Origin: Amycolatopsis sp. 2-15
Lineage (GTDB): Bacteria > Actinomycetota > Actinomycetes > Mycobacteriales > Pseudonocardiaceae
Direction of reading: 5' to 3'
NCBI RefSeq assembly: GCF_030285625.1
Contig: NZ_CP127294.1
Span: 2,490,001 to 2,554,000 of the forward strand
Length of the DNA: 64,000 nt
This document shows, piece after piece, positions 1-64,000 of this stretch. The notes beneath the pieces were generated by a model. That model was not told the origin of the DNA and did not search any database. It saw only the letters and a program-made list of their open reading frames with translations. A program made the translations under genes and the position numbers. Numbering within the stretch: position 1 is the stretch's first letter; each line of letters begins with the position of its first letter.

Positions 1-743
1 AACCACTTGCCGTAGCGCGCGGCCTCGACGACCGACATACCCTTCGCCAGCCCGGCCGTGAGAGCCGAGGCCATGGTGTCGCCCGCGCCGTGGGTGTGCG
101 GGGTGTTGAAGCGCGGGCCGGGCAGCTCGACGAACGTGGAGCCGTCGAAGAGGAGGTCGACGCACTCCGGGTCGGACACGAGGTGGCCGCTCTTCACGAG
201 CACGTACTTCGGCCCCAGGCGGTGCAGCGCGACGGCCGCGGTGTGCATGCCCTCGCGGTCGGTCACGGTCAGGCCGGTCAGCAGGCGCACCTCGTCGAGG
301 TTCGGCGTCAGCACGGTCGCGCGCGGCAGCAGTTCCTCGCGCAGCGCGGACAGGCCGTCGGCGTCGAAGAGCGGGTGGCCGGTCATCGACGCCGCCACCG
401 GGTCGACCACGAACGGCACGTCGTGGTCGCGACCGATGCCCGCGTTGTCGCACGCCGTCGCGACGGCGTGGATGATCTGCGCCGACGCGAGCATGCCCGT
501 TTTCGCCGCGCCCACACCCATGTCCGACGCGACGGCCTCGATCTGGCCGGCGACGACGTGCGGCGGGATGTCCGCGCGATCGTGGACTCCCAACGTGTTC
601 TGCACCGTCACGGCCGTCACGGCGACGAGCCCGTGGACCCCACAAGTGAGGAATGTCCGCAAATCGGCCTGGAGTCCGGCTGCGCCGCCGGAGTCGGAAC
701 CGGCGATGGTCAACGCCGACGGCAGGCTCGGGTTTTCAGTCAT
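1..743 (-). CDS. thiD: Hydroxymethylpyrimidine/phosphomethylpyrimidine kinase (ThiD paralogue), partial at left edge
   Basis: This gene reads leftwards from an ATG at 741-743 and runs off the window without a stop, so about 247 codons are visible. The product phosphorylates HMP and HMP-P in the cytosol for thiamine synthesis. The ribokinase-fold signatures are clear: N-terminal TIAGSDSGG, VVDPVAASMTG in the middle, TPNLDEVRLLTG, and the C-terminal anion-hole motif THGAGDTMASAL. It closely resembles the complete ThiD at 3585-4403, so the window carries two paralogues. Here TIAGSDSGGAAG replaces TIAGSDSGGGAG. No TPP riboswitch is seen in the 113 bases upstream, unlike the thiC operon. An actinobacterial ThiD can be fused to other domains, and its C-terminus is outside the window. 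Family is certain; the division of labour between paralogues is unknown. Confidence 0.93.
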   Translation of the reverse strand, partial: MTENPSLPSALTIAGSDSGGAAGLQADLRTFLTCGVHGLVAVTAVTVQNTLGVHDRADIPPHVVAGQIEAVASDMGVGAAKTGMLASAQIIHAVATACDNAGIGRDHDVPFVVDPVAASMTGHPLFDADGLSALREELLPRATVLTPNLDEVRLLTGLTVTDREGMHTAAVALHRLGPKYVLVKSGHLVSDPECVDLLFDGSTFVELPGPRFNTPHTHGAGDTMASALTAGLAKGMSVVEAARYGKW

Positions 744-856
744 GGGCACTTTCCGACTTCTGGTCTAGTCCATTTGGTCAGCTGTCCTTCATCCACAGTC
801 CATCACGGTGGCACAGTGTGAGTGCCATCGCACCATCGGTGGGTGAAGGGGTCAGG

Positions 857-1876
857 ATGAAACTCGCTTCAGTGGTCGTGACGGTCGGCGCGCTCGTCGC
901 CGCCTCGTTGTCCGGGGCAGCCGTCGCGAACGCGGACAGCCCGAAACTCTCGCACGTGACCACGGTCGGCGTGCACAACACCTACGACCCGGCCGCATAC
1001 CCGTTCCTCGCGCAGGCGCTGGACAACGGCTCGTCGCTGATCGAGCTCGACGTGTGGCCGGACTTCATCACGCACGAGTGGAAGGTGAGCCACTCGAACC
1101 CGTTGGGCAACAGCAACAACTGCGTCGCCGCGTCGACGACCGCCGACCTCTACAAGGGCGGGACGAACAAGAACCTCGAGTACTGCCTCGACGACATCCG
1201 CATCTGGCTCGCGGCCCACCCGGACCACACGCCACTCACGCTGAAGCTCGAGATGAAGACCGGCTTCTCGGACAACACCGGGATGGGCCCGGACGAGCTC
1301 GACGCGGCCTTCCGCGCCCACCTCGGCAGCGCCGTCTTCAAGCCGGCCGACCTCCTCGGCAGCTACGCGACGCTCGACGACGCGGCCAAGGCGGACAACT
1401 GGCCGACCGTGGACGCGTTGCACGGCAAGGTGATGACGGAGATCATCCCGGGCACGGTGGAAGAGCAGAACCCCACCGACACGCTGCACACCGACATCGA
1501 GTACGCGAACTACCTGCTGGCGCAGAAGAACGCGGGCAAGCTTGGTGACGTCCAGATCTTCCCGACCGTCCACGGCGCCGTCGGCGGCGACCCGCGCGAC
1601 AAGTACGCGGCCAACCTCAAGCCGTGGTTCGTGGTCTTCGACGGGGACGCCAACGCGTGGGTCACGCAGACCGGCCCGGCGTGGTACGACGACAACCACT
1701 ACTACGTGGTGATGACCGACGGCCAGAACGTCGCCCCGGCCATCGACGACCACAACCCGACCGTCGACCAGGCCAACCAGCGCGTGGCCGAGCTCGCGGC
1801 GCAGCACGCGTCCGTGGTCACGTCCGACTGGACGGGCCTGACCACGGTGCTGCCGCAGGTCGACGCCCGCGGCTGA
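857..1876 (+). CDS. Secreted phosphatidylinositol-specific phospholipase C1-like protein
   Basis: The protein is 339 residues. I chose the ATG at 857 because a typical Sec signal peptide follows (MKLAS, a hydrophobic core, then AAVANA before DSPK near residue 27) and a purine-rich GAAGGGG lies just upstream; earlier in-frame starts would bury the signal. The mature protein shows the calcium-dependent PI-PLC C1 pattern: a histidine in GVHNTYDP (about residue 40), acidic ELDVW (63-67) and LKLEMK further on, in a TIM-barrel-like fold. It probably cleaves phosphoinositide or related phosphodiester substrates outside the cell, but substrate cannot be read from sequence. It is monocistronic: the divergent ThiD paralogue lies on the left and a strong palindromic terminator follows. 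Confidence 0.8.
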   Translation: MKLASVVVTVGALVAASLSGAAVANADSPKLSHVTTVGVHNTYDPAAYPFLAQALDNGSSLIELDVWPDFITHEWKVSHSNPLGNSNNCVAASTTADLYKGGTNKNLEYCLDDIRIWLAAHPDHTPLTLKLEMKTGFSDNTGMGPDELDAAFRAHLGSAVFKPADLLGSYATLDDAAKADNWPTVDALHGKVMTEIIPGTVEEQNPTDTLHTDIEYANYLLAQKNAGKLGDVQIFPTVHGAVGGDPRDKYAANLKPWFVVFDGDANAWVTQTGPAWYDDNHYYVVMTDGQNVAPAIDDHNPTVDQANQRVAELAAQHASVVTSDWTGLTTVLPQVDARG

Positions 1877-1899
1877 GTTTCATCCGGACAGTCCACAGT

Positions 1900-1925
1900 G
1901 GCCCCCGACCGCGCGGTCGGGGGCC
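1900..1925. terminator. Bidirectional rho-independent-like hairpin
   Basis: A perfect 12-bp stem (GGCCCCCGACCG with CGGTCGGGGGCC) encloses a 2-base loop between two convergent genes. There is no strong T-run on either side, which is common in high-GC actinobacteria. Confidence 0.7.
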
Positions 1926-1939
1926 GCTGTGCGTCCACA

Positions 1940-2863
1940 TCAGACGGTGAGTACCAGCTTCCCGGTGACCCGGCCGCCTTCGCCCACCTCGTGGGCCTTC
2001 GCCGCGTCTTCGAGTGGGAACGTCTGGTCCACGTGCACCTTCAGCTGCCCGGCCTCCACGAGCTCCACCAGCCCGAGCAGCCCGACGCGGTCCGGCTCCA
2101 CGAGGATCGGCGCCGTCCGCACACCCCGCTTCGCCGCTTCCTCCTGAGCCCGTGCGCCGACGCCGCCGGGCACGCTGACGAGCAAGCCGCCCGGCTTGAG
2201 CGACGGCAGCCAGCGCAGATCGCTGTCCTCGCCGACGAGCCCGAGCACGACGTCAAGGTCCGCCGCTGTTGCGTGCTCATCGCGGTAGTCGATCGGCTCG
2301 TCCACACCCAGCGATCGCAGGAAATCGTGCTTCGCCGCGCTGGCCGTGCCGAGCACGTAGGCACCGCGCGCCTTTGCGATCTGCACGGCGAGGTGCCCGA
2401 CACCGCCCGCCGCCGCGTCGACGAGCACCCGCTGTCCACTCCGGACTTCCGCCACGTCCACCAGCGCCTGCCACGCCGTGAGCCCCGCCAGTGGCAATCC
2501 GGCCGCCTCCACGTGCGACAGCCCGGCCGGCTTGCGCACGAACTGCCGCGACGGCGCGGTCACGTACTCCGCGTATGCCGCGGCCTCGCGGGGGAACCAC
2601 GGCATGCCGAGCACCTCGTCGCCCTGCTTCACCCCGGTGGCCCCGAAACCCACCTCTTCGACGACGCCGGACACGTCCCAGCCCAGCGTGTACGGCGGCT
2701 CGCCCATGAAGACCGGGTGGGCCCGGGTCTTCCAATCGACGGGGTTGATGCCGGCCGCGTGCACGCGCACCAGCACCTCCGTCGGGCCCGGCGCCGGGCG
2801 GTCGGCCTCGGTCACCCGCAGCACCTCCGGGCCGCCGAACTCCCGCTGGGTCACCACGCGCAT
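1940..2863 (-). CDS. NADP-dependent quinone oxidoreductase-like MDR protein
   Basis: A 307-residue medium-chain dehydrogenase/reductase of the zinc-independent quinone oxidoreductase group. The N-terminal GroES-like half contains AAGINPVDWKTR and GWDVSGVVEEVG; the Rossmann half contains DAAAGGVGHLAVQIAKARG, the nucleotide-binding glycine motif. The catalytic zinc cysteines of alcohol dehydrogenases are absent, which fits NADPH-dependent reduction of quinones or enones in the cytosol. An ATG at 2863 follows a GGAGAGA ribosome-binding site. It is divergent from an HxlR regulator that starts 91 bases away, the classic arrangement in which an electrophile-sensing HxlR protein represses its neighbouring oxidoreductase. 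The physiological substrate is not known. Confidence 0.88.
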   Translation of the reverse strand: MRVVTQREFGGPEVLRVTEADRPAPGPTEVLVRVHAAGINPVDWKTRAHPVFMGEPPYTLGWDVSGVVEEVGFGATGVKQGDEVLGMPWFPREAAAYAEYVTAPSRQFVRKPAGLSHVEAAGLPLAGLTAWQALVDVAEVRSGQRVLVDAAAGGVGHLAVQIAKARGAYVLGTASAAKHDFLRSLGVDEPIDYRDEHATAADLDVVLGLVGEDSDLRWLPSLKPGGLLVSVPGGVGARAQEEAAKRGVRTAPILVEPDRVGLLGLVELVEAGQLKVHVDQTFPLEDAAKAHEVGEGGRVTGKLVLTV

Positions 2864-2937
2864 TTCGGATCTCTCCTTCCGGTTGGTTGTCCCCTATGCT
2901 CTGCCCGGTGGTCACTTTTCGCCAGAAGGCACTTCCC

Positions 2938-2963
2938 GGTATAGTAGGTACCTGATGGATACC
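2938..2963 (+). promoter_or_regulatory. Candidate -10 box and operator overlapping the HxlR start
   Basis: TATAGT at 2940-2945 is a near-consensus -10 box only nine bases before the ATG at 2955, so the transcript may be leaderless. An AGGTACCT palindrome (2946-2953) lies inside an imperfect GGTAT/ATACC inverted repeat (2938-2963), a plausible HxlR autoregulatory operator. This is inference from sequence only. Confidence 0.4.
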
Positions 2964-3350
2964 ACCTGTGACCAGCACGGATCCTGGGACGTCTACCTGA
3001 AGAGCTGTCCCTGTCGCGACGTGCTCGACCTGCTCGCGAACAAGTGGACGGCGCTCGTGCTCGGCGTGCTGGCGCAGCGGGCACACCGCTTCGGCGAGTT
3101 GCGCCGCGCCGTCGGCGGCATCAGCCAGAAGATGCTCACGCAGAACCTGCGCAACCTCGAACGCGACGGTTTCGTCAGCCGCAAGGTCTTCCCGACCACA
3201 CCGCCGACGGTGGAGTACGCGCTCACCCCGATGGGCGCCGAGGTCAGCGCCCACCTGGTGGCCCTGAGCACGTGGTCGCAGTCGAACTTCGACCGGATCC
3301 GCGACGCACGCAGCACCTACGACACGCGCTCGCTCGAACCCGTCAACTAG
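2955..3350 (+). CDS. HxlR-family winged-helix transcriptional regulator
   Basis: 131 residues with the HxlR winged-helix core: CPCRDVLDLLANKWTALVLGVL near the N-terminus, then FGELRRAVGGISQKMLTQNLRNLERDGFV (recognition helix) and the wing PPTVEYALTPMG. Two cysteines (SCPC, about residues 17-19) sit where redox- or electrophile-sensing HxlR/YodB proteins carry their sensor cysteine. ATG at 2955 is chosen because the conserved domain starts immediately after it. It is divergent from the quinone oxidoreductase gene, whose expression it probably controls. The window shows no other obvious target. Family confident; inducing signal inferred. Confidence 0.9.
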   Translation: MDTTCDQHGSWDVYLKSCPCRDVLDLLANKWTALVLGVLAQRAHRFGELRRAVGGISQKMLTQNLRNLERDGFVSRKVFPTTPPTVEYALTPMGAEVSAHLVALSTWSQSNFDRIRDARSTYDTRSLEPVN

Positions 3351-3354
3351 CGAC

Positions 3355-3567
3355 TCAGGTGAAGCGGGGCGGCGGCTTCAGCACGCTCTTGCGGTAGTCG
3401 GTCACCGCGCGCGATTCGGCGATGCCCGGTTTGGGGTCCAAGCCCCATTTCCGGATCACCTTCAGCGCCGCCGCCGGTTTGTTGGCCGAGACCAGCTGGT
3501 CGACCTCGAACTGCAGGTCCAAAGGCATCTGCGCCCACAGTGCGCGGGCGGCGGTGTCGTCGGTCAC
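3355..3567 (-). CDS. Small hypothetical protein downstream of thiD
   Basis: A 70-residue protein starting at GTG 3567, just 17 bases beyond the thiD stop, so probably the last gene of the thiC-thiD transcript. I do not recognise a named family with certainty. The sequence forms a likely helical hairpin (FEVDQLVSANKPAAALKVIRKWG followed by a second amphipathic stretch and a basic tail ending PPPRFT), reminiscent only in pattern of small L7/L12-C-terminal-like proteins of actinobacteria. It ends four bases from the convergent HxlR stop. Codon bias (strong GC at third positions) supports it being real. No function is proposed. Confidence 0.6.
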   Translation of the reverse strand: MTDDTAARALWAQMPLDLQFEVDQLVSANKPAAALKVIRKWGLDPKPGIAESRAVTDYRKSVLKPPPRFT

Positions 3568-3584
3568 GGGTCCAGTGTGGCCGC

Positions 3585-4403
3585 TCAGTCGGCGAGCCGC
3601 CAGAACGGGGACACCGGCCCCACCCCGGCGCCGAGCGGATAAGCCTCGGCGACGCAGCGTGCGATGAACTGCTTCGCCTCGGTCACGGCCGTCGGCACGT
3701 CGGCGCCCTTGGCGAGCGACGAGGTGATGGCCGAGGCCATCGTGTCGCCGCCGCCGTGGGTGTTGTCGGTGTCGATGCGCACACCGCTGAGCTCCAGCAC
3801 GTCCGTGCCATCGGTGAGCAGGTCCACGCAATCCTCGGCTTCGTAGAGGTGCCCGCCCTTCACGAGCACCCACCGAGACCCGAACTCCAGCAACGCGCCG
3901 GCCGCCGCGCGCTGGGTCTGCGCGCCGGTGACCGTGATGCCGGTGAGCAGCCGCACCTCGTCGAGGTTCGGCGTGATCAGCGTGGCGCGCGGGAAGAGCT
4001 CCGTGCGGATGGCCTCCAGCGCCTCCTCGCGCAGCAGAGCGTGGCCGGTCATCGACGCGGCCACCGGGTCGACGACGAACGGGGTGTCCGTGTCGCGTCC
4101 GATGTGGACCTCGTCGAGCGTCTTCGCCACGGCCTCGATGATGTCGGCCGTGGCGAGCATGCCGGTCTTGGCCGCGTTCACGCCCATGTCGCCGGCCACG
4201 GCCTTGATCTGCGCCGTGACGACGTCGACCGGGATCTCGGTGAAGCCTTGCACGCCAAGCGAGTTCTGCACCGTGACGGCCGTGAGCGCGACGAGCCCGT
4301 GGACGCCGTGGGCGAAGAACGTGCGCAGGTCGGCCTGCACGCCCGCACCACCACCGGAGTCGGATCCGGCGATGGTGAGGGCGGTGCGGGGGGTTTCAGT
4401 CAT
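3585..4403 (-). CDS. thiD: Hydroxymethylpyrimidine/phosphomethylpyrimidine kinase
   Basis: A full-length 272-residue ThiD. It carries TIAGSDSGGGAGVQAD at the N-terminus (substrate loop), AAKTGMLATADIIEAV, FVVDPVAASMTGHALL, TPNLDEVRLLTG and the C-terminal NTHGGGDTMASAI phosphate-binding and catalytic-aspartate motif. It makes HMP-PP from the ThiC product in the cytosol. It starts 27 bases after the thiC stop and is cotranscribed with it, so it shares the upstream TPP riboswitch. The N-terminal MTETPRTALTIAGSDSGG is very like that of the paralogue at the left edge of the window (MTENPSLPSALTIAGSDSGG), which points to gene duplication. Confidence 0.96.
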   Translation of the reverse strand: MTETPRTALTIAGSDSGGGAGVQADLRTFFAHGVHGLVALTAVTVQNSLGVQGFTEIPVDVVTAQIKAVAGDMGVNAAKTGMLATADIIEAVAKTLDEVHIGRDTDTPFVVDPVAASMTGHALLREEALEAIRTELFPRATLITPNLDEVRLLTGITVTGAQTQRAAAGALLEFGSRWVLVKGGHLYEAEDCVDLLTDGTDVLELSGVRIDTDNTHGGGDTMASAITSSLAKGADVPTAVTEAKQFIARCVAEAYPLGAGVGPVSPFWRLAD

Positions 4404-4430
4404 GACTACTGCCTCTAATAGCGGGTGGAG

Positions 4431-6080
<1,650 letters not shown>

Positions 6081-6082
6081 TC

Positions 6083-6188
6083 ACTCCCTACGCCGGCATT
6101 ACCCGGTCAGGTTCATGCGGTCGGCGGCACCAGGTGTCCACAGACAGACACCAGCCGCCCTCTCAGCCCGCCAAGGCGCGAGCTCCCG
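6083..6188 (-). promoter_or_regulatory. TPP riboswitch (THI element) upstream of thiC
   Basis: Read on the minus strand this leader contains the conserved TPP aptamer pieces in order: GGGAGCT, then GGGCTGAGAGGGCGG, a variable P3 hairpin (GGTGTCTG/ACACC), AACCTGACCGGGTAATGCC and GCGTAGGGAG. The last block runs into the thiC TTG start with no separate expression platform, so ligand binding would most simply hide the ribosome-binding site. That mechanism is an inference; the aptamer identity is established knowledge. Confidence 0.95.
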
Positions 6189-6337
6189 CGTTGGTTATGA
6201 GGTTGTCCCTCGACCATGCCACGGCGGATCACGCGAGCACAAGGCGACTGTTCAACCGGTGTGTTCTTCACCGGATCGGAGCATGCGGCCGGCAGGAGTT
6301 CACGTGACAATCGTCTCCGACGACTCGGGGGTGTCTC

Positions 6338-8497
6338 GTGCGGAAAGTCCTGCTCACCGGATTGGTGACGGTGTTGGCGATGAGCATGGTCCCGGCCGCT
6401 TCGGCGACCGAGGGTGACGCGCCAGGCGGGCCGGGTGCTCATCCGAGCTGGCTGCCGGCGGACAAAACGGGCTTCGGCACGGCCCGCGATCGCGCCAGCG
6501 ACGTGTGGTTCACGCTGCAGGGCGGGCGCATGTCGGAGGTGTACTACCCCGATCTGTCGACCCCGAGCGTGCGGTCGCTGGACCTCGTCGTGAGCGACGG
6601 GCGGACCTTCGCGACGCTCGCGTCGGCCGCGAAGTCGCAGCAGGTCCGGCGAGTCGACGACCTCACGTACGAGCAGACCAGCACCGACGATCAGCGCCGG
6701 TGGCGGCTGAGTCGGACGTATGTGACGGATCCCGCGCGGTCCACGGTGCTGGTGGACGTCGAGTTCACGTCGCTGGCCGGGCGGCCACTCTCGCTCTACG
6801 CCGTGGCGGACCCGGATCTGACCAACGACGGCAGTGACGATTCGGCATCCGCTTCCGGTGCGGTGGCGTCGGCTTCCGACGGTGCCACGGCGGCCGCGTT
6901 GACGGCCGCCCCGGCGTTTTCGCGGACGTCCGTGGGATACGCGGGTGTTTCGGATGGCGCGACCCAGTTGCTGGCCTCGAAAAAGCTGGTTTCGTATTCA
7001 CACGCCGCCAGCGGAAACGTCGTCCTCACCGGACAGACTTCGGCTGACGGCGTGCGTTCCCGGCACGTGACTTTGTCCCTGGGAATGGGTTCTTCCGGCT
7101 CCGAAGCGGTCAATAAAGCCCAGGCTTCCGCCCGCCGCGGTTTCCACGCGATTTCCGCCGACTACTCCCGCGGCTGGCGCGATTACCTTTCCACCGTCCG
7201 CACCGCGCCGTCTTCATTGACGAGCCCGGCGTCACGCGATTTGTACCGAGCCTCCGTGCTGACGCTCGCCGCGAGCGAGGACAAACACCACCCGGGCGCC
7301 TTCATCGCGTCGCCGAGCATGCCGTGGCGCTTCGGCAACAACGACCCCGAATACTCGCCCTCGGGCACTTATCACCTGGTGTGGCCCCGCGACCTCTACC
7401 AAATCGCCACAGGCCTGCTCGCTGCCGGCGACCGGTCCGCGGCCGACCGTTCCGTCGACTACCTCTTCGGCACCCAGCAACTGCCCGACGGGCACCTGCC
7501 GCAGAACAGCAACGTCGACGGAAAGCCCTATTGGACCTCCATCCAGCTCGACGAGACCGCGCTCCCGATCGTGCTCGCCCAGCAGCTCGGCCGTACCGAC
7601 CTGTGGCCGAACGTCCGCCGCGCCGCCGAGTTCCTGCTGTCCTACCGCTCCGCCGACGGCAAGGCCTCCCCGTACACGCAACAGGAACGTTGGGAAGAAC
7701 AGGACGGCTACTCGCCCTCGACCATCGCCGCGGTGATCGCGGGCCTCGTCTGCGCCGCCGACCTGGCCACCCACTCGGGCGCGAACGCCGACGCGGCCCG
7801 CTACCTCGCGACGGCCGACCGCTTCAAAGCCGGGCTGGCGCACCAGACCGTGACGACCAACGGCCCTCTGTCGAAGCAGCCCTACTTCGTCCGCCTCACG
7901 AAGAACGGCGACGCGAACTCGGGCCTCACCTACAACCTCGGCAACTCGTCGCTCACCGTCGACCAGCGCTCCGTCACCGACGCCGGCTTCCTCGAGCTCG
8001 TCCGCCTCGGCATCTACCCGGCCGACGACCCCGTGATCCGCAACAGCATCAAGGTCACCGACGCCGACATCTCCTTCACCACGCCGGCCGGCCAGTTCTG
8101 GCACCGCTACACAATGGACGGTTACGGCGAACAACCCGACGGCTCACCGTGGGACTACACGTTCCCGTCCGAGAGTCGCGCCACTTACGGCCGCCTCTGG
8201 CCGCTGCTCGCCGGCGAACGCGGCGAGTACGACCTGGCCGCCGGCAACCGTCTCTCGGCCCAACGCCGCCTGACCGACCTGTCCCACGCCGCCGGCTCGT
8301 CGGACACCATGCCGGAGCAGGTCTGGGACGAGAACCCGCCTTCGGGCTCACCCGGCCACACGCCCGGCACCCCGACGGCCTCGGCCACACCGCTCGCCTG
8401 GACCCACGCCCAGTACATCCGCCTGGCCTGGTCCGTCGCGCGGAACCGGCCGGTCGAGCAGCCTTCCGTCGTGCGCGAGCACTTCCTGGGGTACTGA
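6338..8497 (+). CDS. Secreted glycoside hydrolase family 15 (glucoamylase/glucodextranase-like)
   Basis: 719 residues from GTG 6338, chosen because it gives a clean signal peptide (MRKVLLTGLVTVLAMSMVPAASA) behind a GGGGGTG ribosome-binding site. The N-terminal half is a beta-rich glucodextranase-type domain (GTARDRASDVWFTLQGGRMSEVYYPD). The C-terminal (alpha/alpha)6 barrel carries HLVWPRDLYQIATG, QERWEEQDGYSPST with the general-acid glutamate (about residue 450) and MPEQVWDENPPSG with the general base (about residue 660). It would release glucose from the non-reducing ends of alpha-glucans or dextrins outside the cell. It stands alone, divergent from the thiC leader and ending at a strong terminator. 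Confidence 0.92.
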   Translation: MRKVLLTGLVTVLAMSMVPAASATEGDAPGGPGAHPSWLPADKTGFGTARDRASDVWFTLQGGRMSEVYYPDLSTPSVRSLDLVVSDGRTFATLASAAKSQQVRRVDDLTYEQTSTDDQRRWRLSRTYVTDPARSTVLVDVEFTSLAGRPLSLYAVADPDLTNDGSDDSASASGAVASASDGATAAALTAAPAFSRTSVGYAGVSDGATQLLASKKLVSYSHAASGNVVLTGQTSADGVRSRHVTLSLGMGSSGSEAVNKAQASARRGFHAISADYSRGWRDYLSTVRTAPSSLTSPASRDLYRASVLTLAASEDKHHPGAFIASPSMPWRFGNNDPEYSPSGTYHLVWPRDLYQIATGLLAAGDRSAADRSVDYLFGTQQLPDGHLPQNSNVDGKPYWTSIQLDETALPIVLAQQLGRTDLWPNVRRAAEFLLSYRSADGKASPYTQQERWEEQDGYSPSTIAAVIAGLVCAADLATHSGANADAARYLATADRFKAGLAHQTVTTNGPLSKQPYFVRLTKNGDANSGLTYNLGNSSLTVDQRSVTDAGFLELVRLGIYPADDPVIRNSIKVTDADISFTTPAGQFWHRYTMDGYGEQPDGSPWDYTFPSESRATYGRLWPLLAGERGEYDLAAGNRLSAQRRLTDLSHAAGSSDTMPEQVWDENPPSGSPGHTPGTPTASATPLAWTHAQYIRLAWSVARNRPVEQPSVVREHFLGY

Positions 8498-8507
8498 ACC
8501 CCTGAAA

Positions 8508-8550
8508 CGACGAGTCTCCCGGCCCCGACCCGGGACCGGGAGACTCGTCG
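8508..8550. terminator. Bidirectional terminator hairpin
   Basis: A perfect 15-bp stem (CGACGAGTCTCCCGG with its complement) and 13-base loop lie between the convergent glucoamylase and deformylase genes. Confidence 0.8.
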
Positions 8551-8560
8551 ACAAAGAAAC

Positions 8561-9130
8561 TCAGGCCTCGGCCGGCTCGTCCTTCGGCGGCAGCCAGCTC
8601 AGCCCCGGCACGCCCCACTTGTTCTTCTTCAGCATCTTCTTCGCCGCCCGCGCGTGGCGGCCGACCAGGCGGTCGAGGTACAGGTACCCGTCGAGGTGGT
8701 CCGTCTCGTGCTGCAGGCAGCGGGCGAAGTAGCCGGTGCCCTCGACGGTGATCGGCTCACCGGTCACGTCGAAACCGGTCACGCGCGCCCACGACGCGCG
8801 GCCGGTGGGGTAGGACTCGCCGGGGACCGAGAGGCAGCCCTCCCAGTCGTCGTCCGGGTCCGGCATGGTCTCGGGGACCTCGGAGGTCTCCAGCTTGGGG
8901 TTCACCACCAGGCCGCGGTGTTCGACGCCCTCGTCGTCGGGGCAGTCGTAGACGAACAGGCGCAGGTCGAGTCCGATCTGGTTGGCCGCGAGGCCCACGC
9001 CTTCGGCGGCGTACATCGTCTCGAACATGTCCTCGGTCAGCGTGCGCAGCTGCTCGTCGAACTCCGTGACCTCACGGGTCGGCTGGTGCAGCACGGGATC
9101 GCCGGCGATGCGGATGGGGTGGACGGTCAC
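8561..9130 (-). CDS. def: Peptide deformylase
   Basis: A 189-residue deformylase that removes the N-formyl group from nascent proteins. All three metal/catalytic motifs are present: [11 protein letters not shown] (motif 1), EGCLSVPG with the cysteine ligand (motif 2) and QHETDHLDG (HExxH, motif 3). The C-terminal tail [20 protein letters not shown] is typical of the actinobacterial enzyme. I place the start at GTG 9130 (V-T-V-H-P-I-R), where family members begin; the reading frame stays open upstream but encodes only arginine-rich non-conserved sequence. It is divergent from the DUF3263 gene starting at 9270, the neighbour arrangement common in actinobacteria. Confidence 0.95.
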
Positions 9131-9269
9131 GAGCAGCGAGTTTAGTCGGAGCCGTCTGATACACCTGGATCGGACCGTGACGCGCCGCGCCGGATGCCCA
9201 TGTCGAGCATGGGTTCCGTGGTTGAATGGCGCCCGCGGAAGGACAGCCGACACCGATTGCGAGGACCGC

Positions 9270-9578
9270 ATGGACGCCGCGGAGTCGATGGCTGGGGACC
9301 AGCCGTCGCCGCCGGAGAATGTGGGCGGCCTGACCGAGCGTGAGGTGGAGATCCTCGCGTTCGAACGTCAGTGGTGGCGGCACGCCGGTGCCAAGGAAAA
9401 CGCCATCCGGGAACGGTTCTCGCTGTCCTCGACCCGTTACTACCAGCTGCTGAACACACTGCTGGAAAAGCCTGAGGCCATGGCGGCCGACCCGATGCTG
9501 GTGAAGCGGCTGCGCAAGACGCGCGCCGCCCGGCAGCGCAAGCGCGGCGCCAGGCGGCTGGGGATCGAACTGTCATGA
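9270..9578 (+). CDS. DUF3263 domain protein
   Basis: A 102-residue protein of the DUF3263 family, widely conserved in actinobacteria beside a LytR_C-domain gene. The core is [30 protein letters not shown] followed by [30 protein letters not shown], which reads as a short sigma-4-like helix-turn-helix with a basic C-terminus ([12 protein letters not shown]). DNA binding is plausible but unproven. The ATG at 9270 begins after GCGAGGACCGC, which supplies the ribosome-binding site. Its stop overlaps the next gene by four bases (ATGA), so the two are translationally coupled and probably function together. Confidence 0.85.
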
Positions 9579-10255
9579 GCTTCTTCTCGGGACTGTCCCG
9601 GCCCATGCGGGCCGCGGGCGTCGCGCTCATCGGCGTCGCCGTGATCGCCGCGATCATCGGCGGCGTGACCGCGCTTTCGGGTGGCGGATCGGGAGACAAC
9701 AACGCCGGGCCCACCAGCTCGAGCGGGTCGCCGACGTCTTCGCAGTCGTCGCCCGGCTCGTCGAGTGCGACGCCACCTTCGTCTTCGGCTCCTTCTTCGC
9801 CGGCTTCGTCGTCGGCGCCCTCTTCGCCGCCGGCCAGCCAGTCGGGGCAGCCGGGCCAGCCTGGTCAGCCCGGCCAGCCCAGCGGACAGCCGGGTCAGCC
9901 CGGCCAGCCCGGTGGCCAGCCGGGGCAGCCGGGCGCCGGCCAGCAGGCGTCCAACAAGTGGGTGACCGTGCGGGTCTACAACAACTCCACGATCCCGCAC
10001 CTCGCCGAGCAGGCCGCCGCCGACTTCCGCGCGTCGGGCTGGAACGTGCCCGAGGTCGGCAACTACCCGCAGGGCGTCATCCCGCACACCACGGCCTACT
10101 TCCGGCCGGGCACCGACGAGGAGGCCGCCGCGAAGCAGCTGGCAGCCGAGTTCGGGTTCCAGGCCGAGCCGCGGTTTGACGGCATCCAGAGCTCGAGCCC
10201 GGGCGTGATCGTGATCATCACCAAGGACTACCAGAGCGGCCACAAGGGCAGCTGA
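9575..10255 (+). CDS. Membrane-anchored LytR C-terminal domain protein
   Basis: 226 residues: a short cytoplasmic start, one transmembrane helix (AAGVALIGVAVIAAIIGGV, about residues 11-30), a long Ser/Pro then Gly-Gln-Pro linker (about 35-125, with repeated GQPGQP units) and an extracellular LytR_C domain beginning VTVRVYNNSTIPHLAEQAAADF and ending GVIVIITKDY. Proteins with this domain are thought to act in cell-wall polymer attachment or regulation; the catalytic LytR-CpsA-Psr domain itself is absent. It overlaps DUF3263 by four bases and ends at a strong terminator. Confidence 0.88.
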   Translation: MSFFSGLSRPMRAAGVALIGVAVIAAIIGGVTALSGGGSGDNNAGPTSSSGSPTSSQSSPGSSSATPPSSSAPSSPASSSAPSSPPASQSGQPGQPGQPGQPSGQPGQPGQPGGQPGQPGAGQQASNKWVTVRVYNNSTIPHLAEQAAADFRASGWNVPEVGNYPQGVIPHTTAYFRPGTDEEAAAKQLAAEFGFQAEPRFDGIQSSSPGVIVIITKDYQSGHKGS

Positions 10256-10268
10256 CCAGCGAAAACAA

Positions 10269-10299
10269 CGGGCCCCACCGCGCAGGTGGGGCCCGTTTT
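10269..10299. terminator. Rho-independent terminator
   Basis: Stem ACGGGCCCCACC/GGTGGGGCCCGT with a five-base loop followed by TTTTC on the plus strand. It serves both the LytR_C gene and the convergent ATPase gene. Confidence 0.85.
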
Positions 10300-10301
10300 C
10301 G

Positions 10302-12590
10302 TCAGCGTTCCTGCTGGGCCTGCGCGTACGCCTCCAGCGTCGCCAGCTGCGCCGGATCCAGCGACGGCCGGACGACCTGCCGTGCCTTCTCCAGGTGGGC
10401 GGCGGTGACCACGTGCGCCTCGAGCGATTCACGCATCGCGGTGAGCGCGGCCTCGCGGATGAGCGCGGCGCAGTCGGCGGCGGAGTAACCGTCCAGGGTG
10501 GACGCGACGGCCGCCAGATCCACATCGGACGCCAGCGGCGTGTTCTTCGACGTCGCCTTGAGGATCGCGGTGCGCGACTCGGCGTCGGGCGGCGGCACGT
10601 AGATGCGCCGCTCCAGCCGGCCCGGCCGCAGGAGCGCCGGGTCCACGAGCTCGGGCCGGTTCGTCGCGCCCAGCACCACGACCTCGCGCATCGGCTCCAC
10701 GCCGTCGAGCTCTGTGAGCAGGGCCGCGACCACGCGGTCGGCCACACCGGAGTCGGACGACTGCCCGCGCCGCGGCGCCAGCGCGTCGATCTCGTCGAGG
10801 AAGATCAGCGACGGCGCGGCGTCGGCGGCCCGGCGGAACAGGTCGCGCACGGCCCGCTCCGACTCGCCGACCCACTTGTCCAGCAGCTCGGCGCCCTTGA
10901 TCGCGAACACGTTGAGCGCCCCGGTGCCTGCCAGCGCGCGCACGAGGAAGGTCTTGCCGCCGCCCGGCGGGCCGTAGAGCAGCACGCCACGCGGCGGGTC
11001 GATGCCCAGGCGGGCGAAGGAATCCGGGTAGCGCAGCGGCCACAGCACCGTCTCGGTGAGGGCCTGCTTGACGTCGACCATGTTGCCCACGTCTTCGAGC
11101 GTCAGCCCGCCGGTGGCCAGGTTGTCCGAAGTGGACAGCGAGATCGGCCGGACGGTGGCGAGCGCGTCGAGCAGGTCGTGCTCCGAGATTCGCGGCTCGG
11201 CGACGTCACGCTGGCGAAGCGCGGCCCGCAGGGCCGCGTCTCGGCGCAGGGCGATGAGATCGGCGGCGACGAACCCGGGCGTCTTCTCCGCGAGCACGCC
11301 CAGGTCGGCGCCGGGTTCCACGGGCACATCACGCAGCAGGATCCGCAGCAGTTCGATGCGGGTCTTCGCATCGGGCAGCGGCAGGCCGAGCTCGCGGTCG
11401 AGCAGGTCGGCGGTGCGCAACCGCGGGTCGACGGACTCGGCGCGCTGCGTCGTCGCCACCACGGCGAGGCCCTCGCGGCGCATGGCCGCGCGCAGCTCCT
11501 CCAGGACAACGGTGGCCACCGGCGGCGGTTGCGTGGCCGGCAGCAGGGCGTCGACGTCGTTGATCAACAGCACGCCGGGCCCGTCGCCCTCGGCGGCGCG
11601 GGTCACGGCCTCACGCAGGCGGGCGTGGGCCGTGTTCGGCTCCAGCACGGCGATGTTGGGCGCGACCAGCGATACCACCCGCACCTTCTCGGCCCGCGCG
11701 ACCGAGCGCACCAGCGTCGCCTTGCCGACGCCCTCCGGCCCCGACAGCAGCACCCCCAGGTGCGCCGATGTGCCCAGCCGCTCCAGCAGCTCCGGCCGGT
11801 GGAACGCCAGGTCGAACCACTCGGCGAGCTTGCGCGCGGCCCCTTCCGCGCCCACCAGGTCGGCCACGGGCGGGACCGGTTCCGAGATCTCCTCCGGCTT
11901 GGTCTCCTCGACCACCTCCGCGTCGAGGTAGTCCTCCGCCGCCGTCACGGCCGTGCTGCGGACGAGGGCAGTCGCGCTGCGCGCGGGGACGGTGTCGGTC
12001 GGCGTCTCGCCCGTGCGGGCGCCGTCGCGCCAGCTGACCACAGTGGACGGTCCCACCACGACCACGCCCGCGGGCTCCGTGGCGGTGACGGTGAGCAGCT
12101 CGTTGGTCCACGTCGCGCCGATCGCGCGCGACAGCTGCCCGCGCACGGCCGCGACGTCCGAACCCGGCGCCGGCGCGAGGTCCTGGGGAAGCAGCGAAAC
12201 GGCGTCGCCGCGCGTGAGCACCTTGCCGGTGAGCGCGAGCCGCAGCGTCTGCGGCGGCACGGACACGCTGGCCAGCCGCGAGCCGGAGACCGTGACCGTC
12301 TTGGCCGCCGCGACGTCGGCCGGCGTCACCACGATCTCGGACCCCTCGGACACACCGAGGTTCGACATGGTGACGTCGTCGGTCAGCACCACGCCCGGCG
12401 TGCCCTCCTCGGCCGGCGCGGCGAGCGCGGCACTGCGGCGGGCGCCGGTGAGGTGCACGGCGTCCCAGGCGCGCAGGCCCAGCGCGTCGAGCACCTCGGG
12501 GTGCATCCGCACGACTCCGCGCCGGGAATCCAGCGCGGACGGCGTGTGCCTGACGGTCAGTGTGATCTGCGGGTCGCTCACGCCGTTCAC
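10302..12590 (-). CDS. Cdc48-like AAA+ ATPase of actinobacteria (Cpa type)
   Basis: 762 residues with an N-terminal Cdc48-type double-psi barrel (about 1-180), then two AAA modules. D2 is canonical: GPPGGGKTF (Walker A, about 540), SLIFLDEIDALAPRRG (Walker B, about 595) and TNRPELVDPALLRPGRLERR with arginine fingers (about 655). D1 looks degenerate: GPEGVGKATL has A in place of the usual S/T after GK, and Walker B reads LLINDVDAL, N-D for D-E. Cdc48-like proteins of actinobacteria are known to interact with the 20S proteasome, so this is a candidate unfoldase acting in the cytosol. Its stop is just beyond a terminator, and it overlaps the nitroreductase stop by four bases, forming an operon. 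Confidence 0.92.
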   Translation of the reverse strand: MNGVSDPQITLTVRHTPSALDSRRGVVRMHPEVLDALGLRAWDAVHLTGARRSAALAAPAEEGTPGVVLTDDVTMSNLGVSEGSEIVVTPADVAAAKTVTVSGSRLASVSVPPQTLRLALTGKVLTRGDAVSLLPQDLAPAPGSDVAAVRGQLSRAIGATWTNELLTVTATEPAGVVVVGPSTVVSWRDGARTGETPTDTVPARSATALVRSTAVTAAEDYLDAEVVEETKPEEISEPVPPVADLVGAEGAARKLAEWFDLAFHRPELLERLGTSAHLGVLLSGPEGVGKATLVRSVARAEKVRVVSLVAPNIAVLEPNTAHARLREAVTRAAEGDGPGVLLINDVDALLPATQPPPVATVVLEELRAAMRREGLAVVATTQRAESVDPRLRTADLLDRELGLPLPDAKTRIELLRILLRDVPVEPGADLGVLAEKTPGFVAADLIALRRDAALRAALRQRDVAEPRISEHDLLDALATVRPISLSTSDNLATGGLTLEDVGNMVDVKQALTETVLWPLRYPDSFARLGIDPPRGVLLYGPPGGGKTFLVRALAGTGALNVFAIKGAELLDKWVGESERAVRDLFRRAADAAPSLIFLDEIDALAPRRGQSSDSGVADRVVAALLTELDGVEPMREVVVLGATNRPELVDPALLRPGRLERRIYVPPPDAESRTAILKATSKNTPLASDVDLAAVASTLDGYSAADCAALIREAALTAMRESLEAHVVTAAHLEKARQVVRPSLDPAQLATLEAYAQAQQER

Positions 12591-13210
12591 CCTAGCGACG
12601 CGGAGCCTGCCCAGGCGTCGAACGACAGGATCTCGCCCACCGGCGGCCGCGCGGCGGGGGAGAACTCACGCTGTGTCGAGTGCGCCACGGCGATGAGGCC
12701 GACCTGCGTGACGTCGGCCGGGATCCCCAGCAGGCGCGCGACGTCCGGCTCGTGGCCGGCGAGGTGGTAGCTGCACAGCGAGCTCGCGAGGCCGCGCGTG
12801 CGCAGCGCGAGCTGGAAGCTCCAGATCGCCGGGTAGATCGAGCCGTAGAACGACGATTGCTCCGCGGCCGAGGCCGGCCGCCGGCCCGGCATGCACGGCA
12901 GCACCAGCGCCGGTACGCGGTCGAGGTGGTCCACGAGGTGGCGGGCGGAGGCGAACATGCTCGTGTCGGCCAGGTGCGCGTAGTGCTGCCACACCTGGTG
13001 GGCGGCCGTCCTGGTGATCGCGGCGACTTCGGCGCGCAGCTCCGGGTCCAGTACCGCGACCCAGCGCTGGGCCTTCAGCAGTCCACCGGCGGCGGGCGCC
13101 TGCTGGGCGATGCGCAGGCAGTCTTCGATCACCGCCGGGTCGACCGGCCGGTCGAGGTCCAGCTTGCGGCGGACGGATCGGGTGGTGGTGAGCAGCGTTT
13201 CGGCGTCCAT
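12587..13210 (-). CDS. Nitroreductase family flavoprotein
   Basis: 207 residues with the nitroreductase fold: an N-terminal TTTRSVRRKLDLDRPV (FMN-phosphate contact), IAQQAPAAGGLLKAQRWVAV and a late GLASSLCSYHLAGHEPDVARLLGIPAD block. It should be an FMN enzyme using NAD(P)H to reduce nitro or related substrates in the cytosol. ATG at 13210 follows a GGAGGGACGCC ribosome-binding site. Three palindromic repeats and a divergent TetR gene lie directly upstream, so TetR repression is very likely. It is translationally coupled to the Cdc48-like ATPase gene (four-base overlap), an unexpected link between a flavoenzyme and a protein-unfolding ATPase. Confidence 0.88.
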   Translation of the reverse strand: MDAETLLTTTRSVRRKLDLDRPVDPAVIEDCLRIAQQAPAAGGLLKAQRWVAVLDPELRAEVAAITRTAAHQVWQHYAHLADTSMFASARHLVDHLDRVPALVLPCMPGRRPASAAEQSSFYGSIYPAIWSFQLALRTRGLASSLCSYHLAGHEPDVARLLGIPADVTQVGLIAVAHSTQREFSPAARPPVGEILSFDAWAGSASLG

Positions 13211-13231
13211 GGCGTCCCTCCAGATCGATAC

Positions 13232-13271
13232 TTACACCGTAAACGTACACCGTAAGTACTTACGCCGTAAG
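13232..13271. promoter_or_regulatory. Triple TTACRCCGTAA operator
   Basis: Three consecutive palindromic units lie in the 74-base divergent gap: TTACACCGTAA (13232-13242), GTACACCGTAAG (13245-13256) and the perfect CTTACGCCGTAAG (13259-13271). Spacing is about 13-14 bases, roughly 1.3 helical turns. They are ideally placed for binding by the adjacent TetR regulator. Confidence 0.75.
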
Positions 13272-13284
13272 CTACGATTCGGCC

Positions 13285-13929
13285 GTGGTGCGCGAAACCC
13301 TCACGCGGGAAAAGGTCCTCGACGAAGCGCTGGCACTGGTGGACGCCGACGGCATGGGCGCACTGTCGATGCGCAAGCTCGCGGCCCGCCTCGGCGTCGA
13401 GGCGATGTCGCTCTACAACCACGTGAAGAACAAGGGCGACCTTCTCGACGGGCTCACCGCGCGCGTCTTCGAGTCCGTGCCGCTGCCGCTGCCGGTGCCG
13501 TCGTGGAGCTGGGAAACCCGCGTCCGCCGGCTCGCCGAAGGCCTCTACACGGCGTTCACGCGGCATCCGGCCGTGGTGCGCGCCCTGGCGGCCGAGGAGG
13601 CGAACCCGCGCTCGCCCGGCGCGTTGCGCGTGATCGACGCCTTGCTTGGCGCGCTGCTCGACGGCGGGCTCGACGAGGAGGCCGCGGCCCGCGGCTACCG
13701 GTCGTTGATGGGGCTCACGTTCGGCGCGGCGCTGGCCGACTCCGTCGCCGGGGGTGTCGCGCAGCGCGACGAGCCCGTCGCCGACTGGTTCAGCCGCATG
13801 GTCACGCCGGGGGAGCTGCCGAACCTGTACCGCGTGCTGCCGTCACTGGCGGAGGTCGACTGCGTGCAGGACTTCCACGACCAGCTCGACCTGCTGCTCG
13901 CCGGCCTGCGCACCGCAGCGGCTCGCTGA
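13285..13929 (+). CDS. TetR/AcrR-family regulator with TetR_C-type ligand domain
   Basis: 214 residues. The N-terminal helix-turn-helix is clear: LTREKVLDEALALVDADGMGALSMRKLAARLGVEAMSLYNHVKNKGDLLDGL. The C-terminal domain (about 70-205) matches the tetracycline-repressor-like C-terminal family with LYTAFTRHPAVVRAL and GYRSLMGLTFG. GTG 13285 is followed by a second GTG at 13288, so the start is uncertain by one codon. It is divergent from the nitroreductase/ATPase operon, with three palindromic operators between, and very likely represses both itself and that operon. The ligand is unknown. Confidence 0.9.
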   Translation: MVRETLTREKVLDEALALVDADGMGALSMRKLAARLGVEAMSLYNHVKNKGDLLDGLTARVFESVPLPLPVPSWSWETRVRRLAEGLYTAFTRHPAVVRALAAEEANPRSPGALRVIDALLGALLDGGLDEEAAARGYRSLMGLTFGAALADSVAGGVAQRDEPVADWFSRMVTPGELPNLYRVLPSLAEVDCVQDFHDQLDLLLAGLRTAAAR

Positions 13930-13937
13930 CGTGCGGG

Positions 13938-14945
13938 TCAGCGGCGGCGGATCCCGATCCGGCGCCAGCTACGGCGTCGCTGGTTGGGGCCGGACGTGGC
14001 ACCGGCGGAGTTGCCGGAGCTGCCGGAGGCGGACCCGGAGTGGTCGCGATCCCGCAACGCCCGCGCCCGCACGAAGTCCGAGCCGTTGCGCGGCAGCCGC
14101 ACCGCGCGCATCGCCGCACCCGCGACCCGGCGAGACGCCGGACGCAGCCGCAGACGTCGCTGCGAACGCGCACGGCGGATGGCCCGGCGCTCGCGCGGCG
14201 GGACCGTCCACGCCTCGGGGTGCGCGGCGAGCCAACGGTTGCGGTACACCGCGTACGGGATGTGCAGCAGGTAGAGCACCAGCGCGACGGCCAGCGCCAC
14301 CAGCGGGAACTGGATGATCGCGGCGGCCAGCAGGCCGACGCCCACCAGCAGCGGCGCGATGGCTCTGGCGGGCACCTTGACCGTCTTCAGCGACAACGTC
14401 GGGATGCGGCTGATCAGCAGCGCGGCGACGGCGATCGTCCAGGCGATCACCACGTACTGCTCGGACCACCAGCCCTCGCCCCACTGCAGCGTCGCGATGA
14501 GCGGCAGCATGGCGACGAGACCGCCGGCCGGCGCGGGCACGCCGACGAAGAACTCCGAGGAGTAGGGCGGCTTGTCGGTGACGTCGAGCAGGGTGTTGAA
14601 GCGTGCGAGGCGCAGGATCATGCAGACCGCGAAGATCAGCGAAGCCACCCAGCCGATGCGGTCTCCGTGCGACTGCCACACGTACAGCACCAGCGCCGGC
14701 GCCACGCCGAACGAGATGCCGTCGGACAGCGAGTCGAGCTCGGCGCCCATCTTCGACGTCGCGTCGAGCAGGCGCGCGATGCGCCCGTCGAGGCTGTCGA
14801 GCACCGCCGCGATGCCGATGGCCGCGATGGCCATGGCGTAGTTGCCCGTGAGCGCGAACTGCACGGACGACAGCCCGGCGCACAGCGCCAGCACCGTGAT
14901 GGCGTTCGGCAGGAGCCGAATGCTCGGGGTGGTCACGCGGACCAT
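13938..14945 (-). CDS. pssA: CDP-diacylglycerol--serine O-phosphatidyltransferase
   Basis: 335 residues. It makes phosphatidylserine from CDP-diacylglycerol and serine at the cytoplasmic membrane. The CDP-alcohol phosphotransferase motif is intact (DSLDGRIARLLDATSKMGAELDSLSD: D-x2-D-G-x2-A-R-x8-G-x3-D-x3-D), set among several hydrophobic helices. The C-terminal 90 or so residues form a strongly basic, low-complexity tail (RRAIRRARSQRRLRLRP and RRRSWRRIGIRRR) that the catalytic domain does not need; it may bind anionic lipid or be poorly conserved. The gene starts four bases after the psd stop, so psd and pssA form one operon with psd first. Confidence 0.93.
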   Translation of the reverse strand: MVRVTTPSIRLLPNAITVLALCAGLSSVQFALTGNYAMAIAAIGIAAVLDSLDGRIARLLDATSKMGAELDSLSDGISFGVAPALVLYVWQSHGDRIGWVASLIFAVCMILRLARFNTLLDVTDKPPYSSEFFVGVPAPAGGLVAMLPLIATLQWGEGWWSEQYVVIAWTIAVAALLISRIPTLSLKTVKVPARAIAPLLVGVGLLAAAIIQFPLVALAVALVLYLLHIPYAVYRNRWLAAHPEAWTVPPRERRAIRRARSQRRLRLRPASRRVAGAAMRAVRLPRNGSDFVRARALRDRDHSGSASGSSGNSAGATSGPNQRRRSWRRIGIRRR

Positions 14946-14949
14946 GAGA

Positions 14950-15663
14950 TCAGCCTTCTCCCAGCGCCGGGAGTTCGGCGATCACCGTCTCGCCGCCGAC
15001 CGTGCGCTGGCCCTTGGCGACGAGCACGCGGCTGCCGGGCGGCAGGTAGAGGTCGACACGGGAGCCGAACCGGATGATGCCGTAGGTGGCGGCCGCGGCC
15101 ACCTTGTCGCCCTCGTGGATCTCGCACAGGATGCGGCGCGCGACGAGGCCGGCGATCTGCACGACGACGAGCTCGTGGCCGTCGACGGTGCGCATGAGCA
15201 CGGAGTTGCGCTCGTTGTCCTCGCTCGCCTTGTCCAGGTCCGCGGAGAGGAACTTGCCCGGCCGGTAGGCCACCTTCTCGATGACACCGGGGGCCGGGAT
15301 CCGCTGGACGTGCACGTCGAACACCGACAGGAACACGCTCACGCGCATCCGCGGCTCGGCGGGCAGCCCCAGCTCGGGCGGCGGCACGGCCTCCTCGATG
15401 AGAGACACCAGACCGTCGGCCGAGGCCACGGCGATGTTGTCCCGCTCCGGCGCGACGCGCTTGGGCTCGCGGAAGAACGCGGCGGTGGCCGCAGTCGCGA
15501 GCGCGCCGACCACGCCGAGGCGCTTGGAGAACCGGCGCAGCACCAGCGTCGCCGCCAGCCCGCCGAAGACGAACGGGCGTCCGGCGGGGTGCATCGGCGG
15601 GATCGTCTCCCGCGCGAGCTGCACTGCGTGCGTGAGGGGATTGCCGGTGGGCTTGCCGCTCAT
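14950..15663 (-). CDS. psd: Phosphatidylserine decarboxylase
   Basis: 237 residues of the short (type II-like) actinobacterial Psd. It converts phosphatidylserine to phosphatidylethanolamine. The autocatalytic cleavage site appears as IRFGSRVDLYLP (G-S, about residue 200), where the serine becomes the pyruvoyl group; a hydrophobic segment (FVFGGLAATLVLRR, ATAATAAFF) anchors it to the membrane and SVFLSVFDVHVQRIPAPG is the family signature. ATG 15663 is chosen as the family start; the frame is open upstream but not conserved. It is cotranscribed with pssA, so phosphatidylserine made by the second enzyme is consumed by the first. Confidence 0.94.
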   Translation of the reverse strand: MSGKPTGNPLTHAVQLARETIPPMHPAGRPFVFGGLAATLVLRRFSKRLGVVGALATAATAAFFREPKRVAPERDNIAVASADGLVSLIEEAVPPPELGLPAEPRMRVSVFLSVFDVHVQRIPAPGVIEKVAYRPGKFLSADLDKASEDNERNSVLMRTVDGHELVVVQIAGLVARRILCEIHEGDKVAAAATYGIIRFGSRVDLYLPPGSRVLVAKGQRTVGGETVIAELPALGEG

Positions 15664-15913
15664 GGATCGGTTCCCCGCTGTTCGTTGCGTTCGGAGGGAG
15701 AGGACGGGTTTCGCGTCCGATTTGGGAATCACCACGCTACCGCCCGTCGGCGGGCGGACACGTCCAGGGCCGGTGGCGGCTCCCCCGCCAGGGTTTCCCC
15801 GGCGCGGGTGGGTGTGCCCACAAACCGGTAACGACTGATCGAATTCCTCGACAACTCTCAGTAGTACCCGCCGTTCGGGAGCCGTGCCCGGGCCTGAGTC
15901 CGCCGAGGAAGCG

Positions 15914-16090
15914 ATGTCCGTACCCGATCCGCTCACCGAGCTGCTGTGTGCCTGGCGACGGGAGATCTCCGCCGCGCCCATGCCCGTGCTCGTGGACACG
16001 GCGCGCGCCGTGCGCGTGGTCCGGGAGGCGATCCGGGCGGGCCGGGTGCATGCGTCCCCCGACGACGCATGCACCCGGACGCGGAACTAG
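15914..16090 (+). CDS. Small hypothetical protein
   Basis: 58 residues from ATG 15914, with GAGGAA five bases ahead as a ribosome-binding site. The sequence (MSVPDPLTELLCAWRREISA, PVLVDTARAVRVVREAIRAG) looks like a pair of amphipathic helices with a charged tail (DDACTRTRN). I recognise no family. It is divergent from psd across a 250-base gap and convergent with the GlsB gene. Length, start signal and helical character support translation, but it could be dispensable. Confidence 0.45.
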   Translation: MSVPDPLTELLCAWRREISAAPMPVLVDTARAVRVVREAIRAGRVHASPDDACTRTRN

Positions 16091-16149
16091 TCAGTTTAGG
16101 CGGTTTTCCGGGGGTTACTGACAGTTCGTGTGGAAACCGTTACAAAAGG

Positions 16150-16470
16150 TCACCGGTAGTTGTCGCGGCGGTAGCTGTCGTGCGGGTAGTCGTCGCGCCT
16201 GGACCGTCGGCCGATCGAGCCGACCAGCCGCAGCACCGCCAGCAGGACGATCGCGCCCAGGATCGCGACGCCGAAGCTCGGGAAGTCGAACTCGAAGCGC
16301 TGCTGCTCACCCGTCGCCAGCCGGTAGATGAAGCCGCCGAGCGCCGCCCCGAGCACCCCGACGAGCACGCTGACCAGGCACCCCTGCCGGCGCCGGTCCG
16401 GCCCGCCGACGACCAGGTTCGCGAGCCAGCCGACCAGCGCGCCGAAGATGATCCAGGTGAAGAAGCCCAT
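16150..16470 (-). CDS. GlsB/YeaQ/YmgE-family stress-response membrane protein
   Basis: 106 residues with the transglycosylase-associated (GlsB/YeaQ/YmgE) fold: three transmembrane helices (GFFTWIIFGALVGWLANLVVG, CLVSVLVGVLGAALGGFIY, VAILGAIVLLAVLRLVGSI) and glycine-zipper spacing. The C-terminal tail RRSRRDDYPHDSYRRDNYR is hydrophilic. Such proteins sit in the cytoplasmic membrane and are stress induced; no enzymatic role is established. A TATCCT -10-like box lies eight bases before the ATG on the minus strand, which suggests a leaderless or very short leader transcript. One of three TTGYRCAA palindromes covers its -35 region. Confidence 0.85.
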   Translation of the reverse strand: MGFFTWIIFGALVGWLANLVVGGPDRRRQGCLVSVLVGVLGAALGGFIYRLATGEQQRFEFDFPSFGVAILGAIVLLAVLRLVGSIGRRSRRDDYPHDSYRRDNYR

Positions 16471-16495
16471 GTGGGTGAGGATACCTGGGGCGCGG

Positions 16496-16531
16496 TTGCA
16501 CAAGGGGTGTTGTGCAATGTGTGTTGTACAA
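16496..16531. promoter_or_regulatory. Three TTGYRCAA palindromes at exact 14-bp spacing
   Basis: TTGCACAA (16496-16503), TTGTGCAA (16510-16517) and TTGTACAA (16524-16531) sit at start-to-start spacings of 14 and 14 in the divergent gap between GlsB and the ArsR-type gene. Regular phasing on a two-gene control region is strong evidence for an operator array; the binder is presumably the ArsR-type regulator. Confidence 0.7.
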
Positions 16532-16546
16532 CTACTCTTGTGGATT

Positions 16547-17119
16547 GTGTCTGATCCCGATTCGGTTGATGTCCAGCAGATCCGCGACTCCCACGTGCTG
16601 GCCGCGATGTCCCACCCCCTGCGCCGGCGCCTCCTCGACCTCCTGAAGCTCGACGGCCCCGCCACGGCTTCGGTCCTCGCCGAACGCACGACGTCGGCCG
16701 TCGGCAACATCAGCCACCACCTCAAGGTTCTCGCCGCCGCCGGCTTGGTCGAAGAAGCTCCGGAACTCGCCCGCGACCGCCGCGAACGCTGGTGGCGCCG
16801 CCCTTCGCGCGGCCTGTCCTGGTCCACTTCGGACTTCGTCGGCGATCCCGTGGGCGACGCCGCCGAGGTCGTCTCACTCGACCGGCAGGCTTCGCTGTCC
16901 CGCTCGTGGCTCTCGGACCTGGAAACGGAACCCACGCACTGGCGCGACGCGTGGTTCACCAACGAAACCTGGGTGCGCTTGTCTCCTGCCGAGGTGATGG
17001 AGCTGAGCTCCCGGATCCTCGAGCTGTTCGCCGAGTACACGGACCGCCCGACCCCGGACGACGACGCTGAGCGCCGCCCGGTCTTCCTCTTCGCCCGAGG
17101 TTTTCCCGCGCAACCGTGA
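16547..17119 (+). CDS. ArsR-type winged-helix transcriptional regulator
   Basis: 190 residues from GTG 16547. The winged helix is typical: VLAAMSHPLRRRLLDLLKLDGPATASVLAERT, then TSAVGNISHHLKVLAAAGLVEEAPEL with the recognition helix SAVGNISHHLKVLA. The C-terminal domain (about 95-190) is helical and lacks the arsenic or zinc cysteine motifs, so it probably senses a small organic ligand or acts as a simple repressor. It is divergent from GlsB with three palindromes in the shared gap. The frame stays open upstream to 16328 but that part overlaps GlsB antisense and is not conserved. Confidence 0.85.
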   Translation: MSDPDSVDVQQIRDSHVLAAMSHPLRRRLLDLLKLDGPATASVLAERTTSAVGNISHHLKVLAAAGLVEEAPELARDRRERWWRRPSRGLSWSTSDFVGDPVGDAAEVVSLDRQASLSRSWLSDLETEPTHWRDAWFTNETWVRLSPAEVMELSSRILELFAEYTDRPTPDDDAERRPVFLFARGFPAQP

Positions 17120-17991
17120 TGTGCTTTTTCGTTGCAGGGCCAAGCTTTCTGCTGTTGTCCACAGCTTGGCTTCACTGTGGACAACTCGGCTTTGGAGATC
17201 ATTTTGTCGGTGGGGAGCGGTAGACTGGCCAAGGGCCGCTCCCCCGAGGATGGGTGGGGGCTTTCCCAAGGTGAGTTACTGGGGGCACAAGGCGGTTCGG
17301 CCGCGGTCGCGAGGCCGCTCGAAAGTTTTGGTCGGTTGGGCGAAGCCCCTTGTTGATGGCGCAGAGCCCTTCGGGTGGGCAACGCTCTCAGGGGGCGCGA
17401 AGCCGGTTGGGCGTGCAAGATCGAGGCTGCGCAACGGCGCTCGGCCCAGCGATGCGCCGTGGGCGGCCAACGCCGAATGGCTCGGCGAAGCCCTGCGAGT
17501 GCACAAAAGCGCGCGGCGCGGCGAAGCCGTTTGGACGTGCGAAGCGGGTCGGGCGGGCGCCACTCTTCGGGAGGGAAAGACCGGTCAGGTCGGCGACGTC
17601 CTTCGGGCACGCCAAGCCGCTCGAGCCGGCGGTGCCCTTCGGAGGCACCAAGTCGCTTGCGCGCGCAAAATCGATCAAGCCCGCGCGACCGCTCGAAGCC
17701 GCGCGAACCTTCGGGCCCGCGAGGCCGCGAGACGGCTCAAGCCTGTGAGATCCTTCGGGCCTGCGAGGCTGCTCGAAGCCGCGCGACGGCTCAAGCCTGT
17801 GAGATCCTTCGGGCCTGCGAGGCTGCTCGAAGCCGCGAGACCGCTCGAAGCCGCGCGACCCTTCAAGCCCGCGAGACCGCTCGGCCAAGCGAAGCGCCGT
17901 CGGCACCCAACGCCGTCCGCGCACCCAAAACCTCGGACTGCCAACGGAATCCACAGCACACAGGAAACCAGCCGAACCACCACGATCGCCC
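17120..17991. repeat. Repeat-rich intergenic region with 18-bp period and a 54-bp tandem duplication
   Basis: This 870-base gap has no supported gene. Frames are open on both strands only because the sequence is a degenerate array built of about 18-base units (CTCGAAGCCGCGCGACC-like). Within it, 17731-17784 is repeated exactly by 17785-17837 (54-bp unit, three 18-bp modules). From about 17290 to 17640 similar GCGAAGCCG/CTTCGGG words recur less regularly. Multiples of three explain the long accidental frames. Whether it is transcribed is unknown. The first 150 bases (17120-17270) carry no repeats and are AT-richer, possibly the 3' region of the regulator. Confidence 0.8.
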
Positions 17992-19305
17992 ATGACTGAA
18001 CCGCGAATGACCGACAACCTGTGGCGAGACCGCAACTTCCGCCTGATCTGGACTGGCGAGACCGTCAGCACCCTCGGCAGCGCAGTGGCCGGCACGTCGT
18101 TGCCGCTTGTCGCGTTGCTGGTCTTGCGCGCCTCGACGTTCGAGGTGGCGCTGCTGACCGCCGTCGCGTGGGTGCCGTGGTTGGTGGTGGGGTTGCCGGC
18201 CGGGGCGTGGGTGGACCGGTGGCGCAAGCGGCGCGTGATGGTGACCTGCAACGCGGCGTCGGTGGTGGCGTTCGCGGCCGTGCCGGTGGGGTACGTAGCC
18301 GGGTGGCTCACGGTGCCGTACCTGCTCTGCGCGGCGCTGGTCGGTGGGTTCGCGAAAGTGTTCTTCTCGCTGGCCTACCGCAGTTACGTGCCGGTGATCG
18401 TGACCAGAGCGCAGCTGCTCGAGGCCAACGTGAAGCTCCAGGGCAGCGAGTCCGCCGCGCAGGTGGGCGGGCCTGGGCTGGCGGGGCTGCTCGCGGCCGT
18501 CGCGGGACCTGTCGCCGGAGTGCTCGCCGATGCCGTGAGTTTCGGTATTTCCGTGCTGTGCCTGCGTTACGTCCGCGCGAAGGAAACCCTGAAGCCCCGC
18601 GGCAACAGGCGGCTGCGCACCGAAATCGCCGAGGGAATCGGCTTCATCGCGCGCGACCGGTACCTGCGGTCTCTCATCGGAGCCGCCGCGGTGGCGAACC
18701 TCGCGCTCGACGGGTACGCCGCCATCCAGGTCGTGTTCCTCGTCCGCGACCTCGGCACCGGGCCCGGAGCCGTGGGGGTGGTCCTGGCCATCGCGGAGGT
18801 CGGTGGCGTCGCCGGCGCGCCGTTGGCCGCGCGGCTAGGGAAGCGCGTCGGGGCGGCGCGCGCGTTCCTGCTCTGCGAAGCGTTGGCCGCGCCGGCGATG
18901 CTGCTCGGTCCGTTCGCCACCCCGGGCGCCGGGCTCACGGTGTTCGTGCTGTCGGGGATGGGGGTCGCCGCCGGGATCGTCGGGTCCAACGTGCTCGTCG
19001 GAACCTTCCGCCAGACCTACTGCCCACCCGAGCTCTTCGGCCGCATCACCGCGAGCTCCGCCGTCGTCAACTACGGCACCATCCCGTTGGGCGCGTTCCT
19101 CGGTGGTGTCCTCGGCGAAGCGCTGGGCGTGCGCGAGACGATGCTGATCATGGCCGGTGTGCAGCTCGCCTCGCTGGTGATCCTCCTCAAGAGCCCGCTG
19201 CGCCGCGACAAGGACTTCCCTACAGCAGCAGCACGTCCACTTCAGTCCCTTCAGCCACCTCACCAACCCCCTCCGGCAGCACGATCAGGCAGTTCGCCTG
19301 GGTGA
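17992..19305 (+). CDS. MFS transporter
   Basis: 437 residues with twelve hydrophobic segments and the major-facilitator signature: LIWTGETVSTLGSAVAGTSLPL (TM1), GAWVDRWRKRRVMV (loop 2-3 motif) and GRITASSAVVNYGTIPLGAFLGGVLGEALG. It belongs to the enterobactin/efflux-like MFS group, exporting small molecules or drugs; the substrate cannot be read. The last 26 codons (after LRRDKDFPT) are Pro/Ala/Ser-rich and lie on top of the convergent moeA 3' end (86-base overlap), so the functional C-terminus may be near 19220. An ATG at 18007 is a plausible alternative start. Confidence 0.85.
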   Translation: MTEPRMTDNLWRDRNFRLIWTGETVSTLGSAVAGTSLPLVALLVLRASTFEVALLTAVAWVPWLVVGLPAGAWVDRWRKRRVMVTCNAASVVAFAAVPVGYVAGWLTVPYLLCAALVGGFAKVFFSLAYRSYVPVIVTRAQLLEANVKLQGSESAAQVGGPGLAGLLAAVAGPVAGVLADAVSFGISVLCLRYVRAKETLKPRGNRRLRTEIAEGIGFIARDRYLRSLIGAAAVANLALDGYAAIQVVFLVRDLGTGPGAVGVVLAIAEVGGVAGAPLAARLGKRVGAARAFLLCEALAAPAMLLGPFATPGAGLTVFVLSGMGVAAGIVGSNVLVGTFRQTYCPPELFGRITASSAVVNYGTIPLGAFLGGVLGEALGVRETMLIMAGVQLASLVILLKSPLRRDKDFPTAAARPLQSLQPPHQPPPAARSGSSPG

Positions 19306-20425
19306 ACGCCGCCAGCAGGTGCGAGCCCGGCCCGCCCCGCGGCCCGACCACACCGGTCACCTCGCCCTCGGTGGGTGTGTAGAAGCCGCGGCGGAACTGG
19401 CGTCGCGAGCTGGGCGAGGTCATGGCCTCCGAAAGGCGCGCACGCACCCGGCGGCGGTCGACATCCGTGTGGCCCATGGCCGACAGCAAAGCCGGCCGCA
19501 GGAAGGCTTCGAACGACACCAGCACGCTCACCGGGTTGCCCGGCAGCGTCACCACGGGCACGCCGTTCCAGTGGCCGCAGCCCTGCGGCCCGCCGGGCTG
19601 GATGGCGATCTTCTGGAACTGCACGCCCTGGCCCGTCAGTGCGTCCTTGACCACCTCGTACGCGCCGGCGCTGACGCCGCCCGAAGTGATCAGCAGGTCG
19701 GCGTCCGCGAGCTTCGGTTCGATGATCTTGCGGAACTCCTCGACGTCGTCAACCACGCTGCGCACCACGGCGACGCGGCAGCCCAGCTCGCGCAGCGCGG
19801 CGGCGAGCATCACGCTGTTGGACTCGTAGATCTGCCCGTGCCGCAACGGGTTCGGGGCCTCGACGAGCTCCGTGCCGGTCGACACCACGAGCACGGACAG
19901 CGGCCGGTGCACCGACAGCTCGGCCAGGCCGACGGCCGCCGCGAGACCCAGCTGCGAGTGGCCCAGCACGGTGCCGGCGTGCAGGGCCACCACACCGCGT
20001 TCCACGTCTTCGCCGGTGCGCCGCACGTGGTCGCCCGAGGACGCGGCCTTGGCGATCCGCACCGACTCGGTGCCGCGGTCGGTGTCCTCCACCATCACGA
20101 TCGCGTCGGCACCCGGCGGCATCGGCGCGCCCGTCATGATCCGGTGCGCAGTGCCCGGCTCCAGCGTCGCGACGTCCACGCGCCCGGCCGGGATGTCATC
20201 GGCCACGGGCAGCGTCACGGGCGAGTCAGGCCCGGCGCCGGCGACGTCGGCCGCGCGCACGGCGTAGCCGTCCATCGCGGAGTTGTCGAACGGCGGCAGC
20301 GACACCCCCGCGTGCACGTCCTCGGCCAGGACGAACCCGGCGGCTTCGGCGAGGGGCAGGGTGGTCACGGGCGTGCGGCCGAGCAGCTCGGTCACGGTCT
20401 CGCGGTAGGCATCGACGGAGATCAC
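19220..20425 (-). CDS. moeA: Molybdopterin molybdenumtransferase MoeA
   Basis: 401 residues. It inserts molybdenum into molybdopterin to form the cofactor. Domain signatures include LPPFDNSAMDGYAVRA, APMPPGADAIVMVEDT (MoeA N-terminal lobes) and VVVSTGTEL plus SGGVSAGAYEVVKD and LPGNPVSVLVSFEAFLRP (MoCF-binding/catalytic region). The start is GTG 20425: GGGGGAGG lies nine bases upstream of it but directly abuts the ATG at 20434, so the GTG fits initiation better. No other molybdopterin genes are in the window. Its 3' end overlaps the convergent MFS gene by 86 bases. Confidence 0.94.
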   Translation of the reverse strand: MISVDAYRETVTELLGRTPVTTLPLAEAAGFVLAEDVHAGVSLPPFDNSAMDGYAVRAADVAGAGPDSPVTLPVADDIPAGRVDVATLEPGTAHRIMTGAPMPPGADAIVMVEDTDRGTESVRIAKAASSGDHVRRTGEDVERGVVALHAGTVLGHSQLGLAAAVGLAELSVHRPLSVLVVSTGTELVEAPNPLRHGQIYESNSVMLAAALRELGCRVAVVRSVVDDVEEFRKIIEPKLADADLLITSGGVSAGAYEVVKDALTGQGVQFQKIAIQPGGPQGCGHWNGVPVVTLPGNPVSVLVSFEAFLRPALLSAMGHTDVDRRRVRARLSEAMTSPSSRRQFRRGFYTPTEGEVTGVVGPRGGPGSHLLAAFTQANCLIVLPEGVGEVAEGTEVDVLLL

Positions 20426-20500
20426 GCGGACCATCCTCCCCCTCACGCGCGGGCGTGCAACACTCTCCCGCGGCAAGAGTCGGGGATCAGGGGAGTTCTG

Positions 20501-21178
20501 ATGCAGGTACGAGTCCGCCACCAGCCGTCGTTCGCGGTTGCGCGGCTGGAGCTGGCGCCGGGTGAGCCCGTGCAGGTCGAGTCGGGCGCGATGATGGCCA
20601 CGAGCTCCGGCGTGACCGTCCAGTCGCAGGCCCAGGGCGGGATCATGAAGGGGCTCGGCCGGGCGTTTCTGGGCGGCGAGTCCTTTTTCATCTCCACCTA
20701 CACCGCACCCCAGAACGGCGGCTGGGTCGACGTCGCGGCCAACCTGCCCGGCGACATCCAGGTCGTGACCCTCGACGGCCAGACCGGCTGGTGCGTCACG
20801 CGCGGATCGTGGCTCGCCTCGTCGCACGGCGTGCACACGGAGACGCGCTGGGGCGGCATGAAGAACCTGGTCGGCGGCGAAGGCGGCTTCCTCTCGCACG
20901 CCACGGGCCAGGGCCAGGTGCTGGTCTCGTGCTACGGCGCGCTCGACGTGATCACGCTGCAGCCCGGCGAGGCGATCACCGTCGACACCGGTCACGTCGT
21001 GGCCTACGCCGACACCGTTCAGTACCAGCTCCGCAAGGTCGCGCAGGGAGTGATCCAGTCGATGAAGAGCGGTGAAGGCTTCGTGTTCGACTTCGCCGGC
21101 CCCGGCCAGATCCTCACGCAGACGCGCAACCCGTCCGCGCTGATCAGCTGGATCCTTTCGCACGTCCCCTCCCGCTGA
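20501..21178 (+). CDS. AIM24-family (TIGR00266) protein, first copy
   Basis: 225 residues of the AIM24/TIGR00266 beta-rich family. It opens MQVRVRHQPSFAVARLEL and includes VESGAMMATSSGVTVQSQAQGGIMKGLGRA, ESFFISTYTAPQNGGWVDVA, and FVFDFAGPGQILTQTRNP near the end. The family has no firmly established function. GGGGAG precedes the ATG by five bases. The next gene starts one base after this stop and encodes a second AIM24 protein, so the two are translationally coupled. Confidence 0.9.
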   Translation: MQVRVRHQPSFAVARLELAPGEPVQVESGAMMATSSGVTVQSQAQGGIMKGLGRAFLGGESFFISTYTAPQNGGWVDVAANLPGDIQVVTLDGQTGWCVTRGSWLASSHGVHTETRWGGMKNLVGGEGGFLSHATGQGQVLVSCYGALDVITLQPGEAITVDTGHVVAYADTVQYQLRKVAQGVIQSMKSGEGFVFDFAGPGQILTQTRNPSALISWILSHVPSR

Positions 21179-21179
21179 C

Positions 21180-21803
21180 ATGCGCGTCCACACGAGGCAC
21201 ACCCCCAACTTCGGCGTGGCACGAGTGCTGCTCGCGCCCGGCGAGGCCGTGCAGTCGGCGTCGGACACGATGCTGGCCACCAGCTTCGGCGTGCGCGAAG
21301 GCGCTCCGCCGTCGGCGCGGGGCGGCGCGCGCAAGCCCGGCGTCTCCGTGTTCACGGCGCCCGCCGAGGGCGGCTGGGTCGACCTCGCCCCGCTCGGGCC
21401 CGGCGACGTCTACCCGCTGGAGCTGACGGGCACCACCGGCTGGTCAGTGCATCGCGACGCCGTGCTCGCGCGGCCGCCTTCCGTGCGCCTCGACCAGACG
21501 TGGGCGCCGTTGCAGCAGCTTTTCGGCGCCGACGCCGGGTTCCTCGACCACTACAGCGGCACCGGTCCGCTCGTGCTCACGGCGCCGGGACCGGTCGACT
21601 CGTTCGAGCTGTCGGCCGGTGAACTGGTCACGGTGCGGCCGGATTACGTGCTGGCCTACCCGGACACGCTGCAGTGCCGGCTGCGCGCCGTGGACCCGAG
21701 TGGCCCGCAGTCGCTGCGCACCGGCGAAGGTCTGGTCCTCGATTTCGCCGGACCGGGCACCGTTCTCGTGCAAGCGCGGAACAGGCGGGTTTCCCGGGGC
21801 TGA
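21180..21803 (+). CDS. AIM24-family protein, second divergent copy
   Basis: 207 residues, starting one base after the first AIM24 gene. It retains the frame of the family (MRVHTRHTPNFGVARVLLAPGEAVQ at the N-terminus, LVLDFAGPGTVLVQARNRR at the C-terminus) but is much more diverged: the SGAMMAT-like block is replaced by SDTMLATSFGVREG and the segment that follows is shortened, so one copy may have a changed or structural role. A shared complex of the two is plausible but unproven. Confidence 0.85.
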   Translation: MRVHTRHTPNFGVARVLLAPGEAVQSASDTMLATSFGVREGAPPSARGGARKPGVSVFTAPAEGGWVDLAPLGPGDVYPLELTGTTGWSVHRDAVLARPPSVRLDQTWAPLQQLFGADAGFLDHYSGTGPLVLTAPGPVDSFELSAGELVTVRPDYVLAYPDTLQCRLRAVDPSGPQSLRTGEGLVLDFAGPGTVLVQARNRRVSRG

Positions 21804-21822
21804 CGAATTTGTGAATCAACCA

Positions 21823-21850
21823 TTGCCGAGGGGCGTAATTCCGGTAGCGT
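21823..21850 (+). promoter_or_regulatory. Candidate promoter of the cold-shock gene
   Basis: TTGCCG (21823-21828), a 16-base spacer and TAGCGT (21845-21850) fit an actinobacterial primary-sigma promoter about 55 bases before the GTG start, leaving a short 5' leader. Confidence 0.35.
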
Positions 21851-21905
21851 GAACTGCACTTCCAGCCGCTACCGGACAGCGGATCTTGTCCTGAGGGAGG
21901 GCGCC

Positions 21906-22112
21906 GTGGCTGTCGGCACCGTCAAATGGTTCAACTCGGAAAAAGGCTACGGGTTCATCGAATCGCCCGAAGGGCCCGATGTGTTCGTCCACTATTCGGC
22001 GATCCAGGCCGAAGGATTCCGGACGCTCGACGAAGGTGACCGGGTCGAGTTCGAGGTCCAGTCCGGCCGCGACGGGCGCAGTCAGGCCGCGGACGTCCGC
22101 AAGGTCTCCTGA
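21906..22112 (+). CDS. csp: Cold-shock domain protein
   Basis: 68 residues from GTG 21906, behind a strong GAGGGAGG. This is a compact OB-fold RNA/DNA-binding protein: [20 protein letters not shown] carries RNP1 (KGYGFIE) and VFVHYSAIQ carries RNP2. It should act as a cytosolic RNA chaperone. It is monocistronic, with the AIM24 pair upstream and the kinase gene downstream. The deviation from a usual Csp is small (67-70 residues is normal). Confidence 0.95.
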
Positions 22113-22181
22113 TTCCGGGGCAGCCGACCGGTTGGGCGAACCGCCCATCGCTGCGGAATGCAGGGCGTTAAGCTGCGCAGC

Positions 22182-23984
22182 GTGACAGGCGATGTGTCGG
22201 GGGACCTCACCGGTCGCCGGCTGGGCAACTACCGCATCGACTCGGTGCTCGGCAAGGGCGGCATGAGCGTGACCTACCAGGCCACCGACGTGCGGCTCGG
22301 CCGGAAGGTGGCGCTGAAGGTCATCGGCGACCACCTGGGCACCGACGCCGAGTTCCGCGAGCGGTTCGTGGACGAAGCCCGCAACACGTCCGCGATCGAC
22401 CACGCCAACATCGTGCCGTTGTACGACTTCGGCGAGCTCGAAGGCATGCTCTACATCGCCATGCGCATGGTCGACGGCGGCGACCTCGCCGGCCTGATTT
22501 CCGCGGGCCCGATCGCGCCCGCGCGCGCCCTGGCGTTGCTCGACCAGGTCGCCGACGCGCTGGACACCCTCCACAACCGTGGCCTCGTCCACCTCGATGT
22601 GAAGCCCGCGAACGTGCTGGTCACCAGCAAGGAAACCTCCCGCGAGCACGTGTATGTCGCCGACTTCGGCCTCACCCGCCGCGGCGCCACCGGCCACCGC
22701 ACGCGCGGCGGCGACTTCCTGGGCTCCCCGACCTACGCCGCGCCCGAGCACCTGCGCGGCGAGCCCCTCGACGGGCGCACCGACCAGTACGCCCTCACGT
22801 GTGTGCTCTACGCGTGCCTCACCGGCACCCCGCCGTTCAAGGGCGACGTGCCGACCGTGATCAAAGGCCACCTCAACGGCGAGCCGCCTTCGGTGTCGCG
22901 CGTGGTCGCGCTGCCGGCGGAGGTCGACGACGTGATCCGCAAGGGCATGGCGAAGAACCCCGCCGACCGGTACCCGAACTGCGTGGCGATGATCGCCGCC
23001 GCCCGCGTGGCGCTGGGACCGCTCGCGGCGTCGGACACGCCGCCGGGGCCGCCGGGCTCGGGTGGGGTGCAGAACGGGCTGGGTGGCCTCGTTGCTCCGG
23101 GTGCGACGGGTGGCCAGGGCGGTCAGAGCGGCCAGGGTGCGCAGGGTGCTCAGGGGGAGGGGGCCGGCATGCCGCCCTTCGGACAGCAGCCGGGCTACCG
23201 CCAAGGTGGGCCGCGAGGTCCCGGTGGCGCGGGTGGTCAGGGGAACGACCCGGCGCACGGCCAATGGTCGGGACCCGGCGGCCAGGGTGTTCCGCAAGGT
23301 GCCGGTGGGCCTGGTGGTTCGGGTGGTCCGGGAAACGATCCGGCGCACGGTGCCCACTGGTCGGGACCCGGCGGACCTGGTGTCCCAGGTGGACCCGGCG
23401 CGCACGGTGCACCAGGCCAAGGCACACCCGGCCAGCCCAGACCCGGTGGTGACGGAAACCCGTGGGCCGGCCCCGGCGGCTGGTCCGGCGCCCCGCAGAA
23501 CCCCGGCCAGCCCCCCGGCGTCCCGGCGCAAGGCCCGGCCCCCGGCTACGGCTACCCCGGCCTTCCGCCACAAGGACCTCAAGCACCGCAGGGATATCCG
23601 GGCCAGCAGGGCCACCCGGGACAGCCCGCCTACGGCTATCCCAACCAGCAGCAGGGTTACCCCGGCATGCACCCGGGCTACGGGCCGCCCGGCGACCCGA
23701 TGCGGCTGCGTCCGCCGTCGCCCGCCGGTGGCGCCGGCGCGTTCCAGCAGTCGCGCGGCGGCGGCCGGAAGTGGCTGTGGATCGGTCTCGGCATCGTCGT
23801 GCTGGCCGGTCTGATCGTCGGCGCGATCTTCCTCTTCGGCGGCGGCGACAGCGGCGGCACGACCACCCCCACGACGACGGCGCCGAACATCCCCGTCGGC
23901 CCGGGCGGCCCCAGCGGTTCGCAGTCCGGCTCACCGTCGCTCAAGCCGCCGCCGGCGTCGATCCCCATCCAGCCGAGCCGCTGA
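22182..23984 (+). CDS. Membrane-anchored serine/threonine protein kinase
   Basis: About 600 residues. The N-terminal kinase domain is complete: GKGGMSVTYQA (P-loop, about 24), VALKVI (catalytic lysine, about 46), HLDVKPANVL (catalytic loop, about 137), DFGLT (about 161) and SPTYAAPEHL. In the catalytic loop the usual HRD is HLD, so the activating arginine is missing (a non-RD kinase). A long Gly/Pro/Gln linker (about 295-520) follows, then one transmembrane helix (WLWIGLGIVVLAGLIVGAI, about 532-552) and a short Thr/Pro/Ser extracellular tail with no PASTA domain. The GTG at 22182 is preferred; an ATG at 22158 is also in frame. It would phosphorylate cytoplasmic targets in response to envelope signals. 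Confidence 0.9.
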   Translation: MTGDVSGDLTGRRLGNYRIDSVLGKGGMSVTYQATDVRLGRKVALKVIGDHLGTDAEFRERFVDEARNTSAIDHANIVPLYDFGELEGMLYIAMRMVDGGDLAGLISAGPIAPARALALLDQVADALDTLHNRGLVHLDVKPANVLVTSKETSREHVYVADFGLTRRGATGHRTRGGDFLGSPTYAAPEHLRGEPLDGRTDQYALTCVLYACLTGTPPFKGDVPTVIKGHLNGEPPSVSRVVALPAEVDDVIRKGMAKNPADRYPNCVAMIAAARVALGPLAASDTPPGPPGSGGVQNGLGGLVAPGATGGQGGQSGQGAQGAQGEGAGMPPFGQQPGYRQGGPRGPGGAGGQGNDPAHGQWSGPGGQGVPQGAGGPGGSGGPGNDPAHGAHWSGPGGPGVPGGPGAHGAPGQGTPGQPRPGGDGNPWAGPGGWSGAPQNPGQPPGVPAQGPAPGYGYPGLPPQGPQAPQGYPGQQGHPGQPAYGYPNQQQGYPGMHPGYGPPGDPMRLRPPSPAGGAGAFQQSRGGGRKWLWIGLGIVVLAGLIVGAIFLFGGGDSGGTTTPTTTAPNIPVGPGGPSGSQSGSPSLKPPPASIPIQPSR

Positions 23985-24067
23985 CCCGCGATCTCACCTC
24001 CGGCAGGTGACCTCGAATCCCGGCCGTAATCGACTCTGCGGACACGCCGGAGGTTGAGGGGGCTGCC

Positions 24068-25718
24068 GTGGATTTCAGCGACAGGCAGGACTTCGAGGAC
24101 GCCGCCCGCGGGTTCGTCGCGACGCTCGACCCCGCCACCATCACCGGCGCCGACGGCCGCGCGGTGTTCGACCTGCGCCCGTACGCCCAACTCGACGGCG
24201 ACTGCCCGGACACGCGGTGAACCCCAGCCTGTGGCGGCAGGCGCAGCTGGGCCGCACCAACGGGTTGAACGAGGTGACCACCGGTATCTACCAGGTGCGC
24301 GGCCTCGACATCTCCAACATTACGCTCGTCGAAGGCGAGCGCGGGGTGATCGTGATCGACCCGCTGATCTCCGAGGACTGCGCGGCGGCCGCGATCGCGC
24401 TCTACCGCGCCCATCGCGGAAACCGGCCGGTCACCGCCGTCATCTACACCCACTCGCACGCCGACCACTTCGGCGGCGTGCTGGGCGTGCTGCCCGACGG
24501 CGCGGACGACGTCCCGATCCTCGCCCCGGCGGGCGTCCTCGAGAACGCCGTGGCGGAGAACGTGTACGCGGGCACGGCGCGACCGGGCAGGAAGAGGTGC
24601 TCGACGGCCTCCGGATCGTCTTCCAGCTCACGCCGGGCACCGAGGCGCCGGCCGAGATGAACTTCCACTTCCCGGACCCGAGAACGCGACGCACAATCTG
24701 CACAACCTCCTCACGCTGCGCGGCGCGCTGGTCCGCGACCCGCGCGTCTGGGCCCACTACCTCGACGAGGCGATCGAGCTCTCCAGCGCCGGCACCGACG
24801 TCGCGTTCGCCTCGCACCACTGGCCCACCTGGGGCACCGCCCGCGTGGTGAAGTTCGTTTCGCAGCAACGAGATCTCTACGCGTACCTGCACGACCAGAC
24901 CCTGCGCCGGCTCAACCGGGGCGACACCGGCATCGAGATCGCCGAGGACTTCACGCTGCCGCCGGAGCTGGAGAACGCGTGGCACGCGCGGGGCTACTAC
25001 GGCTCGGTCAGCCACAACGTCAAGGCGATCTACCAGCGTTACCTCGGCTGGTTCGACGGCCACCCCACCTCGCTGTGGCAGCACCCGCCGCAGGCGCTGG
25101 CCACGCGCTACGTGGATGTCCTCGGCGGGGTGCCCGCCGTTGTCGACAAGGCGCAGGAGTACGCGGAGGCCGGCGACCTCCGCTTCGCCGCCGAACTGCT
25201 CAAGCACGCCGTGTTCGCCGACCAGGACAGCTCCGCCGCCAGGCAAGCGCTGGCCGACGTCTACCAGCGCCTCGGCTACGGCGCCGAGAACCCGACCTGG
25301 CGCAACTTCTACCTCGTCGGCGCACTCGAGCTGCGCAAGGGCATCACCCCGCCGCCCCTCGACATCGGCGGCGGCATGACGGCGGCGCTCACGGTCGAGC
25401 AGCTCTTCGACTCCCTCGCCATCCGTGTCGACGGTCCCCGCGCCGCCGCCGACCCGCTCACCATCGTGGTGGCGCTTCACCGACCTCGCCACCACGATCC
25501 GCACCGCCCTGTCCAACGGCGCGCTGATCCAGACCGCGAACCCGACGTCCCCCGCCGACGTCGACCTGACCCTCACGTTGACCAAGGAACAGCTGCTCGG
25601 GCTCCTGTCCGGCGCCCGCCCGGAAGACCTCGACCACACCGGCGACCCCGCCGTGCTCAAGCGCCTGCTCACCCTGCTGGACCCGGACGACCCCGCCTTC
25701 GCCATCGTCACGCCGTGA
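24068..25718 (+). pseudogene. Decayed alkylsulfatase (SdsA1/BDS1-type metallo-beta-lactamase family)
   Basis: Five reading-frame segments together spell most of a linear alkylsulfatase. Segment 1 (frame of 24068) gives the N-terminus to DCPDT, then a two-base CG insertion near 24215 moves into segment 2 (VNPSLWRQAQLGR), which keeps the metal motif THSHADHFGG. Near 24578 about 50 codons are missing before segment 3 (TGQEEVLDGLRIVFQLTPGTEAP); near 24680 another short block is lost before segment 4 (ENATHNLHNLLTLRG), and near 25470 a base insertion moves to the C-terminal segment 5. Intact enzymes of this family hydrolyse SDS-like esters. At least four lesions, two of them deletions, mean it is not functional. 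Confidence 0.9.
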
Positions 25719-25744
25719 CAACCGTGGATCACTGACCTGCGGTT

Positions 25745-25771
25745 CTTGCACTCTCACCGTGGGAGTGCTAA
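25745..25771 (+). promoter_or_regulatory. CIRCE element 1 (HrcA operator)
   Basis: TTGCACTC-N9-GAGTGCTAA, the HrcA operator with one imperfect base, about 200 bases upstream of groEL. Confidence 0.85.
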
Positions 25772-25779
25772 ACACGGCA

Positions 25780-25806
25780 TTGGCACTCGACGCCGTTGAG
25801 TGCCAA
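25780..25806 (+). promoter_or_regulatory. CIRCE element 2 (HrcA operator)
   Basis: TTGGCACTC-N9-GAGTGCCAA, a perfect inverted repeat with the correct nine-base spacer, lying eight bases after the first. Two tandem CIRCE sites imply tight HrcA repression of groEL. Confidence 0.9.
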
Positions 25807-25923
25807 GCGCGCGGTCACCGACTGCGCGCTTGAAGGTCGGGACGGTGAGGCTGACCAAGGTCAGTCGTCCGTCGCGGGCACCGAGCCTGGCCGAGGACGT
25901 GTCCTGCTGCCGCCGCTGGTTAG

Positions 25924-27606
<1,683 letters not shown>

Positions 27607-27635
27607 GTTCGGCTGCTGTTCGACGCTAGATCCGG

Positions 27636-27668
27636 AAAGCCCGGTCCACTTCGGTGGGCCGGGCTTTT
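27636..27668 (+). terminator. Rho-independent terminator of groEL
   Basis: AAAGCCCGG-CCAC/GTGG-CCGGGCTTTT hairpin with a TTCG tetraloop and T-run, right after the groEL stop. Confidence 0.9.
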
Positions 27669-27976
27669 CCCTTTGCGGGCCACGATTTCGTGCCGGCGGT
27701 GGGGCTTCGGGCGCGGCTGGCAGTGCATCAACACGCCGTGCAAGCACGCCGGCCGACTGCTACACCGATGCCGCAGAACCGACCGACCCGATCGAAGCCG
27801 CACAGCGGGCCGGATCCGTGTTGCCTTCTGTTTGGTCGGCCGCAGGACGTCCTTGGTCTCGTCCGATGTGGACACAGCAAACGCCCCGGGCGCTCCCCAC
27901 GCCCGGGCCGATTGCTCCCCCTTGGTTGTGCCACCCCTTTCCCCCTCATACCGCGGCCCTCCCCTGCCGCGACGGG
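27669..27976. other. Intergenic region between groEL and pspC
   Basis: About 300 bases with no supported gene. A hairpin with arms CCCGGGCG/CGCCCGGG (27885-27907) is a likely terminator for the pspC-like gene on the minus strand. Other short frames here lack start signals or conserved sequence. Confidence 0.6.
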
Positions 27977-28198
27977 TCAGGCGGCTTGGGTCGCTTCGGG
28001 TGTCAGCACGGCGGCGGCGACGTAAACCGGCAACATGATCCCGGCCGACAGCACCGTCGCGGCCACGACCGCGATGCGGACCATCGTCGGGTCGACGCCG
28101 AGGTAGTCGGCCCAGCCCCCGCACACCCCGGTCAACATCCGGTCGGTGCGGCTGCGGAAGAGCTTCTTGGTTTCGGGGGTGTACACGCTGTTCGTCAT
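27977..28198 (-). CDS. PspC-domain protein
   Basis: 73 residues from ATG 28198. The whole PspC core is present: LFRSRTDRMLTGVCGGWADYLGVDPTMVRIAVVAATVLSAG, with one or two membrane-associated helices. Small stand-alone PspC proteins associate with the membrane and respond to envelope stress. The toxin-like partners sometimes found with PspC are not present. It is divergent from the nucleotidyltransferase at 28333. Confidence 0.85.
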   Translation of the reverse strand: MTNSVYTPETKKLFRSRTDRMLTGVCGGWADYLGVDPTMVRIAVVAATVLSAGIMLPVYVAAAVLTPEATQAA

Positions 28199-28332
28199 GC
28201 CATGAATACTCCGCCGAGCGGCCCCTCGGCACATCGGGGAACGGCCCGGAGACCGACCCTGGACTCCGACCCTGAGGCGAGGTCAGGGAAATTCGGGTGC
28301 TGTCGTCGGACGCCGCCGGTAGAACTTCCGGC

Positions 28333-29088
28333 ATGAACCACGACAGTCCCGAATTCGCCACCCTCGCCGAGCGCGGCACGATCCTGCGCTGCCAGGTGGG
28401 TTCCGGGCTGCACGGCACCGCCGTCGACGGCCAGGACGATCGCGACGAGATGGGCCTGTGCCTCGAGCCGGCCGAGTACGTCGTCGGCATGCGCCGCTTC
28501 GAGCAGTACATCTTCCGCACCCAGCCCGAAGGCGCGCGCTCGGGCCCGGGCGACCTCGACCTGACCGTCTACTCGGTGCGCAAGTGGATGCGCCTTGCCC
28601 TCACCGGCAATCCGACGCTGGTGCTGCCGCTCTTCGCCCCGGACGCGGAGCTCGTGCACCTCACCGACCTCGGCCGCGACCTGCGCGCCAACGCCCACCG
28701 CATCGTCTCCCGCCGCGCCGGTGTGCGCTTCGTCGGCTACCTCCGCGGCCAACGCCGCCGCCTGCTCGAAGCCGGCAATCGCCCGGAGCTCATCGAGAAG
28801 TACGGCTTCGACACGAAGTACGCCATGCACATGGTCCGCCTCGGCGTCCAGGGCGTCGAGCTCCTCCGCACGGGCCGGCTGCCGCTCCCCATCGCCGACC
28901 CGTGGCTCACCTGGCTCCGCGACCTCCGCCGTGGCCGGCATTCGCAGGCCGAGGCGTTGGCGGCTGCCGAGGAGCTGGAGCGTGAGCTGGAGTCGCTGGT
29001 CGCCGGTGGGTCCCCGCTGCCGGAGGAGCCGGATCAGGAGTGGGCTGATGCGTGGCTGGTCCGCGCCCACTTCTCGTGGTGGCGCTGA
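28333..29088 (+). CDS. Predicted nucleotidyltransferase (YcgL/DNA polymerase beta superfamily)
   Basis: 251 residues. The catalytic loop is GSGLHGTAVDGQDDRDEMG, with the G-S and the carboxylates of the Pol-beta-type fold (about residues 21-39). The rest (EYVVGMRRFEQYIFRTQ, LDLTVYSVRKWMRLALTGNP) matches the predicted-nucleotidyltransferase family found in bacteria and phage. Function is unproven; related enzymes modify nucleotides, tRNA or proteins. ATG 28333 is 134 bases from the divergent PspC start. It ends three bases before the convergent menC stop. Confidence 0.8.
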   Translation: MNHDSPEFATLAERGTILRCQVGSGLHGTAVDGQDDRDEMGLCLEPAEYVVGMRRFEQYIFRTQPEGARSGPGDLDLTVYSVRKWMRLALTGNPTLVLPLFAPDAELVHLTDLGRDLRANAHRIVSRRAGVRFVGYLRGQRRRLLEAGNRPELIEKYGFDTKYAMHMVRLGVQGVELLRTGRLPLPIADPWLTWLRDLRRGRHSQAEALAAAEELERELESLVAGGSPLPEEPDQEWADAWLVRAHFSWWR

Positions 29089-29091
29089 GGT

Positions 29092-30030
29092 TCAGCGCAA
29101 CGCGCGCACCCGATCCAGCCGTGCCAGCCAGGACTCGGCGACGTCGGGTGCGGCGGCGAACTCCTCGAACCGATCCGGCGCCGGCGCCTGCGGCAGCACC
29201 GGGAGGTAACCGTCCACAGGGGACAGTGAGGTCGTACTGACGTCGCCGTTCAGCAAGGACATCGTGCCCAGGCCGCAGGCGAAGTCGAGCTGAGGGAGGG
29301 CGCCCGCGAGGGCCAGGCCGGCGGCGAGGCCCACGCTGGTCTCCACCGCGGACGACACGACGCACGGCAGCCCGCACGCCTCGGCCACCTCCAGCGCGCG
29401 CCGCACGCCGCCGAGCGGAGCGACCTTCAGCACGGCGATGTCGGCGGCCCCGGCGACGGCGACCTTCAGCGGGTCTTCGGCGCGGCGGATCGACTCGTCG
29501 GCGGCGATGCGCACGGACACGCGGCGCCGGACGGCGGCCAGCTCGTCGATGGTGCGGCACGGCTGTTCGGCGTACTCGAGGCCGCCGGCCGCCTTGTCGA
29601 GGGCGGCGAGCGCGGTGACGGCGGTGTCGACGTCCCAGGCCGTGTTGGCGTCGACGCGGATGGCGCCGGCCGGGCCGAGGGCGTCGCGGACGGCTTCGAG
29701 CCGGTCACAGTCGTCGGCGAGTGTGGAGCGTTTGTCGGCGACCTTCACCTTCGCCGTGCGGCAGCCGGAGGCGCGGACCAGCGCGTGGGCGCGGTCCGGC
29801 GGCACGACGGGGACGGTCGTGTTGACCTCGACCCGTTCGCGCACCGCAGCGGGCCAGCCCTGCTCGCTCGCTTCCAGGGCGCTCGCCAGCCACGGCACGC
29901 TCTCGGTGTCCGAGTAGTCCGCGAACGGGCCGAATTCACCCCACCCGGCGGGCCCTTCGAGCAGGACGCCTTCACGGACGGTGATGTCCCGGAACCGGTT
30001 GTGCAGGGGCAGCGCGTAGACCTTCATCAC
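29092..30030 (-). CDS. menC: o-Succinylbenzoate synthase MenC
   Basis: 312 residues, of the enolase superfamily (ATG 30030, with an ATG also at 30027). MenC makes o-succinylbenzoate in menaquinone synthesis. The barrel motifs appear in order: TAKVKVAD (catalytic lysine), DANTAWDVD, LEYAEQPC, IAADESIR and VLKVAPLGGVRRAL (second catalytic lysine). The C-terminal tail is short. No other men genes flank it; it is convergent with the nucleotidyltransferase and divergent from the AfsR-like regulator. Confidence 0.92.
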   Translation of the reverse strand: MMKVYALPLHNRFRDITVREGVLLEGPAGWGEFGPFADYSDTESVPWLASALEASEQGWPAAVRERVEVNTTVPVVPPDRAHALVRASGCRTAKVKVADKRSTLADDCDRLEAVRDALGPAGAIRVDANTAWDVDTAVTALAALDKAAGGLEYAEQPCRTIDELAAVRRRVSVRIAADESIRRAEDPLKVAVAGAADIAVLKVAPLGGVRRALEVAEACGLPCVVSSAVETSVGLAAGLALAGALPQLDFACGLGTMSLLNGDVSTTSLSPVDGYLPVLPQAPAPDRFEEFAAAPDVAESWLARLDRVRALR

Positions 30031-30084
30031 TGCAGATCATGCCACTGGCGAACTCACGTGCCGATCGGGCGGTGACCGGCCAGA

Positions 30085-32838
30085 ATGAGACACGTGGACG
30101 GCCTCGACTTCCGGGTGCTCGGCCCGGCCGAGGTCTTGGCCGGGGGCCGCGCCGTGCCGCTCGGCGGGAGCCGCCCGCTGATCGTGCTCGCCGGCCTGCT
30201 GCTGCGCGCGAACCGCGTGGTGTCCGTGGACGAGCTCGGCCGCTGGCTGTGGGACGACGACCAGCGCCGCTCGAAGGGCGCACTCCAGACGTACGTGCTG
30301 CGGCTGCGGCGCGCACTGGGGCCGGGGGCCGCGATTCGCACAGAACGTGGTGGTTATCTACTGGAGCTTGATCCGTTGCTGACGGATCTTGGTCGTTTTC
30401 GCACACTCGCGGCCCGGGGGAGGACAGCTTTCGAACAGGGCGAACACCGTCGGGCCGCGGGGTTGTTCGCCGGCGCACTCGCGGAGTGGCGCGGGCCGGC
30501 GCTGCAGAACGTGGAGTCCGACGTCCTGCACCGCGACGAGGCCGGCCAGCTCGCCGAGGAACGCACCCGCGTGCGCGAGCTGTGGGCCGACGCGCTGATC
30601 GCCGTCGGCGAGTTCGGCACCGTCGTTCCGGAGCTGACGCGGCTGACCCGGGAACACCCGTTACGGGAACGGCTGCACGAACAGCTCGTGCTAGCACTGT
30701 TCCACTCCGGACGGCAGGCCGAGGCACTTGAGGTGTACCGGCGGATCAGCGCGGTGCTCGCCGAGGAGCTGGGCCTCGACCCCGGTGCCGGCCTGCAGCG
30801 GGTTCACCGGCTCGTGCTGGGTGGGGCGCCTTATCGGCCGACGGTCGAGCCGCAGGTACCGCACCAGTTGCCGGCCGACCTCGGTGCCTTCGCCGGTCGC
30901 GAGGCTGATTTGAAGGCTTTGCACGCTCTGCTTCCGGCAGGGGACAGCACTTCGACCCCCATCGCCTCCGTGGAAGGGATGGGTGGCACGGGGAAAACGA
31001 CGTTGTCCGTCCACTTCGCACACGAGATCGCGGACCGGTTTCCGGGCGGGCAGGTGTTCCTGAACCTGCGCGGATACGGTCCTGGCGAGCCGGTGGAACC
31101 GTTGGCGGCGCTGGAGACTCTCCTGTCGGCGCTCGGTGTCCCTTGTGATCAGATCCCGGCCGATGTGGACGGTCGCGCCGCGACGTGGCGCACGCACACG
31201 GCGGGGCGGCGGCTGCTCGTGGTGCTGGACAACGCCAACAGCACCGAGCAGGTACGGCCACTTCTGCCGGGGCCCGGCTGCCTGGTCGTGGTCACGAGCC
31301 GCTGGCAGCTGCGCGGCCTCGTCGCCACGCATGGTGCGCGCCGGATCGCGCTCGAGGAGCTGGACGAGGCGGGCGCCGTCGAGCTGCTGGCCTCGACGAT
31401 CGGGCTTGACCGCGTCAACGCGGATCCCGTTGCCACGTCACGCTTTGTGGAGTACTGCGGCGGCCTTCCGCTGGCGATCCGGATCCTGGCCGTGCGGGCG
31501 GCGCAGTTCCCGGACTATCCGCTGGCGTCCTTTGTGGATGCACTGGATGCCGAACCGGACCGTCTCGGGTTGTTCGATCTCGGGGATGGTGAGGAGACGA
31601 ACATCCGGTCGGTATTTTCCTACTCGTATCGGGCATTGCCGCCGGATGCCGCACGGTTGTTGCGGTTGCTCGGTCTTCCTTCGGGGCCGGACGTGACGCC
31701 GGCCGTCGCCGAGGTGCTGTTGGGATCGCCGCCGGGGTCTGCTTTGGACGCTCTCGTGTCCGCGCACTTGCTCACTCAGTCGCAGCCCGGGCGATACCAG
31801 TTCCACGATCTGATCCGGGCGTATGCGGCGGAGCTTGTGTATCATGTGGACAGTGCGGAGGAGACGGCGGCGGCACGTTCGCGGCTGTTGGATTTCTATC
31901 TTTCCTCGGCGTTCAACGCTTCGCGAGCGATGCGGCCCGAGCGGATCTACGGGTCGCTGGAGTTGCGTGTGGCCGGTGGCCTCGAGTTCGCCGATTACCA
32001 CGCGGGGCTGGCGTGGTTCGCCGCGGAGTACGGAAATCTCGTCGCGGCGGTGCACCTGGCGTTCCGGCTGCAGGAATACGCGCACTGCTGGAAGCTCACG
32101 TGGCTGATGTTCACGTACTTCGCCGGCCGCGCCCGCGTCGACGACTGGCGGGCGCTCAACGAGCTGGCCCTGCGCGGCACGCGGCTGTCGGGCGATCGGG
32201 GTGGCGAGGCCGGGATCCTCAACTGCCTCGGTGTGATCGACGGCGTCGTGCGGGACTATCCGTCGGCGCGGCGCTACCTCGAGCAAGCGCTGGAGCTGCA
32301 ACGCGAACTCGGCTCCCGCGAGGGCGAGGCGCGGGCGCTGTACAACCTGGCGATGGCGGCCGATTCGTCGCCCGACTTCCCCGCCGCTCTCGCCCACGGC
32401 ACACGGGCACTGGAGATCGTGCGGGACCTCCGGATGACCGGCTTCGAGGCCAACGTGCTCCGTGCACTCGGCGACCTGTGCTGCCGCTTCGGTGACTTCC
32501 CGCGCGCCTTGGCTCTGGCGGACGAGGCGCTGGCCTTGGCTCCCACGCCCCGTGACGGCCGCTTTTCCCTGACCACGCGCGCCAAAGCCCTACTCGGCGT
32601 GGGCCGCCCGGCTGAGGGCATCGAGTGCATGTCCGACGCCGTGGACATGTTCTTCGCGATGGACGAGCACTACGAAGCCGCCGATGTCCTCGCCCAACTC
32701 GGCACGGCCCACCTGCGCCTCGGCCACCCCGCCGCCGCCCGCGACTGCTGGCTCCGCTCCGTCCGCCTCCTCACCGACCTCGCTCACCCCGACGCGGCCG
32801 ACGTCCGCGCCAAACTGGCGGCGCTGGTCTCGGGGTGA
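30085..32838 (+). CDS. AfsR/SARP-family regulator (OmpR-type DBD, BTAD, NB-ARC, TPR)
   Basis: 917 residues. Domains in order are an OmpR-like winged helix (about 8-95, FRVLGPAEVLAGGRAVPLGG), a bacterial transcriptional activator domain (about 100-245, EGALAEWRGPAL-like region), an NB-ARC ATPase module (P-loop GMGGTGKTTLS at about 298; Walker B LLVVLDNA) and a C-terminal TPR set (about 690-900, repeated GDRGGEAGILNCLG-like helices). Large SARPs of this kind activate secondary-metabolite or developmental genes through ATP-dependent oligomerisation. No biosynthetic cluster is in the window, so targets are unknown. Start is ATG 30085 or GTG 30094. The 3' end runs into a repeat array. Confidence 0.93.
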   Translation: MRHVDGLDFRVLGPAEVLAGGRAVPLGGSRPLIVLAGLLLRANRVVSVDELGRWLWDDDQRRSKGALQTYVLRLRRALGPGAAIRTERGGYLLELDPLLTDLGRFRTLAARGRTAFEQGEHRRAAGLFAGALAEWRGPALQNVESDVLHRDEAGQLAEERTRVRELWADALIAVGEFGTVVPELTRLTREHPLRERLHEQLVLALFHSGRQAEALEVYRRISAVLAEELGLDPGAGLQRVHRLVLGGAPYRPTVEPQVPHQLPADLGAFAGREADLKALHALLPAGDSTSTPIASVEGMGGTGKTTLSVHFAHEIADRFPGGQVFLNLRGYGPGEPVEPLAALETLLSALGVPCDQIPADVDGRAATWRTHTAGRRLLVVLDNANSTEQVRPLLPGPGCLVVVTSRWQLRGLVATHGARRIALEELDEAGAVELLASTIGLDRVNADPVATSRFVEYCGGLPLAIRILAVRAAQFPDYPLASFVDALDAEPDRLGLFDLGDGEETNIRSVFSYSYRALPPDAARLLRLLGLPSGPDVTPAVAEVLLGSPPGSALDALVSAHLLTQSQPGRYQFHDLIRAYAAELVYHVDSAEETAAARSRLLDFYLSSAFNASRAMRPERIYGSLELRVAGGLEFADYHAGLAWFAAEYGNLVAAVHLAFRLQEYAHCWKLTWLMFTYFAGRARVDDWRALNELALRGTRLSGDRGGEAGILNCLGVIDGVVRDYPSARRYLEQALELQRELGSREGEARALYNLAMAADSSPDFPAALAHGTRALEIVRDLRMTGFEANVLRALGDLCCRFGDFPRALALADEALALAPTPRDGRFSLTTRAKALLGVGRPAEGIECMSDAVDMFFAMDEHYEAADVLAQLGTAHLRLGHPAAARDCWLRSVRLLTDLAHPDAADVRAKLAALVSG

Positions 32839-33468
32839 GTTGCCGGCTTTGGTCGGCTTGCCATCCGGTGTGGCGGGATACCGCCCGCTCCCGCGCCGCC
32901 GCGCGACGTTCATGCGAAGTTTGGCCGAGAGGCCTTGCCTCGAGCGGCTGGCTTGCCATGCGGTGTAGCGGATGCCAGCGGCGAGGGCGATGTGCCGATG
33001 AGCGGGGAATGTTGCTGTGGGGCTTGGCGTCTTGCCAGTCCCTTGGCATTCGGCGCGGCGCGATGCCACCCGCTCTCACGCCGCCGCACGGTGTTCATGG
33101 AAGTTGGCCGAGATGTTTCAGCACGAGCGGCCGGCTTGCCATTCGGCGTGGCGGGATGCCAGCGGCGAAGGCGATGTGACGGCGAGCGGGGAATGTTGCT
33201 GTGGGGCTTGGCGTCTTGCCAGTCGGCTTGGCGACCGCCACTCGTTTGGCACGCTGTGGGAGTTGCCGAGGTGTCTGGCATGTTGCCGGGCGCGTGGACG
33301 GTTGCCAGATCGAATCGCGAGTTGCCAGAGCGCGGCGGGGATTGCCGTGGGGTGTGGCAAGTTGCCAGGGCACGTGGTGCGGGTGGTCTGCGTGCCGACC
33401 CCCAGAGACAGCAGGCAGACCACCTGCACCCGTACGCCTTACCCAACCGGATGGCGCTCACTGTGCGC
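32839..33468. repeat. Intergenic A-B tandem array, about 92-bp period
   Basis: Units begin CTTGCCATNCGG at 32857, 32952, 33135 and in degenerate form at 33042 and 33227; spacings are 95, 90, 93 and 92. Units alternate between type A (ending with a CCGC/GTTCATG/TTGGCCGAG region) and type B (containing GAATGTTGCTGTGGGG and CTTGCCAGTC). The two B copies share more than 60 nearly identical bases. After 33250 a simpler GTTGCCRG word recurs every 20-25 bases to about 33375. The gap has no conserved gene, and all long frames are repeat artefacts. Confidence 0.85.
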
Positions 33469-34314
33469 TCACTGCTCCGGCGGCGGCTTGAGGTGCAGGA
33501 GGTTCGAGAGGGTGATGGCGTTGCGGGGTGCTTCGACTTTGACGTCGTTGTCGAAGAAGACGTGGACGTCGCGGTGGCCGGCGGCGTGCCAGGCGGTGAT
33601 CTTGGCGGCCCAGGTGCGCAGGGCGGATTCGGTGTAGCCGCTGGTGTAGAGCTCGACGTCACCGTGGAGGCGGACGTAGGTGAAGTCCGTGGTCTGGTCC
33701 TCGCGGTAGGGCCAGCGGCCGGCGGTGTCGGCGACGACGAGGGCGACGTCGTGCTGTCGGAGCAGGTCGAGGGCTCCCGGGGTGACGAAGCTGGGGTGGC
33801 GGACTTCGAGCGCGTGCCGGAGGGGGCGGCCCTTGCCGGGTTCGAGGTGGGGTGGGGTCTTCAGCTTGTCGTCGTGTTTCGCGCCGAGGGCGGCGGCTTC
33901 GATGGTGGTGCGGGGGAGCAGGCCGAGGAAGGTCTCGACGCGGTCGGGGTCGAACTCGAGCCGCGCGGGCAGCTGCCACAGCACCGGGCCCAGTTTTTCG
34001 CCGAGCGCGAGCACGCCGGACGCGAAGAAGTTCGCGACGGCCGGCTCGACGTCACGCAGCTGCTTGAGATGCGTGATGAAGCGCCCGCCCTTCACGGCGA
34101 ACACGAAATCGGCCGGGGTCTGGTCAGCCCAGGCGCGGTAGCGGTCGGGGGTCTGCAGTGAGTAGAACGACCCGTTGAGCTCCACGGAGTTCAGCCGCCG
34201 CGACAGGTACTCCAGCTCGCGTCGCTGCGCCAGCCCCTCGGGGTAGAACTCGCGGCGCCACGGCGGGTACCGCCACCCCGACGTCCCGATCCGAATCCCG
34301 GCGATCTCCCTCAC
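33469..34314 (-). CDS. DUF72-family protein
   Basis: 281 residues, the YecE/DUF72 TIM-barrel family of unknown function. It begins V-R-E-I-A-G-I-R-I-G-T-S-G-W-R-Y at GTG 34314, chosen because AGGAGG sits six bases upstream and the family starts here; an upstream extension is arginine-rich and not conserved. Landmarks are GTSGWRYPPWRREFYPEG, NSVELNGSFYSLQ, FVFAVKGGRFITHLKQL and VYVFFDND-like HVFFDNDVK near the end. It has repeat arrays on both sides. Confidence 0.9.
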   Translation of the reverse strand: MREIAGIRIGTSGWRYPPWRREFYPEGLAQRRELEYLSRRLNSVELNGSFYSLQTPDRYRAWADQTPADFVFAVKGGRFITHLKQLRDVEPAVANFFASGVLALGEKLGPVLWQLPARLEFDPDRVETFLGLLPRTTIEAAALGAKHDDKLKTPPHLEPGKGRPLRHALEVRHPSFVTPGALDLLRQHDVALVVADTAGRWPYREDQTTDFTYVRLHGDVELYTSGYTESALRTWAAKITAWHAAGHRDVHVFFDNDVKVEAPRNAITLSNLLHLKPPPEQ

Positions 34315-34936
34315 CGCCTTCCTCCTCGGCGTGATTCCCCTCGGCAGATTCCGGTAAACCCGCCCGCGCAACCGCCGCCCGGACACCCGCACCGGACTTC
34401 GGGACAGCCGACCCAACCGAGAGGACATCCGTCTCACGCCCTGTCTTGCTCAGTGTGGTGGAGATTCGGTGAACGGCCTCGTCTCACCGCCGTGGAACGA
34501 CGGCGAAGTGGGCGCGCCGGCCGGACTCGGGGTCCGGGAGACCGGCCGGCGCGGGCTGGTGATGGGGTGGCGAGTTGCTCCGGGCGGGTCGCCGGTTGGT
34601 GGCGGGGATGCGCAGGCTGTGCTCGGGTCTGGGCGGGCGGCTGCGGCTGCTGGTGATGGAGCGGCGGGCTACCTCGGTCGGATCGGCGGCGGGGAGTGGA
34701 TGCGCCGGCTGGATTCGCGGTCCGGCCGACCGGCGCGGGCTGGTGATGGGGTCGCGAGTTGCTCCGGATGGCTTGTCGGCAGAGGGGTGGGGTGCGCCGA
34801 CTGGCTCGGGTCCGGGAGGCCGGCCGCCGTGCACAGGTGATGGCCAGTGGCCTGCTCAGGGCGGCTCGTTGGCCGGCGTTGGATGCGCCGGCCGGACTCG
34901 GGGTCCGGGAGGCCGGCCGGCGCGGGTGGGGTGGGG
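34315..34936. repeat. Tandem array of about 92-bp hairpin-forming units
   Basis: Unit starts at 34514, 34610, 34702, 34794 and 34885 give spacings of 96, 92, 92 and 91. Each unit begins with an inverted repeat of the GCGCCGGCC...GGCCGGCGC type and continues with CTGGTGATGGGG-like and GCGAGTTGCTCCGG sequence. The first and last copies are nearly identical over the GC-rich head (about 40 bases); the middle ones drift. No gene is supported. This gap lies between two minus-strand genes. Confidence 0.85.
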
Positions 34937-35698
34937 TCAGGCCCACGAGAAGGTCCACAGGCGGGTCTGCACGAGGCCGCCGGCGTACTCGCGGAGGGTG
35001 CCGGGCTGGGAGAGGTATGTGGGGAGGCTGAAGGCGCGGTGCTCGGCCGCCACGGTGAGGGCGCGGGCCAGGGTGCGCGGTGGGGCGGAGACGGACAGCG
35101 TGAGGGAGTCGAAGCCCAGGGAGAGCAGGGTGGCGCCGAAGCGGTCTTCCCAGCTGCGCAGGACGGCGGAGAGCTCCGCGACCTGGTCGGTGGACTTGAT
35201 CATGCCTGTCCAGCCGAGGAGGGCGGGGATGTCGGCTGGGCGGTCGGTCTGGACGAGGCCGAGGCGGTGGGCGCTGCGGTTGGCCAGAATGGAGCCGGTG
35301 TTGCCGGCCTCGGCGAGGGGGTCGGCGCGGCGGTGGGAGCGGCGCGCGAGGCCGGGGAAGCGGGCGCCGAAGGGGCGCAGGCACGCGCCGTCGCAGCACG
35401 AGGTGTCCCACCAGCGCGCGAGGGCGTCGGCGGGGTCCGCGGAGTCGACGCGGTGCCCGGCCGGGGCGAGGCGGCCGCGGTCGTCCAGCCAGTCTTCCCC
35501 GCGCGCGGCGAACCGCTGGTCGTGCGGGATGAGCACGGGCCAGAGCCCGGAGCGCTCGAACTCCGCGACGCACTCCAGGTACCGGTGCGGCCGCGCGAGC
35601 GGCTCCTCGGACACCCAGATGCGCCCGTGCCACCGCCCGGGCGGCAACGTCTGGACCGGCGGTGCCCCGAGGCCGGGGCGGAACGGTGCGATCGTCAT
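34937..35698 (-). CDS. DUF4253 domain protein
   Basis: 253 residues. The conserved C-terminal DUF4253 region includes LLGWTGMIKSTDQVAELSAVLRSWEDRFGATLLSLGFDSLTLSV and PRTLARALTVAAEHRAF. The N-terminal half has PFRPGLGAPPV and a WDTSCCDGACLRPF cysteine pair. Function is unknown. ATG 35698 follows GGGGAAGC. Two LexA-type SOS boxes lie 11-51 bases upstream, so DNA damage induction is strongly suggested, which would be a new lead for this family. Confidence 0.85.
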   Translation of the reverse strand: MTIAPFRPGLGAPPVQTLPPGRWHGRIWVSEEPLARPHRYLECVAEFERSGLWPVLIPHDQRFAARGEDWLDDRGRLAPAGHRVDSADPADALARWWDTSCCDGACLRPFGARFPGLARRSHRRADPLAEAGNTGSILANRSAHRLGLVQTDRPADIPALLGWTGMIKSTDQVAELSAVLRSWEDRFGATLLSLGFDSLTLSVSAPPRTLARALTVAAEHRAFSLPTYLSQPGTLREYAGGLVQTRLWTFSWA

Positions 35699-35708
35699 GA
35701 GCTTCCCC

Positions 35709-35724
35709 TCGAACTGGTGTTCGG
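35709..35724 (-). promoter_or_regulatory. LexA (SOS) box, near-perfect
   Basis: TCGAACTGGTGTTCGG differs by one base from TCGAACN4GTTCGA, the actinobacterial LexA consensus. It lies 11 bases upstream of the DUF4253 start codon. Confidence 0.65.
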
Positions 35725-35733
35725 TCCTGCACG

Positions 35734-35749
35734 TCGAACAGTAGTTCGA
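35734..35749 (-). promoter_or_regulatory. LexA (SOS) box, perfect
   Basis: TCGAACAGTAGTTCGA matches TCGAACN4GTTCGA exactly. The two boxes have centres 25 bases apart. Confidence 0.75.
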
Positions 35750-36015
35750 GGGGCCGACAATTTCCAGGAAAAGTTTCGCTCATCCGTTCGAGTGAACATC
35801 TAAATGAGCAGGTCAGGGTCAACGGGGCGAGGCTGCTGTGACAGATGAGGTCACTGCGACAGATGGGTGACGCGAAACCGCCGAGACATCAAGCGGAGAT
35901 CACCACGACCGAGAAACCGGTAAGTTCCCGTCCAGCCGATGTCGAGAACCCCCGACCGGCTCCGTCTCCCGGGCACGAGCGGCCGACGGGGCCGCAAGAG
36001 GAAAGGACCGTCACC
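35750..36015. other. Intergenic region before the Ddn-like gene
   Basis: No gene is supported in this stretch. Two direct repeats, GTGACAGATGAGGTCAC (35838-35854) and GCGACAGATGGGTGAC (35856-35871), are the only structure and may be operator half-sites. Confidence 0.4.
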
Positions 36016-36465
36016 ATGGCCGTCGCCGAAGACATCGATCGCGCCAGCGACTCGACGTGGGGGGACTGGGTAGCCGAGCAGACGCGTAAGTACGTGAGCT
36101 CCGCCGGCCTGGAGGGGCACGAGCAGAACGGCATCTACACCCTCATCCTCGCCACCACCGGCCGCAAGACCGGCGAGCCCCGCCGCACCTGCCTGATCTA
36201 CGGCACGCAGGGCGAGGACTTCGTCGTAGTCGCCTCCAAGGGCGGGGACGACGACCACCCGGCCTGGTTCAAGAACCTCGAGGCCGAGCCGAGCGTCGGC
36301 GTGCAGGTCGGGGCGCGCCGGTTCACCGCGCGCGCCCGGGTCGCCGGTGAACAAGAGCGCGCGACGCTCTGGCCGAAGATGGCCGAGATCTTCCCGCTGT
36401 ACAACGAATACGCGCAGAAGACCGAGCGTGTCATCCCGATCGTCCTGCTCACCCCGAACCCATGA
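36016..36465 (+). CDS. F420H2-dependent nitroreductase/quinone reductase (Ddn family)
   Basis: 149 residues from ATG 36016 behind GAAAGGA. The Ddn family pattern is clear: TLILATTGRKTGEPRRTCLIYGTQGEDFVVVASKGGDDDHPAWFKNLEAEP, with the split-barrel F420 site. It uses reduced F420 to reduce quinones or nitro compounds. The frame is open further upstream but the region is unconserved. It ends nine bases before the convergent helicase gene stop. Confidence 0.9.
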   Translation: MAVAEDIDRASDSTWGDWVAEQTRKYVSSAGLEGHEQNGIYTLILATTGRKTGEPRRTCLIYGTQGEDFVVVASKGGDDDHPAWFKNLEAEPSVGVQVGARRFTARARVAGEQERATLWPKMAEIFPLYNEYAQKTERVIPIVLLTPNP

Positions 36466-36473
36466 CGAAGTGA

Positions 36474-38120
36474 CTACAGCGGCCGGCGCAGGTCCTCCGC
36501 GTCGACGATGTGGTACGCGTACCCCTGCTCCGCCAGGAACCGCTGCCGGTGCGCGGCGTACTCCGTGTCCACGGTGTCCCGGGACACGATCGAATAGAAG
36601 TGCGCCTGCCGCCCGTCGCCCTTGGGGCGCAGCAGCCGGCCCAGCCGCTGCGCCTCTTCCTGGCGGGAGCCGAACGTGCCCGAGATCTGGATGGCCACCG
36701 ACGCTTCCGGCAGGTCGATGGAGAAGTTCGCCACCTTCGACACCACCAGCGTCCGCAGCTCGCCGCGGCGGAAGCGGTCGAACAGCTCCTCCCGCTCCTT
36801 GTTGCGCGTCGACCCCTGGATCACGGGCGCGTCCAGCTCCGCGCCCAGCATTTCCAGCTGGTCGAGGTACGCGCCGATCACCAAGGTGGGCTCGCCGGCA
36901 TGACGCTCCACAATGGACTTGATCACGGGCAGCTTCGTCATCGCCGTCGCCGCGAGCTTGTACCGCTCGTCCGGCTCCGAAGTCGCGTACGCGAGGCGCT
37001 CGGCGTCCGTCAGGGTCACGCGGACCTCGGTGCACTCCGCGGGCGCGATCCAGCCCTGCGCCTCGATGTCCCGCCAGGGAACGTCGTACCGCTTGGGCCC
37101 GATCAGGGAGAACACGTCGCCCTCGCGGCCGTCCTCGCGCACCAGGGTCGCCGTCAAGCCCAGGCGACGCCGGGACTGCAGATCCGCCGTCATCCGGAAC
37201 ACGGGCGCCGGCAGCAGGTGGACCTCGTCGTACACGACGAGCCCCCAGTCGCGCGAGTCGAACAGCTCCAGGTGCCGGTACTCGCCCTTGGTCTTGCGCG
37301 TCACGACCTGGTACGTCGCGATCGTGACCGGGCGGATCTCCTTCTTCTCGCCCGAGTACTCGCCGATCTCGTCCTCGGTCAGCGACGTGCGCGCCACCAG
37401 TTCGCGCTTCCACTGCCGGCCCGCGACGGTGTTGGTCACCAGGATCAGCGTGGTCGCCTTGGCGTGCGCCATGGCCGCCGCGCCCACGAGTGTTTTGCCC
37501 GCGCCACAAGGCAGAACCACGACACCCGAGCCGCCGGCCCAGAACGCCTCCGCCGCCTGGCGCTGGTAGTCGCGCAGGTGCCAGTCCTGCTCGTCGAGGT
37601 CAATCGGGTGCGCTTCGCCGTCGACGTAGCCCGCGAGGTCCTCCGCGGGCCAGCCGACCTTCAGCAGCGCCTGCTTGAGCCGCCCGCGTTCGGACGGGTG
37701 CACGAGCACCGTGTCCTCGTCGACGCGCGCGCCGAGCATCGGGCTGATCTTCTTGTGCCGCGACACCTCTTCCAGCACCGCGCGGTCCGTGGTCGACATC
37801 ACCAGGCCGTGGGCGGGGTGGTTGGTGATCTGCAGCCGCCCGAAGCGGCCCATCACGTCGACCACGTCGATCAGCAGCGGCTGCGGCACGGGGAAGCGCG
37901 AGTACGTGGTGAGCGCGTCCACCACCTGCTCCGCGTCGTGCCCGGCGGCGCGCGCGTTCCACAACGCCAGGGGCGTGATGCGGTACGTGTGCACGTGCTC
38001 GGGCGCGCGTTCCAGCTCGGCGAACGGCGCGATGGCGATCCGCGCGTCGTTGGCCTGAGGGTTGTCGACCTCGAGCAGCACGGTCTTGTCGGACTGGACG
38101 ATCAGGGGGCCATCAGTCAC
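36474..38120 (-). CDS. XPB/Ercc3-type DNA repair helicase
   Basis: 548 residues from GTG 38120 (AAAGGACGA just upstream). It is a superfamily 2 3'-5' helicase. The N-terminal domain (about 1-180, ending in LDEQDWHLRDYQRQAAEAF) is followed by Walker A LPCGAGKTL (about 200), DEVH-box LVVYDEVHLLPAP (about 295) and helicase C motif SGTFGSRQEEAQRLGRLLRP (about 480). The family acts in DNA repair; a mycobacterial homologue is known as XPB/RadC-type. No SOS box is found near its start. Confidence 0.94.
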   Translation of the reverse strand: MTDGPLIVQSDKTVLLEVDNPQANDARIAIAPFAELERAPEHVHTYRITPLALWNARAAGHDAEQVVDALTTYSRFPVPQPLLIDVVDVMGRFGRLQITNHPAHGLVMSTTDRAVLEEVSRHKKISPMLGARVDEDTVLVHPSERGRLKQALLKVGWPAEDLAGYVDGEAHPIDLDEQDWHLRDYQRQAAEAFWAGGSGVVVLPCGAGKTLVGAAAMAHAKATTLILVTNTVAGRQWKRELVARTSLTEDEIGEYSGEKKEIRPVTIATYQVVTRKTKGEYRHLELFDSRDWGLVVYDEVHLLPAPVFRMTADLQSRRRLGLTATLVREDGREGDVFSLIGPKRYDVPWRDIEAQGWIAPAECTEVRVTLTDAERLAYATSEPDERYKLAATAMTKLPVIKSIVERHAGEPTLVIGAYLDQLEMLGAELDAPVIQGSTRNKEREELFDRFRRGELRTLVVSKVANFSIDLPEASVAIQISGTFGSRQEEAQRLGRLLRPKGDGRQAHFYSIVSRDTVDTEYAAHRQRFLAEQGYAYHIVDAEDLRRPL

Positions 38121-38209
38121 TCGTCCTTTATACGTTCCCCCGCGCCGTCCCCTCCCGTCGCGGCCGTCCGGGTGCCAAGATGATCGGCAGGAAAAGCTGG
38201 AGGGGACCT

Positions 38210-38848
38210 TTGACCACACCACCGTTCGGCGTGCCGTCGGCCGCCAACCCGTTCCAGCCGCCGGGTACCGGCTCGTTCCAGCCGCCCCGGCCGGGCGCGC
38301 CCCGGCGTCTCTCGAGCACCGCGAAGGTGCTGGTCGCAGCAGGAATCGTGGCGGCGCTCGGCGTGGGCGTGCTCGCCGCGTTCGGCGTGGCCGCGATCGC
38401 CCGCTCGTCGGGCACGCCGGTGGCGGGCAGCTGCCTGTACCTGTCCGACGAGAGTGTCGGCACGCAGAGTTACCACGGCGTGAGCTGCTCCGAGCAGCGC
38501 GCCACCTACCGCGTCGACGACGTCGAAGACGGCACCTCGAGCTGCCGCGGCGGGGACTACGTGCGTTTCCAGCTCTTCCGGAGCACCAGCAGTTCGAGCC
38601 GCACCAGCGCGCCACGCGAGACGCTGTGCCTGGCGCTCAACGTCTCGTCCGGCGACTGCCTGCGCGACGTCGACGACGAGGCCGCGATCAGCAAGGTCAC
38701 CTGCAGCGACCCCGACGCCGAGGCCCGGGCGGTCGTCCACCAGGGCAGCGGCGACGAGAGCTCGTGCAGTGTTGCCGACACCGCCCTCGTCTACGCCGGC
38801 CCGCCCGAGCGCACGGTCTGCCTGCAGCCCGCGGGCGAGAACATCTAG
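38210..38848 (+). CDS. Membrane-anchored hypothetical protein
   Basis: 212 residues from TTG 38210, chosen because GGAGGGG sits four bases upstream; an ATG at 38180 has no such site. A proline-rich N-terminus (PPFGVPSAANPFQPPG) leads to one transmembrane helix (VLVAAGIVAALGVGVLAAFGVAAIA) and an extracellular domain with several cysteines (SCLYLS, SCSEQRATYRV, SSCRGGD, DCLRDVDD, VTCSD, SSCSVAD) that probably form disulfides. I recognise no family. Its 3' end overlaps the convergent lipoprotein gene by four bases. Confidence 0.7.
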   Translation: MTTPPFGVPSAANPFQPPGTGSFQPPRPGAPRRLSSTAKVLVAAGIVAALGVGVLAAFGVAAIARSSGTPVAGSCLYLSDESVGTQSYHGVSCSEQRATYRVDDVEDGTSSCRGGDYVRFQLFRSTSSSSRTSAPRETLCLALNVSSGDCLRDVDDEAAISKVTCSDPDAEARAVVHQGSGDESSCSVADTALVYAGPPERTVCLQPAGENI

Positions 38849-39810
38849 GGCTGGTTCTCGTCCGGCAGCATCGCCTGCACGTCGAGCCGGCTCGGGAGCA
38901 GGCCCGACGTGTGCATGAGGTCGGCCACGCGCTGCAGCCGGATGCCCGACAGCGTGGTCGGGTAGGTGCCCAGCGAGATCAGCGCCGCCGTGGTCGGGTC
39001 GATGTCGGAGAACGTCGGCAGCGCGTCGCGGACGATCGCCGGGTCGGCGGCGGTTTGCTGCGCCTGCACGAGCACGCGCCGGAAGACGGCCAGCGTGCGC
39101 GGGTTGTCGCGTGCGAACGCGCCGGTTGTCGCGTAGCCCGAAGCCGGGAAGTCGAGGGTGGCGCCACTGGACCCGTCGGCGAGGATCTGCGCGCCGAGCT
39201 CCTTTTCCGCCCGCGTGATGTACGGCTCCACCATCAGCGCCGCGTCGGCGTCGCCGGCCTGCAACGCGTCGGGCATCCGGGCGAACGGCTTGGCCACGAA
39301 GTGGATCTTCGCCGCGTCGACGCCGGCGGTCGCGAGCACGGAACGAGCGGTCAGCGCGCCGATGTCGTCGAGGTCGTCCACGGCGATCTTCGGCGACTTC
39401 TTCGCCGTGGGCTCGGTGTAGTCGGAGTTCGGCAGCGTCACGAGGGCGATCGTGTTGTTGCCCGACGTGTAGGCCTCGCCTTGCAGCTGCAACGCGGTGC
39501 CGGCATTGGCCGCGCGGAAGAGGGACACGTCGCTGGCGAACGTCACGTCCAGCTGTCCCGAGCCGAGTCTCGCCAGGCCGTCCTCGGTGCCGAGGTCCAC
39601 GAGCGTCACGTTCAGCCCGGCCTCGCGGAACTTCCCGGCGGCCGCCGCGATGCGCAGCGGGGCGGTGTCGATCGGCCCGCCGACGCCCACGCGCAGAGTG
39701 GTCCGCTCCACTGGCGCCGGCGCCGCTGCGTCACCGGAATCGAACAGCGAGCAGCCGCTGATGGCCAGCAAGACCGCCACCAGCGGCAACACCAGTGCAC
39801 GCACGTTCAT
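38845..39810 (-). CDS. Orphan ABC-transporter substrate-binding lipoprotein (SsuA/TauA/NMT1 type)
   Basis: 321 residues. A lipoprotein signal (LVLPLVAVLLAISGC, cysteine about 20) precedes the NMT1/SsuA fold (TTLRVGVGGPIDTAPLRIAAAAGKF, SGQLDVTFASDVSLF, DALQAGDADAALMVEPYI). It is related to the transporter component at 54452-55483. No permease or ATPase is adjacent, so it is an orphan, perhaps feeding another transporter. It is divergent from the orphan NIT kinase. Confidence 0.85.
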   Translation of the reverse strand: MNVRALVLPLVAVLLAISGCSLFDSGDAAAPAPVERTTLRVGVGGPIDTAPLRIAAAAGKFREAGLNVTLVDLGTEDGLARLGSGQLDVTFASDVSLFRAANAGTALQLQGEAYTSGNNTIALVTLPNSDYTEPTAKKSPKIAVDDLDDIGALTARSVLATAGVDAAKIHFVAKPFARMPDALQAGDADAALMVEPYITRAEKELGAQILADGSSGATLDFPASGYATTGAFARDNPRTLAVFRRVLVQAQQTAADPAIVRDALPTFSDIDPTTAALISLGTYPTTLSGIRLQRVADLMHTSGLLPSRLDVQAMLPDENQP

Positions 39811-40007
39811 CCGCTCTCAACCACCGGGAGAATCTCCGCATCACGCTGGATCGTATGGGCCGCTGCCCATACGATCCCCGACAGGGCCGTGACCCCGCCA
39901 GTGCGGCTTCCCGATCCGGTCGAGCAAAGCTACTGCCGAGTAAACTCGAATCGGACACCCCCGATGTCGTCCGCGGATGAGGTGCCGCGGTGGAAAAGGA
40001 AGCTTAG

Positions 40008-42773
40008 GTGAGCCGTCGCGACCAGCGTCCCCGAACGGGCGACGCGACGGATCCCGCTGCCGCCAGACAGGTCGGGGGCCGCTGGCGCCTCCGCAACTGG
40101 CACCTGCGGACCAAACTCTTCGCTGTCCTGCTGATCCCCGCGCTCGCCGTGATCGGGCTCGTGGGCCTGCGCGTGAGCACGGACCTGCGCGACGCCCAGC
40201 AGCTCGCCGAGTTCGCCGCTCGCGGCCGCGTGGACAGCACCGTGGCCGAGGTCCTGCACCAGCTGCAGCGCGAGCGCGACGTCACGGTGCGGTTCGTCGC
40301 CGGCAACCGCCAGGGCGCCACCACCGACCTCACGGGCCAGCGCACGCGCGTGGACCAGGCCATCGGCACGTTCGAGAAGACGCTCGCCGCCAGCTTGCCG
40401 CGCCTCGACGCCGTGGCCGCCAGCAGCCTGCAGCAGAGCGACGACCGGCTGCGGGTGCTCAGCGGCCTGCGTTACTCCGCCGAGCACTCCGCGTTCCCCG
40501 CCGACGCCGTGCTCCGCTCGTACAGCGAGCTGATCTCCGGCCTGCTCGACATCAGCGACATGGCCGCCGCCGACGTGTCCGACCCCGATCTCGCCCGGCT
40601 CCGCCTCGCCGGCAACGCCCTCGCGCGGATCAAGGACCAGATGTCGGTCAAGCGCGCGATCATGTCCGAGGCGCTCGCCGAGGGCAGCCTCAACCGCGAC
40701 CGCACGCGCGCGCTGCTGGGTGCGGAGGCCGAGCTCAACGCCGCGCGCAACGATTACCGCACCTTCGCGACGCCCGACCAGCTGCGGATGTACGACGACA
40801 CGGTGATCGGCCTCGTCGTCGACATCGGCAACGACATGGTCGAGTCGGCGCTGACCCGCGCGGAGAACGGCCAGTCGCTGCAAGGTCTGGACCCCGACCA
40901 ATGGGACACCGCGGCCACCTACACGGTGAACCTCGCCCACCAGGTGCAGGAAGCGCTGCTGGTGCAGCTGCAGCAGCAGACCGATTCGCTCGCCGCGCGC
41001 GCCCGCACGTCGACGATCTGGGACGGCGGCATCGTGCTCGCCGTGCTGCTCGTGGCCGGCATCCTGTCCGTGGTCATCGCGCGTTCGCTGCTGCGGCCGC
41101 TGCGCGTGCTGCGGCGCACGGCGCTCGACGTGGCCGACCACCGGCTGCCCGAGGCCGTGCAACGGCTGCTGACCGATCCCGATCCGGCGCCGGAGAACCT
41201 GCGGCACCGCGCGGCCGTCGCGCCCGTGCCGGTGTTCACGCGCGAAGAGGTGGGCCAGGTCGCGCGCGCGTTCGACGCGGTCCACGGCGAGGCCGTGCGG
41301 CTCGCGGCCGAACAGGCGATGCTGCGCGAGAACGTCAACTCGATGTTCGTCAACCTCTCGCAGCGAAGCCAAGATCTCGTCGAACGACAGCTGTCCGTGC
41401 TCGACCGCATGGAAGCCGGCGAGCAGGACCCGGACACGCTCGCGGGCCTGTTCGAGCTCGATCACCTCGCCACGCGCATGCGCCGCAACAGCGAGAACCT
41501 GCTGGTGCTCTCGGGCACCGACCTCGTGCGCGAGGACAGCGGACCGGTGGTGGCCGACGAGATCGTGGGCGCCGCGCTGTCCGAAGTGGAGGATTACCAG
41601 CGCATCGAGCTCGGCTCCGCGCCGACGCTCGCGGTGCGCGGCGAGGCCGTGAACGACCTCGTGCACGTGGTGTCCGAGCTGCTCGAGAACGCCACGCGTT
41701 ACTCGTCGGAACGCGCAGGCGTCACCGTCGAAAGCGCCGAAACCCCCGACGGCGGCTGGCGCATCGAGATCACCGACCGCGGCGCGGGCATGCCGCAGGC
41801 CGAGATCGACCGCACCAACGCGCGCCTGGCCAACCCACCGGACGTCGACGTCGAGGTCTCGCGCCGGATGGGTCTCTACGTGGTCGCGACACTCGCCCAG
41901 CGCCACCACATCGACGTCTCGCTGCGCCTGGCCGAAGGCACCGGCATCACCGCGACGGTGCTCGTGCCCACCGAACTGATCGTCGACGCGCCGCCGCTGC
42001 CCGAGCCGCCCGCGCCCGTCGCCGCCGAACCCGAGCCGGCGCCGGAGCTGTTGCCGCCATTGGCCCCGCTGGTCGCCGCGTCGGCCGGACCCGCTGCCGA
42101 GGAAGAAAATCCCGAGCCGCCGGCGGAAGCGCCGATCGTTCCGGTGCTCGAACCGGGCCCGCCGCGGCGCGCGCCGGTGGTGGAGAGCACGCCGCCGTGG
42201 CCGGCGCAGGAGGGCCGTTCGCACCTCGATCTGGACGCGCCGACGGAACGCATGCCCGCCTACCGGGACGTGCTGTCGCGGTGGTTCGACGCGGCCACGC
42301 CGCCACCCGAGGGACGGGCGCCGGCGCCGCCGGAACCGTTGCCCGTGGCGGAACCCGTGGCAGAACCGGAACCGCGGCCGGACCGCACGCCGGAATCTGT
42401 ACCGGAACCCCCAGCTCCCGAGCCGCCCGCGCGGCACGCCCGCACCGTGCTGGAACCGGACTACGTTGCACCCGCGTTTCCGGCCGAGCAGTTCCCCACG
42501 ACCGATCCGGACGAGAGCCCGGCCCCGCCGGAGTGGCCGACCTCGGACGAGCTCGAGCAGGAGGACGGCGCCGAGGACACGTGGCCGTTCCTGCGCGTGT
42601 CCGAGATCGAAAACGCAGGCGAAGACGGCATGGAGGCCAGCCCCGGGCAGGTGCCCGAGCAGCGGCCGATACTCTCGCTTTCCCCCGAAGCGGTGCGCGA
42701 GCGGATGACGAGCCTTCAAGGCGGGTTCAGGCGTGGCCGCCACGCCCGGGGGGACGAGAACCCCACGACCTGA
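40008..42773 (+). CDS. Orphan nitrate/nitrite-sensing (NIT) domain histidine kinase, CvnA type
   Basis: 921 residues. GTG 40008 follows AAAAGGAAG. A membrane helix (LFAVLLIPALAVIGLVGLRV, about 44-64) is followed by an extracellular NIT domain (about 65-330), a second helix (GGIVLAVLLVAGILSVVIARSLL, about 342-363), HAMP and coiled-coil, a candidate phospho-histidine in FELDHLATRMRRN, and an HATPase with ELLENATRYSS (N box, about 557), DRGAGMP (G1, about 590) and MGLYVVATLA (G2, about 620). A long Pro/Glu-rich tail follows. It is the CvnA-type kinase of conservons but has no roadblock, DUF742 or GTPase neighbour here. Confidence 0.92.
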   Translation: MSRRDQRPRTGDATDPAAARQVGGRWRLRNWHLRTKLFAVLLIPALAVIGLVGLRVSTDLRDAQQLAEFAARGRVDSTVAEVLHQLQRERDVTVRFVAGNRQGATTDLTGQRTRVDQAIGTFEKTLAASLPRLDAVAASSLQQSDDRLRVLSGLRYSAEHSAFPADAVLRSYSELISGLLDISDMAAADVSDPDLARLRLAGNALARIKDQMSVKRAIMSEALAEGSLNRDRTRALLGAEAELNAARNDYRTFATPDQLRMYDDTVIGLVVDIGNDMVESALTRAENGQSLQGLDPDQWDTAATYTVNLAHQVQEALLVQLQQQTDSLAARARTSTIWDGGIVLAVLLVAGILSVVIARSLLRPLRVLRRTALDVADHRLPEAVQRLLTDPDPAPENLRHRAAVAPVPVFTREEVGQVARAFDAVHGEAVRLAAEQAMLRENVNSMFVNLSQRSQDLVERQLSVLDRMEAGEQDPDTLAGLFELDHLATRMRRNSENLLVLSGTDLVREDSGPVVADEIVGAALSEVEDYQRIELGSAPTLAVRGEAVNDLVHVVSELLENATRYSSERAGVTVESAETPDGGWRIEITDRGAGMPQAEIDRTNARLANPPDVDVEVSRRMGLYVVATLAQRHHIDVSLRLAEGTGITATVLVPTELIVDAPPLPEPPAPVAAEPEPAPELLPPLAPLVAASAGPAAEEENPEPPAEAPIVPVLEPGPPRRAPVVESTPPWPAQEGRSHLDLDAPTERMPAYRDVLSRWFDAATPPPEGRAPAPPEPLPVAEPVAEPEPRPDRTPESVPEPPAPEPPARHARTVLEPDYVAPAFPAEQFPTTDPDESPAPPEWPTSDELEQEDGAEDTWPFLRVSEIENAGEDGMEASPGQVPEQRPILSLSPEAVRERMTSLQGGFRRGRHARGDENPTT

Positions 42774-42788
42774 TCGAACGGATGACCC

Positions 42789-43466
42789 ATGAGCTCGAAG
42801 ACCGCCCTGCTGGAAGTGATCGCGCTGGGTCCGGAAGACGCGCAGCGCGCTCAGGAAGGCGGGGCGGACCGGCTCGAACTGGTCGCGGACATGGCGCGCG
42901 ACGGGCTCACTCCTTCGGAGCAGACCGTGCGCGATGTCCTCGCCGCCACCGACCTGCCGGTGCGCGTGATGCTGCGCGGCAGCGACGGTTTCGCCGCCGG
43001 TGACCTCGACGCCCTGCGGGCCGACACCGCGAGGCTCCTGGCCGCCGGTGCGCGCGAGTTCGTGTTCGGCTTCCTCACCGAGGACAACGAGATCGACGTC
43101 GACGCGTGCCGCTCACTGCTGAAGGAGCTCGACGGTGCGCCGTGGACCTTCCACCGCGCCATCGACCGCGCGCGCGACCCGCTCGCCGCGTTCGACGTGC
43201 TCACCGAGCTCGGCTGTGACACGGTGCTCGCGGCCGGCAGCCCGCATGGCGTCGGCAGCGGGCTTTCCGTGCTGCAGCGCCTGGCGCGGCGCACTGAAGG
43301 CCCTTCGCTGCTCGTCGGCGGTGGCCTGCGCGCGCAGCAGGTGCACCTCCTGCGCGCCGGTGGCGTGCGCGGGTTCCACGTGGGCAGCGCGGTGCGTCCC
43401 GGTGGCTGGGAGTCCCCTGTGGACGCTGCGGCCGTTCGTGAATGGGCGGAGCTCGTCAAAAGCTGA
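42789..43466 (+). CDS. cutC: CutC-family protein
   Basis: 225 residues of the CutC TIM-barrel family. It opens KTALLEVIALGPEDAQRAQEGGADRLEL and carries FVFGFLTEDNEIDVDACRSLL, WTFHRAIDRARDPLAAFDVL, and GGGLRAQQVHLLRAGGVRGFHVGSAVR. The family is named for copper homeostasis, but its role is disputed. It starts 15 bases after the orphan kinase stop, so the two may share a transcript. Confidence 0.92.
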   Translation: MSSKTALLEVIALGPEDAQRAQEGGADRLELVADMARDGLTPSEQTVRDVLAATDLPVRVMLRGSDGFAAGDLDALRADTARLLAAGAREFVFGFLTEDNEIDVDACRSLLKELDGAPWTFHRAIDRARDPLAAFDVLTELGCDTVLAAGSPHGVGSGLSVLQRLARRTEGPSLLVGGGLRAQQVHLLRAGGVRGFHVGSAVRPGGWESPVDAAAVREWAELVKS

Positions 43467-43535
43467 GCTAAGGTGTAGGGAGGTCTCCCGCCCGGGTGGC
43501 GCTTAGCCGGGCAGCACAAGCCGAAGGCACGGGTC

Positions 43536-44273
43536 GTGGAGGCGAGTCAGAACGGAGAGCGTGACGACACCGCGCTTTCTCGTGCCTGGCGCCGGGTCAA
43601 GGACGAAGCACGCCTGCTCCGCGTCGAAGTCACGGTGGCGGCACTGTGCGACTCGGCCGTGGCGTGGCTCGGTGTCGCCGGGGCGTCCGTGCTGGTGAGC
43701 ATCGGCCCGGGCCGGCAAGAGGTGCGGGTGGCCACCGACGACCTCGCGGCCGTGCTCGCCGAGATCGAGATGACGGTGGGCGAGGGCCCGGTCCGCAGTG
43801 CGCGAGACCTGCGGTCTCCGGTGCTGGTGGGCGACTTCGATGCGGTCGAGCAGACGCGCCGCTGGCCGCTGTACGCGCCGCTCGCCGTGCAGGCCGGGGT
43901 GCACGCGCAGTTCGTGCTGCCGCTGCGGGTGGGGCTCGTCGACGTGGGCACGGCCGTGTTCCACCGGAAGGCACCCGTGCCGCTGGAGCCCGCGTTGCTG
44001 GCCGACGCACTGGCCTACGGTGAACTGATGCTCCTGCTCTTGCTTGACGAGCAGGTGGGAGCGGCGGGCGACGAACCCGTGAACCTGTCGCTGCGAGCGG
44101 CGCAGGTCCACCAGGCCACGGGCATGGTGGCGGCACAGCTCGATGTCGGTCTCGACGACGCCTTCGCTGCGCTACGGGCGCGGGCGTTCGCGGAGCAGCG
44201 CCCCCTGTCCGAACTTGCCGCGGACGTGGTGAGCAGGCGGTTTCGGTTTGAACTGGAAGGGGGAACCTCATGA
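43536..44273 (+). CDS. GAF/ANTAR antiterminator-like protein, first copy
   Basis: 245 residues. An N-terminal GAF-like domain (ATVAALCDSAVAWLGVAGASVLV and EGPVRSARDLRSPVLVGD) leads to a C-terminal ANTAR domain (about 180-240: LSLRAAQVHQATGMVAAQLDVGLDDAFAALRARAF). ANTAR proteins bind RNA two-hairpin motifs and allow transcription antitermination. The GTG at 43536 is uncertain, with no strong ribosome-binding site. It is followed 33 bases on by a second GAF/ANTAR gene, in what looks like an operon. Confidence 0.8.
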   Translation: MEASQNGERDDTALSRAWRRVKDEARLLRVEVTVAALCDSAVAWLGVAGASVLVSIGPGRQEVRVATDDLAAVLAEIEMTVGEGPVRSARDLRSPVLVGDFDAVEQTRRWPLYAPLAVQAGVHAQFVLPLRVGLVDVGTAVFHRKAPVPLEPALLADALAYGELMLLLLLDEQVGAAGDEPVNLSLRAAQVHQATGMVAAQLDVGLDDAFAALRARAFAEQRPLSELAADVVSRRFRFELEGGTS

Positions 44274-44306
44274 ACGTGGCGTTCTGTGTGGTGGGAGATG
44301 GTTCAA

Positions 44307-45038
44307 GTGGCTGACGGGCAGCTGGTGGACACATTCGTGGAGCTGGCGGACACGCTCACCGACGACTTCGATGTGATCGAGTTCCTCCACCTGCTCGCGG
44401 CTCGCAGCGTGGCGCTGCTCCCGGTCGACGCCGCGGGCATCCTGCTGGCGGGCCCGAGCGGCGAGCTGCAGCTCGTGGCGAGCTCCGACGAGCACGTGCG
44501 GCTCCTGGAGCTCTTCCAGCTGCAGCGCGACGAGGGTCCCTGCCTCGACGCGTTCCGGACGCGGACCCCCGTGAGCGCGGCGGACCTCGCCCAGGACGAC
44601 GCCGGCTGGCCCGCGTTCGCCGCGGCCGCGCTCGGGCACGGCTTCCACTCGGTGCACGCGTTTCCGATGCGCCTGCGGTCCGACGTGATCGGCGCGCTCA
44701 ACCTCTTCGCGGCCACGCCGGGCGAGCTGTCGGAGGAAAACCTGCAGGTCGCGCGCGCGATGGTCGACGTCGCCACCATCGGCCTGCTGCAGGCCCGCAC
44801 GATCCAGCAGCACGAAGTGCTCGTCGAGCAGCTGCAGACCGCGTTGAGCAGCCGGGTCGTGATCGAGCAGGCGAAGGGGTTCATCGCGGAGCGGCTGAAC
44901 CTGGAGATGGACCAGGCGTTCACCGTGCTGCGGCGGTTCGCGCGGGGCAACAGCCGGAAGCTGAGCGTGGTGGCGGCCGAAGTGGTGAACCGGTCGGAGA
45001 CCGTGGGGGAGCTGTTCCGTAACCCGCCGACGCGCTGA
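44307..45038 (+). CDS. GAF/ANTAR antiterminator-like protein, second copy
   Basis: 243 residues from GTG 44307, chosen because GGTGGGAG is nine bases upstream. The GAF domain (DDFDVIEFLHLLAARSVALLPVDAAGILLAG to NLQVARAMVDVATIG) is followed by an ANTAR domain (LQTALSSRVVIEQAKGFIAERLNLEMDQAFTVLRRFAR). It is a tandem paralogue of the preceding gene, and both are expected to act as RNA-binding regulators. Confidence 0.85.
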   Translation: MADGQLVDTFVELADTLTDDFDVIEFLHLLAARSVALLPVDAAGILLAGPSGELQLVASSDEHVRLLELFQLQRDEGPCLDAFRTRTPVSAADLAQDDAGWPAFAAAALGHGFHSVHAFPMRLRSDVIGALNLFAATPGELSEENLQVARAMVDVATIGLLQARTIQQHEVLVEQLQTALSSRVVIEQAKGFIAERLNLEMDQAFTVLRRFARGNSRKLSVVAAEVVNRSETVGELFRNPPTR

Positions 45039-45153
45039 AACGTTTCGACCGGTCGGCGGAGTACACGGCTGTGATTCGGCACTAACGTTGGTTGCTTCGT
45101 CCTGGACCTCGGCGGAAATCGGTTCCGGTCCGGCAAGGTGCAGGAGGCGCACT

Positions 45154-45288
45154 GTGGGCGTGCGTATTCAGTTCGGCGTGCTCTCGAGGAATCGGCGAGG
45201 GGTTTCCTCGATCGCGGCGCACCCGCTCGTGATGGGTGTGCCGCTGATCCGAAGGCTCTTTCACCGCCGGGCTCGGGGCCGGTGTTGA
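45154..45288 (+). CDS. Small basic protein
   Basis: 44 residues, starting GTG 45154 with a strong AGGAGG six bases upstream. The sequence VGVRIQFGVLSRNRRGVSSIAAHPLVMGVPLIRRLFHRRARGRC is very basic and ends in cysteine. It sits between the ANTAR gene and the convergent SigD-like gene (ends five bases before it). No family is recognised, and I list it because of the ribosome-binding site. Confidence 0.35.
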   Translation: MGVRIQFGVLSRNRRGVSSIAAHPLVMGVPLIRRLFHRRARGRC

Positions 45289-45292
45289 CGCG

Positions 45293-45886
45293 TCAGTCGT
45301 CCTCCTTCTTCTTCGGCTCCGGTCCACCCCGCATCAGCCGGCGCAGCTTCGTGAGCGCCCGGTGCTGGCTCACCCGCACGGCCACGGCGCTCGGCAACCC
45401 CAGCGCGGCGGCCGTTTCCTCGGCGGAATAGCCGAGAACCACCCGCAACGTCAGCAATTCACGCTGCTCCGGGGCCAGATGCCCCAGCAGCTCCTCGATC
45501 TGCAGCCGGGAGTCAGTCTGGGCGAACTCGTCGGGGCCGGGCTGGTCCTCGTCGCCGGCGTCGGCGTGCGGGTCGGCGCGGTTGCGCGAGCGGCGGCGGA
45601 ACTCGTCGGCGACCTTGTGGCCCGCGATGCCGTAGACGAACGGCAGGAAGCTGTCTGTCTCGTACCGGTAGCGCGGCAGCTCCACCAGCACGGCGAGCAG
45701 CACCTCCTGCGCGCAGTCCTCGGCGCCGCCGCTCAGGCCGAGCCGGCCGCGGCAGTAGCGGAGCACGAAGGGGCGCACGAACTCCACGAGCTCGCCCACC
45801 GCGGCGCGATCGCCCGCCACGGCAGCCGCGACGAGCCGGCTGTCCGGACGCAGCGTCGGCGCGCGGTCGTCGGTGGCCATCCACAT
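45293..45886 (-). CDS. SigD-like RNA polymerase sigma factor
   Basis: 197 residues from ATG 45886 (an internal ATG at 45880 is possible). Region 2 includes LRYCRGRLGLSGGAEDCAQEVLLAVLVELPRYRYETDSFLPFVYGIAGHKVADEF; region 4 is PEQRELLTLRVVLGYSAEETAAALGLPSAVAVRVSQHRALTKLRR. The pattern resembles the SigD group of ECF-like factors of mycobacteria. It binds core polymerase. An anti-sigma gene is not evident here. The frame is open upstream, but that extension is not conserved. Confidence 0.85.
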   Translation of the reverse strand: MWMATDDRAPTLRPDSRLVAAAVAGDRAAVGELVEFVRPFVLRYCRGRLGLSGGAEDCAQEVLLAVLVELPRYRYETDSFLPFVYGIAGHKVADEFRRRSRNRADPHADAGDEDQPGPDEFAQTDSRLQIEELLGHLAPEQRELLTLRVVLGYSAEETAAALGLPSAVAVRVSQHRALTKLRRLMRGGPEPKKKEDD

Positions 45887-46300
45887 CGTTCCCAGGTCGG
45901 GCGGGCCGCCGGACCGAAGTGGCGCGGCGGATGAGCACGCTCGACAACCGGGGGCCGGGGACGCTTCGCGAGCCTCCGACAGCCTGCTCCGAGGGGCCGG
46001 GATTGTCCATCGGACAGGCTCGGTGACAGGAAGACTGGGGCAACGGGCTCGGTCGCAGTCGGACGGGCTGCGCAGCTGTGTTCGATCAAGAACCACCCAA
46101 AACGACCGAAAACGGGCGTTAAGGAAACCGGCCCATTTTCAGGACAGCTGCGGCGAAAACCTGCCGAAATTGCTCTCGTGAAACATAAACGGACTGTGAA
46201 AAGCTCAGCCAAAAGTAGGTTCCTCGGCGGCTTATGCTCCTTCCTAGGTCGACGCATGAAGTGTTTCGGTCAGGTCCCCCACCGTTTGAGAGGAATTGCC
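45887..46300. other. Intergenic region upstream of the sedolisin gene
   Basis: No gene is supported. The segment from about 46080 to 46280 is clearly AT-richer than its surroundings (runs of AAAA, TTTT, and CATAAACG) and probably carries the sedolisin promoter; a weak TATGCT lies at 46233-46238. Confidence 0.4.
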
Positions 46301-47941
46301 ATGCGCTTGCGCAAGCTCGTCGCCGCAGCGGTCCCGCTGCCGGCGTTGCTGTGCCTTTCCCTGGCCGGCGTGGCCCACGCCGATCCCTTGATCACCATGA
46401 GCGGCAACGCGGCTCCGCTGGCCTCGAGCGCCCGCAGCGGCGACGTCGACGCTGGTCAGCAGATCAACGCGGCGCTGTCGCTGAAGCTGCACAACCAGCA
46501 GGCCCTCCAGCAGTTCCTCTCCGACGTCCAGAACCCGGCCTCGCCGCAGTACCACCACTTCCTCACTCCGGAGCAGTTCAATGCGGCATTCGGCCCAACG
46601 CAGGCCGATGTCGCCAAGGTCGTTTCATTTCTGAAACAAAACGGCGCGAGCGGAATCGAGGTTTCCGGTAACCGGCAGGCCATCACGTTCACCGGTTCGG
46701 CCGCACAGCTCGAATCCACATTCCACACCCGCCTCGGCAATTACACCGACACGACCACCGGCCGCAAGTTCTTCGCCAACGACTCCGCCCCCGCGTTGCC
46801 CGCCTCCGTTTCGTCGGTGGTGCAGGCCGTGGTCGGCCTCGACAACCACGCCGTGAAGGAGCACTCGGCCACCACGGCCGCTCCCAAGGTGGTCAAGGCC
46901 GTGACGCCGAGCATCCTCAAGAGCGCCTACTCCACCAGCGGCCTCTCGGCCACGGGCTCGGGTGTGAACGTCGGCTTCGTCGAGTTCGACGGCTACCGCA
47001 AGTCCGACATCACCAGTTACGACTCGAAGTACGGCCTCTCCGGCGGCAGCGTCACCACCGTCCCGGTCAGCGGCGCCAACTACGACTCCAGCCCGGGCGA
47101 CGGTGAGGTCGAGGTCGACCTTGACATCGAGGTCGTGCACGCGCTCGCGTCGAAGGTGAGCTCGTTCGTCTACGAGGCCCCGAACTCCAACGCCGGCGAG
47201 CTGGCGATGTACCAGAAGATCGCGTCGGACGCGCAAGTCGACGTCGTCTCCATCTCGTGGGGCTCGTGCGAGTCGGCCGAGGGTTCGTCGGCCGCCAACA
47301 GCGTGAACAACGCGATCGCCTCCGGCACCGCCGAGGGCATCACCTACTTCGCCGCCGCGGGCGACGACGGCACCACCGACTGCGCCCGCCAGACCGGCAG
47401 CCGTTCGCAGGCCGTCGACTTCCCGGCGTCCAGCCCCAACGTCACCGGCGTCGGCGGCACCCAGCTCACCGTCACGTCGTCCAACGGCTACAGCAGCGAG
47501 AAGGCCTGGAACGACGGCACCTCGGGCGGCGCCGGCGGCGGTGGCATCTCGACGCTGTTCACCGCGCCGTCCTGGCAGTCGCACCAGAGCACCACGAAGC
47601 GCAAGGTCCCCGACGTCGCCGGGGACGCCGCTTCGGGCTCCGCGTACACCATCGTCAGCGAGGGCAGCACCGGCAACGTCTGGGGCACCTCCGGCGCCGC
47701 CCCGCTGTGGGCCGCCTTCACCGCACTGCAGAACCAGGTCCACGGCGGTCCGCTCGGCAACCTGAACCCGACCTTCTACAGCATCGGCAACGGTTCCTCG
47801 TACTCCACGGGCTTCCACGACGTGACCACGGGCAACAACACCTTCAACGGCACCACCGGCTTCAGCGCCGGCACGGGTTATGACCAGGTGACTGGTTGGG
47901 GTTCGTTCAAGGGCACGGGGCTTTCGGGCCTGATCGGCTGA
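46301..47941 (+). CDS. Secreted sedolisin-family (S53) serine-carboxyl protease
   Basis: 546 residues from ATG 46301, with GAGAGGAA seven bases upstream. A signal peptide ([20 protein letters not shown]) precedes a pro-domain (about 27-200) and a mature sedolisin domain. The catalytic E-x3-D is present in [11 protein letters not shown] (E271, D275), the oxyanion aspartate in [10 protein letters not shown], and the nucleophile in [10 protein letters not shown] (Ser464). A calcium-binding C-terminal loop (DVTTGNN...[10 protein letters not shown]) is also intact. It is an extracellular acid-active endopeptidase. Confidence 0.95.
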
Positions 47942-47961
47942 GTTTTCCTCTTTTCGTTGCG

Positions 47962-48003
47962 GCGGGGCCCTTTCCGGTTCGGGAACGGCCCCGCTTCGGT
48001 GTT
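47962..48003 (+). terminator. Terminator-like hairpin after the sedolisin
   Basis: GCGGGGCC/GGCCCCGC arms with a short inner TTTCC/GGGAA stem, followed by TTCGGTGTTT. Confidence 0.5.
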
Positions 48004-48122
48004 TACGGCCGGGTGCGGCAGGCCCGTGGGCCGAACTGGCCGGCCGGTTCTGTCGGTGGTGGCCGATAGGGTGGACACGTTTCCCGGAAAGACAACACCT
48101 TCCCGAAAAGACAGGGCGGCGC

Positions 48123-49040
48123 ATGACTTCCACCCGGCAAGACGGAGACACCTGGGACCTCGCGTCCAGCGTGGGCGCCACGGCGACCATGGCCGCGGCG
48201 GCGAGGGCGATCGCGACGCGGGAGGGCGGCGGGCTGTTCGCGGATGCGTTCGCCGAGCCGCTCGTGCGGGCGGTGGGCATCGATCTGCTCACGCGGCTGG
48301 CGAGTGGGGAAGAGCCGCCCGGGGACTTGGTGGGGCGGGTGGCGATCGAGGTCGCCAAGGTGCGCGGGAAGTTCTACGACGATTTCTTCCGAGAAGCGAC
48401 GAAAGCCGGCATCACGCAAGCCGTGATCCTGGCCGCGGGACTGGATTCCCGCGCCTACCGGCTGCCGTGGCCGGAGGGGACTGTCGTGTACGAGCTCGAC
48501 CAGCCCGACGTCATCGAGTTCAAGACCCGTGCCCTGGCCGAGCTCAACGCGGAGCCGACCGCGGAGCGACGGGTCGTCGGGATTGATCTGCGGGAGGATT
48601 GGCCCGCCGCGCTCAAGGCCGGCGGGTTCGACGCGACCCAGAAGACCGCGTGGAGTGCCGAAGGGCTGTTGGGGTACCTGCCGCCCGAGGCGCAGGATCG
48701 GCTGCTGGACACCATCACCGAGCTGAGCGCGCCGGGCAGCCGCGTGGCCACCGAGAGCCGGCCCAACCCGAAGCCGGGCGACGAGGAGAAGACCAAGGCG
48801 GGGCTGAACCGGATCGCGGAACGCTGGCGGGAGCAGGGTTTCGACACGGACATGGCGAAAGTCCGCTACTACGGTGAGCGCAACGAAGCCGCCCCCTACC
48901 TCACCGGGCTCGGTTGGGAGCTCAGTGGCGCCACGATCGCGGAACTCCTGTCCGCCAACGGCCTGCCCCTGGCAGACGACTCGCTGCGCCTGAGCGACGT
49001 GCGCTACGTGAGCGGCACCAATGTTCACTCGGGTGGGTGA
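48123..49040 (+). CDS. Class I SAM-dependent methyltransferase (TIGR00027 family)
   Basis: 305 residues of the leucine carboxyl methyltransferase/TIGR00027 group common in actinobacteria. Motif I appears as [32 protein letters not shown], with [16 protein letters not shown] before it and [22 protein letters not shown] after it. The substrate is not known, and such genes can be numerous in one genome. The next gene (mdlC-like) starts 35 bases later, so the two may be cotranscribed. Confidence 0.9.
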
Positions 49041-49075
49041 GACAACCCGCCGGGAGCCGGGATAACCTCCGGATC

Positions 49076-50659
49076 ATGCGCACGATTCGCGACGCCACGC
49101 GGGAACTGCTCCGGAATCTCGGCCTGACCACGGTGTTCGGCAACCCCGGCACCACGGAGATCGCGTTCCTGACCGAGTGGCCCGACGACTTCACCTATGT
49201 CCTCGGGCTGCAGGAGTCGGCCGTCGTGGCGATGGCGGACGGGTACGCGCAGGCGACGCGCAAGCCGGTGCTCGTGAACCTGCACTCGGCCGGTGGCGTG
49301 GGCCATTCGCTGGGCCACGTGTTCACCGCTTTCCGCGACCGGGCGCCGTTGATCGTGCTGGCGGGGCAGCAGACGCGCTCGCTGCTGCCGGACGAGCCGT
49401 TCCTGGGGGCCGTCGAGGCGGCGAGCTTCCCGAAGCCCTACGTGAAGTGGAGCATCGAGCCCGCGCGGGCGCAGGACGTGCCGGCCGCGATCGCGCACGC
49501 GTACTACATCGCGACGCAGGCGCCGCAGGGTCCGGTGTTCGTCTCCGTGCCCGTGGACGACTGGGACGCCGAGGCGACCATGCCGCTGCCCGCCGGCCGG
49601 CGGACACCGAGCTTCGCGCCCGACCCCGCCGCTCTGCAGGAGCTCGCGAAAGCCCTGGACGAAGCGGAAAACCCGGCGCTGGTCGTCGGCGCCAGTGTGG
49701 ACGGCGACGGCGCCGTGCCGGACGTGGTCGCGCTCGCCGAGAAGCTCAAGGCCGGCGTCTGGGCCGCGCCGATGTCGTCGCGGTGCTCGTTCCCCGAGGA
49801 CCACGACCTGTTCCTCGGCTTCCTGCACCCCGAACGCAAGGCGGTGGCCGAGGCGCTGCGCGAGCACGACGTCGTGGTGGTGCTGGGCGCGCCCGCGTTC
49901 ACCTACCACGTGTACCGCGGCGAGCCGGAGGAGCCGTTGCCGCCGCTGTACCTCGTGAGCGACGACGAGCAGATCCTCGCCCGCGCGGGCAACGGCACCG
50001 GCATCCGGTCCACGCCGAAGCTCGCCATCCAGGCCCTCACCGGCAGCGTCACCAAGAAAAGCCGCGAAATCCCGGCCCCGCAGGCGAAGCCGGCCAAGCC
50101 CGCCGAAACCACACCGATCTCGCCGGACTTCGCCTACGCCACGGTCGCGGATCTGTTGCCGGACAACGCGATCGTCGTCGAGGAGACGCCGAGCCACCGC
50201 AACTGCCTCCACGACCACCTGCCGATCACTTCCACCGACACGGGATTCCTCACCGTCGCGAGTGGCACGCTCGGTTACGGCCTCCCGGCGGCCGTCGGCG
50301 CGGCGCTGGGCCGGCCCGACCGCAAGGTCGTCGCGATCCTCGGCGACGGCTCCAGCATGTACTGCGTGCAGGCACTGTGGACGGCCGCGCGCCAGAACGT
50401 GCCGGTCACCTTCGTGGTGCTGGACAACGCGCAGTACGCGGCCGTGCGGATCCTCGGTGAGTCGGCCGGTGGCAAGAAGGTGCCAGGCACCGAGCTCGGC
50501 GGCATCGACTTCGCGCAGCTGGCCGAGAGCATGGGCGTGCCCGCGCGTACTGTCGAAAAGGGCGGTGACCTGCGCGAGGCCCTCACCGACGCCCTCGCCG
50601 AAAACGGCCCCGCGCTCGTCCATGTGAAGGTGGACCCGAATCCGCAGAAACTGTATTGA
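49076..50659 (+). CDS. mdlC: Benzoylformate decarboxylase-like ThDP enzyme
   Basis: 527 residues. It has the ThDP enzyme fold, decarboxylating 2-oxo acids. Compared with the known Pseudomonas enzyme, residue Glu47 (GLQESAVV) and His70 (NLHSAGG) hold the same numbers, and the second active-site histidine is in FTYHVYRG (about 278). Ser26 is Thr here (FGNPGTTE), which may shift substrate range. The cofactor motif GDGSSMYCVQALWTAAR is intact. Benzoylformate is the best guess as substrate; phenylglyoxylate-like acids fit. It is followed 32 bases on by an ACAD-fold gene in the same direction. Confidence 0.85.
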   Translation: MRTIRDATRELLRNLGLTTVFGNPGTTEIAFLTEWPDDFTYVLGLQESAVVAMADGYAQATRKPVLVNLHSAGGVGHSLGHVFTAFRDRAPLIVLAGQQTRSLLPDEPFLGAVEAASFPKPYVKWSIEPARAQDVPAAIAHAYYIATQAPQGPVFVSVPVDDWDAEATMPLPAGRRTPSFAPDPAALQELAKALDEAENPALVVGASVDGDGAVPDVVALAEKLKAGVWAAPMSSRCSFPEDHDLFLGFLHPERKAVAEALREHDVVVVLGAPAFTYHVYRGEPEEPLPPLYLVSDDEQILARAGNGTGIRSTPKLAIQALTGSVTKKSREIPAPQAKPAKPAETTPISPDFAYATVADLLPDNAIVVEETPSHRNCLHDHLPITSTDTGFLTVASGTLGYGLPAAVGAALGRPDRKVVAILGDGSSMYCVQALWTAARQNVPVTFVVLDNAQYAAVRILGESAGGKKVPGTELGGIDFAQLAESMGVPARTVEKGGDLREALTDALAENGPALVHVKVDPNPQKLY

Positions 50660-50691
50660 TCTTCGCGATTGACCCGACCGGGTGACGCTGT

Positions 50692-51921
50692 TTGGATGAC
50701 CTGGTGCAGCCTCTACTGACTCCCGGACAGCAGGAACTCGTCGCACAGGCCGGCAAGCTCGCCGACGCCTTCGCCGAGCGCGCCAGCCTGCACGACCGCG
50801 AGAACTCCTTCCCCCACGAGAACTACGACGACCTGCGGGAAGCGGGTTTCCTGCGCCTGTCCGTGCCAGAGGAGCTCGGCGGCTTCGGCGCGGGCCTGCC
50901 GGAGATCCTGCCCGTGCTGGAGCGCCTGGCGATGGGCGACGGCGCCACCGCGCTCGCGTTCACGATGCACCTCTCGCCGCTGGGGCAGTGGGCGAGCGTC
51001 TGGCGGCGCACGCAGTCGCCGCGCCTGGCCGAGCTGCTCACGAAAGCCGCCGACGGCAAGCTGATCTGGGCGTCGGTGACCAGCGAAACGGGCCTGCGCA
51101 ACGACATGACGGACTCGAACACCGAGGCCGTCCGCGTCGAAGGCGGTTTCGAGCTCACCGGCCGCAAGAGCTTCGCCACCAACACGGCCGTGGCCACGCA
51201 CTGCTCCACCACCGCGCGGTACGAGGACGCCGAAGGCGGCCCGCGGCTGCTGCTGTGCCAGATCGCGCTCGACCAGCCCGGGGTCACGATCCACCAGACG
51301 TGGGACACCATGGGCATGCGCGGCACGCAGAGCAACGACGTCGAACTCGCCAAGGTGTTCGTCGAGGACAGCGCGGTCGTCCACTCGCTGCCGGTGAAGC
51401 ACCTCGACGCACGGGTGCTGGAAACCGTGTGGTCGTGGGCGATGCCGGCGTTCTCGGCCGTCTACACGGGAGTCGCGGCGGGTGCGCTCGACTGGACCGT
51501 CCGTTCACTGCAGAAGCGCGGCAAAACGGGCGATCCGGTGCTGCAGGACGTGATCGGCGAATGCCAGATCCTCCTCGACAGCTCGCGGGCGCTCATCCGC
51601 AGCCACGCCGAAGACGTGATGTCGAGGCGTCTCTTCACCGGCGACGTGCAGGACGGAGTGGCCCGCTGCGCCGTCGTGAAGTACGTGGCGGCCAACAACG
51701 CCGTGCAGGTGATGCAGCGCCTCGTCGACGTGCTGGGCGGCATGTCGTACACGAAGAAGCTGCCGTTCGAGCGGATGTGGCGCGACGTGCAGGCGAGCAC
51801 GTTCATGCCGATGGGCAACCTCGCCACGCGCAAGCTGGTGGGCGCCAACGTGCTCGGCGTGCGGACGCTGCCGGAGATCGGGCCCGACGAGACCGGCCCG
51901 GACTCCCGAGCGAAGGCCTGA
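50692..51921 (+). CDS. Acyl-CoA-dehydrogenase-fold flavoprotein
   Basis: 409 residues from TTG 50692, with GTG 50704 an alternative. The fold is acyl-CoA dehydrogenase-like (ILPVLERLAMGDGATALAFTMHLS; WASVTSETGLRNDMT; VRVEGGFELTGRKSFATNTA). The C-terminal helical domain has MWRDVQASTFMPMGN rather than the YEGT-type motif that marks ordinary dehydrogenases. That end resembles DszC/SfnC-like flavin-dependent monooxygenases, so sulfur or small-substrate oxidation is possible. It is followed by a bidirectional terminator and faces the transporter operon. Confidence 0.8.
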   Translation: MDDLVQPLLTPGQQELVAQAGKLADAFAERASLHDRENSFPHENYDDLREAGFLRLSVPEELGGFGAGLPEILPVLERLAMGDGATALAFTMHLSPLGQWASVWRRTQSPRLAELLTKAADGKLIWASVTSETGLRNDMTDSNTEAVRVEGGFELTGRKSFATNTAVATHCSTTARYEDAEGGPRLLLCQIALDQPGVTIHQTWDTMGMRGTQSNDVELAKVFVEDSAVVHSLPVKHLDARVLETVWSWAMPAFSAVYTGVAAGALDWTVRSLQKRGKTGDPVLQDVIGECQILLDSSRALIRSHAEDVMSRRLFTGDVQDGVARCAVVKYVAANNAVQVMQRLVDVLGGMSYTKKLPFERMWRDVQASTFMPMGNLATRKLVGANVLGVRTLPEIGPDETGPDSRAKA

Positions 51922-51942
51922 GACAGGCAGTACTGAGAAAAG

Positions 51943-51974
51943 AAAACGGGGCACCCGGCAGGGTGCCCCGTTTT
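51943..51974. terminator. Bidirectional terminator
   Basis: AAAACGGGGCACCC/GGGTGCCCCGTTTT, a 14-bp stem with a four-base loop, with A and T tracts, between the flavoprotein gene and the convergent transporter operon. Confidence 0.9.
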
Positions 51975-51987
51975 GCGAGAACACCCC

Positions 51988-52836
51988 TCAGCTCTTGGCC
52001 TCAGCCTTGACCACGGCCTCTTCGGACTCCACCAGCTCACGCTCGGCTTCATCCGCCACCGCCGCCGAAGCCGGCCCGTGCAGCAACCGCGCCACCTCAC
52101 CGCGCAGCGTCACGAACTCGGCCGACTCCCGCGTGGTGATCTGGTCCCGCTCCGCCGGCAGGCCCACGGGCAGGTCGGCGACGATCCGCGCCGGCGACTT
52201 CGACAGCACCAGCACCCGGTCGCCCAGGTACACGCTCTCGTCGATGTCGTGCGTCACCAGCAGCACCGTGGTGCCCTGCTCGCGCTGTACCCGCCGCAGC
52301 AGGTCCTCCAGCTCGAAGCGCGTCTGCGCGTCGACGGAGGCGAAGGGCTCGTCCATGATCAGCAGTGCCGGCCGCGAAGCCAGCGCCCGCGCGATGGACA
52401 CGCGCTGCTGCATGCCGCCCGAAAGCTGCCACGGGAACTTGGCCCCGACCCCGGCCAGACCGACCGCTTCGAGCGCCGAAGCGGCTCGCTTGCGCCGCTC
52501 GGCCTTGTGGAGTTTGGTCCAGCGCAAGGGGAACTCGACGTTCTTCGCCACGGTCAGCCACGGGAACAGTGAGCGGCTGTAGTCCTGGAACACCACGGCG
52601 AGGTCGTCGGGCACGCCGGTGACCAGGTCGCCGTGCAGGCTCACGGTGCCCGACGTCGGCGGCACCAGGCCCGCGATCGCACGCAGCAGCGTCGACTTGC
52701 CGCACCCCGAAGGGCCGACGATGCACGCCAGCTGGCCCGCCTCGACGGTGAACGTCAGGTCGTTCACGGCCACATGCGCCTTGTCGCCCGCGCCGTAGCG
52801 GTGGCTGAGGTCGGAGACCTCGAGCATGGTCGACAT
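51988..52836 (-). CDS. ABC transporter ATP-binding protein (SsuB/TauB type)
   Basis: 282 residues. It carries VGPSGCGKSTLLRAIAG (Walker A), LSGGMQQRVSIARALASRP (signature), LLIMDEPFASVDA (Walker B) and LLVTHDIDESVYL (H loop). The C-terminal tail (AASAAVADEAERELVESEEAVVKAEAKS) is acidic and unusual. It is the cytosolic ATPase of the transporter and is cotranscribed with the two permeases and the binding protein. Confidence 0.93.
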   Translation of the reverse strand: MSTMLEVSDLSHRYGAGDKAHVAVNDLTFTVEAGQLACIVGPSGCGKSTLLRAIAGLVPPTSGTVSLHGDLVTGVPDDLAVVFQDYSRSLFPWLTVAKNVEFPLRWTKLHKAERRKRAASALEAVGLAGVGAKFPWQLSGGMQQRVSIARALASRPALLIMDEPFASVDAQTRFELEDLLRRVQREQGTTVLLVTHDIDESVYLGDRVLVLSKSPARIVADLPVGLPAERDQITTRESAEFVTLRGEVARLLHGPASAAVADEAERELVESEEAVVKAEAKS

Positions 52837-52858
52837 TCTGACTACCTTCCGGAAAGTT

Positions 52859-53686
52859 CTAGGGACGGCCGGGCTGCCACTTGAGCACCCGGCGCTCGAC
52901 GGCGAGCAGGGCCGCGTTGAACCCGTAACCCAGGATGCCCAGCAGCACGATCCACGCCCACATCTGGTCGAAATCGTACGCGCGCTGGGCGGCGATCAGG
53001 GCGTAGCCGATGCCGTTGAGCGAGCCGACGAGCTCCGAGATCGCCATGAGGATCAGCGAGATCGACAGCGAAAGCCGCAGACCCGCGAAGATCTTCGGCA
53101 TCGCGGCCGGCAGCACGACCGTGGTGATCCAGTAGAACCGCGGCGTGCGGAACGCCCGCGCGGTCTCCGCCTTCACCTTGTCGACCGAACGCACGCCGTC
53201 CACGGTGTTGAGCACGATCGGCCACACGGAACCGAAGATGATCGTGGCGATCTGCATGCCCGGTCCGATGTGGAACAACACGATGAACACCGGCACCAGC
53301 GCGGGCGGCGGGATCGCGCGGAAGAACGCGAACAGCGGCCCCACGTAGTCCATGCCGGTCTTCGAACGCCCGAGCGCTGTTCCCAGTGCGACACCCAGCA
53401 CCACCGAGAGCAGCCAGCCGCCGAGCACGCGCGCGAGGCTCGGCAGGACGTGGTCGAACACCGCCTGGCCGAGGAAAACGTGCGAAGCCGGGCCGGAGAA
53501 CCACAGCTTCACCGCCGCCGCGACGATCTTGGTGGGCGGCGGGAAGAACACGCTTTCCGTGAACTGCGTGATGACCTGCCAGATCACCACGAGCACCACG
53601 AACAGCAGCCACTTGCGCGCGAACCCGCTCAGGCCGCGGGCCACGCGGCTGCGCGCGGCGCTTACCGGCTTGCCGACGACGGTCAC
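52859..53686 (-). CDS. ABC transporter permease (SsuC/TauC type), second permease
   Basis: 275 residues from GTG 53686, which overlaps the first permease stop by four bases. It has about six transmembrane helices and the EAA loop ETARAFRTPRFYWITTVVLPAAMPKIFAGLR. It forms half of the membrane channel of the importer; the partner permease is encoded immediately upstream. Confidence 0.92.
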   Translation of the reverse strand: MTVVGKPVSAARSRVARGLSGFARKWLLFVVLVVIWQVITQFTESVFFPPPTKIVAAAVKLWFSGPASHVFLGQAVFDHVLPSLARVLGGWLLSVVLGVALGTALGRSKTGMDYVGPLFAFFRAIPPPALVPVFIVLFHIGPGMQIATIIFGSVWPIVLNTVDGVRSVDKVKAETARAFRTPRFYWITTVVLPAAMPKIFAGLRLSLSISLILMAISELVGSLNGIGYALIAAQRAYDFDQMWAWIVLLGILGYGFNAALLAVERRVLKWQPGRP

Positions 53687-54450
53687 GCGACGTCCCCTTC
53701 GTCGTTGCTGCTCCAGCGGAACAGGCGCTTGCCCAGCCGTTCGAGCCCTTCGTTGGCGAGGAATCCCAGCACCCCGGCCACGACGGTGCCCGCGAGCACC
53801 AGGTCCATCCGCCCGGAGCCGGACGACGCCTCGAGCACGAACTGCCCGATACCCAGCTTCGCCCCGGCGAGGAACTCCGTGCTGATCACAAGGATCAGCG
53901 AGATCGCCGCCGACATCCGGATGCCGGTGAACACAAACGGCGCCGCGTGCGGCAGCGCCACCGAGGTCAGCAGCCGCGATTTCGGCGTGCCGTAGGAGCG
54001 CGCCGTCTCGATGAGCACCGGGTCGATCTCGGCCATCGCGTAGATGGTGTTGAACAGGATCGGCCACACGGCGGCGTAGACCGCGAGCAGGATCTTCGAC
54101 TCGGGTCCGCCGCCGACCACGATCAGGATCAGCGGGATCCACGCCACGGAAGGGATGGGCCGCAGGAACTCGACGATCGCCTTGGTCGCGTCGCGCAGCC
54201 AGCGCACGCTGCCGAGCAACAGTCCGGCCGGCACCGCGACGGCGATGGACACGGCCATCGCGATCAGCCACGCGAGCACGGACGCGATCACGTCACGCAC
54301 GAACTCCGTGTCGCCGAACAGCTCGCCGATGCGCGCGAACACGACCGTGGGCGGCGGCACGTCGTTCTGGTCGATCAGGCCGACCCGCACGACGACCTCC
54401 CAGATCAGGAGGAAGCCGAGCAGGCCGACCAGGTTCCGAACGATCCGCAC
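53683..54450 (-). CDS. ABC transporter permease (SsuC/TauC type), first permease
   Basis: 255 residues with about six membrane helices and an EAA loop (ETARSYGTPKSRLLTSVALPHAAPFVFTGIR). Having two different permeases instead of one repeated is typical of a subset of sulfonate/nitrate-type importers. It starts one base from the substrate-binding gene stop. Confidence 0.92.
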   Translation of the reverse strand: MRIVRNLVGLLGFLLIWEVVVRVGLIDQNDVPPPTVVFARIGELFGDTEFVRDVIASVLAWLIAMAVSIAVAVPAGLLLGSVRWLRDATKAIVEFLRPIPSVAWIPLILIVVGGGPESKILLAVYAAVWPILFNTIYAMAEIDPVLIETARSYGTPKSRLLTSVALPHAAPFVFTGIRMSAAISLILVISTEFLAGAKLGIGQFVLEASSGSGRMDLVLAGTVVAGVLGFLANEGLERLGKRLFRWSSNDEGDVA

Positions 54451-54451
54451 G

Positions 54452-55483
54452 TCAGGAGGCGCTCGGCTGCGCCACGATCATCTGCGCGACGTCGATCTTG
54501 GCCGGGATCGACCCGAACTGCTGCAGCAGGTCCGGCACGCGCTGCAGACGACGGGCGTCCAGAGTGGACTGGAAGGTGAGCAGCGCGGTGAGCGAGGCGG
54601 TGGCCTCGTCGACCTTCGAAAACTGCACCATCAGCGGCTCGATCTTCGAGCGGTCCGCCGACTCCTTCGTGGCGCGCAGCATCGCGCGCTGGAACGCGGC
54701 CACGGTCTTCGGGCTCGCCGAAGTGAACTTGCCCAGCGCGCCGTAGCCCGCGGTCGGGAAGTCCTGGGTGGCACCGGTCGCGGTGTCGATGATCGGCACC
54801 GTGCCGTTGGTCTTCGCCGAGCCCGTGATGAACGGCTCGGTGAGGAAGCCCGCGTCCACGTCGCCGCGCTTCACGGCCGCGCCGATGCTCGGGAACGGCA
54901 GGGAAACCCACTGCACCTTGGAGAAGTCCACGCCGTTGTCGCGCATCACGGACTTGGTCAGGGTGTCGCAAATGGTGTTCTGCGCGGTGATGGCGATCTT
55001 CTTGCCCGCCAGGTCGCGCACGCTCTTCACCGAACCGTTGGGCATGGCCACGATCTCGGTGCTCTTCGGGCCGGCCGAGGAGGCGTCGGACACGAACTTG
55101 ATGTCCGCGTTGCCCTTGCTCTTCGCGATGAAGAACGGCGTGTAGCTCGCGTAGGCGATGTCGACCTCTCCGGACAGGAGCTTCGTCACGGACGCGTCAC
55201 CGCTGGCGGCGTCGACGGACTCGACCTCGAGGCCTTCGTCCTTGAAGTAGCCGTTCTGCACCGCGAGGTGGAACGGCGCGACGTCGATCGTCGGCATGAT
55301 CGAGACCTTGATCTTCGTCTTCTCGAGCCCCGACGCGCCGTTGGTGCTGCCCGAGTCGTCCGAACCTCCGAGCAGGCCGCAGCCACTCGCGGTCAGTGCG
55401 ACGCCGCTCGCCATGGCGAGGGAGAGGAAGCCACGGCGCCCGAGTCTTGCCTGGCTGCTCCCGGCTGTTTCAAACAAGGCCAC
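54452..55483 (-). CDS. ABC transporter substrate-binding lipoprotein (SsuA/NMT1 type)
   Basis: 343 residues. A twin-arginine-like start (RLGRRGFLSLAM) leads to a lipobox (VALTASGC, cysteine about 36). The NMT1/SsuA fold reads KIKVSIMPTIDVAPFHLAVQNGYFKDEGLEVESV, then LLSGEVDIAYASYTPFF. It is related to the orphan lipoprotein at 38845-39810. GTG 55483 directly abuts an AAGGA sequence; TTG 55477 would give better spacing. Sulfonate, taurine, nitrate or a pyrimidine precursor is possible; no substrate is certain. Confidence 0.9.
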   Translation of the reverse strand: MALFETAGSSQARLGRRGFLSLAMASGVALTASGCGLLGGSDDSGSTNGASGLEKTKIKVSIMPTIDVAPFHLAVQNGYFKDEGLEVESVDAASGDASVTKLLSGEVDIAYASYTPFFIAKSKGNADIKFVSDASSAGPKSTEIVAMPNGSVKSVRDLAGKKIAITAQNTICDTLTKSVMRDNGVDFSKVQWVSLPFPSIGAAVKRGDVDAGFLTEPFITGSAKTNGTVPIIDTATGATQDFPTAGYGALGKFTSASPKTVAAFQRAMLRATKESADRSKIEPLMVQFSKVDEATASLTALLTFQSTLDARRLQRVPDLLQQFGSIPAKIDVAQMIVAQPSAS

Positions 55484-55497
55484 TCCTTGGAGAATGA

Positions 55498-55516
55498 GGT
55501 CACGTGGGTGTTGACC
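55498..55516. promoter_or_regulatory. GGTCA-N9-TGACC inverted repeat
   Basis: GGTCA (55498-55502) and TGACC (55512-55516) frame a nine-base spacer, 15 bases upstream of the binding-protein start. This is a candidate operator of the transporter operon. Confidence 0.45.
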
Positions 55517-55739
55517 AGTGCTGGGTTTGGTGGGTGTGGCTCATTGTCCGGAGTCACGCGGCTACTGTAGAGAAGCGACGCATCCATCACAATGGGTGTT
55601 CATCAACGGTCCGACAGTGGCGTGAATCACTCGATCAGGGGATCGAGGTGGTCGATTTGAAGATCATCTGGCACGTCGGAGCCAACTACGAATCGGCTTG
55701 ATCCGCTACCTGGGTGTTCCGGATCGGCTGTCAAGAGGG

Positions 55740-55768
55740 TTACAAATCACCGAGTCGTTCGCTACCCT
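55740..55768 (+). promoter_or_regulatory. Candidate conservon promoter
   Basis: TTACAA (55740-55745), a 17-base spacer and TACCCT (55763-55768) form a good primary-sigma promoter about 280 bases upstream of the kinase gene. Confidence 0.4.
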
Positions 55769-56044
55769 CTGCTCCGGCAGTGTGAGGTGTGGACCACCGA
55801 TGTAGTGAGAGTCAGCCTCGCTGAGAGGCACTCTGCGCGGGCCGGCGCTCGTCGGCGGACTGGTGGCTTAGGCCTAATGGACCAGTGATCGACCAGTGCG
55901 GGGACCGAACGCCATGCAAGTACTGAACCGATTCCGCGTCCAGGGCGGCGCGAAACCGCACCTGGAAGTGGATCTTTTCGCCCGAAAGGGTGTAATGGCC
56001 CAGGCTGACCGGGCCGCTGAGGTGCCGGGCGGGCTGCCGGGAGC

Positions 56045-59000
56045 GTGCGGGTAGTGGTCGCGGGCACGGCAGGCTTCAACTCACAGGGTCCCTCGGGCCC
56101 GGACGAAGATGGTGGTGCGGCGGTGCCGAACGAAGACACCGCGGGGGTGGGAGGGGCCCCTGCGCGCGAAAGTGGGGTGAATCCCGCACGACGGGGTTCG
56201 GTCTTCGCGCTGAACAACTGGCGGCTTCGCTCGAAGCTCGCTCTCATCCTGATCATTCCGACGCTCACCGCGCTGGTGCTCGGTGCCCTGCGGGTGGCGG
56301 ACGACGCGCAGCAGGCCGTGCAGCTCGGCCACACCGCGGACCAGGTCGCGTTCGCGGGCAAGGTGACCACGGTCATCCACGACCTGCAGGGTGAGCGCAG
56401 CCTCGCCGTCGCGCGGATCTCCTCCGGCGACGCGCTGCGCCAGACCGGGCTCGACGCGCAGATCGCGAAGGTCGACCACGACGTCGAGGACCTGCGCAAC
56501 TCGCTGGTCAACCTGAATCCCGATGACCAGGCCACCGCTGATCGGTACGCCCGCGGAATCCAGCGCCTCGACGCGCTGCGCCCGCTCCGCGCGGCCGTCG
56601 GCTCGTCGTCCTACTCCGACGTCGCGGTGCTCGACACCTACTCCTCCATCCTCAACTCGCTCATCCAGCTGGGCCGCGAGGTGACCACCGCGGTCACCGA
56701 CCGGGACCTGCTGCGGCTGGGCAACAGCACGCAGGCCATCAGTGAGGCCAAGGAGTTCACGCTCCGCGGCGACACGGCCCTGCAGATCGCGGCCTTCCGC
56801 AACGGCTTCCCCGGCGACCTGCTCGACGAGACGCGCGCCGCCGAGGCCAGTGGCGACGCGTCGATCGCGGCGTTCCTCGCGAACGCCACCGACGACCAGG
56901 TGCAGCTGTACTCCGACACCGTCTCGGGCCCGGAGGTCGACGACCGGCGCCGCATCCAGACGCAGGCGTTCTCCTTCGCGCAGCAAGGCGAAGCGCTCAA
57001 CATCGACCCGACGCAGCTCGGGCAGGACAGCACCGTCGCCTCCGACAAGATGCGCGCGGTCGAGACGAACCTGCTCACGCAGTTGCGGACGCAAGCCGAC
57101 GACCTGGCCAGCTCGGCCGTGCGCTCGGCGTGGGTCGGCGGGGTGATCGTGCTCGCGGCGCTCATCGCGGCGCTGATCCTCATGCTCGTGATCGCCCGCC
57201 TGATGCTGCGGCCGCTGCGCGTGCTGCGGACCACGGCACTCGATGTGGCCTACACGAGGCTGCCGGAGACGGTTCAGTCCATTCTGGACGATCCGGACCC
57301 GGTCAACGCGTCCAAGAAGGCTGTCGACCCGGTGCCGGTCACCTCACGCGACGAGATCGGTGAAGTGGCGCGCTCGTTCGACGTGGTCCACGGCCAGGCC
57401 GTGAAGATGGCCGCGGAACAGGCCCTGCTGCGCGAGAACGTCAACGGCATCTTCGTGAACCTCTCGCGGCGGTCGCAGCGGCTGGTGGAACGCCAGCTCG
57501 GCGTGATCGACCGGCTCGAGGCCGACGAGCAGGACCCGGACCACTTGGCGAGCCTGTTCGAGCTCGACCACCTCGCCACCCGGTTGCGGCGCAACGGTGA
57601 GTCGCTGCTGGTGCTCTCGGCGCCGGCCTCGCGAAGTCCGTGCCCAAGCCGGTGCCGGCGGCCGACGTGATCGGCGCCGCGGTCTCGGAGATCGAGCAGT
57701 ACGCCCGCATCGAGGTCGGCATCGTCCCCGAGGTCGCCGTGCAGGGCCTCGCGATCCACGACCTCGTGCACGTGCTCGCCGAGCTGCTGGACAACGCGAC
57801 CTACTTCTCCGAGCCGGAGACGAAGGTCACAGTCCGCGCCGTCGTCACACGTAAGAAGGCCCTGGCGATCCAGATCACCGACCACGGTGTCGGCATGACG
57901 GAGGACCGCCTCGCCGAGGTCAACCAGCGCCTGGCCGACCCGCCGGACCTCGACGTCTCGGTGACGCGGCGAATGGGTCTGTACGTGGTCGCGCGCCTGG
58001 CCCAGCGCCACGGCATCGAGGTGCGGCTGCGCGAGAACGAGGACATCGAGGGCGGCGTGATCGCCCGCGTGGTGGTGCCGGCCGAGCTGCTCACGCAGCT
58101 GCGCGTCAACAACCCCGCGCCGCGGCAAACGCCGCCGCCGCTGAACCGCAACGAGGTCTCGCACCCGAGCCTGCCGCCGGTCAACCGGCAGCAGTTCGAC
58201 CAGTTCGACTCGCAGTTCGACTCGACGCCACCGCCTCCTTCGGCACCGCCCGCGGCTCCGCCCGCACCGGCCGTGCCGGCGCAGTCCAACGGTGGCCTCG
58301 TGCCGCTCGACCAGCCGATCAGCCTCGACGACCTCGTGGCCGGAAACCGCGCGGCCGGGCCGTTCCTGAGCCCGGAGGCGTCGCTGCCGGAAGCACCGGC
58401 GTGGCCGACGGCCGAAGATCTCGCCCCGCTCACCCAGCAGTCCAACGGGGATGGTGCGAGCCTGTCGGAGACCCAGTTCCCGCCGCTGGTGCTCCCGAAG
58501 CGCGAACCGAAATACGTCGCGCCGGAGGAGCCGCAGCGCCAGGATCCGGCCGTGGACGACGGTGCGTCGGCCCTCGAGGACGACGTGCCCACGCGGCGCC
58601 TGCCGATCTACCAGTCGGTGCTTTCGCGGTGGTTCAGCGAGGGCAGCGAGGACGGCGAACCCGGTGCGGCCGACGAGCACGGCGCTCCGGCCGCCGACGC
58701 GGCCCCGGCCGAGACGGCTCCGGCGGAACCGAAAGCCGCCGAGGCACTCGGGGCCCCGGCGACGAACGGGGCCCCGGCCGCCGCCGAGGAGCCGTCCGGG
58801 ATCGACAGCGCCTTTGACAGCCGTGAGGAGGAGCCGATCGAAGCGACGCCTCTCTACCCCGGTTCCGACGACGGCTGGAGCAGCGCGTCGGACGAGGGCT
58901 GGCAGGCCGCGCAGTCGTTGCTGGAGAAGAAGGCCGAGGAGATCACGCCGGCGGGCCTGCCCAAGCGGGTGCCCAACGCGTACCTCGTGCCGGGCTCGAT

Positions 59001-59250
59001 CGGCGGTGACTCGGCACCGGATGACCAGCACAATTCGTTCACCGACGCGACTTCCGGTCTGCCCGGAACGGGTGCTATCACCCGCTCGGCTGCCGCGGCC
59101 CGCAACAGGATGGCAAGCTTCCAGCGTGGGTACACCTCCGGACGGCACAGTTTGAAGGAACGGCCGGCCGACGAAGCCCGGCTCGACGACGAAGGCGTAC
59201 GCGTCACCGGGTCCGGGTATGTGAGCGACAGCAGTGAGGAGCGACAGTGA
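56045..59250 (+). pseudogene. NIT-domain histidine kinase CvnA, broken by a single-base frameshift
   Basis: Two overlapping frames (56045-57670 and 57640-59250) together make one NIT histidine kinase of about 1070 residues. The first has a membrane helix (LALILIIPTLTALVLGALRV), NIT domain, second helix (GVIVLAALIAALILMLVIARLML), HAMP and FELDHLATRLRRN. The second has the HATPase (ELLDNATYFS, DHGVGMTE, MGLYVVARLAQ) and a long Pro/Glu-rich tail. Where the paralogue at 40008 has CTCTCGGGCACC, this gene has CTCTCGGCGCC, so one G is missing near 57619. The GTG at 56045 is uncertain. A sequencing error is possible; if real, the sensor is split. Confidence 0.9.
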
Positions 59251-59723
59251 CACGGGCGGGTGCAGTGCAGCCGGGTGGCGGCTCGGCGCAGCCGAACGGC
59301 AGGGCCGGCGGCGGCGTGGCGGGCAGCTTCGCGTGGCTGATCACGGACTTCGTCCACCGGGTTCCGGGCGCGGCCCACGCGGTGGTCGTTTCGGCCGACG
59401 GGCTTCTGCTCGCGGCTTCGCGAGGGCTGCCGAAGGACCGGGCCGATCAGCTGGCGGCGGTCGCCTCCGGGCTGACCAGCCTGGCGCGCGGCGCGGCGAA
59501 GGTGTTCGAAGGCGGCCCGGTCGCGCAGACCGTGGTCGAGATGGCCAACGGTTTCCTCTTCCTGATGTCGGTCTCCGACGGCTCGTGCCTCGCGGTGCTG
59601 GGCGCGCCGGACAGCGACATCGGTCTCGTCGTGTACGAGATGACGTTGCTGGTCGAACGAGTCGGCCAGCAGCTGACGCCGGAAATGCGCGCGCAACTGC
59701 AGGGCGCTGCGATCCGCCGCTAG
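59247..59723 (+). CDS. Roadblock/LC7 domain protein (CvnB type)
   Basis: 158 residues, starting GTG 59247 and overlapping the kinase stop by four bases. The roadblock fold is complete: [55 protein letters not shown] and [51 protein letters not shown]. Family members regulate small GTPases. It is the second gene of the conservon, whose GTPase is at 60496. Confidence 0.95.
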
Positions 59724-59750
59724 GCGGATCGGGAACTTCAGGAGCAGACC

Positions 59751-60515
59751 GTGGACGACGGGCGCTTGAGGGGCGATGGCCGGCTCGGTGACGATTTCAC
59801 CGGCGGTTGGGCCGAGGCCGGCGAAGGCCGGGAGGACTGGAAGTCCTTCCGGGACCGAGTGGACCGCGAGTGGCGCGCCCGGCGCGCCACGGGATCCGAC
59901 GCGGATCCGGTGCGGGAGCCGCCGAACTGGCTGACGGACTCCAACGCCGGGCAGCAACCGATCACCGGCGAGTACCGCGACCGCCTCCTTGGCGGTCCGG
60001 GTGCCGAGCTGTTCGGCGGCGCGAGCGGGCCGCTGTATGACTCCGCGGAGTTCGCGGCGTTCAGCGCGCAACGCGACGGCTCGCCGGGACCGTCGTCCAA
60101 CGAGCTCGCCGAAGCCCTGCCGATGCAGGCCGCGGGCGAGTACGTGGACGAACCGCCGGTGGCCGAGGTGGAGACGTCCGGGCTCGTGCGCCCGTACTTC
60201 CGCACGCGCGGCCGGACGAGGCCGACCTACGACCTCGCGATCGAGGCCCTGGTCTCGACCAGCGAGCAGGGGCGCGTGCTGGACCGCGTGCGCGTGCCCG
60301 AGCACCGGTCCATCTGCGATCTGTGCATCGACACCCGCTCGGTCGCGGAGGTGGCCGCGCTGCTGCGCCTGCCGCTGGGCGTCGTGCGGGTGCTCATTGG
60401 TGACGTGGCGGGTCTCGGACTGGTGCTGGTGCACACCACCAGCAGTACTTCCTCGGGCGACCGCCCCAGTATCGAGTTCATGGAAAGGGTGCTCAGTGGG
60501 CTTCGGAGAATTTGA
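59751..60515 (+). CDS. DUF742 protein (CvnC type)
   Basis: 254 residues from GTG 59751. The N-terminal half is disordered and acidic; the conserved C-terminal domain is LVRPYFRTRGRTRPTYDLAIEALVSTSEQGR, then RSICDLCIDTRSVAEVAALLRLPLGVVRVLIGDVAGLGLVLVH. It is the third conservon gene, and the last 20 bases overlap the GTPase start. Confidence 0.92.
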   Translation: MDDGRLRGDGRLGDDFTGGWAEAGEGREDWKSFRDRVDREWRARRATGSDADPVREPPNWLTDSNAGQQPITGEYRDRLLGGPGAELFGGASGPLYDSAEFAAFSAQRDGSPGPSSNELAEALPMQAAGEYVDEPPVAEVETSGLVRPYFRTRGRTRPTYDLAIEALVSTSEQGRVLDRVRVPEHRSICDLCIDTRSVAEVAALLRLPLGVVRVLIGDVAGLGLVLVHTTSSTSSGDRPSIEFMERVLSGLRRI

Positions 60516-61104
60516 CTCCGACGCGAACACACCGCAGGTGACGGGTCCGACCTCGTCGGCCAAGATCGTGGTCGCGGGTGGGTTCGGTTCGGGCAAGACG
60601 ACGCTGGTCGGGGCGATCTCGGAGATCGACCCGCTGACCACCGAGGCCATGATGACCGAGGCGAGTGTCGGCCACGACGACACTTCGGCCACGCCGAACA
60701 AGACGACCACCACGGTCGCCATGGACTTCGGCCGGATCTCGCTCGACTCGGACCTCGTGCTGTACGTGTTCGGCACGCCGGGCCAGCACCGGTTCTGGTT
60801 CATGTGGGACGACCTCGCCGTCGGTGCGATCGGGGCCGTGGTGCTGGTGGACACGCGGCGGCTCGCCGACGCGTTCCCGTCCATCGACTTCTTCGAGAAC
60901 CGGAAACTGCCGTACGTGGTCGCGATCAACTGCTTCGACCGGTTGCTGCACCACCAGATCGAAGACGTGCGGCACGCGCTGACGATCTCCCCGTCGGTGC
61001 CGATCATGGCCTGCGACGCGCGCGAGCGTGACTCGGCCAAGCAGGTGCTGATCTCGGTCGTACAGCACGCCATCGCTCACGACACGGCACTGAGGGCAGG
61101 CTAG
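60496..61104 (+). CDS. Small GTPase of the conservon (CvnD type)
   Basis: 202 residues from GTG 60496. It has a P-loop VAGGFGSGKTTLVGA (about 25-39), a switch block VGHDDTSATPNKTTTTVAMDFGRIS and a G3-like LYVFGTPGQHRFWFMWDDL. The usual NKxD is INCFDR here, as in the family. It is an MglA-like switch that would interact with the roadblock protein. Confidence 0.95.
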   Translation: MGFGEFDSDANTPQVTGPTSSAKIVVAGGFGSGKTTLVGAISEIDPLTTEAMMTEASVGHDDTSATPNKTTTTVAMDFGRISLDSDLVLYVFGTPGQHRFWFMWDDLAVGAIGAVVLVDTRRLADAFPSIDFFENRKLPYVVAINCFDRLLHHQIEDVRHALTISPSVPIMACDARERDSAKQVLISVVQHAIAHDTALRAG

Positions 61105-61498
61105 AAACCCGAGTACCCGGAGCGGGGTGCGGCCGTTGGAGTGAACTCCACGTGCTTCACCCGCTTCGGGGAGTGGTGCCTCCGACCGGAGTAGGGCGCC
61201 CCGCCCGCTCTTCGGTACGGTCGGGGCCGGCAAGGCCCGAACGGGCAGCCGAATGGCCGGTGACCTGCACAGACACCCCGCTGCGCACAGTTGCCGGCGC
61301 CACCACCGAGTGACCCACGGATGCGTGGTCCCGGAGGGGCTCGCGCGGTGTGCGTCCGGATGCGTACGCACAGTGCCCGGGTGCTCGCCCGACGCGGACT
61401 CGACAGTGTCGGGCGGGTGAATACGCTGGAACGGCGTCTTCACGCCCGCCCGGCGATCATGGCGGTGTTCGGCGGTGTTCGACCAGTTTGGAGGGACA
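61105..61498. other. Intergenic region between the conservon and the second roadblock gene
   Basis: A 394-base gap with no supported gene. TCGACA (61400-61405) and TACGCT (61422-61427), with a 16-base spacer, could be a promoter for the next pair. Confidence 0.4.
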
Positions 61499-61924
61499 GT
61501 GACCGTTTCCGGCCAGGAAGGCCAGGGCACGTTCAGCTGGCTGATCACGGATTTCGTGCGCCGGGTGCCCGGCGCCGCGCACGCCGTGCTGGTGTCGGCC
61601 GACGGTCTCCTGCTCGCGCCGTCGGAAGGTCTGCCGCAGGAGCGCGCCGAACAGCTCTCGGCCGTCGCGTCGGGCCTCGTGAGCCTCACTCAGGGCGCCG
61701 CACGCTGCTTCGAGGCCGGTGGTGTGAACCAGACGGTGGTCGAGATGGAGCTCGGGTACCTGTTCCTCATGTCGGTGTCCGACGGGTCGTCGCTGGCCGT
61801 GCTGGCCGCCCCCACGTGCGACATCGGCACGGTCGCGTACGAGATGACGCTGCTCGTGGAGCGCGTCGGCCAGCAGATCACGCCCGAACTGCGCGCCCAG
61901 CTCCAGGGCGGGGTGCGTGGTTAG
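61499..61924 (+). CDS. Second roadblock/LC7 domain protein
   Basis: 141 residues from GTG 61499, with GGAGGG at 61490-61495, four bases upstream. It is similar to the first roadblock protein: [56 protein letters not shown] and [54 protein letters not shown]. It is followed three bases on by a DUF742 gene, but no kinase or GTPase partner is found here. Confidence 0.92.
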
Positions 61925-61927
61925 TAC

Positions 61928-63592
61928 ATGAGGATCTCCGGCTTCGGCGACCAGGACACGGGCGCCTGGGACGCGCTGCACAAGGGCACCGATCGGGAAG
62001 GCGTGGACTCGCCGAGCCATTTCGAGCTGAGCACGCTGAAGACGATGCTGCCGCACCGGCGGCCGGCTGCTTCCGCTGTGCCGCCGCCTGCTCCCGTTCG
62101 CCCGGTTGCTCCTGCTCCGGCCGCGCCTGCGTCTTCCGAGTACTACGACGACGACGGGTACGAGTGGGTCGAGGACGGGGGGTCGGGGTACTGGGAGGAG
62201 ACCGGGACTTCCTCGGGGTACTACGACGCCGAGTCGTACCTGACGCACGAGGATCGTCAGGTGCCGGAGGACTCGGCTTACTACCAGGCTCCGGAGCGGC
62301 GGCATCTGGCCGCGGTGGAGGAGCCTGCGCGTGCGGCGGGGTACGAGCAGGATGCTGCTTACGCGTCGGGGTACCAGCGGGTTCCGGAGTCCCACGGTTC
62401 CGGTTATGGCCATGAGCAGGCGCCGGTTTCTTCGGACGCGGCCTACGCTTCGGGCTACCAGCAGGCGCCTGCCGCTGACGCGTACCGCCACCAGGCACCG
62501 GCTTCCGATGCCGCTTACGCGTCGGGCTACCACCAGGCTCCCGCTTCGGATGCCTACGCTTTGGGCTACCGCCAGACTCCCGCTTCGGATGCCTACGCTT
62601 TGGGCTACCGCCAGGCTCCCGCTTCGGATGCCTACGCTTTGGGCTACCGCCAGACTCCCGCTTCGGATGCCTACGCGTCGGGGTACCAGCACGCTGAGCC
62701 GTACGCCTCCGGCCACCACCACCAGCTGCCGGCCGCCGATGCGGGTTATCCCGCGGACTACAACCGTTCTGCCGCACCGGAGTCGTACCCCGCCGAGAAC
62801 CACCGGGCCCCTGCCGGCGAGTACTCCTCGGGCTACTTCGAAGAGCCCGCCTACGAGCCTTCCGAGTCGACCGGCCGCCACGCCGTCGTCGCGCCTTCGC
62901 ACTCGGACCAGCGTGGGCGCCGCGCCGCCGTCGACACGGCCGACCGCGACCGGCCCTACCGCCCCACCCCGGCCGACGTCGGCTACCTCCCGCCGGCCGA
63001 CGCCCAGCACCGCCTTGCCGAACCCCCGGAGCGCACCACCGGCCGCCGCCGTGCTCCCGAACCCGTTGCGCCGCAGCAGGATTCGTACCCGGCTGGGCCG
63101 TATTCATCCGAGCCTGCCGGGTACCCGTCCCGGGCCGAGCCGTACGCGACTGAACCCGTTGCGGCACACCAGGATCAGTATCCGGCCGAGCCGTATTCAC
63201 CCGAGTCCGAGCAGGCCTGGTCCCGCGAAGACCGGGCCCCAGCGGCGAAACCGGCGAAATCCCGCGTCCGCCCCTACGCCCGCACTCGCGGCCGCACGCG
63301 CTCCGACCACAACCTCGCGCTGGAAGCCCTCGTCTCCACCAGCGACGACGGCCGCCGCTACCGGGGCGTGCGCTCGATCGAGCACCGCCGCATCTGCGAT
63401 CTCTGCCTGGACACCCGCTCGGTCGCCGAGATCGCCGCCCACCTCCACCTGCCGCTCGGCGTGGTGAAGATCCTGGTCGGCGACATGGCCGACATCGGCC
63501 TGGTTCTCATCCACCAGACCGAAATCGTCCTGGGCGACCGTTCCTCGCGCGACTTCATGGAGCGCGTCCTGCAGGGCCTGCGCAACCTCTGA
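61928..63592 (+). CDS. DUF742 protein with long Tyr/Ala/Pro repeat region
   Basis: 554 residues, more than twice the size of the other copy. The N-terminus (MRISGFGDQDTGAWDALHKG) is followed by about 400 low-complexity residues. They include four tandem 13-residue units of the type ASDAYALGYRQTP, encoded by an almost exact 39-bp repeat (62534-62689), and many degenerate ASGYQ(Q)AP copies. The conserved DUF742 domain is at the end: VRPYARTRGRTRSDHNLALEALVSTSDDGRR to RSVAEIAAHLHLPLGVVKILVGDMADIGLVLIHQ. The repeat region is predicted to be extended and tyrosine-rich, with no known role. Confidence 0.9.
   Translation: MRISGFGDQDTGAWDALHKGTDREGVDSPSHFELSTLKTMLPHRRPAASAVPPPAPVRPVAPAPAAPASSEYYDDDGYEWVEDGGSGYWEETGTSSGYYDAESYLTHEDRQVPEDSAYYQAPERRHLAAVEEPARAAGYEQDAAYASGYQRVPESHGSGYGHEQAPVSSDAAYASGYQQAPAADAYRHQAPASDAAYASGYHQAPASDAYALGYRQTPASDAYALGYRQAPASDAYALGYRQTPASDAYASGYQHAEPYASGHHHQLPAADAGYPADYNRSAAPESYPAENHRAPAGEYSSGYFEEPAYEPSESTGRHAVVAPSHSDQRGRRAAVDTADRDRPYRPTPADVGYLPPADAQHRLAEPPERTTGRRRAPEPVAPQQDSYPAGPYSSEPAGYPSRAEPYATEPVAAHQDQYPAEPYSPESEQAWSREDRAPAAKPAKSRVRPYARTRGRTRSDHNLALEALVSTSDDGRRYRGVRSIEHRRICDLCLDTRSVAEIAAHLHLPLGVVKILVGDMADIGLVLIHQTEIVLGDRSSRDFMERVLQGLRNL
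62534..62689 (+). repeat. 39-bp coding tandem repeat, four units
   Basis: Unit starts at 62534, 62573, 62612 and 62651. The first three copies are almost identical (they differ at an A/G site); the fourth begins to diverge after its first two thirds. The repeat keeps the reading frame (13 codons). Confidence 0.9.
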
Positions 63593-63596
63593 GCCG

Positions 63597-64000
63597 TCAG
63601 AGGGCACTGCCGGTGCCGGCGCCGCGCAGCAGCGTGTCGACGACGATCGTCGCGAGCGCGTCGGCGCTCTTCGTGTCCGTGTCCTGCGCGGCTTCGCGGA
63701 TGAGCGCGTAGTAGACGCGGCGGGTCCAGTCGAGGTCCAGGTCCGCGCGCAGCACGCCGGCTTCCTGAGCGCGCCGGAAAAGCCGCACGCAAGTTTCGTG
63801 CACCTCCGCGTGCACGCGAGCGACCTCGGCGTTCGCCGATGACGCCTGGCTCATCGCGAAGCCCCAGCCGATCTTCACGCCGAGGACGTTCGCCGTCGTC
63901 TGGTAAAGCGCCACCAGTGGCGGCACGGCATCCGGGTGCGCGGCGTCCACCGCGGACGCGAAACGCTGCGTGGCCCACAACGCCTGCGCGTCGACGAGCG
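63597..64000 (-). CDS. TetR-family regulator, C-terminal part, cut by right edge
   Basis: The frame is open to the right edge of the window, so only the C-terminal ligand-binding domain is seen (about 134 residues: LVDAQALWATQRFASAVDAAHPDAVPPLVALYQTTANVLG to the stop). Its FRRAQEAGVLRADLDLDWTRRVYYALIREAAQ and TIVVDTLLRGAG pattern fits TetR C-terminal domains. The DNA-binding N-terminus lies outside. It is convergent with the DUF742 gene (4 bases between stops). Confidence 0.75.
   Translation of the reverse strand, partial: LVDAQALWATQRFASAVDAAHPDAVPPLVALYQTTANVLGVKIGWGFAMSQASSANAEVARVHAEVHETCVRLFRRAQEAGVLRADLDLDWTRRVYYALIREAAQDTDTKSADALATIVVDTLLRGAGTGSAL

Follow-up and report, generated by a model that had tools for sequence, protein, structure and literature searches.

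A one-base frame break in a NIT-type conservon kinase gene of an Amycolatopsis-like genome: most likely an assembly error

Introduction

When a gene is whole in its relatives and split by a single base in one genome, has the living strain lost the gene, or has the assembly lost the base? The question is raised here by a histidine kinase gene in a 64,000-base stretch of DNA (the window, G000:C1:2490001-2554000), which forms part of a single contig of 10,050,063 bases. The chromosome (10.05 Mb) is Amycolatopsis-like, and the best named relatives of the window are Amycolatopsis species. An initial annotation held that a one-base deletion had divided a 'nitrate-sensing' conservon kinase, either through a sequencing error or through a recent natural loss. 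The comparisons reported below bear out the deletion and retain these two as the right alternatives; the evidence leans towards error without settling the choice. The outcome is an ordinary one, with one usable side lead, a binding-protein gene that adjoins the kinase.

The known systems most similar to this locus are the CvnA kinases of conservons, of the NIT type found for instance in conservons 1-6 of Streptomyces coelicolor, with which it shares NIT and HATPase_c regions and, below the cut-off, a HAMP-like one. It also shares the downstream Roadblock/LC7, DUF742 and small GTPase genes that the available text of two papers describes for conservons (PMC8510531, PMC13343842). Unlike the known CvnA kinases, the window copy is frame-broken, and a divergent SsuA/NMT1-like binding-protein gene lies next to it.

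Architecture of the split gene

Judged by its domains and neighbours, the feature is a CvnA-type kinase of a conservon, NIT subtype, split in the window assembly (Table 1). The first open reading frame (541 aa) harbours a NIT domain (Pfam, E 1.2e-36) and a HAMP match of 22.5 bits, below the cut-off of 25, and the second (536 aa) harbours HATPase_c (Pfam, E 1.4e-13). In the window assembly the kinase is not a single uninterrupted frame, the reading frame being lost at about 57619, within CTCTCGGCGCC; this sequence had been read correctly, although its placement at 57611-57622 was about 3 bases off (57614-57624). As had also been described, the first frame then continues for 16 odd residues, APASRSPCPSRCRRPT, up to the stop at 57670, and the second resumes the kinase with PKPVPAADVIG right after a GTG, which gives an overlap of 31 bases between the frames (57640-57670). 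No clear ribosome-binding site was found by eye before 57640. Both halves align end to end with one intact protein (98% and 95%), and the split is therefore not a chance pair of open reading frames. The expected restored frame of about 1070 codons agrees with the intact kinase of the closest relative (G059), which has 1070 residues.

The downstream conservon genes are intact, as claimed: the Roadblock/LC7, DUF742 and small GTPase genes (59247-61104) are open and match Pfam families. After the second Roadblock/LC7 and DUF742 pair (61475-63592), no further kinase or GTPase was seen within the window. The intact paralogue, 13 to 16 kb from the split kinase, carries CTCTCGGGCACC at 41508-41519, the same point of the gene, in line with the initial annotation.

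Table 1. Window coordinates of the split kinase gene, its neighbours and its paralogue.
Feature	Position	Strand	Remarks
5' part of split CvnA-type kinase gene	56045..57670	+	NIT sensor, HAMP-like region and conserved-His helix; out of frame over the final 16 codons
3' part of split kinase gene	57640..59250	+	HATPase_c and variable tail; possible GTG start at 57640
Frame-break site	57614..57624	+	one base fewer than in 109 related loci compared
Conserved His codon (His 509 of intact relative)	57569..57571	+	upstream of the break
CvnB-like Roadblock/LC7 gene, intact	59247..59723	+	ORF, Pfam
CvnC-like DUF742 gene, intact	59751..60515	+	ORF, Pfam
CvnD-like small GTPase gene, intact	60496..61104	+	Pfam ATP_bind_1, GTP_EFTU
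Second Roadblock/LC7 gene	61475..61924	+	ORF, Pfam
Second DUF742 gene	61928..63592	+	ORF, Pfam
Intact paralogous NIT/HATPase_c kinase	40008..42773	+	Pfam
Divergent SsuA/NMT1-like substrate-binding protein gene	54452..55483	-	adjoins split kinase
ABC transporter permease gene	53683..54450	-	beside binding-protein gene
Second SsuA/NMT1-like binding protein gene	38845..39810	-	divergent from paralogue

The break site in related loci

The comparison with other strains that had been proposed gives a uniform answer, in that all 109 related loci carry one base more than the window at the site. These loci comprise 29 from the genus (80 genomes searched, best 30 including the window's own) and 80 named loci (best 80 of 233), and the organisms of the two sets may overlap. 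When 83 residues upstream of the break and 85 downstream were tested, 108 of the 109 gave a single stop-free frame. This was not so for the window copy (L009) and for one named locus (L111, Saccharomonospora sp. CUA-673), the latter being whole at the window's site and broken about 21 residues further on. A search with the whole protein, which covered 30 of the genus's 80 genomes (the window's own included), returned a one-frame match across the region in 28 of 29 relatives, the exception being G030; among these 28, six were covered in part and three had one TGA inside the match.

The intact G059 protein, used as a query, gave 2516 hits among 8000 scored candidates. When the window halves were compared with the query and its best six hits, the best identities were 99% (5' half) and 94% (3' half), and no clearly same-species intact record was present among these seven; since the protein database is clustered at 90%, such a record may be hidden.

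Conservation and selection around the break

The break falls in a strongly conserved block. In an alignment of 121 proteins, made up of the query and its 120 best hits out of 2516, no variation was seen over residues 500-536 of the intact relative; this block spans the break (525/526) and includes His 509. This residue is a candidate phospho-acceptor that may be equivalent to His 183 of CvnA8, which is required for autophosphorylation according to the available text of PMC13343842. As the break lies 16 residues after His 509, the 5' half retains the histidine and the 3' half the ATPase. In a structure model of a relative (P0002; mean pLDDT 54, below 50 over the kinase core and at the break) the equivalent place, after residue 499, lies between helices 472-491 and 513-524, which weakly suggests that the break is in a loop between two helices.

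The 5' half had a dN/dS of 0.048 against G059; the value for the 3' half, with its variable tail, was 0.20. Non-synonymous changes relative to G055 numbered 44 in the window and 48 in G059 for the 5' half, and 61 and 74 for the 3' half. By these distances there is no excess of amino-acid change on the window's branch in either half, and the word 'recent' in the initial annotation thus fits any loss that may have occurred. The selection data would fit an error and a very recent loss alike, and do not separate the two.

Frame breaks in 1.2 Mb of the genome

For the choice between error and loss, a strict survey set 1.2 Mb of the window genome against 1.2 Mb of G059, with 1,014,560 bases aligned. 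Identity to G059 is 97% around the site and mostly 92-96% in longer alignments. Over the aligned bases, 221 isolated frame-changing indels were found in coding and non-coding DNA together. In otherwise coding DNA, isolated frame-breaking indels numbered 13 in the window assembly versus 2 in G059; with equal odds for the two branches, at least 13 of 15 on one branch has a one-sided P of 0.0037 (121/32768). Omission of one gene that is broken in both genomes leaves 11 versus 1. By an eye count, 7 of the 13 alter a single-base run by one. Were nearly all 13 to prove errors, a rate of 13 per 1.01 Mb at 74% detection would imply some 150-200 of them in the whole assembly. Over the same aligned stretch, premature stops were found in neither genome. 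As a control, 100 random deletions and 100 random stop codons were placed within open reading frames 600 or more bases long in the central 400 kb; 74 of the deletions and 62 of the stops were recovered, and the unchanged sequence gave 13 and 0. Natural decay is expected to add stops as well, and indel-prone sequence to add frame breaks only; G059 also lacks stops.

The 13 breaks fall in 12 genes, which include, besides the kinase, asparagine-permease-like, TauD-like, R2-like oxidase, endonuclease V, metallophosphoesterase and histidine-kinase-like genes. Among the 11 genes scanned apart from the kinase, one of them without a family, no essential gene was recognised, a result of little weight. 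In our judgement those that can be named look dispensable, and this is a pattern that natural loss would give as well. The break in the R2-like ligand-binding oxidase gene lies beyond the end of the window, at G000:C1:2576857 (86857 when counted in window coordinates). Set against G059, a metallo-beta-lactamase-fold hydrolase gene shows an insertion of 2 bases and a deletion of 19 (window 24215 and 24679), and the G059 copy is broken at another point, so the gene seems to decay in both; it holds 2 of the 13 window breaks and 1 of the 2 in G059.

Several features of these counts bear on their reading. The strict survey drops indels that are not isolated, that lie less than 100 columns from an alignment end or that fall in poor alignment, and it omitted likely breaks at 2735046, 2727221, 2721495, 2673560 and 2366010. 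A looser first survey of 400 kb gave 17 versus 10 break calls with G059 and 54 versus 43 with G055, with gene-start misplacement and alignment noise mixed in. Since G055 also has many breaks (43, an unfiltered count that includes noise), G059 may be unusually clean. With G055 as outgroup, 51 of 89 short isolated indels in 400 kb could be placed, 30 on the window branch (18 deletions, 12 insertions) and 21 on that of G059 (13 and 8), a small excess that is not telling alone. A motif-specific error in the window assembly was also considered and gave no clear sign: GGGCGCC occurs 721 times versus 700 in G059, and the spectra of G and C runs are alike. Slight deficits relative to G059 are seen for two longer contexts, TCGGGCGCC with 55 versus 69 and TCTCGGGC with 93 versus 108.

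Broken copies in other genomes

Four broken copies of the kinase gene were found, each at a different position: near residue 525 in the window, near 507 in G030, at 547 in L111 and near 740 in L103 (Saccharomonospora halophila 8). Three of the four are thus clustered in a stretch of about 40 residues. Among the 80 named loci (best 80 of 233), a frame switch occurs in L111 and L103, at about 5998 and about 6650-6800 of the respective locus. Judging from its contig name, L111 would come from a SPAdes-type assembly of short reads at 232-fold depth, and this resemblance to a deep short-read draft makes a true break there plausible.

The G030 split has a different appearance. In this genome (L263, G030:C1:3662001-3682000) the same base is inserted in the same conserved-His stretch of both the orthologue and the neighbouring paralogue. 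Among 8 genomes, the 18-mer with the insertion occurs in G030 only, twice, and the plain 17-mer occurs in the 7 others and is absent from G030. A shorter inserted form, GAGCTTCGACC, is found 42 times genome-wide in G030 versus 19, 19 and 20 in three other relatives, about twice as often (reversed-pattern control: 10 versus 17, 8 and 13), and its plain form, GAGCTCGACC, 163 times versus 261, 217 and 206 (control: 207 versus 190, 162 and 149). This pattern of counts suggests that G030 suffers from a sequencing error that is partly systematic; public assemblies can therefore contain artefactual splits of this gene, which is no proof for the window.

Explanations for the split

An error in the assembled sequence is the likeliest explanation of the split (probability about 0.68): one base would have been lost from a short G run in the assembly, and the living strain would encode a CvnA-type kinase of about 1070 residues in one intact frame. 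The window break would then belong to the excess of frame breaks over G059. The balance tilts this way because isolated frame breaks are 13 versus 2 and premature stops are absent from both genomes; further backing can be drawn from the extra base in all 109 related loci, from the invariance of the broken block and from G030, where a likely systematic error splits the same gene. A comparable case is that of the GeneTack singletons, which likewise show an isolated frame transition confirmed by protein similarity, and for which the authors, in the available text, expect sequencing errors rather than genuine indels; that set was drawn from older genomes, unlike the window (PMC3711429). Against an error speak the lack of a clear motif or homopolymer-wide loss in the window assembly, the small size of the outgroup-placed excess and the breaks of L111 and L103 in the same gene; lineages may also differ in their true rate of pseudogenes. 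The lack of a motif bias and the L111 and L103 breaks lend some credit to a real recent frameshift, by which the strain would have lost the kinase and kept a truncated sensor half and an ATPase half, with the downstream genes intact. The dispensable look of the other broken genes and an intact paralogue nearby would suit such a loss. It is nevertheless rather unlikely, in view of the frame-break counts without stops, the strong conservation of the broken block and the want of relaxed constraint, though a very recent loss would show none either.

Readings in which the split serves a function fare much worse. The 3' half could be translated from the GTG at 57640, the two halves cooperating or the ATPase half acting alone, and this is compatible with the overlap of the frames, with the low-confidence P0002 model, which puts the break between the His helix and the next, and with a cvnA fragment (rarA) reported as active in S. 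griseus in the available text of PMC8510531. Such a split kinase is very improbable: none of the 109 relatives is broken at this position, no clear ribosome-binding site precedes the GTG, and sequence alone cannot tell it from decay. Equally far-fetched is a more specific form, a true split in the linker between the phospho-acceptor helix and the ATPase part that would yield either a CvnA sensor working in two pieces or an ATPase half that is free and constitutively active; were it true, the clustering of three of the four breaks would be more than coincidence. A programmed frameshift or phase variation, which a one-base shift between two long open frames might recall, was rejected because none of the 109 relatives shares the shift site, and its probability is close to nil; L111 breaks elsewhere, the G run here is of two bases with no repeat seen by eye, and the out-of-frame stretch is conserved within the relatives' intact frame.

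If the sequence is in error, as favoured here, the protein presumably works as other conservon kinases are thought to: a NIT sensor outside the cell would act through the HAMP region and the conserved-His helix on the ATPase domain, and the signal would pass to the Roadblock, DUF742 and GTPase proteins.

Sensing and the neighbouring binding-protein gene

The label 'nitrate-sensing' says too much. A NIT domain is present, and the kinase-family profile finds a match (E 1.5e-7) in the nitrate regulatory protein of PDB 4AKK, in its NIT region; that protein is not a kinase. Nitrate as ligand goes beyond the evidence: NIT-type CvnA proteins might sense other ligands, a point that the authors leave to future tests in the available text of PMC13343842. 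The unproven term is better worded as 'NIT-domain' kinase.

The side lead comes from the gene order. A divergent binding-protein gene lies at most 1.5 kb upstream of the kinase match in 65 of the 80 named loci (best 80 of 233) and is absent in 15, and a same-strand permease accompanies it in 64 of the 65. The window shows the same order, and beside the paralogous kinase (40008) there is likewise a binding-protein gene. Both binding proteins match the SsuA/NMT1 group, below the NCBIfam cut-offs. By word search, the term 'substrate-binding' is absent from the main texts, as available, of the conservon papers PMC8510531 and PMC13343842, and literature searches gave no title on a link between binding proteins and conservon kinases among the matches listed.

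Significance

If the break is an error, it has little significance in itself, and no frameshift in this assembly should be taken for a gene loss until the reads are consulted; the frame-break survey offers a yardstick for the other broken genes of this genome. A real break would mean that one conservon kinase has been knocked out naturally while the remainder of the conservon is intact, and the strain would be useful for the study of what the GTPase module does without its sensor. A binding-protein transporter gene stands beside the kinase in the majority of the named relatives compared, and this could hint at the ligand of NIT-type kinases.
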